Source of the DNA: a virus
Length of the DNA: 24,405 nucleotides
Reading direction: 5' to 3' (one strand)
Virus record (IMG/VR): IMGVR_UViG_3300030101_000986
Span: 1-24,405 of that record
Shown here: positions 1 to 24,405 of the stretch, piece after piece
Layout: every line of letters begins with the position of its first letter
Numbering within the stretch: position 1 is the first letter of the stretch
Notes under the pieces: generated by a model
The model's input: the letters and a program-made list of their open reading frames with translations, nothing else
What the model was told of the DNA's origin: nothing
The model's database searches: none
Translations under genes and position numbers: made by a program

Positions 1-91
1 AATCTTTTTGGTTTGTTCCATCATTTACTAAATATAAAATTCCAAGTGTACTTTCATTTTGTGTACTAAATCTATACAATTCTAATTTCAT
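1..91 (-). CDS. DUF5675-like phage protein (N-terminal 30 residues, cut by window edge)
   Basis: An ATG at 91-89 overlaps the stop of the upstream tail completion gene in an ATGA junction, which supports a real, translationally coupled start. The visible protein begins MKLELYRFSTQNESTLGILY and runs open to the window edge. The opening pattern (MKLxLxR..., then STLGxLY) resembles the N-terminus of DUF5675 proteins, small phage proteins of unknown role. Only about 30 residues are visible, so the family call is tentative; the gene itself is well supported by the overlap. Confidence 0.55.
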   Translation of the reverse strand, partial: MKLELYRFSTQNESTLGILYLVNDGTNQKD

Positions 92-522
92 AATTCTTCA
101 ACAAGGTTTGAGAATGTTAAAATACTTCTGTAAATGGTTTGCGTTTCTGTATCTTCTGTAACGTAGGTTATGCCATCATTTTGTGCTGATATGCATTTAA
201 AATTATCTGAGCTTAAATTAAAAAAAGTATTTCTTGATATAAGCAATTGTGTGATTTGATTCATGGCTAGATTTGAATCTAATTGACCACCAGTATTGGT
301 ATCAAATGCAGTTACTACTTCGACTTGTGTCTGTATGTTATTTAAATAAGTATCTTTTATATTATCAAAAATTATATTACTAATTGATGATATAAGTATA
401 TATGGCTCAGTAGCAGAAGAAGGTACTACATTATATACTGGAACATTTGCACTATTTAAAGTAATGTTGCCATTTAAAGCTGTAAAAACTTCTTTACGTA
501 TTATATGACTTGCATCTTTCAT
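88..522 (-). CDS. DUF3168-like tail completion protein
   Basis: A 144-residue protein at the end of the head-tail joining gene series. The start MKDASHIIRKEVFTALNGN and the central 'PVYNVVPSSATEPYILIS' pattern fit the DUF3168 family (gp17/tail-terminator type), which caps the tail tube and joins it to the neck in siphoviruses. Its ATG overlaps the stop of the gp10-like gene by one base, and its own stop overlaps the next start. Position after connector, adaptor and gp10-like genes is the usual one. Family membership is inferred from pattern and synteny. Confidence 0.75.
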   Translation of the reverse strand: MKDASHIIRKEVFTALNGNITLNSANVPVYNVVPSSATEPYILISSISNIIFDNIKDTYLNNIQTQVEVVTAFDTNTGGQLDSNLAMNQITQLLISRNTFFNLSSDNFKCISAQNDGITYVTEDTETQTIYRSILTFSNLVEEL

Positions 523-896
523 TATATATTCTTTAATTTTTTTCGTATGCTTTTTATGAACTCAAAGGTAGCCATTTTTATTGCAGGTCTAAAAAATGGT
601 TTTCTTCCTGTTATACTTCCTCTACCTACTTTACCAAATTCAACAAAAACTGCATAATTTATTTTATAACCTACTACATAATTAAATGCTTTGCTCTCTA
701 AAAATAATGATTGCTTTAATTTACCTGTAATTACTGGCACAAAATCCGTAGAGATTTCAGAGATTCTAGAGACATATTTTTTTAATTCCATATCAAACCC
801 TCTAGATGGTTTAATAAACCTCTCTAATCGCCTCATTTTCTTGTTAAATCGCATTCTATCAGATGCTCGTAACTCTATACCTGATTTTCTTGCCAT
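522..896 (-). CDS. HK97 gp10-like neck/tail protein
   Basis: A basic 124-residue protein with the usual hallmarks of HK97 gp10-like proteins: a positively charged N-terminus, 'PVITGKLKQSL' in the middle, 'YAVFVEFG' and 'GRKPFFRPAI' towards the C-terminus. Members are structural proteins of the head-tail or tail-terminator region. It starts one base after the stop of the adaptor gene and overlaps the DUF3168-like gene by one base, so the genes are surely co-transcribed. No oddities in length. Confidence 0.85.
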   Translation of the reverse strand: MARKSGIELRASDRMRFNKKMRRLERFIKPSRGFDMELKKYVSRISEISTDFVPVITGKLKQSLFLESKAFNYVVGYKINYAVFVEFGKVGRGSITGRKPFFRPAIKMATFEFIKSIRKKLKNI

Positions 897-897
897 C

Positions 898-1227
898 TTA
901 TTGCTGTTTATCTGCTAATATCTTATATGAATATAAATCTTCTTCATACATTTCATTGATTCTGTATTTGTTTGTATCGTTTGTTAAAAACAAAACGTCA
1001 CCCCTTTGTATGTTTGTTGTTGCTGTATTTTTTCTTAATATTAATTCAATGCCAGTTTGTAATATTCTTTTACCGTCTCTGAATATCATTTGGCCATCTA
1101 AATATTTTCTATCTGCCCAAAATGTTCCAACTGTAGATTGTGACGATGTAAAACCACCATAACCATCAGCAGAGTTTGTGTTTCTCTTTACTGTTACTCT
1201 GTACCTTAAATCTCCTGCTTTTATCAT
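898..1227 (-). CDS. Head-tail adaptor (phage H-T join / SPP1 gp16-like)
   Basis: A 109-residue protein with the 'MIKAGDLRYRVTVKR' opening, 'DGYGGF...VGTFWADRK' and 'GDVLFLTNDTNKYRI' that mark the head-tail joining family. Such proteins form the ring below the connector that closes the DNA channel. The start overlaps the stop of the connector gene (ATGA), suggesting translational coupling. Recognition is by motif pattern and by position between the gp6-like connector and gp10-like protein. Confidence 0.85.
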   Translation of the reverse strand: MIKAGDLRYRVTVKRNTNSADGYGGFTSSQSTVGTFWADRKYLDGQMIFRDGKRILQTGIELILRKNTATTNIQRGDVLFLTNDTNKYRINEMYEEDLYSYKILADKQQ

Positions 1228-1787
1228 AACTCATTATAATATACGTATGGTGAAAGAATGCTTTTAATATTTGTTGGTATTTTATTAACAGTTTCGCCTT
1301 TTACAAAATCACTTCTATTATCATAGTAAGTTGTAGCTAATTGTTTTATTGCAAGCTTTAAATTATCATAAGATAAGCCTGTGGTTGTATAAACAATTTT
1401 AATATTCTTACTATGTGATGAGGTTACCTCAATGTATTTATCTTCCATACCAAAAGAATCAAAGTTTATATTAGATAAATTACCATTACTGTCTTGACTT
1501 TGTACGCTTGAAATTGCATTTATAGGAGCATAAGGCAAAACAATCTTAACTCTTCTTCTGTATAAATTACCATATTCACCTGATGGGTCTACATTACTTA
1601 TAAAAAGTGTCCTAGTTTTTGCAACAATATCTCTATTAATTATTGCTTCACATTTTTCTCTTGCTGCCTTAATCATCTCTGCTACAATAGTATCATCATC
1701 AGATGTCTCTATTCTAGCATAAGCCTTTAATTCAGAAGAGGCAACAATCTCACTTCCTGTTACAGAATCAACTTGAACACTAATCAT
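1224..1787 (-). CDS. Head-tail connector (HK97 gp6-like)
   Basis: A 187-residue protein. Its first 60 residues ('SELKAYARIETSDDDTIV', then an alpha-helical stretch with 'AAREKCEAIINRDI') match the gp6-like connector pattern, in which an N-terminal helical bundle sits on the portal. The rest carries the beta-rich 'RVKIVLPYAPINAISSV' segment typical of the larger members. It starts by a TAATG junction with the small gene before it. Part of the neck module below the portal. Confidence 0.85.
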   Translation of the reverse strand: MISVQVDSVTGSEIVASSELKAYARIETSDDDTIVAEMIKAAREKCEAIINRDIVAKTRTLFISNVDPSGEYGNLYRRRVKIVLPYAPINAISSVQSQDSNGNLSNINFDSFGMEDKYIEVTSSHSKNIKIVYTTTGLSYDNLKLAIKQLATTYYDNRSDFVKGETVNKIPTNIKSILSPYVYYNEL

Positions 1788-1975
1788 TATTTACTTTCTT
1801 TTTTAGATTTGAATTCTTTTGTTTCTTTAGTTGCTTTCTCTTCTTTACTATCAATACTTTCACCCCATCCTTTAGCAACCCATTTAGAAACATTAACTTT
1901 AGGTATATCTATAATATCACCTTTTTTATAATCTACACCCTCTCTTGTTATATCTGTTTTACATTTAATTTTCAT
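1787..1975 (-). CDS. Small head-module protein of unknown function (SH3-like pattern)
   Basis: A 62-residue protein starting at ATG 1975. A longer frame opens with a TTG at 1999, but that TTG lies inside a perfect -7 promoter box, so the internal ATG (MKIKCKTDITREGVDYKKGD) is preferred. The 'GVDYKKGDIIDIP...WVAKGWGE' core is like small phage proteins often found between capsid and connector genes, with a short beta-barrel-like pattern. A lysine/glutamate-rich tail follows. It is the first gene after the capsid terminator and likely opens the neck operon. Function unknown. Confidence 0.65.
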   Translation of the reverse strand: MKIKCKTDITREGVDYKKGDIIDIPKVNVSKWVAKGWGESIDSKEEKATKETKEFKSKKESK

Positions 1976-1996
1976 AATATTAATTTTTGATTTAAA

Positions 1997-2004
1997 CAAA
2001 GATA
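1997..2004 (-). promoter_or_regulatory. Promoter -7 box TATCTTTG for the neck operon
   Basis: On the minus strand this reads TATCTTTG, a perfect match to the Bacteroidota -7 consensus TAnnTTTG. It lies directly after the capsid terminator and about 22 bases before the ATG at 1975. A clear -33 element was not found. It would restart transcription for the neck and tail-completion genes. Confidence 0.55.
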
Positions 2005-2039
2005 AAAAAAAAGAGCAACTAATTTGTTGCCCTTTTTTT
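2004..2039 (-). terminator. Bidirectional rho-independent terminator after the capsid gene
   Basis: A seven-base-pair stem (GAGCAAC at 2013-2019 with GTTGCCC at 2026-2032, one G-T pair) has a six-base loop. On the minus strand it is followed by nine U, on the plus strand by seven U. It sits 21 bases beyond the capsid stop codon and so ends the minus-strand capsid transcript. Confidence 0.8.
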
Positions 2040-2059
2040 AATTAATCAATTAAACTACC

Positions 2060-3277
2060 TTACGAAGTCTCTAATGCTGTTTTAGCAGCAGAGAAAGTAC
2101 CTTTTACGATAGCTTTCGGTAAGTAAATTGAGTGTGCAATTCTTGCAATACCTCTTACAGATACAAGATACTTAGAGAAGTTGTCTGAATCCTCGTAACC
2201 GAAGTCAACTCTAACTCCTTCTCTTTGCCATACTTGTGACGCTTGAGAAAAATCTGCAACAGCAAAACTACCTGCTCCCATTTTATTGTTCATATAAACT
2301 GCTACACCGTTGATTCTAAAGAAACCATCTGCAGATACTAGTGAATTACCTCTAAGGTATTCATTTGTAGTATCTTTCAATAATGCAATCTTATGGAAAT
2401 CAGTTGGGTTAAGTACAATACCATTTGCAGCGTAGTTAGATAATGCTAACTGATTCATTGCAACATATAGAACGTCAAGTTCTTGTGCTGATTCAATAGC
2501 ATTAGCAAATCCACCTGCAGCAAAAGCAGTACCACCATTTAATATACCTAATAAATTAGGAGAACTGCCTGAACCACCAATTAATTGGTCATCAATTACA
2601 GTATTAATTTTAGCAGGAACTCTTTGTGACAAGTACGAAGAAAGTGCAGGAGTATCATCGAGCATTTCTTGTGATATTGTCATAACTGCTGTAGTCTTTT
2701 GAACTACTGCATCTTCCGCTGTTAACTGGAACTCACTATCAGTTGGTGCTGAACCTTCTGCAACATTAGCAGTATTATCAGTATAAGCTGATTCTTTTAC
2801 GTATCTAATTACGTTTGAATCAGTTGAACCAACAGGAATGATTCCCATCATATTAGTTACATTGCTTGGGTCTCTTTTGATTCCCTCGACTCTAGTAACA
2901 CCTGATGCATCTCTAGCAGAGTTTGCACCTGCAAAATCAGATGATATTAAAACATCTGCTTTTAATTCTAAAGAAGCGTTCGACCTTGAACCTTCTTTCA
3001 TTGCTTTAAATGATTCGCTTTTATTAAGCTCTTCACCAAAGATTTCAGACTTAGTTTTGTAAACATTAGAGAAGTTGTCTTTTTTGTTTTCAACTTCCAT
3101 CTTGTCTAATCTCTCAACTATTTCTGAGTGCTTAGTAACAAGGTTATTCACCTCGCCTTTTATAACAGTATCAACTTCATTGTTGACATTATCTTGAATC
3201 GCCTTTGAACTTTTCTCCAGTTTTTCATCAATAACGTTACAAATATCGTCTAACTGCTTTTTTATATTCTCATCCAT
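2060..3277 (-). CDS. Major capsid protein, HK97 family
   Basis: A 405-residue capsid subunit. Residues 1 to about 75 form a charged, coiled-coil-like delta (scaffolding) domain that is normally cut off by the prohead protease. The mature HK97 fold follows, with a likely cleavage area near residue 95-105 (GSRSNASLELKADVLIS). Recognisable features include 'RVEGIKRDPSNVTNMMGI', the 'TTAVMTISQEMLDD' segment and the C-terminal 'VDFGYEDSDNFSKYLVSVRG' stretch. It starts by TAATG coupling to the protease gene and is followed by a strong terminator, as expected for a highly expressed gene. Confidence 0.92.
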   Translation of the reverse strand: MDENIKKQLDDICNVIDEKLEKSSKAIQDNVNNEVDTVIKGEVNNLVTKHSEIVERLDKMEVENKKDNFSNVYKTKSEIFGEELNKSESFKAMKEGSRSNASLELKADVLISSDFAGANSARDASGVTRVEGIKRDPSNVTNMMGIIPVGSTDSNVIRYVKESAYTDNTANVAEGSAPTDSEFQLTAEDAVVQKTTAVMTISQEMLDDTPALSSYLSQRVPAKINTVIDDQLIGGSGSSPNLLGILNGGTAFAAGGFANAIESAQELDVLYVAMNQLALSNYAANGIVLNPTDFHKIALLKDTTNEYLRGNSLVSADGFFRINGVAVYMNNKMGAGSFAVADFSQASQVWQREGVRVDFGYEDSDNFSKYLVSVRGIARIAHSIYLPKAIVKGTFSAAKTALETS

Positions 3278-3987
3278 TATTTTGAATTTAAATTGTTAAA
3301 CATATAATTAATTATTGAATCTGAAGTTGTATTATCTTCTTTGGCTTCTAAGTGTGTGTTATCACGAGTTAGTTCCTCATCTGATTGGTGTGTATTATCA
3401 CGAGCAATCAAAGACTTTAAAACTTCCAATTCATATTCGATTAAATAACCTAAGTCATCAGAAACACTACCTTTTCTAATTACTTTAATTAAATTATCAA
3501 ATCTCTTGCTAAGGTAGTCAGTATCATTATAGTGTCCTTTTACCTCTAATATTTTTGCTTCATCATTTGCTGCAATAGTTACAGCAGATATTTCATATAA
3601 CTTTACCTCTTTAATCATTCTTACACCATCCTCGCCATAATCTTTTTTTACTGGCATTATTCCTACACTATTTTCATCTATAACACCATATTTCATAAGT
3701 TCTAAAACCTCATTTCCAAAAGTAGTTTTAGGAACTTCTGCTACAAACACCAAACCCTTTTCATCTTCATACAATTCTTTCATCTTTCCGATAGGCTTTG
3801 TGATGTCGTGTTGATATAAATACTTTACACGAGAACCATTATTTTTAATTGTTCTCTTGTATGCACCCTTTTCTATTATATCGTTATCTGAATCTTTATT
3901 ACCAAATACAGAACCATAACCTTTTACGATTCCTAGATTTTCATCTATGTCACTTATCTGACCTTGTTTATATATTACATTGCTCAT
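3277..3987 (-). CDS. HK97-family prohead serine protease
   Basis: A 236-residue maturation protease. Visible family marks are 'GYGSVFGNKDSDNDIIEKGA' near residues 23-42, the catalytic histidine in 'YLYQHD' (H60), the serine in 'ENSVGI' (S107) and the 'LYEISAVTIAAND' strand (about 131-142). It digests the capsid delta domain inside the prohead. The C-terminal quarter after about residue 150 is charged and probably a disposable tail. A -7 box lies upstream at 4012-4005, and the stop is coupled to the capsid start by TAATG. Confidence 0.92.
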   Translation of the reverse strand: MSNVIYKQGQISDIDENLGIVKGYGSVFGNKDSDNDIIEKGAYKRTIKNNGSRVKYLYQHDITKPIGKMKELYEDEKGLVFVAEVPKTTFGNEVLELMKYGVIDENSVGIMPVKKDYGEDGVRMIKEVKLYEISAVTIAANDEAKILEVKGHYNDTDYLSKRFDNLIKVIRKGSVSDDLGYLIEYELEVLKSLIARDNTHQSDEELTRDNTHLEAKEDNTTSDSIINYMFNNLNSK

Positions 3988-4004
3988 AATCTAAATTTTA
4001 TTTT

Positions 4005-4012
4005 CAAAATTA
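4005..4012 (-). promoter_or_regulatory. Promoter -7 box TAATTTTG for protease and capsid genes
   Basis: On the minus strand this reads TAATTTTG, matching TAnnTTTG. It lies in the 48-base gap between the Mu F-like gene and the protease gene, about 18 bases before the ATG at 3987. It would give the protease-capsid pair its own transcript, ended by the terminator at 2004-2039. Confidence 0.55.
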
Positions 4013-4035
4013 GTGTAATTTTTTAATAAATGTTT

Positions 4036-5052
4036 TTAATCAGTTTTGATAACAGGTAACGATATACATTTACAATTTATAATCTCTTTTGCTAAAGCAC
4101 CCATTGATGTATCACCGGGAAACATTAAGTATGAAGAACCCACAAGAAATGGTTTACTTTCTTCAATTGGTTTTCTAGAATAAATAGATGTAGCAGTTGC
4201 ATGAGTGTCTCTAATATTTGCACCGCCTGCTATCCATTTTTTAAATAAATTATCTTTTCCATATACATCTTGTGCTGATAAAGATATTGCATTATTAGCT
4301 GCAGCAGTTGTTTCTGTTTGTACAACTCTACGAGCCATCCACCTTGATTTAAATTTTAATCTTTTAGTTATCTCTTTTACTCTAGGCTCTAATCCTAATG
4401 ACATAAACTTTTCATCTGCTGTTAATTCTCTAATAACCTTTTTTAATGTGTCTCTAGCAACACCACTTACGGAAGTAACCTCAGAGGCTAATGCAAGATA
4501 ATTAGTTCTTTGTGTTGCATATCTATCCATACCATTTAATACAGTAGATTCTAAATTTTGCATTTCTCTTCTTGTTAGCTTTTGACCTCTTTCTATTTTA
4601 TCAAGTAATATATCTAACTCAACTCTTGATAGTTTCTCTACAAACAATTTAAAGTTTTTTCTATACCATAAATAAAATCTTAAACCAGTTTGACGATACA
4701 TCTGTTTATACATCTCTTTCATTTCTATTTCTTTAAAAAGAGTATTATAATTTGAGTTTGTGGCTGTATCTTCTAATCGATACATATCCATAGCCTTATT
4801 ATAATTACTCATATAGTATTTATATACTAATGGATAATTTTTCTTTTGTGCAATCTTAACTTGTTTGCCAAATTGATTGGCAATCTTCTGTTCATTGTTT
4901 TTTGTTTCAATCTTCTTTTGAGTAAGAAGATTACTACATACAGCATATCTTTGACTTCTGTTTGGGTATTCAGATAGCATAGTTTCATCTATAACACATC
5001 TGCTAATAAATTGATTATCAGATTCTTCTGCTCTTGGTTTTGGGAGAGGCAT
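4036..5052 (-). CDS. Mu F-like minor head / head morphogenesis protein
   Basis: A 338-residue protein with two recognisable parts. Residues 1-45 (PKPRAEESDNQFISRCVIDE ... SQRYAVCSNLL) form a small module also seen at the ends of other phage head proteins. The C-terminal ~100 residues carry the Mu F/SPP1 gp7 pattern: 'RRVVQTETTAAANNAIS', 'KKWIAGGANIRDTHA' and the cysteine/histidine end 'INCKCISLPV'. The middle is helical and lysine/tyrosine-rich. Members bind the portal and aid head assembly or DNA ejection. The start is coupled to the portal stop by TAATG. Confidence 0.85.
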   Translation of the reverse strand: MPLPKPRAEESDNQFISRCVIDETMLSEYPNRSQRYAVCSNLLTQKKIETKNNEQKIANQFGKQVKIAQKKNYPLVYKYYMSNYNKAMDMYRLEDTATNSNYNTLFKEIEMKEMYKQMYRQTGLRFYLWYRKNFKLFVEKLSRVELDILLDKIERGQKLTRREMQNLESTVLNGMDRYATQRTNYLALASEVTSVSGVARDTLKKVIRELTADEKFMSLGLEPRVKEITKRLKFKSRWMARRVVQTETTAAANNAISLSAQDVYGKDNLFKKWIAGGANIRDTHATATSIYSRKPIEESKPFLVGSSYLMFPGDTSMGALAKEIINCKCISLPVIKTD

Positions 5053-7340
5053 TATTCTTCACTTTTATCAATGATGCGTTTACACCATTTCCACATTGCA
5101 TCATCTTCTACTTTTGATGTTTTAATATCTCCACCCCATAAAGCAAATGAAACATCACCACATATTGGCTTACCTTTTTCATCTAGGTATTCGCCAGTTA
5201 CATATTCATGTGCTCTTGATAAATATGAAAATGTCTTTTTAACTATAGATAGTGATAGAGGTTCGCCTGCTATTAAATCTGTTGCCCTTCCTTTACCTAC
5301 TAAGGTTGCACAAGGGTTATTAAATTCTTCATTTATTGACTTACCTCTCTCTGCATTTTTTCTTACTGATTTTGGGTAATCATCATAAAATTCTTGTTTT
5401 CTCTCCTCATCATCTTCATAATATTTATCTACAGCCTCATTATACTCTTCATGTGTTTCAAAAGGCATATATACATCTTCACCATCCCAAGAATGTGAAT
5501 GTGAACCACTACCACCAAGTTCTTCTGCTCTTGCCTCTGCTTCTTCTTGTGTTGTAAATACATCGGTCATACCCGGTACCAATTTTTTATAATCTAAATT
5601 TTTTTTTGTTGACATTGGATGGCCTTCAGGTAGTAAGTCTTGGTCATGTCTACCACTTCTAAATCTTCCATTTCTAAGAGCATATAAGAATGAGTTAACT
5701 CTTGCCATTGCCCATTGCTCAGGTGAACTAACAGTTGGCCTTACTGATTGAGGATTAGTTCTATATGCACCAATACCTCTTTTATATACTGCATATAATG
5801 TTCTTACGTTAGTTTTTTTAGTTTTAGCATCTCCTACCTTTTCATTATGTTCCTCTACTTTTTTTTCTAATGCTTTTCTAAGTTTAGCAGTCATCTCTTG
5901 TTTTTGCTCTTCTTCTTCTTCAATTACCTCTTCAATAACCTCTTCTTCAATTACTTCTTCTTCTTCCTCAACCTCAGGAAAAGCAGTATCATTTGATATA
6001 CCCATATCTAAATCACTTATAGGTATTAAGTTAGAAGGCACTAAATACTCATCCATTACTGGGTTATCTTCATCTACACCATAGCCTTGTGCTTGTCTTT
6101 TTTCATTAGCAGTTAACCAAAAAGATTTAGAAAGAGTATCTACTAACTTTTCTTGCTCAGGCATTAACTCAGGTACAGCACTATAATCAAAGTCAAAATA
6201 TAAATCTTCACCAAACATTGGGACTAACCATCTGTTAATCTCATCCCTTACTTTATTTAATTCAGGTATAACTGCATTTGTAAATAACACCTTTCTTGCT
6301 GTTCTGTAATTATCATATGTAGTAGATTCAGTATTGTTTAATAATTGTACTGGTACTCCGTATATATTACATAAGTCTTTTACAGTTGCATTATAGGATT
6401 CTAATAATTGTAAATCAGATGTAGATAAACCGAAGTTTGTCCACGAAAACTTCTTACCAGTAATCATAACATCATTTGCAGATTTAGCACCTTGAAAGTT
6501 TCTTCTAAAAGCATCTTTCATTTGTTGTGCTTGCGTTGGTGTCAGTTGGTCATCATCAGGTGTAAGCATTCCTCTAGCTGATTGATTATGTAAAAATTTT
6601 AAATTTGTTTCTACTGCTTCATTGCTTGTAGTTAATACTCTCATGCCTGCTTGTATAGGTGACTGCCCATATAAATGTGAGCCATTACTAGAATAATCAG
6701 GATTAAAGTCTGCTATATGTAAGACCTCTTCCGCAGATAAATCATATTTATTATCTTGATACATCATAGTGTACTTAGATACTGGTTTAAATATACCATC
6801 TGACTTAATTTCTATAAGATGAGCAGGAAGATTGTATAGTTGATAATATATATTTTTGTTTTCTCCATTATCAGGTGATATGCCATATATATATCTATTA
6901 CCTGTTAATTTGCCAAAGCCAATCATCTCCTCTAAAAATACAGACCAAGATTGTGCAGGATTAGGTCTATCTAATAACTTACCTAATGCTGTATGCTCTA
7001 CTTCTTCTAATGTATGTTTTCTTAACAACTTTGCTTTTAAAACAGAATCCTCATTTAATGTGTTTGATGTTAATGCTTTGTATTCTTTCATAGCACCCTC
7101 ATCAACTTTTCTATAAATAGAATAAGGAACAGTAACAGCTGACTTAGAAATTAATTGTATTAAAGAGTATATTGTAGGGTTGTATGCATAACCCTTTTCT
7201 ATGTAATCATCATTATATTCATTATTTGAAATAGTATTATTACCTAAGAAGTTATATATGAATCTGTTATACGATTCATTTGTTTGTTGAGAATTAAATG
7301 CTTTTAATCCACTTCTTAATCTTTGGAGAAAACTTGCCAT
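5052..7340 (-). CDS. Portal protein, HK97 family, with long C-terminal extension
   Basis: A 762-residue protein. Residues 1 to about 445 are an HK97/SPP1-type portal ('YNPTIYSLIQLISKSAVTVP', 'LHNQSARGMLTPD', 'IYGVPVQLLNNTE', 'LTANEKRQAQGYG'). A very acidic linker follows at about 456-478. Residues from about 510 hold 'LYAVYKRGIGAYR...RPTVSSPEQWAMARVNSFL...DLLPEGHP'. A last part at about 660-755 has 'GRATDLIAGEPLSLSIVKK' and 'FALWGGD'. The last two modules are known in other phage head proteins, but their role is unclear. Typical portals are about 400-500 residues, so this one is clearly extended. A -7 box lies just upstream. Confidence 0.88.
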   Translation of the reverse strand: MASFLQRLRSGLKAFNSQQTNESYNRFIYNFLGNNTISNNEYNDDYIEKGYAYNPTIYSLIQLISKSAVTVPYSIYRKVDEGAMKEYKALTSNTLNEDSVLKAKLLRKHTLEEVEHTALGKLLDRPNPAQSWSVFLEEMIGFGKLTGNRYIYGISPDNGENKNIYYQLYNLPAHLIEIKSDGIFKPVSKYTMMYQDNKYDLSAEEVLHIADFNPDYSSNGSHLYGQSPIQAGMRVLTTSNEAVETNLKFLHNQSARGMLTPDDDQLTPTQAQQMKDAFRRNFQGAKSANDVMITGKKFSWTNFGLSTSDLQLLESYNATVKDLCNIYGVPVQLLNNTESTTYDNYRTARKVLFTNAVIPELNKVRDEINRWLVPMFGEDLYFDFDYSAVPELMPEQEKLVDTLSKSFWLTANEKRQAQGYGVDEDNPVMDEYLVPSNLIPISDLDMGISNDTAFPEVEEEEEVIEEEVIEEVIEEEEEQKQEMTAKLRKALEKKVEEHNEKVGDAKTKKTNVRTLYAVYKRGIGAYRTNPQSVRPTVSSPEQWAMARVNSFLYALRNGRFRSGRHDQDLLPEGHPMSTKKNLDYKKLVPGMTDVFTTQEEAEARAEELGGSGSHSHSWDGEDVYMPFETHEEYNEAVDKYYEDDEERKQEFYDDYPKSVRKNAERGKSINEEFNNPCATLVGKGRATDLIAGEPLSLSIVKKTFSYLSRAHEYVTGEYLDEKGKPICGDVSFALWGGDIKTSKVEDDAMWKWCKRIIDKSEE

Positions 7341-7356
7341 ATATAGAATTTATTTT

Positions 7357-7364
7357 CAAAAATA
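7357..7364 (-). promoter_or_regulatory. Promoter -7 box TATTTTTG for portal operon
   Basis: The minus strand reads TATTTTTG, matching TAnnTTTG, in the 34-base gap between the large terminase stop and the portal ATG at 7340. Predicted transcription start is about 13 bases before the start codon. Confidence 0.5.
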
Positions 7365-7374
7365 CTAAATTTAT

Positions 7375-8559
7375 TTAAACTATGATAAAATCTCTTGACC
7401 TAGCTAAGCCAGTTGTTACACCATAACGAAAGGCATCCATTAAATGGTCTTGACCGTTTTGCTTAATCTTATTAATTCTTTGTCCGTCTTTATTAGATTC
7501 CCATACATAATATTGATACTCATTAAATAAATTTTTGCTTTCCTTTGAAGCAAAAACAGTATATTCCTTAATTGTTTGTATGCCATTTAAAACACTATCT
7601 TTTCCTTTCTGTGAAGGTTTTACATAAAGGCCTAATCTTTTCAATTCTTCAATACTCTTTGGCTCTGCACTATCGCATATAAATATCTCTTCTTCTAATT
7701 TTAGATTTTTTATCTCTTGATAAATATCTTGATTAGTTAATCCTTTTTTATATAATAATTCATGAATATATAATCTATCATTTTTCCTTCTTATCTCTAC
7801 TATAGTTGTAGGGTCATTTGAAAATCCAAAATCCATTGCATAAGCAATTTCACAATGCTCTTTATCTAAAAAATCTTTATAATCTATCCATTGCCAATTA
7901 TCAAATATTGCACCAGTTTTAAAGTTTGCCCTTAATCCTAAACCAAATACCCTCCATCTATCTGAGTCTGTTTCTTTCATTCTAAGTATTTCTTTTTTAA
8001 TTTCTTCATCTAAGAACGCATTATCCTCAAAGGTTGTAATAAATAACTCCGCATCTGAACGGTTACTAATATCATAAAGCCAATGAATAACATCTGACGG
8101 ATTAAAGTCACATAATATTCTTTCACTTGTTCTAAGTGCTAACTGTTCAAAGTCTGATAAATAAAATTCATTTGCTTCATTAAGCCAACATATATCTCGT
8201 TTTCTACCTCTCACTTTCATCTCATTATCAAGAGATATAAATTCCACTAAATGCTCTTTGTATTTAAATGTTAATTCTGCTTTATTGATTTCTGCAAAAT
8301 TATATATACCTACCTTTTGTGCTATCTCTATAAAGTCTCTATATACAGAGCCTTTAAGAGCAGGTAAGGTTTTTCTTGCTATAGTTATTACAAGTTTATC
8401 TTTTCTTGTAGTTAATAAGTAAATTATATATTGACAAAGTGCATATGTCTTTCCACTTCTACTTGACCCTTGATGTATTACTATTCTTTTATCTGTATTT
8501 ATAGTTTGATAAAATTGTACATTACATTCTATTGTTTCTTTTTTCCTGCCGGTTTCCAT
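7375..8559 (-). CDS. terL: Large terminase subunit (PBSX-type, terminase_3)
   Basis: A 394-residue DNA-packaging motor. The ATPase domain shows Walker A 'GSSRSGKT' (31-38) and Walker B 'DICWLNEAN' (122-130). The C-terminal RNase H-like nuclease has acidic residues in 'AMDFGFSNDPT' (D243), 'CDSAEPKS' (D296) and 'DHLMDAFRYG' (D375). These are the signs of a complete, active enzyme that translocates DNA through the portal and cuts the concatemer. The ATG lies inside the end of the small terminase gene (31-base overlap). Confidence 0.95.
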   Translation of the reverse strand: METGRKKETIECNVQFYQTINTDKRIVIHQGSSRSGKTYALCQYIIYLLTTRKDKLVITIARKTLPALKGSVYRDFIEIAQKVGIYNFAEINKAELTFKYKEHLVEFISLDNEMKVRGRKRDICWLNEANEFYLSDFEQLALRTSERILCDFNPSDVIHWLYDISNRSDAELFITTFEDNAFLDEEIKKEILRMKETDSDRWRVFGLGLRANFKTGAIFDNWQWIDYKDFLDKEHCEIAYAMDFGFSNDPTTIVEIRRKNDRLYIHELLYKKGLTNQDIYQEIKNLKLEEEIFICDSAEPKSIEELKRLGLYVKPSQKGKDSVLNGIQTIKEYTVFASKESKNLFNEYQYYVWESNKDGQRINKIKQNGQDHLMDAFRYGVTTGLARSRDFIIV

Positions 8560-8888
8560 GTAATCAATTTGCTTTCTACTGAGCCATTAACGTCGTATTC
8601 CCTTCTTTCTATGTAGCCTCTGTCCTTCGCCTTCGTCTTTAGATAGAATATTGTAGAGGTAGGGTTACCACCTTGTATCTGTTTAAATAATTGACTCTCT
8701 GCAAAATCTTTAGCTACATTACTCAAGTCATCTACTTGACTAGCAAACTCTTTATCTTCTTTGTAATACCTATAGAATGTTGTTCTATCTATACCTACTT
8801 GTTTGCAAGCAGTAGTAACTACCCCTAAAGATTTTTCAAGTCCTTTTAGCAATGCCTTTTTAGTATGTTGTATTTTGTTGCTTTTCAT
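8529..8888 (-). CDS. terS: Small terminase subunit (DNA recognition)
   Basis: A 119-residue protein with an N-terminal helix-turn-helix ('LEKSLGVVTTACKQVGIDRT', then TFYRYYKEDKEFASQVDDL), followed by 'AESQLFKQIQGGNPTSTIFY' and 'LKTKAKDRGYIER'. This pattern is typical of terminase small subunits that bind the pac/cos site and load the large subunit, whose gene overlaps. A -7 box lies four bases upstream of the ATG, so the message may be nearly leaderless. Confidence 0.85.
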   Translation of the reverse strand: MKSNKIQHTKKALLKGLEKSLGVVTTACKQVGIDRTTFYRYYKEDKEFASQVDDLSNVAKDFAESQLFKQIQGGNPTSTIFYLKTKAKDRGYIERREYDVNGSVESKLITWKPAGKKKQ

Positions 8889-8892
8889 TTTA

Positions 8893-8900
8893 CAAAATTA
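8893..8900 (-). promoter_or_regulatory. Promoter -7 box TAATTTTG for terminase genes
   Basis: The minus strand reads TAATTTTG, matching TAnnTTTG, four bases upstream of the small terminase ATG (8888). With the usual spacing the transcript would start at about the start codon. Confidence 0.5.
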
Positions 8901-8935
8901 TATAAATTATTATACGAAATATTTTAATCTTTTTG

Positions 8936-9445
8936 TTATTGCGTTAAAGTTTTACAGACATAACCTTCTTTAATTAATTTATTATAAGACTCTACTTGTT
9001 CTGTTTCATCTGAACATTTAATTTCTATTTTAAAACTTTGTTTTAATTTATCTGATAAATCTGTTTCATTTATATCACTATCAAAACTAGGTACATCTAA
9101 TCCCCAATCTTTTAAATATTCAATATCCCATGCATTAGCTAGTATATCCCAATCCCATTCACCAAAGCCTACATTATCTTTAATTATAAATTCTTTCTTT
9201 TGTTCATCTGTCCAACCCTCTGCAATGTCAATAGGTATTTTTTTTATACCTGCTTTTTGTAATGCTTTTAGTCTCATATTGCCACCAAGTACAACCATAT
9301 TTTCATCTACTACTAATGGTCTCTTATCTAGCATCTCAGGAAAATCTTTTATTGATTGCACTAATTTATTAAACTTTTTATCTGATATGTATCTAGGGTT
9401 TTCTTTATTAGCAACAATCTCTTTTATGTTTACTGTTTTTCTCAT
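8936..9445 (-). CDS. ParB-like (ParB/sulfiredoxin fold) protein next to terminase
   Basis: A 169-residue protein from ATG 9445 (a TTG at 9454 opens a slightly longer frame but would overlap the upstream stop). Residues 1-90 match the ParB N-terminal fold: 'NIKEIVANKENPRYIS', 'RPLVVDENMVVLGGNMRLKA'. It continues with 'GFGEWDWDILANAWD...LKDWGLDVP', a stretch usually seen between the ParB part and the methylase part of ParB-methylase fusions. Here no methylase follows. The C-terminus ('FKIEIKCSDETEQVESYNKL') is a separate small module. Probably DNA binding, with a role near packaging or modification; no function is shown. Confidence 0.75.
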   Translation of the reverse strand: MRKTVNIKEIVANKENPRYISDKKFNKLVQSIKDFPEMLDKRPLVVDENMVVLGGNMRLKALQKAGIKKIPIDIAEGWTDEQKKEFIIKDNVGFGEWDWDILANAWDIEYLKDWGLDVPSFDSDINETDLSDKLKQSFKIEIKCSDETEQVESYNKLIKEGYVCKTLTQ

Positions 9446-9447
9446 AA

Positions 9448-9729
9448 TTAACAATACTTTGCAACAATATTAGAATATTTTACTTTATTTCCATCTATAC
9501 TTTCTTTAAAAAAAAAATAGAGATACCATAACTCTTTTAAATGTTGTTCTGCTTTTGGTTCGTTTCTATAATATTTATCATTTACAGGAAATAACTCTGC
9601 AATGGCATAAATCATTTTAAAAGTTTTATAATCATCATCATAATCGTAATCACCTGCTTTCGCTTTTAGCTTTTGTTGATTTATAAAATCTTGAAAGATT
9701 AAAAATAATTCTTCTTTATTTTTCCTCAC
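9448..9729 (-). CDS. Hypothetical acidic/aromatic protein
   Basis: A 93-residue protein that I do not recognise. It starts with GTG at 9729 because the first internal methionine comes too late. It is rich in Tyr, Lys and Asp ('KAGDYDYDDDYKTFKMIYAI') and looks helical. It overlaps the previous gene by 14 bases and ends two bases before the ParB-like gene, so it belongs to the same operon. Confidence 0.6.
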   Translation of the reverse strand: MRKNKEELFLIFQDFINQQKLKAKAGDYDYDDDYKTFKMIYAIAELFPVNDKYYRNEPKAEQHLKELWYLYFFFKESIDGNKVKYSNIVAKYC

Positions 9730-10024
9730 ATCCTAAAAGTAGGATAAATTCTGTTCTTTTTATAGTGTTGCCTTGATATTTATAAACTTTTGTATTGTTT
9801 TTTTCTTGTAGCTGTAATGAATTTTCTTTATTAAATATTATTTTTTTGCTATTTTCTATATCAAAAAAAACCTTTCTATTGTGATTACTTTTAAACACAG
9901 TAAAAAGGCTTATCATGGTGCGACAAGGATTATCTGTCTTACCATATATCTCATTATGATTATCTAAATAATAATATCTAGTCTTTAATCTCTTTCGTTT
10001 CTGTAACTTCTTCTGCCACATCAT
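9716..10024 (-). CDS. Hypothetical basic protein
   Basis: A 102-residue, lysine-rich protein that I do not recognise. The frame opens at ATG 10024 with 'MMWQKKLQKRKRLKTRYYYL', inside the end of the preceding gene (47-base overlap). The basic opening may partly be an artefact of overlap with the acidic tail of that gene, but there is no better ATG before residue 37. The remainder alternates beta-like hydrophobic and polar residues. Real coding is likely because the frame fills the gap between two other genes. Confidence 0.5.
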   Translation of the reverse strand: MMWQKKLQKRKRLKTRYYYLDNHNEIYGKTDNPCRTMISLFTVFKSNHNRKVFFDIENSKKIIFNKENSLQLQEKNNTKVYKYQGNTIKRTEFILLLGCEEK

Positions 10025-10175
10025 CTTGTTCTAACTCTTCTACCTTTGGCGGTTGTACACCAAACTGTTCGAGAGCCTGTAAAACTAATGAAGATTCACT
10101 TAATGTGAATAATCCGTTTTTATTTCCTTTCTCACACGCTTGAATTATTATTTGTAAACTCTGTTCTTTTGTCAT
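9978..10175 (-). CDS. Hypothetical small acidic-tailed protein
   Basis: A 65-residue protein with a helical N-terminus ('MTKEQSLQIIIQACEKGNKN') and a strongly acidic C-terminus (EELEQDDVAEEVTETKE). Not recognised. It follows the helicase gene by six bases and probably is co-translated with it; the acidic tail could be a protein-protein contact, but that is inference only. Confidence 0.6.
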   Translation of the reverse strand: MTKEQSLQIIIQACEKGNKNGLFTLSESSLVLQALEQFGVQPPKVEELEQDDVAEEVTETKEIKD

Positions 10176-10181
10176 AATTAT

Positions 10182-11129
10182 TTATTTATATCTACCTGTT
10201 TTTAAATCGTATTGTATAAAACAGCTTCCTAAAGTACCATTTAATCTCTGAGACTTCATTTTTACTGTTTCAAACTCAACAAATTTAATATGTTTTTCCT
10301 GATTTAAAAGTAAACCTTCAACTAAATCTCTACCTTTTACTCTTTCCTCTACTTCGTCATCGTTAATTCTATGCATTACAACCATACAATCGCATTTATT
10401 AAAGTGCATTGTGCCACCTGCTAAACTGAATGCAGTCGCCTTTGGTATGACACCCCTAATGGGAGATGGTGTCTTAGGATGCTCCACATATGTCATAATA
10501 CTATCTGTCTTCTTTGCAAACTGTTTAAGAATAGTAAGTGTAAGTTTTAAATACTGATACATATTACTCTCTCCTGCATTTGATTCTACCACCCAGTTAA
10601 GAGGGTCAATAATAAAATTATTATAACCTTTCTCTGTGTACTCTTCAAATTTATCTACAAGTGAATTAATTGTCGGCATCTCATCTGTATTTTCTAAAAA
10701 TGCAAAATGATTGCCTATAAAGTCTAATGCCTTCTTCATATCTTCTTCACTACATTTATCTGCATAATTAGGATTGACGTTCTTACCTAAATATGCTTGA
10801 CAAAGGTTTAGAACTAACTCTGCTGTGTTTGTCTCAGGTGAGTACATCATAACTTTATCTTTATAATGAAATGCCCTTAATATGCTTAAATAATTTAGTA
10901 TCTCTGACTTACCACTTTGCGGATACCCACTAAAGCAATAAAGAAATCCTTTCCGCCATCTAAAATTTTCATCTAACCCTTTTATATGAGATGTTTCTCC
11001 CATAGGATAACCCTCTTCGTAATACGTATATAATTTATCTTTTATATCATCTACAAAAACCTCCTTACAAGCGTTTTTGTTATAATCCTTTTTTAATATA
11101 TCATCAAAGTCTTTTACCTTAATTCCCAT
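10182..11129 (-). CDS. DnaB/Twinkle-like replicative helicase (C-terminal ATPase type)
   Basis: A 315-residue RecA-fold ATPase. 'GLDENFRWRKGFLYCFSG' precedes the Walker A 'GYPQSGKS' (68-75), 'VMMYSPETN' follows, and Walker B is 'FIIDPLN' (172-178). These match the C-terminal helicase domain of the Twinkle/T7 gp4 type. No Toprim or zinc-binding primase domain is present; the N-terminal ~50 residues are short. It presumably unwinds phage DNA at the fork and needs a primase from elsewhere. A RecA-like recombinase role (Sak4 type) is the main alternative. It is the second gene of the minus-strand operon under the presumed operators. Confidence 0.8.
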   Translation of the reverse strand: MGIKVKDFDDILKKDYNKNACKEVFVDDIKDKLYTYYEEGYPMGETSHIKGLDENFRWRKGFLYCFSGYPQSGKSEILNYLSILRAFHYKDKVMMYSPETNTAELVLNLCQAYLGKNVNPNYADKCSEEDMKKALDFIGNHFAFLENTDEMPTINSLVDKFEEYTEKGYNNFIIDPLNWVVESNAGESNMYQYLKLTLTILKQFAKKTDSIMTYVEHPKTPSPIRGVIPKATAFSLAGGTMHFNKCDCMVVMHRINDDEVEERVKGRDLVEGLLLNQEKHIKFVEFETVKMKSQRLNGTLGSCFIQYDLKTGRYK

Positions 11130-11130
11130 T

Positions 11131-11418
11131 TTATAATTTTTTAATTGTCTTTTCTAAATCATCTATAATCTCTAAATATTTTATTTGTTGTTTATCTATG
11201 CTCTCATTTATTTTTTTTGAGCCACCATGTAACGTGTTCATTAATACTATCAAATCAATCAATTTATTAATAGTTGATTTAGATAAATCATAAAAAGATT
11301 TATCCATTTCCCTCTGAAACTTACCCCTATTTTCTACTGACTCAATCCATTTAGTAGTAATAGGATTTTTTTCAAAATCTTCAATAAATGTTTGTAATTT
11401 TTCTTTCGTTATTTCCAT
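11131..11418 (-). CDS. Hypothetical helical protein, first gene of the helicase operon
   Basis: A 95-residue protein with a high content of Lys, Glu, Ile and Leu and heptad-like spacing in its second half ('KYLEIIDDLEKTIKKL'), so a coiled coil is plausible. Not recognised. Its ATG lies 16 bases from the first presumed operator dyad, and its stop is one base before the helicase start. It may be a helicase partner, but this rests on position only. Confidence 0.65.
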   Translation of the reverse strand: MEITKEKLQTFIEDFEKNPITTKWIESVENRGKFQREMDKSFYDLSKSTINKLIDLIVLMNTLHGGSKKINESIDKQQIKYLEIIDDLEKTIKKL

Positions 11419-11433
11419 TTTTTTATTATTTTA

Positions 11434-11509
11434 TAATTACATAGTAATTAATTACATTGTAATAATTATTTTTTATAAATAAAAAATAATAGTAATTACA
11501 TTGTAATAA
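11434..11509. promoter_or_regulatory. Triple operator: three 17-bp dyads in the divergent control region
   Basis: Three dyads are visible: TAATTACATAGTAATTA at 11434-11450, TAATTACATTGTAATAA at 11449-11465 and the identical 17-mer at 11493-11509. Each has ATTAC and GTAAT arms around a three-base centre. A further half site (ATTAC) occurs at 11514-11518. Site centres are 15 and 44 bases apart. They lie 16-92 bases upstream of the minus-strand helicase operon and 73-149 bases upstream of the regulator start, so they most likely bind the small HTH protein encoded at 11583. Confidence 0.7.
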
Positions 11510-11570
11510 GTCAATTACTAATTATAAAAATAAATTTAAAAAATTATTTTAATATTTAAAAATATTTTTA

Positions 11571-11578
11571 TAAATTTG
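11571..11578 (+). promoter_or_regulatory. Promoter -7 box TAAATTTG for the early plus-strand operon
   Basis: A perfect TAnnTTTG match ends four bases before the regulator ATG (11583). With usual spacing the transcript would start at or next to the start codon, giving a nearly leaderless message. No clear -33 TTTG was found; the region is almost pure A/T. Confidence 0.55.
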
Positions 11579-11582
11579 TTCT

Positions 11583-11774
11583 ATGTTAACTAAAGAAATA
11601 TTAGAAGGTCGTCTCAAGGAGATGAAACTAGACAAGCAAAAATTAGCTAACAAGATTGATGTTACATTAATGACGATGTATAATAAATTTAACAATCCTG
11701 ATAGCTTTAAAATATCAGAATTAAAGAAACTTGCCAAAGTTGGTTTTATTAAAAGTCTAATAATTGATTTATAA
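11583..11774 (+). CDS. Small Cro/XRE-like helix-turn-helix regulator
   Basis: A 63-residue protein. The stretch from about residue 16 to 40 ('LDKQKLANKIDVTLMTMYNK', then FNNPDSF) has the helix-turn-helix layout of small Cro/CI-like proteins, followed by 'KISELKKLAKV'. It is too short to carry an oligomerisation or cleavage domain, so it is more like Cro than a LexA-cleavable repressor. It lies next to the divergent region with three dyads and is the first gene of the plus-strand operon. Autoregulation and control of the divergent helicase operon are inferred. Confidence 0.7.
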   Translation: MLTKEILEGRLKEMKLDKQKLANKIDVTLMTMYNKFNNPDSFKISELKKLAKVGFIKSLIIDL

Positions 11775-11962
11775 TGGAAGATGTTCAAAAAAGTATTATA
11801 AGACAGAGTTCCATTAAGGCTTCAATTGACTTTTGGAGACTTAAAACTGAGCAAGGTAATGATGATGTTACCGTTGATGCAATAATAGATACTGCTAGTG
11901 AAATAGCATATTATTGTGCAACTGGTAAGAAGTATAACAATAACAATAAACTTTTAAAATAA
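11774..11962 (+). CDS. Hypothetical small protein
   Basis: A 62-residue protein beginning MEDVQKSIIRQSSIKASIDF and containing 'DDVTVDAIIDTASEIAYYCA', then an Asn/Lys-rich tail. It overlaps the regulator stop by TAATG and the next gene by one base. Not recognised. Its place between the regulator and the SSB-like gene suggests early expression and a link to DNA metabolism. Confidence 0.6.
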   Translation: MEDVQKSIIRQSSIKASIDFWRLKTEQGNDDVTVDAIIDTASEIAYYCATGKKYNNNNKLLK

Positions 11963-12219
11963 TGAGTAATAAATTATATTTAGGTAGTGGGTGGACGAAG
12001 ACAGGTAAGTATGGAGATTTTTCTAACATTCAAATTGATTTGAACAAATTGGCTGAGAATCCAAATTGTATCCAAAAGGTTGGAGATAGAAAGTTTTTAA
12101 ATTTGACCATTGGTAAACTTAGAAATCAATTAAAAGCAGGACAAGATTTATATGTAGCTTGGAATGATTTTACACCTGCAAAGACAGTAGAAAATAAGGC
12201 TGATGATATGCCTTTCTAA
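11962..12219 (+). CDS. Small protein with SSB-like acidic C-terminal tip
   Basis: An 85-residue protein with a beta-rich core ('YLGSGWTKTGKYGDFSNIQI') and the C-terminal end ENKADDMPF. An acidic stretch closed by (I/L/M)-P-F is the hallmark of the single-stranded DNA-binding protein tip that recruits repair and replication enzymes. The core is shorter than a normal OB fold of about 110 residues, and I cannot align it to known SSBs by eye. The gene precedes the RecE-like exonuclease, as SSB genes often do. A compact phage ssDNA-binding protein is the best guess. Confidence 0.55.
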   Translation: MSNKLYLGSGWTKTGKYGDFSNIQIDLNKLAENPNCIQKVGDRKFLNLTIGKLRNQLKAGQDLYVAWNDFTPAKTVENKADDMPF

Positions 12220-12249
12220 AGTATCATAATTTATAGGTTAGTTTGGAAT

Positions 12250-12298
12250 AGTGCCTGATAAATATTTTAAAGTGGGATATTTTGATGGCACTTTTTTT
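12250..12298 (+). terminator. Two-stem rho-independent terminator after the SSB-like gene
   Basis: AGTGCC (12250-12255) pairs with GGCACT (12287-12292). Inside, AAATAT (12260-12265) pairs with ATATTT (12277-12282), with TGAT on both sides as an internal loop. Seven T follow at 12292-12298. It lies 30 bases after the stop at 12219 and would separate the regulator/SSB-like genes from the exonuclease and methyltransferase genes. Confidence 0.65.
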
Positions 12299-12309
12299 AT
12301 ATTAGTAAT

Positions 12310-12459
12310 ATGATTGAATTTACAAAACACATTATTGGTCTATGTGGTGAACATTGGCATCCAAATATATGGACAATATTATACACCTCTCCTTTAATTA
12401 TTTATAGTATATACTACCTTAGATATACTTTTAAAAGGTATTTAAAAAAAATTATATAA
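12310..12459 (+). CDS. Small putative membrane peptide (49 residues)
   Basis: ATG 12310 to TAA 12459 encodes a peptide with 'GEHWHPN' near residue 13, one hydrophobic stretch at about 20-37 (IWTILYTSPLIIYSIYYL) and a basic end (RYTFKRYLKKII). This is the layout of a single-pass membrane protein with the basic end inside. It fills most of a 290-base gap after a terminator. No family is recognised, and small size keeps confidence low. Confidence 0.45.
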   Translation: MIEFTKHIIGLCGEHWHPNIWTILYTSPLIIYSIYYLRYTFKRYLKKII

Positions 12460-12508
12460 AATATTTTTTCATATCAGATTAAAGTATTAAATTTATTTTT
12501 AATTTAAA

Positions 12509-13264
12509 ATGAAAAAAATAAAAGACAGTAACGAAGAATATCATTCACACAATAGTATTTCTGCTAGTGGCCTTAAAACCATATATAAGAAGTCTGTATA
12601 TCATCACCTCAATAGTAGATTTAAAATGACAGATGCAATGAACTTTGGAAGTGCAGTTCATTCTGCAATTCTTGAAGATGGTCATGACCTTGCTGTTATG
12701 CCTGAAGTCAATCTCAGAACTAAAGAGGGCAAGAAGATAAAACAAGATTTCGTAAACGATAACGTAGGAAAGATTATAATAAAAAAAGAAGAGGAAGAGG
12801 CTATAGAAACAATAAAATGGAATTTTAATAATCATAGTTTAGCGAAGAGTTTAATACAACGATTAACAGAAACTGAGGTTTCCTATTATGGTGAAATAGA
12901 TAATGTAGATGTGAGAGTAAGACCTGATGGAATTAAAGAAAACGATTATATAATAGATATAAAAACTTCTATGGATGCCAGTCCTAGATATTTTAAAAGT
13001 TCTATATATAACTTTGCCTATCATTTACAAGCGTGCTTCTATAGTGAAGCACTTGGATATGACCCTGCTAAATTTAGATTTATAACGATAGAGAATAAAT
13101 ATCCATATACAGTAGAGGTGTTTGGTATGAGTGAAGATATGATAGAATATGGAAAAGATGCATGGAGAATAGCATTTGATTGTTGGAAAGAATATCTAGA
13201 GACAAATGACGTTGGAAGTTTTTGGTGGGAAAATTATAATAAAGATGGAAGTTTAATACTATGA
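12509..13264 (+). CDS. RecE/exonuclease VIII-like nuclease (PD-(D/E)XK, DUF3799 type)
   Basis: A 251-residue exonuclease. The RecB-family signs are in order: 'ISASGLKTIYKKS' (17-29), 'MNFGSAVHSAIL' with H51, 'RPDGI' with D140, 'YIIDIKTS' with D150 and K152, and 'YHLQACFYSEAL' with Q174 and Y178. These are the metal-binding and catalytic residues of the exonuclease VIII C-terminal domain. It degrades one strand of duplex DNA to leave a single-stranded tail for recombination. No RecT/Erf-type annealing protein follows in the window. The next gene starts one base after its stop. Confidence 0.88.
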   Translation: MKKIKDSNEEYHSHNSISASGLKTIYKKSVYHHLNSRFKMTDAMNFGSAVHSAILEDGHDLAVMPEVNLRTKEGKKIKQDFVNDNVGKIIIKKEEEEAIETIKWNFNNHSLAKSLIQRLTETEVSYYGEIDNVDVRVRPDGIKENDYIIDIKTSMDASPRYFKSSIYNFAYHLQACFYSEALGYDPAKFRFITIENKYPYTVEVFGMSEDMIEYGKDAWRIAFDCWKEYLETNDVGSFWWENYNKDGSLIL

Positions 13265-13265
13265 T

Positions 13266-14393
13266 ATGTTACAAATAAAAGAAGAATTTAAAAGTTTAAT
13301 ACCACCTTTAACTAAAGATGAGTTTGAACAATTAGAAAAAAATTGTTTAGAAGAAGGTATAAGAGATGCTATTATAACTTGGGAAGGTTATATAATTGAT
13401 GGTCATAATAGATACGAAATTATACAAAAACATAATTTAGATTTTAAGACTACTGAGATGTTTTTTGATAATGATAAAGATGTGAAAGGTTGGATGATAT
13501 TAAATCAATTTGGAAGAAGAAATTTAAGCAACTATCAAAGAAGTGTTTTGGCATTACAACTTGAAGAAGTGTTTAGTAAGAAGGCTAAAGAAAATTTAAG
13601 TAAAGCTGGGTCAAGTTTTTCTCCAAAGGAAGGTTTGGCCATTTGGCCAAAGGTTACTAATAAAATAAATACAAGAGAAGAACTTTCTAAAGTCGCACAA
13701 GTTGGAGAAAGAACTTTATCAAGAGTAAAAAAAATACAAGAAAAAGCTACAGAAGAAGTTAAAGCAAAACTATCTACAGGAGAAGTAAGTATTAATTCAG
13801 CTTATCAAGAAATTAAAAAAGAAGAGAAAAAGGAAGAACTTGAACAAATAAGATTGAATATACAAAAAGAAGTTAAAAAAGTAGACATAGAAGATATACC
13901 TGAAACATTTGATGTTATATATGCTGACCCACCTTGGCGATATGATTTTGCAGAAAGCAGTAATAGAAAAATTGAAAATCATTATACAACAATGCAAACT
14001 TCAGATATAGCTAAAATGAAAGTTCCTGCAAAAGAAAATTGTGTTTTGTTTATGTGGGCAACTGCACCGAAATTATTAGAAGCATTAGATGTTATGAAGG
14101 GTTGGGGGTTTACATATAAGACTCATGGTATTTGGGATAAAGAAAAAATTGGTATGGGTTACTGGTTTAGAGGTCAACACGAATTATTAATGGTAGGTGT
14201 AAAAGGAAAGATGTCTCCTCCTGAAGCGAGTATTAGAATTAGTAGTATTATTAAAGAACAAAGAAATAAACATAGTAAAAAGCCTGATTGTGTAGCAGAA
14301 TATATTGAATTAGCTTTTTATAATAAATCTAAAGTTGAACTTTTTTGTAGAGAACCTAGAAACGGTTGGTATAGTTATGGAAATCAAATATAA
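13266..14393 (+). CDS. ParB-like domain fused to MT-A70 adenine-N6 methyltransferase
   Basis: A 375-residue fusion. Residues 1-80 are a ParB/sulfiredoxin-like domain ('GIRDAIITWEGYIIDGHNRY', 31-50). Residues about 82-180 contain 'NQFGRRNLSNYQRSVLALQL' and a ParB-type helix-turn-helix region ('LSKVAQVGERTLSRVKKI'). A Lys/Glu-rich linker leads to the MT-A70 domain with 'DVIYADPPWRYDF' (DPPW at 221-224) and 'FMWATAPKLLEAL', 'MGYWFRGQHELLMVGVKG'. This is an S-adenosylmethionine-dependent m6A DNA methyltransferase with an attached DNA-reading part. It may protect phage DNA from host restriction. The next gene starts inside its last 17 bases. Confidence 0.9.
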   Translation: MLQIKEEFKSLIPPLTKDEFEQLEKNCLEEGIRDAIITWEGYIIDGHNRYEIIQKHNLDFKTTEMFFDNDKDVKGWMILNQFGRRNLSNYQRSVLALQLEEVFSKKAKENLSKAGSSFSPKEGLAIWPKVTNKINTREELSKVAQVGERTLSRVKKIQEKATEEVKAKLSTGEVSINSAYQEIKKEEKKEELEQIRLNIQKEVKKVDIEDIPETFDVIYADPPWRYDFAESSNRKIENHYTTMQTSDIAKMKVPAKENCVLFMWATAPKLLEALDVMKGWGFTYKTHGIWDKEKIGMGYWFRGQHELLMVGVKGKMSPPEASIRISSIIKEQRNKHSKKPDCVAEYIELAFYNKSKVELFCREPRNGWYSYGNQI

Positions 14394-14862
14394 TGATTAC
14401 AAAGAACAATTAGATAAATCTTTAAGTCAAGAAGATAAAGATTTTTGGGATAAGTATTTTAAAGATAATATAGATTGGAATGTTACTTTAAATGAAGAAT
14501 ATAAAGGGATAGATGCTTTTATTAATAATAAAAAGATGCAGTTTAAATTAAGAGAATTTTATTATCCTGATATACTTATAGAATTTGCACATAGTAATGG
14601 AGAGCAAGGTTGGATTAATAAAGAACAACAATGTGATTGTTTAGTTTATGGTTGGAGAGGTCATAATGAAATATATTTTTTTGAATGGCGTAAGTTAATT
14701 GATTTTTGGAAAAAAAATAAAAAATATTTATATAAAAAATATGGTAAAAAAAATATTCATGAAGCCCATAATAAAAACAAAATAACTTCTAATTATTCAA
14801 TACCATTTGAAGAATTTCCAAAAAACATATATAAAATTTTAAAACCTTATGACAATATCTGA
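14377..14862 (+). CDS. Putative PD-(D/E)XK-like protein overlapping the MT-A70 gene
   Basis: A 161-residue protein starting at ATG 14377; a start further upstream at 14335 would only extend into the methyltransferase gene. Residues 44-60 (GIDAFINNKKMQFKLRE) show D46 followed by Q55-x-K57, the spacing of a nuclease core with Gln in place of the first acidic residue, and 'YYPDILIEFA' continues the strand. 'DCLVYGW...EIYFFEWRKL' follows. It may be a restriction-like nuclease partner of the methyltransferase, or only share the fold. The family call is tentative. Confidence 0.5.
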   Translation: MEIKYNDYKEQLDKSLSQEDKDFWDKYFKDNIDWNVTLNEEYKGIDAFINNKKMQFKLREFYYPDILIEFAHSNGEQGWINKEQQCDCLVYGWRGHNEIYFFEWRKLIDFWKKNKKYLYKKYGKKNIHEAHNKNKITSNYSIPFEEFPKNIYKILKPYDNI

Positions 14863-15094
14863 CGAACTAAGTAAACATGAGAAAAGAGAGTTATATGGCT
14901 CTTATCAAACAAATAAAGTCACTAGAGCAAAAATTGATGCACTTATGCACAAATGTCAAATCGTTGAATGCAATTTAGGTATTGATAGTACAGATGATGA
15001 AAGAGCAAAAGCCAAACAAGAACAATTAATTCTTTTAAGTAAGATTAAAGAACTTGACCCTTTAAAATATGATATATTAAAAAAAGTATTGTAA
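14849..15094 (+). CDS. Hypothetical charged helical protein
   Basis: An 81-residue protein rich in Lys, Glu and Leu and predicted to be mainly helical ('HEKRELYGSYQTNKVTRAKI', 'EQLILLSKIKELDPLKYDIL'). It overlaps the previous gene by 14 bases and the C5 methyltransferase start by TAATG, so it sits in one tightly coupled cluster. No family recognised. Confidence 0.6.
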   Translation: MTISDELSKHEKRELYGSYQTNKVTRAKIDALMHKCQIVECNLGIDSTDDERAKAKQEQLILLSKIKELDPLKYDILKKVL

Positions 15095-15738
15095 TGAAGA
15101 TATTAAATCTTTATTCTTGTCTTGGTGGTAATAGATTCTTATGGGATAATGAACACGATATTACATCAGTAGAATGGGATGAAGAACTTGCAAGATTATA
15201 TAAAAAAAGGTTTCCAAATGATAATGTTATTGTAGATGATGCACATCATTATTTATTAGAACACTATCAAGAATATGATTTTATCTGGTCTTCACCACCT
15301 TGTCCAAGTCATAGCAGAGCAAGGTTCTGGAATAGTAGTAATTATAATACAACTACAAAACCTATATATCCTGATATGAAATTATATCAAGAAATAATAT
15401 TTTTAAATCACTACTTTAAAGGTAAGTATGTAGTTGAAAATGTTATACCTTATTATGAGCCATTAATTAGTGCTTATAAAAGAGGAAGACATTTATACTG
15501 GACTAATTTCAGATTACCAAATAACTTAAATGATAGGAGATTTAAGATATCTAATACTAAAAACGAATTACAAGAGTTATGTAAGTTTCATAAAATAGAC
15601 TTATCAGATTATAAAGGTGAACAAAGTAAATTAAAAATTGGTAGAAACCTTGTTGATTTTGAAGCTGGTAAAACTATTTTAGATATTGCTATGGGAGTAA
15701 TAAAAAGTAAAAACATTAATCAAATAAAAATATTTTAA
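15094..15738 (+). CDS. C5-cytosine DNA methyltransferase (compact)
   Basis: A 214-residue enzyme. Motif I-like 'LNLYSCLGGNRF' (4-15), the catalytic Pro-Cys in 'SSPPCPSHSR' (Cys70) and the 'VVENV' motif (113-117) are all present, as is a motif VIII-like 'NDRRFKIS' further on. It transfers methyl groups to cytosine C5 in DNA. Normal enzymes of this family exceed 300 residues, so the target-recognition region is very short here; specificity may be low or lent by a partner. The gene follows the adenine methyltransferase cluster and precedes a modification-associated family gene. Confidence 0.85.
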   Translation: MKILNLYSCLGGNRFLWDNEHDITSVEWDEELARLYKKRFPNDNVIVDDAHHYLLEHYQEYDFIWSSPPCPSHSRARFWNSSNYNTTTKPIYPDMKLYQEIIFLNHYFKGKYVVENVIPYYEPLISAYKRGRHLYWTNFRLPNNLNDRRFKISNTKNELQELCKFHKIDLSDYKGEQSKLKIGRNLVDFEAGKTILDIAMGVIKSKNINQIKIF

Positions 15739-15747
15739 ATAAATAAT

Positions 15748-16074
15748 ATGACACAAAAAGAATTTGACAAATTAGTTAAGCAATTAAATGATTATTCATT
15801 TGATATTATGGCAAACAAAAGACCTGAATATACCAATGAAGATGAAGATGTACTTAATAATTTTAAGAGTACAGCAGAAAGACTAGAGACCTCTGAACTT
15901 AAAGTATGGGGAACGTTTTTTGAAAAGCAAATACAGTCAGTTTTCGCACATTTGAAAAATGCTAATCTTAAAAAATCAGAGCCTATTCATTCTAGGTTTG
16001 CAGATATTATTAACTATTGTTATTTGGGTTATGCCCTATTTAAAGAAAGAGATGCTAAAAAAAAGAATAATTAA
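15748..16074 (+). CDS. DUF1599-like protein (nucleotide modification associated domain)
   Basis: A 108-residue, all-helical protein. 'NKRPEYTNEDEDVLNNFKS', 'LKVWGTFFEKQIQSVFAHLK' and 'EPIHSRFADIINYCYLGYAL' form a pattern common in phages and resemble the DUF1599 family, which has been linked to nucleotide modification. Its position after the cytosine methyltransferase agrees with that, but no activity can be read from the sequence. Confidence 0.55.
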   Translation: MTQKEFDKLVKQLNDYSFDIMANKRPEYTNEDEDVLNNFKSTAERLETSELKVWGTFFEKQIQSVFAHLKNANLKKSEPIHSRFADIINYCYLGYALFKERDAKKKNN

Positions 16075-16180
16075 AATTGTTGCTATTGTACTTGTAAGTA
16101 TATTATCTTTATTATATGTCAGGAATGAAATCAAGACGAAAGGGTCACGATTACGAAAGAGCCATACGGAAAGAATTTAG
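16052..16180 (+). CDS. Small putative single-pass membrane peptide (42 residues)
   Basis: ATG 16052 to TAG 16180. Three lysine/arginine residues at the start (MLKKR) are followed by a hydrophobic stretch IIKIVAIVLVSILSLLY (about 6-22) and a basic tail. It overlaps the previous gene by 23 bases and the next by 65 bases, in different frames. The membrane-like pattern favours a real peptide, but the heavy overlap makes chance possible. Confidence 0.35.
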   Translation: MLKKRIIKIVAIVLVSILSLLYVRNEIKTKGSRLRKSHTERI

Positions 16181-16466
16181 GAATCTTGGTTGGAAGTATT
16201 GTGAAACATCTAGATATGCTAGTAAAGCAATCGACGATGCTAAAATAGATTTAGTAGCCACAGACCCATTCGCTATACAATGTAAGTCTACAATTAATAA
16301 TCCTAGCTATCATAAAATCCTTGACCAAATGAGACCCAACAAACCATTATACAAACTAATTTATCATAAAAGAAAAGGTGGTAGAGAGTATGTAATCATG
16401 GAAAAGAATGACTGGCTAGAGATTCTAGAGATGCTAGTTGAAAACAATATCTTAAAAACTTATTAA
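16116..16466 (+). CDS. PD-(D/E)XK nuclease, Holliday-junction-resolvase-like
   Basis: A 116-residue protein. The core is 'KGHDYERAIRKEFRNLGW' with E14, 'KIDLVATDPFAIQCKS' with D45, Q55 and K57, then 'HKILDQM'. This layout (E, D, [E/Q]xK, then a helix) matches small archaeal/phage Holliday junction resolvases of the Hjc type. It would cut branched DNA before packaging. The DNA-branch substrate is inferred from size and from neighbouring recombination genes. Confidence 0.75.
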   Translation: MSGMKSRRKGHDYERAIRKEFRNLGWKYCETSRYASKAIDDAKIDLVATDPFAIQCKSTINNPSYHKILDQMRPNKPLYKLIYHKRKGGREYVIMEKNDWLEILEMLVENNILKTY

Positions 16467-16507
16467 AAATAATTATTAAAATATTTTTTAATTATTAAAA
16501 AAAATTA

Positions 16508-16515
16508 TATATTTG
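16508..16515 (+). promoter_or_regulatory. Promoter -7 box TATATTTG before the small-gene cluster
   Basis: A perfect TAnnTTTG match in the 55-base gap after the resolvase-like gene ends six bases before the ATG at 16522. A run of T at about 16484-16489 might act as a weak -33 element, but the consensus TTTG is absent. Confidence 0.5.
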
Positions 16516-16521
16516 TTATAT

Positions 16522-16689
16522 ATGAAAAAGTATAAAAACTTTATGAGTCAATTAAAAGACTTAAATAAGATGCAAACTAAATGTAAACAATACACAGAAT
16601 GGTCTACAAGTGAGTTTGAAGCCGATATGTGGATTGATACACAAAAGAAAATGAATAACTTAATTAAATATTATGAAACAGATAAATGA
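16522..16689 (+). CDS. Hypothetical small protein (55 residues)
   Basis: ATG 16522 to TGA 16689 encodes a charged helical peptide (MKKYKNFMSQLKDLNKMQTK ... EFEADMWIDTQKKMNNL). It comes just after a -7 box and overlaps the next gene by 17 bases. No family recognised; the promoter and overlap support it. Confidence 0.5.
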   Translation: MKKYKNFMSQLKDLNKMQTKCKQYTEWSTSEFEADMWIDTQKKMNNLIKYYETDK

Positions 16690-16969
16690 AATAATGAAAC
16701 ATACAGATGCATATAAGCAACTGAAAAAAAGAAAAGAAACATCTATAACAGAAAACGTTTCTTGCATACGCTCTCTAGCAGATGAAATACTAGAGATAAG
16801 GTCAAGTAAGTACACAAAGCCAGTTTGGTTTGAAATACAAAAAGATGATAATCCTGATATATGGGATGACCATTTAGATGCTCTAGGTATAAATGCATAT
16901 GAGGATACCGATACAGTAATATTAAAAGTAACTGCTTATGTAGAACACAAAACAAGTATAGACATATGA
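16673..16969 (+). CDS. Hypothetical protein (98 residues)
   Basis: A protein that I do not recognise. The first third is basic and helical (MKQINEIMKHTDAYKQLKKR); the middle has 'CIRSLADEILEIRSSKYTKP' and the last third is acidic and beta-like ('AYEDTDTVILKVTAYVEHK'). Its stop is joined by ATGA to a small membrane peptide. Confidence 0.55.
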   Translation: MKQINEIMKHTDAYKQLKKRKETSITENVSCIRSLADEILEIRSSKYTKPVWFEIQKDDNPDIWDDHLDALGINAYEDTDTVILKVTAYVEHKTSIDI

Positions 16970-17043
16970 AAAAAATAATAGAATCATTTTTATTTCTTGT
17001 AATGCTTTTCGGCATTACTTGGTTAGGTTTAATATTATTATAA
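16966..17043 (+). CDS. Very small putative membrane peptide (25 residues)
   Basis: ATG 16966 overlaps the stop of the upstream gene (ATGA). The product, MKKIIESFLFLVMLFGITWL followed by GLILL, is almost wholly hydrophobic after two lysines and could be one membrane helix. Such minute ORFs can arise by chance; the start/stop overlap is the only positive sign. Confidence 0.35.
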   Translation: MKKIIESFLFLVMLFGITWLGLILL

Positions 17044-17048
17044 ATACA

Positions 17049-17258
17049 ATGGAAATCTCTGAATATATAAAACAACATTTTTTAGATAGCTGTTCTAAAA
17101 ATATGCACGATTTAAATCATCGTAGAGAGTTAATAAATGTTTACAAACAACAACTAAAAAAAGTAAAAGAATTTATTAAAATTGAGGATAAAAGTTTAAC
17201 TAAATTAGAAGATGACAGATTTAATAAACTATCTCAAAAGAATAAAGCAATCAATTAA
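17049..17258 (+). CDS. Hypothetical charged helical protein (69 residues)
   Basis: From ATG 17049 (an upstream in-frame ATG at 17019 would overlap the membrane peptide). The product has 'DLNHRRELINVYKQQLKKVK' with heptad-like leucine/valine spacing and ends in a lysine-rich tail. Probably a short coiled coil. Not recognised. It overlaps the nuclease-like gene after it by 47 bases. Confidence 0.5.
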   Translation: MEISEYIKQHFLDSCSKNMHDLNHRRELINVYKQQLKKVKEFIKIEDKSLTKLEDDRFNKLSQKNKAIN

Positions 17259-17607
17259 TTATACTGGTGTACAAAATAAAAACATACACCCTTCAGATAT
17301 TGATGCTGTACTTGAATTTGATTCTAAATATTTATTATTATTTGAATTAAAATATAAAGGTGCAAAAGTACCATTAGGGCAGAGACTAATGTTAGAAAGA
17401 ATAATAGATGCGTGGGAAGATAGTGGTAAGATTGGTAGTGTTGTTTATTGTGAACATGATACAAAGTCTCATGAGACAATATACTTAAAAGATTGTTTGG
17501 TTATAGGTTTATACAACAAGGGCGAGTCTAAGGCTCATAATAGTGGCTTAAATGAGTTTATTTTTAATTTTGGTATAAAGTATAACATTAAGAAAATAAT
17601 CGCTTAA
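17212..17607 (+). CDS. PD-(D/E)XK nuclease-like protein
   Basis: A 131-residue protein. 'HPSDIDAVLEFDSKYLLLFE' carries D31 and, with the next residues, the E45-L-K47 motif ('LLLFELKYKG'), followed by 'VPLGQRLMLERIIDAW' with Q57-R58. This is the standard PD-(D/E)XK core in short phage nucleases. Its substrate cannot be told from the sequence. It is the last gene of the plus-strand block and runs to a terminator. Confidence 0.75.
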   Translation: MTDLINYLKRIKQSINYTGVQNKNIHPSDIDAVLEFDSKYLLLFELKYKGAKVPLGQRLMLERIIDAWEDSGKIGSVVYCEHDTKSHETIYLKDCLVIGLYNKGESKAHNSGLNEFIFNFGIKYNIKKIIA

Positions 17608-17643
17608 AATCGTTATATTTGGTTATAAGTTTTTTCATTTTTA

Positions 17644-17667
17644 GGCTGTCTTAGGGCAGCCTTTTTT
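17644..17667 (+). terminator. Rho-independent terminator at the end of the early block
   Basis: GGCTGTC (17644-17650) pairs with GGCAGCC (17655-17661; one G-T pair) around a TTAG loop, followed by six T. It terminates plus-strand transcription. On the minus strand the hairpin is followed by A-rich sequence, so it acts mainly in one direction. Its T-run overlaps the stop codon of the opposing tail gene. Confidence 0.8.
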
Positions 17668-19987
17668 AGTCTTGTGGTTTCTCTTCGTAAAAATCAGTAT
17701 TACTTTCAATATCACCAATCTGTGTTAAGTTAGATTGTGTCGGTATGTGTGCTACAATTTTATATCTATTTTTAGCAACATTATATTCTAAACTATCTAT
17801 TGCTTGATGTTTATCTTCAGATAAAGTAGTAAAATTAATTTTAGGAAAAGTTAACATATCAATTGGTTTTGTAAAACCATTAGAACCTGCTATTTTTCTA
17901 TATGAACCCTCATATCTAAAATTATTTGTTGCAAACTCGTTTAATCTTTGTCTATTCATTAAACCTTCTAAAACTTCACCTGATGATGAATCAAAGTTTT
18001 TATATGCAGTAATATTATTTCCTGCACTATCAACTAAATTATTAGAATATTTAGAATCATTTAACATACCAAATCTATTTTCAACAGCCTTTAGAACACC
18101 ACTATTCTCTAAGAAATCTGTTTTAATAATTCTTGTTCTTACATCATATAATTCTAAATCAGATTGATTTCTTAAAACTACGTCATCATAATATATTCTA
18201 AAATCAGAACTTTCAAATCCAGTTTCACGAGGTAAAAAAAATTCTATTACAGCAGTACCAACAACTGGTGGAGGATTTATATTTACTTCATTAAGAAACC
18301 ATTGTTCTTGGACAGAGCCAGTAATAGTATTTATTCCTTGTGTAGCATTAGTTGTCCATTCTTGACCATTAACTTCCCAGTAGTAAGTAGATACACCCAC
18401 AACAGATAATCTAAATCTAATTGTGTATGCTAATGTTTGCCCGCTATTATTTCTATCAAAAGCATAGTGTGCAAAATTAAGTTTTATCTCTTCTGCCGTT
18501 GTTCCTATGTTACCAGTATTATTAGTTGCTATAACAGTAGCTGATGCACTATTACCTATTGTAATAAGTGAAAAATCACCTGCATATGGTGTAATTCCAT
18601 AAGTCACAACAGGGTTCACACTTGTATCTGCAGCAGTAGAATTTACAGCAAATGCTTTTGATTTGTCAGCAATAGTCCAATCAGTAACATCTCTACCATA
18701 AGAAGGTGTGCTGCCAGTAGGTGATGATGTAGTTTCATATCCACTATTATTGAATCTAGATTTTAAAGTGTCTTTAATTTTTACCCTTGTTCTTTGTCTT
18801 ATAGCAGGTCTTCTTATTACTTTAAGTAAATCATTATTAATAGGTTGTATTGTATCAGCAGATTGTGAACTATTAATACTAACAACTGGTGATATAATTG
18901 CCTGTGTACCTGTCGATGTACCACCTTTATCATAAGTTTTAAACTCTTTAGAATAAGAACCACCACCATCACTAAATGATGTAAGTGCTAATGAAGCATT
19001 ATCAATAATTGTCCAAGCACCTTCATGTTGAAATATTCTACAATTAAACATTCTTAAAATAGATTCAAGAACGAATTTGCAATCTAAATAATTACCATTC
19101 TCATCTTGTAAGCCATCGACGCTTAATATATATGTTAATAAATAAGGGTTATCATTACTTGAAAATCCTGAACCTGTATTTTGATTTAAACGACACAAAA
19201 CTTTATATGAGAAATCTAGACTACGACCAGTTGTACCATTCCCACTTTCTAAATTTATTTTCTTTAAACAATTCTGTATAACATCAAATGACTTAGGCCT
19301 TTCTGTAGTTAAGTCTATATTATATCCATTAATTGTACCTATTAAATCAGAAGCATAAACCTCAATAACAAAAGGATGTGATGCTATAGGTAAATTGTAA
19401 CTGTCTTGCATAATAAAACCAGTCCAAAAATTTCTGTAAATTTCATAAGTTTCACCACCACTATCTGAAAAAATATCAGCACTTAATTTTATTATTGTTG
19501 CACTACTTACTTGTGCAACTGTTGTGCTTGCACCAGTAGATGTATTTATAACTGTATCACCTACTTTTAAAGATGCAGTAAAATCTACAGATGTGTCTTT
19601 TAATCTATTTGCAACTGCATAAGCATCACTTGTTCCATTTAAAATTTCCCTACTTACAAATATTTTAAATTCTCTATCGTTAGTAGGTATTAAAAAATCA
19701 TACTCACTTCTCTCCCATAAAAAGTTAGCAAGATTCCAATTTGTTTCTTCAACTTGCCATTCTGCACCACCAGTAGATTCTTCAACAAATATTTTAAGCT
19801 GACAAGTAGAACCAATAATAGGTTTAAAATAATCATCGTCTTGTTTATAGCTTATTGTTACACCATTTTCAGCTAATGTAATATTTGACTGTGCTATACC
19901 AGTAAATCCAAATTGAAAAATTTGTAGTCTAAACTTGTTATTATCAGTATCAAAAAAATCTGTAAAATATTTCTCTCCGTATGCCAT
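17666..19987 (-). CDS. Large tail/baseplate protein
   Basis: A 773-residue protein directly after the tape measure gene (four-base gap). The first 140 residues (MAYGEKYFTDFFDTDNNKFR ... 'GFTGIAQSNITLAENGVTIS', 'IIGSTCQLKIFVEE') look like the N-terminal part of distal tail or baseplate proteins of Bacteroidota phages. The rest is beta-rich with Ser/Thr/Asn/Gly repeats and a jelly-roll-like segment ('NSGQTLAYTIRFRLSVVGVS'), as in carbohydrate-binding or adhesion modules. It probably forms the tail tip; host-binding is inferred from position and composition. Confidence 0.7.
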   Translation of the reverse strand: MAYGEKYFTDFFDTDNNKFRLQIFQFGFTGIAQSNITLAENGVTISYKQDDDYFKPIIGSTCQLKIFVEESTGGAEWQVEETNWNLANFLWERSEYDFLIPTNDREFKIFVSREILNGTSDAYAVANRLKDTSVDFTASLKVGDTVINTSTGASTTVAQVSSATIIKLSADIFSDSGGETYEIYRNFWTGFIMQDSYNLPIASHPFVIEVYASDLIGTINGYNIDLTTERPKSFDVIQNCLKKINLESGNGTTGRSLDFSYKVLCRLNQNTGSGFSSNDNPYLLTYILSVDGLQDENGNYLDCKFVLESILRMFNCRIFQHEGAWTIIDNASLALTSFSDGGGSYSKEFKTYDKGGTSTGTQAIISPVVSINSSQSADTIQPINNDLLKVIRRPAIRQRTRVKIKDTLKSRFNNSGYETTSSPTGSTPSYGRDVTDWTIADKSKAFAVNSTAADTSVNPVVTYGITPYAGDFSLITIGNSASATVIATNNTGNIGTTAEEIKLNFAHYAFDRNNSGQTLAYTIRFRLSVVGVSTYYWEVNGQEWTTNATQGINTITGSVQEQWFLNEVNINPPPVVGTAVIEFFLPRETGFESSDFRIYYDDVVLRNQSDLELYDVRTRIIKTDFLENSGVLKAVENRFGMLNDSKYSNNLVDSAGNNITAYKNFDSSSGEVLEGLMNRQRLNEFATNNFRYEGSYRKIAGSNGFTKPIDMLTFPKINFTTLSEDKHQAIDSLEYNVAKNRYKIVAHIPTQSNLTQIGDIESNTDFYEEKPQD

Positions 19988-19991
19988 AACA

Positions 19992-22208
19992 TTATCCTGT
20001 TACTCTTGCCCTAAAGTCTCCTGACCTTTCAAGTGCAAGTATTAAGTCTTGTCCTCTTAAAGTAAATTCACCAACTTGTTTTCCTTGACTTTGTTGCATT
20101 AATTGTGGTAATCTATCTAATGGAATTATAGCCTCTGCCCCTGCTTCACCTACAAGACCCATAGTTGGGCCAGTAACAATACCACCTTCTGCAAATGCTG
20201 TAAGACCTGCAAAAGCACCACCGACTATTGATGTTGCTGCCGCTATCATGCCCGGCAATGCAAAGAAACCACCCGGTATAAGTGCTGCGGTATTTGTTGC
20301 TGTTGCAATAGCACCTGCTTGTGCTACACCAAATTGAGTGGCAACTTGCATTTTAGAAACTGCTTTATTAATGATTGCACTAATTAATTGCTGAATACCT
20401 AATTGCACTAATATTTTAATCATACTTTTAATAAAACCTTGTATGCCCTCATTTGCTAACCCTAAACTATTTATTAACTGGTCTGACATAGCAACTAAAT
20501 GCTGTTGCACAATAGCTCCAACTTGTTGCATTTGTTGTGAAACCACTTGAAGCTGTTCTAACCTTTTCTGATTATGTTCTGTAAACATTGTATCAACTGA
20601 ATTTGATAAATCTTTATCAGCTTGTTGATTTATTTCATTTAATTGTTCCCTAAAAGATTTGACATCTTCTAGTTCTTTTTCTAAATCTGAAAAATCTATT
20701 ACATCGTCTTCATCAAGACCTAATGATTCTGCCTGAGAAACACCCCTTTGTGCATTTATATCATGAATCTTTTTTTCTATAAAAGTTAAATCACTTAAAA
20801 ACTGTTGAAATAATGGATGCGATTGTTTGAAACCAGCATTTAATAAATCTATCATAGATTTTTTCAATAGATTCATTTTTTCTGCAGATATATCTACTTC
20901 ATCTCCTAGAACTCTATGTTCATTATGTATATTTGCTAATTCTTCTGCATATTTCTTTTTAATTTCAGTAAGTTTTTCAGTATCAACTACATCTTCTTCA
21001 GTTAATTTAATACCTTCTTCTATTTCTTTATTAACTTTTTTTTGTTCTTCTAAGAAACTACGTACACTTTCACCAAGTGCATCCATGTTCTCTTTATATT
21101 TAACTGCTCTTTCATCAGTAAATAAATTATTTAATCTTTCTACAAAAAAAACTAAAGGTGGTAATATTACTGAACCTAATTCAGTTCCTGCTACCGCAAG
21201 TTCATTTAAAGCTTTAGTTAATTTAAAATCCGCTGATTCAGATGCAATTTCAAATGCAGTATTTGTAGCACCCAAAGAAACATTTAATTCATCAAATATT
21301 TCTCTTGTACCCTCTATATTAGAGCCGAGTAAATCCATTACCCCCATCATTGCTCTTGTACCACCGAAAACTTTATTTTGTGCATCTACATTACCCTCAA
21401 ATTTTTCTTTTAAAGTTTCAAGTGTTGCAAGTAATCCTTTTTCTCTGATTTGCCTCCTTAATCCTTCAGTCGATAGTTTTAATTCTGTAAGTTGTTTTTT
21501 AGATTCTGCAGTTGGTTTATTTAATGCAACTAATATATTTAGTAATTGTGTAGCTGCCTCACTTGCATTTGTACCAGTTCTAGACATAGATGCAAAAGCT
21601 GCACCGACTTCATTAAATGATACACCCATTGTAGATGCTATAGGAATAACTCTACCCATTGATGCTGCTAATTCACTTGCTTCTAATTTACCTTCTCTGA
21701 CTGATGCAGTAAGAATATCAGTTGCCTCGATTGCAGAAAGGTTTTCACTTCCATATGCGTTTAATGCAGACGTTGCTAAATCTGCAACAGTTTTTGTTTG
21801 ACCTAATCCTACTGCTGCTGCTTTCATTGATGCTTCTAAAACATCCATTGCCTCAGCACCTTCTAGACCTGCAGATGTTATAAAGAATAATGCATCAGCT
21901 GCATCATTAGCACTAACACCAGTTTCTTTTGCCATTATTTTGGCAGTTTCACCCATTCTGTTGACCTCATCACTAGCTACACCCACTAATGATTTAATTT
22001 GTGTCATTGATTTGTCGAATCCTCTAGCACTTCTTACAGCTTGAAACCCTGCTGCAGTTAATCCTCCAACTAATAAAAGTTTTAAACTACTAGCTGCCCC
22101 TTTAATTTGTTGTTGAAATCCATTAAGAGATTTTTGTGATTGGTTTATTGCACCCTTGAACCCTTTGGCATCTCCAGTAACTCGATAGTGTAATTGTTCT
22201 TGATTCAT
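19992..22208 (-). CDS. Tape measure protein, TP901 core
   Basis: A 738-residue protein. Residues about 70-310 match the TP901 tape-measure core ('AKETGVSANDAADALFFITS', 'SALNAYGSENLSAIEATDIL', 'KVFGGTRAMMGVMDLLGSNI'). A charged coiled-coil region (about 380-560) follows, then hydrophobic Ala/Gly/Ile-rich segments at about 610-690, and the typical end 'EGGIVTGPTMGLVGEAGAEA'. It sets tail length and is ejected to help DNA cross the envelope. At about 0.15 nm per residue this suggests a tail of about 110 nm. A -7 box lies upstream. Confidence 0.9.
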   Translation of the reverse strand: MNQEQLHYRVTGDAKGFKGAINQSQKSLNGFQQQIKGAASSLKLLLVGGLTAAGFQAVRSARGFDKSMTQIKSLVGVASDEVNRMGETAKIMAKETGVSANDAADALFFITSAGLEGAEAMDVLEASMKAAAVGLGQTKTVADLATSALNAYGSENLSAIEATDILTASVREGKLEASELAASMGRVIPIASTMGVSFNEVGAAFASMSRTGTNASEAATQLLNILVALNKPTAESKKQLTELKLSTEGLRRQIREKGLLATLETLKEKFEGNVDAQNKVFGGTRAMMGVMDLLGSNIEGTREIFDELNVSLGATNTAFEIASESADFKLTKALNELAVAGTELGSVILPPLVFFVERLNNLFTDERAVKYKENMDALGESVRSFLEEQKKVNKEIEEGIKLTEEDVVDTEKLTEIKKKYAEELANIHNEHRVLGDEVDISAEKMNLLKKSMIDLLNAGFKQSHPLFQQFLSDLTFIEKKIHDINAQRGVSQAESLGLDEDDVIDFSDLEKELEDVKSFREQLNEINQQADKDLSNSVDTMFTEHNQKRLEQLQVVSQQMQQVGAIVQQHLVAMSDQLINSLGLANEGIQGFIKSMIKILVQLGIQQLISAIINKAVSKMQVATQFGVAQAGAIATATNTAALIPGGFFALPGMIAAATSIVGGAFAGLTAFAEGGIVTGPTMGLVGEAGAEAIIPLDRLPQLMQQSQGKQVGEFTLRGQDLILALERSGDFRARVTG

Positions 22209-22224
22209 AGAAAATATTTAACAA

Positions 22225-22232
22225 CAAATATA
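22225..22232 (-). promoter_or_regulatory. Promoter -7 box TATATTTG for tape measure gene
   Basis: The minus strand reads TATATTTG, matching TAnnTTTG, in the 30-base gap between the chaperone frame and the tape measure ATG at 22208. Predicted transcript start is about 13 bases before the start codon. Confidence 0.5.
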
Positions 22233-22238
22233 AATATT

Positions 22239-22951
22239 TTACAACTTACGTTTTTTTCCTTTCTTTTCTATAACATTCCACTTATCAATTAAGTTATCTA
22301 GTTCATCTTTAGATAGTGGTTTTGCTTGTGGTAAATTGCTTTTTTTATCTTGTGGTAATTTAAATAATTTTTCAGGTTTTATTCTTTGTGATGCTTTTTC
22401 TGCCCTTAGATTAATCATTATTGTTGCCAAATATCTTAATCTTTCCCATTCTATATTTTGATGTATTTGAAATGATTCTGAAAGCCTTATGTTTTCATTT
22501 AATGTATTCTTCCAAAAAGTATTAGGATTTATTCCACATTGTCCTATATAGAAATCAAGAATTAATTCCCAACCGTCTTTATCTACTTTTTTTTTTGGCT
22601 TTTTACGTTTCTCTCTATGCCCATATTAAGGTCGTTGCCTAATATTCTAGATTGAGAAAGTGTATTCATAACTTTGGTAAGTTGCTCAGAATCAAAATCT
22701 TCAAGCCAAGAGCCAACGTCATATATAGTATAATCAATATTGTTTTTTTGTTCTTGGTCATAAGCTATTAATCCTGAATATACTAATGCTCTAATTGTTG
22801 AAATGTTAATACCTGAAGTAAAAAATTTATCTAAGTCATTGAGACTTATATTTAATGTTTCTGTGAAGTGACACCAAAAATTCATAGAAAAATGGAGGGT
22901 TCTTTTTTCCCCTCCAATTTCTATTTCTACGTAACCTCTTTTGCTATTCAT
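22239..22951 (-). CDS. Tail assembly chaperone, long frameshifted form (G-T type)
   Basis: A -1 slip near 22586 joins the 122-residue short form to a second open frame, giving about 237 residues. The second frame has no ATG at its head: it is open from the A-run through 'VDKDGWELILDFYIGQCGIN', 'FWKNTLNENIRLSESF' and 'WERLRYLATIMINLRAEKAS' to the stop at 22239. A TTG at 22430 is not a convincing separate start. Two overlapping frames between major tail protein and tape measure, the second read only by frameshift, is the lambda G/GT arrangement. The long form recruits the tape measure and tail tube subunits. The intervening 150 bases are fully explained by it. Confidence 0.8.
22583..22951 (-). 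CDS. Tail assembly chaperone, short form (gpG-like)
   Basis: The 122-residue unshifted product, starting MNSKRGYVEIEIGGEKRTLH and containing 'NFWCHFTETLNISLNDLDKF' and 'IRALVYSGLIAYDQEQK', is a helical protein of the size and position of gpG-like chaperones. It ends Ser-Gln-Lys-Lys-Lys-stop, the lysines coming from the slippery A-run. It coats the tape measure protein during tail assembly. It follows the major tail protein by 38 bases. Confidence 0.8.
   Translation of the reverse strand: MNSKRGYVEIEIGGEKRTLHFSMNFWCHFTETLNISLNDLDKFFTSGINISTIRALVYSGLIAYDQEQKNNIDYTIYDVGSWLEDFDSEQLTKVMNTLSQSRILGNDLNMGIERNVKSQKKK
22586..22597 (-). other. Programmed -1 ribosomal frameshift site (C, ten A, G)
   Basis: On the minus strand the message reads CAA AAA AAA AAG TAG in the short frame. 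It holds an in-frame A AAA AAG heptamer, the classic -1 slippery site (as in E. coli dnaX), one codon before the stop. After a -1 slip the reading continues AAA GTA GAT AAA GAC and stays open for about 115 codons. No strong downstream hairpin is visible. Confidence 0.75.
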
Positions 22952-22961
22952 TAAGTAAATC

Positions 22962-22978
22962 TACAATTTAAAATTGTA
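22962..22978. repeat. Perfect 8-bp inverted repeat between major tail and chaperone genes
   Basis: TACAATTT and AAATTGTA flank one base in the 38-base gap after the major tail protein. It is A/T-only and has no following T-run on the minus strand, so it is not a standard terminator. It could be an RNA-processing or attenuation element that lowers downstream expression, or chance in AT-rich DNA. Confidence 0.35.
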
Positions 22979-22989
22979 AATTAAAAATA

Positions 22990-23415
22990 TTAATTTGAGC
23001 CAATAGAGACTGTACCAGTTGAAGAAAAACTTCCTGAGTATGTAACAGGTGCTTCACTATCTGCACCATATTCTATAGATGTTAAAAATCCATCACAAGA
23101 ATATACAACATCACCTGTAACTGCAGTTGCAAACTTACAATTAACTTTAGTTCTGTTGTTGATAAATACCATTAATTCTTCAATATTTGTTGTATCGTCG
23201 TAAGCAACAAAGCCATCAAAACTCATATCTAAACTTCTTACTCCTGCAATTATTTCTCTATAACCACCTGAGTCTTTTGAGGTCGCCTCAGGAGTATCTA
23301 AAGTATAACTAATTGAAGATGAAGTCGTATGACCAATAGTAGTGTAAGCACCACTATCTGCGTTTTTAATGCTTAATACAACTGTAGTTCCGTTCATTAA
23401 ACCAGTTGAAGCCAT
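22990..23415 (-). CDS. Major tail protein (TP901-1 type)
   Basis: A 141-residue, beta-rich tail-tube subunit. 'MASTGLMNGTTVVLSIKNAD', 'GHTTSSSISYTLDTPEATSK', 'GVRSLDMSFDGFVAYDD' and 'YSGSFSSTGTVS' form the pattern of the TP901-1 major tail family. It polymerises into hexameric rings around the tape measure. Its size is normal for this family. A -7 box at 23458-23451 and a following inverted repeat set it apart from its neighbours, in keeping with high expression. Confidence 0.88.
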   Translation of the reverse strand: MASTGLMNGTTVVLSIKNADSGAYTTIGHTTSSSISYTLDTPEATSKDSGGYREIIAGVRSLDMSFDGFVAYDDTTNIEELMVFINNRTKVNCKFATAVTGDVVYSCDGFLTSIEYGADSEAPVTYSGSFSSTGTVSIGSN

Positions 23416-23450
23416 AGTATTAAAATTTAATTGTTAAAAATATAATACTA

Positions 23451-23458
23451 CAAAACTA
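23451..23458 (-). promoter_or_regulatory. Promoter -7 box TAGTTTTG for major tail gene
   Basis: The minus strand reads TAGTTTTG, matching TAnnTTTG, in the 66-base gap upstream of the major tail ATG at 23415. Predicted leader is about 30 bases, the longest of the series. Confidence 0.5.
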
Positions 23459-23481
23459 AGTAAAGAATATTAAAATTATTT

Positions 23482-23835
23482 TTATTCAGATACTGATAAT
23501 GTTATAGAAGTAGGGTTGATTTGTTCTTCTATCTGTGCATCGAGATTAGCTTTCATTTCTGTAACCTTCTCTTCACCCATAGTAGTCTCACACCATTCAG
23601 TCACTTTTGCATTTGTTAAATCTGCAAAAGGTATGAAGTCTGTAATGTCATCAGTAGAGATTACTTGCGTACCAATCATAGTAGCAGTATATGGATTATC
23701 CTTTGCATCTACTTTATCTGATGTGCAGTTGTATCTCCAATGAATGTTATATATAACGTCTGTGTTATCGTCTTTTGAAGGGTAACAGTCAACTGTTCTG
23801 CAGTCCCACGAGTAAGTATTTTTTGCTTTTGCCAT
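23482..23835 (-). CDS. DUF7936-like tail-region protein
   Basis: A 117-residue protein from ATG 23835. A TTG at 23859 opens a longer frame but lies inside the -7 box, so the internal ATG is chosen. 'NTYSWDCRTVDCYPSKDDNT', 'DVIYNIHWRYNCT', 'DFIPFADLTNAKVTEWCETT' and 'EEKVTEMKANLDAQIEEQIN' match a pattern of small phage proteins now called DUF7936, often near tail-fibre genes. Its role is unknown. It stands alone between two promoters. Confidence 0.65.
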   Translation of the reverse strand: MAKAKNTYSWDCRTVDCYPSKDDNTDVIYNIHWRYNCTSDKVDAKDNPYTATMIGTQVISTDDITDFIPFADLTNAKVTEWCETTMGEEKVTEMKANLDAQIEEQINPTSITLSVSE

Positions 23836-23856
23836 AACTTTGTATTTTAATTTATA

Positions 23857-23864
23857 CAAATATA
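23857..23864 (-). promoter_or_regulatory. Promoter -7 box TATATTTG for the DUF7936-like gene
   Basis: The minus strand reads TATATTTG, matching TAnnTTTG, just after the tail-fibre stop codon and about 22 bases before the ATG at 23835. Confidence 0.5.
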
Positions 23865-24405
23865 CTATTTATTTTTTTTCAATTCGTCTATCTCTGCTTT
23901 CAGTTCTTCAATCATAGCTTGTTGTTCTTGAATTGCTTTTACTAAAGTAGGAAGCATATCACCCATTTTAACTGACTTCTTATTTTCTTCATCATTATAT
24001 TTATAATCACTAACTAAATCAGGTAAAACCTCTTCAACTTCTTGAGCAACAAAACCTGCTATATTTTTACCGTCACCATTCTTCCAATCAAACCTTCTAG
24101 GTTGTAGTTTTATAATTTCTTCTAAACCAGTTTCTAATGGTTTTATATTTTCTTTTAAAGAAATATCTGATATAGCACTAATACTTGTGCTAGTTGCGTT
24201 TATAGTACCTGCGTGACTTACATAAAATCTATAAGCTGAAGCTGAAGTATTGTAAAAATTAAATTCATCTACTGTACTTGCAACATTTAATTGTCCATTA
24301 TCTCTTAATTCAATTCCTTGTGATGTGTAATCAGAAGAAGTTTTAGAAATTAAAACATCACCCCCACTTAAAATACGCATACGTTCTGTTGAATTTGTTT
24401 GGAAA
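23865..24405 (-). CDS. Tail fibre/spike C-terminal part with peptidase S74 chaperone (N-terminus outside window)
   Basis: The frame is open to the window edge; the residues before the ATG at 24380 read FQTNSTERM, which continues the 'TERMRI' collar that commonly precedes S74 domains. So that ATG is internal and the gene is cut by the edge. 'AISDISLKENIKPLETGL' (Ser-Asp near 24170) is the S74 self-cleavage site, followed by 'PRRFDWKNGDGKNIAGFVAQ', 'EVEEVLPDLV' and a C-terminal coiled coil. The domain drives trimer folding of the fibre and then cleaves itself off. The host-binding part lies outside. Confidence 0.9.
   Translation of the reverse strand, partial: FQTNSTERMRILSGGDVLISKTSSDYTSQGIELRDNGQLNVASTVDEFNFYNTSASAYRFYVSHAGTINATSTSISAISDISLKENIKPLETGLEEIIKLQPRRFDWKNGDGKNIAGFVAQEVEEVLPDLVSDYKYNDEENKKSVKMGDMLPTLVKAIQEQQAMIEELKAEIDELKKNK

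Follow-up and report, generated by a model that had tools for sequence, protein, structure and literature searches.

Putative -1 frameshifting at a slippery heptamer with an adjoining stop codon joins two candidate tail chaperone frames in a marine phage and its relatives

We analysed a stretch of 24,405 nt from a marine phage (IMG/VR record IMGVR_UViG_3300030101_000986, positions 1-24,405), which is referred to as the window. A phage tail module occupies part of its minus strand, in the order major tail protein, ORF A, ORF B and tape measure protein. The features relevant for the following are:

22990..23415, minus strand: major tail (tube) protein, upstream neighbour of the pair (PF06199, E 2.4e-16)
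22583..22951, minus strand: ORF A, candidate 0-frame tail assembly chaperone of 122 aa, ending CAA AAA AAA AAG TAG
22587..22596, minus strand: run of ten A on the coding strand (a T run on the plus strand), read from the sequence
22586..22592, minus strand: slippery heptamer A_AAA_AAG, read from the sequence and present in all close relatives but L046 (A_AAA_AAA)
22583..22585, minus strand: 0-frame stop codon TAG, adjoining the heptamer, read from the sequence
22239..22588, minus strand: ORF B, the -1 frame as read after a slip, 115 codons from GTA at 22586 to the stop TAA at 22241-22239
22428..22430, minus strand: TTG, the sole potential start that the -1 frame offers before its first ATG; not conserved
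19992..22208, minus strand: tape measure protein, downstream neighbour of the pair (PF10145, E 7e-31, and many tape measure PHROGs)

Elsewhere in the window, the portal ORF (5052-7340, minus strand, 762 aa) has a lengthy extension at its C-terminus, with DUF5824 and a weak match to DUF3721, and contains a run of nine A at 5599-5607.

On the minus strand the junction reads ...AAA AGC CAA AAA AAA AAG TAG ATA AAG..., which confirms the 3' end of ORF A as given in an earlier note on this DNA, including the run of ten A. The -1 frame, which the note had described as open for about 115 codons past the A run, is indeed open for 115 codons downstream of the junction and additionally for 13 codons upstream of it, i.e. 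from approximately 22625 to the stop at 22241-22239. At the regional base composition, 115 open codons have a chance probability of about 8e-6, and none of 20,000 shuffles yielded a frame as long. ATG, GTG and TTG are all absent from the -1 frame ahead of the TTG at 22430, which the note had named as the only non-ATG candidate start, and the junction peptide that it had predicted, KKKVDKDGW, is the correct translation.

The note had also taken the two frames for tail chaperones. This assignment gains support from the synteny (major tail, A, B, tape measure), from profile matches and from the predicted fold of A. ORF A matches phrog_2115 (tail protein) with an E value of 1.9e-8, as do all 17 aligned members. 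In BFVD, the AlphaFold model of A (pLDDT 80) retrieves proteins annotated as tail assembly chaperones (E 1e-3 to 2e-2, probability near 1). A further match is a Cellulophaga phage phi18:2 protein of 139 residues, which is also the length of ORF A in that phage family. PDB yielded no fold match. For ORF B, a weak match to Phage_TAC_6 (PF09550; 0.0014-0.011) stayed below the cut-off. We consider it quite probable from these sequence and model comparisons that the pair represents the tail assembly chaperones of a siphovirus-like phage.

To collect relatives, we used A, B and an alignment of B as scan queries, which yielded approximately 160 viral loci. Both halves were readable in 152 of these, comprising 84 distinct junctions and likewise 84 distinct fusion proteins. 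ORF B lies in the -1 frame relative to ORF A at all 152 loci, and the same relation holds in three further loci from genome bins. Hence both frames are kept in related phages, as the note had proposed to examine, and in none of the 84 distinct junctions did we find a stop codon interrupting the -1 frame or an ATG serving the second frame, either of which would have spoken against a programmed shift. An assembly error or a decayed gene, in which the true run would comprise 11 A and A and B would form a single gene, was considered since homopolymers are prone to error. However, the frame relation is identical in 152 contigs from many independent samples and also occurs at G_GGA_AAG, where there is no homopolymer. 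The comparison with relatives thus refutes this explanation, to which we attach practically no credence.

A heptamer of the type X_XXY_YYZ, in phase and located within the overlap, is present in 84 of 84 distinct junctions. Counted by distinct fusion protein (n = 84), GGGAAAG or GGGAAAA is found in 50 and A_AAA_AAG or A_AAA_AAA in 34. In the window's clade, a run of nine or ten A with an adjoining stop codon is present in all 31 distinct fusion proteins. Most of the distant relatives carry G_GGA_AAG at the place of the A run, mostly also with an adjoining stop. Outside the window's clade, L052 and L055/L063 possess the A-type heptamer, and the tree shows three changes of heptamer letter type.

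Selection on the -1 frame was assessed between the junction and the TTG at 22430. Among close relatives, dN/dS in this stretch is approximately 0.10 in the -1 frame, as compared to 1.5 and 2.0 for the two alternative frames, indicating purifying selection on what the -1 frame encodes there. The part of B encoded ahead of the TTG comprises its conserved core, LDFYIGQ.GI.P..FW..T..E, and 17 of its 27 invariant residues. These data bear on the alternative that ORF B is translated on its own, either from the TTG at 22430 or by re-initiation at the stop codon of A. The TTG is present in the window, and the Cellulophaga phages phi10:1 and phi18:1 possess an ATGATG ahead of B and in its frame. However, the position of the TTG is occupied by Leu, Val or Ile codons in relatives, i.e. 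the start is not conserved, and initiation there would forfeit the 17 invariant residues and cut the single long helix (residues 21-60) that the model of B predicts across this position. Moreover, no ATG in the frame of B precedes the conserved LD[FY]Y motif in any of the 84 distinct junctions, and wherever the stop adjoins the heptamer the first -1 codon is GTA or ATA, but never GTG or ATG. A separate start of B was therefore rejected and appears highly improbable to us. Taken together with the frame relation and the heptamers at all 84 junctions, coding conservation ahead of the TTG supports the note's central proposal that a programmed -1 shift links the two tail chaperone frames.

Next to this selection on the encoded protein, the nucleotide sequence at the junction is itself constrained. 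Synonymous differences were counted with a correction for amino acids in windows along the whole fusion. In both groups, synonymous variation in the fusion is lowest across codons -3 to +1, the five located at the heptamer, with observed/expected ratios of 0.07 in the window's clade and, independently, of 0.04 in the sister group carrying G_GGA_AAG. From codon +3 onward, variation amounts to 1.1-1.2 of the expectation. This signature points to a short cis element made up of little more than the heptamer and the codon that follows it.

In 75 of 84 distinct junctions and in 71 of 84 distinct proteins, the 0-frame stop codon adjoins a heptamer, whereas mean distances of 26 and 36 nt were reported for other sets of phages (PMC10885494). 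Shared descent accounts for part of this conservation. Such a placement could set the ratio of short form to fusion through competition with release factor. A preference for TAG over TAA in the window's group (27/31 versus approximately 17% elsewhere) was discarded as an indication because the Asp/Glu codon read in that position of the -1 frame acts as a confounder, and the lack of TGA at the site is expected since TGA is rare.

Most efficient bacterial frameshift sites have a stimulator. In the window's group, however, no unusual pseudoknot-free structure was detectable 3' of the site (mean z -0.9 over 40 nt and -0.6 over 70 nt) and RNAalifold found no consensus structure. The sister group exhibits a mild signal (mean z -1.8 over 70 nt), and a CCCA...TGGG stem recurs just 3' of the stop codon following G_GGA_AAG, e.g. 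in L104:587-631 and L127:1425-1469. Covariation in this CCA/TGG stem was no better than in shuffles, and no RNAalifold structure was obtained for the sister group; the stem possibly reflects just Ser/Thr-Gln-Leu and Trp codons. A conserved downstream hairpin was rejected for both groups. Concerning Shine-Dalgarno (SD)-like elements, none is present in the 20 bases 5' of the A run. SD-like motifs precede only 1 of 30 genes in the window; they are depleted before starts in the clade (5/142 versus 12.6 in shuffled upstream regions) and reach 6/156 versus 7.4 in shuffles in the sister group. The earlier impression that the site lacks an obvious hairpin or SD stimulator thus holds, the more so as synonymous constraint does not extend past the heptamer. 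Ribosomes of Bacteroidia occlude their anti-SD, yet the prfB frameshift of these bacteria keeps a perfect SD-like element (PMC8710568). SD-dependent recoding is therefore possible in hosts of this type, but the junction site does not appear to rely on it.

How might the two frames be joined? Very probably, judging from the conserved sequence features, the long chaperone form is made by a -1 slip on the run of ten A just ahead of the stop codon, and we infer that the ribosome slips, which is the agent we favour over RNA polymerase. In the proposed course, most ribosomes would translate ORF A and terminate at TAG. A minority would slip back by one base on A_AAA_AAG, where tRNA-Lys would re-pair from AAA AAG to AAA AAA; this slip could be a tandem one or could follow translocation, once the stop codon occupies the A site. 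The slipped ribosomes would decode GTA and go on to translate ORF B, which would yield a fusion with the sequence ...QKKKVDKDGW... at the joint. By analogy with lambda, the short form, made in excess, may coat the tape measure protein, while the fusion may recruit tail tube subunits. That such a ribosomal -1 slip of the lambda G/GT kind yields the A-B fusion is, in our judgement, a good deal more probable than any other reading of the locus. In its favour, the sister lineages carry in the same place G_GGA_AAG, which is a motif for ribosomal but not for polymerase slippage. A_AAA_AAG on its own ranks among the most shift-prone heptamers in E. coli, and runs of nine or more A are long enough for efficient slippage of bacterial RNA polymerase (PMC5009743).

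The latter property brings in the polymerase, and the note, too, had named slippage of the transcript. If RNA polymerase slipped on the nine or ten A, part of the mRNA would contain an extra A that places A and B in one frame, with no ribosomal slip being needed. Since the run comprises nine or ten A while the heptamer needs only six A and a G, slippage of the polymerase could do part or all of the work. At least nine A are kept in all 31 distinct proteins of the clade, and the final G of the heptamer is missing in two lineages, L046 (A10) and L052 (A9). There is also precedent in homologous dnaX genes, which, going by the title of Larsen 2000 (cited in PMC3711429), use one or the other mechanism. 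Furthermore, runs of at least nine A are avoided in other genes, being some two- to fourfold scarcer than expected in both phage groups: on the coding strand, 7 were counted versus 15.0 expected in the window's group and 2 versus 9.1 in the sister group, using synonymous shuffles of the contigs behind L177-L202 and the window, and 0 of 200 shuffles were as low in either group. Avoidance of this kind would be equally expected if the ribosome slips on such runs. Speaking against the polymerase, the sister lineages manage without an A run, a change of run length that alters the frame was seen in 0 of 31 distinct members of the clade despite the ease with which such runs mutate, and the overlapping heptamers A_AAA_AAA and A_AAA_AAG also account for the extra A. 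We hold polymerase slippage to be unlikely, albeit deserving some weight. It would entail that the family switched mechanism, the relatives with G_GGA_AAG being ribosomal and the window's lineage using polymerase. Such a switch, in hosts without SD pairing and with the adjoining stop replacing a stimulator, strikes us as rather doubtful. As a single shift gives the same peptide QKKKV by either mechanism, protein data alone cannot tell them apart.

The only database phages matching A or B are Cellulophaga phages. In near-identical members of this set, the run at approximately 1490-1515 of each locus comprises ten A in phi17:1 (L169) and nine A in phi18:1 and phi12:1 (L170 and L171), and this difference flips B from the -1 to the +1 frame. 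Gene coordinates in phi18:2 and phi12:3 (L175 and L176) are the same as in phi18:1 and phi12:1, i.e. of the type with nine A. The difference in run length could reflect tolerance of slippage, which would suit the polymerase, or separate starts, as the form with nine A has ATGATG ahead of B, but it could also be a homopolymer sequencing error. In phi10:1 (L084, 3992-4691), B of a homologous pair is in +1, and the end of A is overlapped by an ATGATG beside a run of eight A; A is unannotated in this record, the numbering of which skips gp085. Distant Cellulophaga phages with the second frame in +1 and ATGATG ahead of it thus count against the ribosomal -1 reading.

Neither the major tail protein nor the large tail protein matched anything in searches of phage databases. 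The terminase of the window is closest to phages of Bacteroides and Phocaeicola, and together with the restriction of A and B matches to Cellulophaga phages this makes a host among the Bacteroidota the best inference, based on distant phage relatives. Genome bins were discarded as a guide to the host because three contigs fell into bins of three unrelated groups. These contigs, L085, L086 and L087, which carry the same chaperone pair, were binned with a gammaproteobacterium, a Rhodobiaceae member and a woesearchaeote, respectively, and are probably mis-binned phage contigs.

Frameshifting in tail chaperone genes is textbook knowledge. In lambda, the heptamer of gpG/gpGT is G_GGA_AAG; the short form coats the tape measure protein and the fusion recruits tail tube subunits. 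The pair described here resembles gpG/gpGT in its position between major tail and tape measure genes, its overlapping frames, the startless second frame and the -1 direction. The heptamer of lambda is identical to that of most relatives, while the window's lineage has A_AAA_AAG within nine or ten A. In contrast to lambda, the stop codon adjoins the heptamer in most members, and no sequence similarity to lambda was found. Conserved frame, heptamer, constraint, position and the fold of A argue for a -1 recoding site of the lambda G/GT kind: the site has every sequence-level feature of that system that could be tested conclusively, the homology of B being weak. In Caulobacter phage Seuss, a tape-measure chaperone pair (AKU43546/AKU43547) is annotated with ribosomal slippage just ahead of the tape measure gene. 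The Seuss protein shows a weak fold match to A but belongs to a different sequence family, and the record annotates ribosome binding sites for most genes, unlike the SD-poor phages studied here.

Similarities also extend beyond phages. The dnaX site of E. coli has an SD-like element and a hairpin as stimulators, and its shift makes the short product, whereas no stimulator was found at the junction here. The heptamer, A_AAA_AAG, is the same (PMC5009743). Transcriptional slippage in dnaX of Thermus thermophilus occurs on a run of nine, comparable to the at least nine A on the mRNA here (PMC5009743), but relatives here keep the -1 frame without a run. The -1 site of Rous sarcoma virus has an RNA structure, whereas none was found here. 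In this unrelated virus, as in our phages, the next codon is a stop (PMC4373837).

The kind of site is therefore known; new are its reduction to heptamer and stop codon, its occurrence in phages without SD signals and the switch in heptamer type. Records of cultured relatives list such a pair as two independent hypothetical genes whose starts differ, and the second gene of the Cellulophaga loci alone has three different annotated starts. Tail chaperone frameshift sites have been studied mostly in phages of hosts that use SD sequences. More than 150 contigs with a site cut down to heptamer and stop, in phages that lack SD signals, offer a natural and clean test of the minimal needs of a bacterial -1 site, and the same family allows the role of the stop codon itself in setting the ratio of the two products to be tested.
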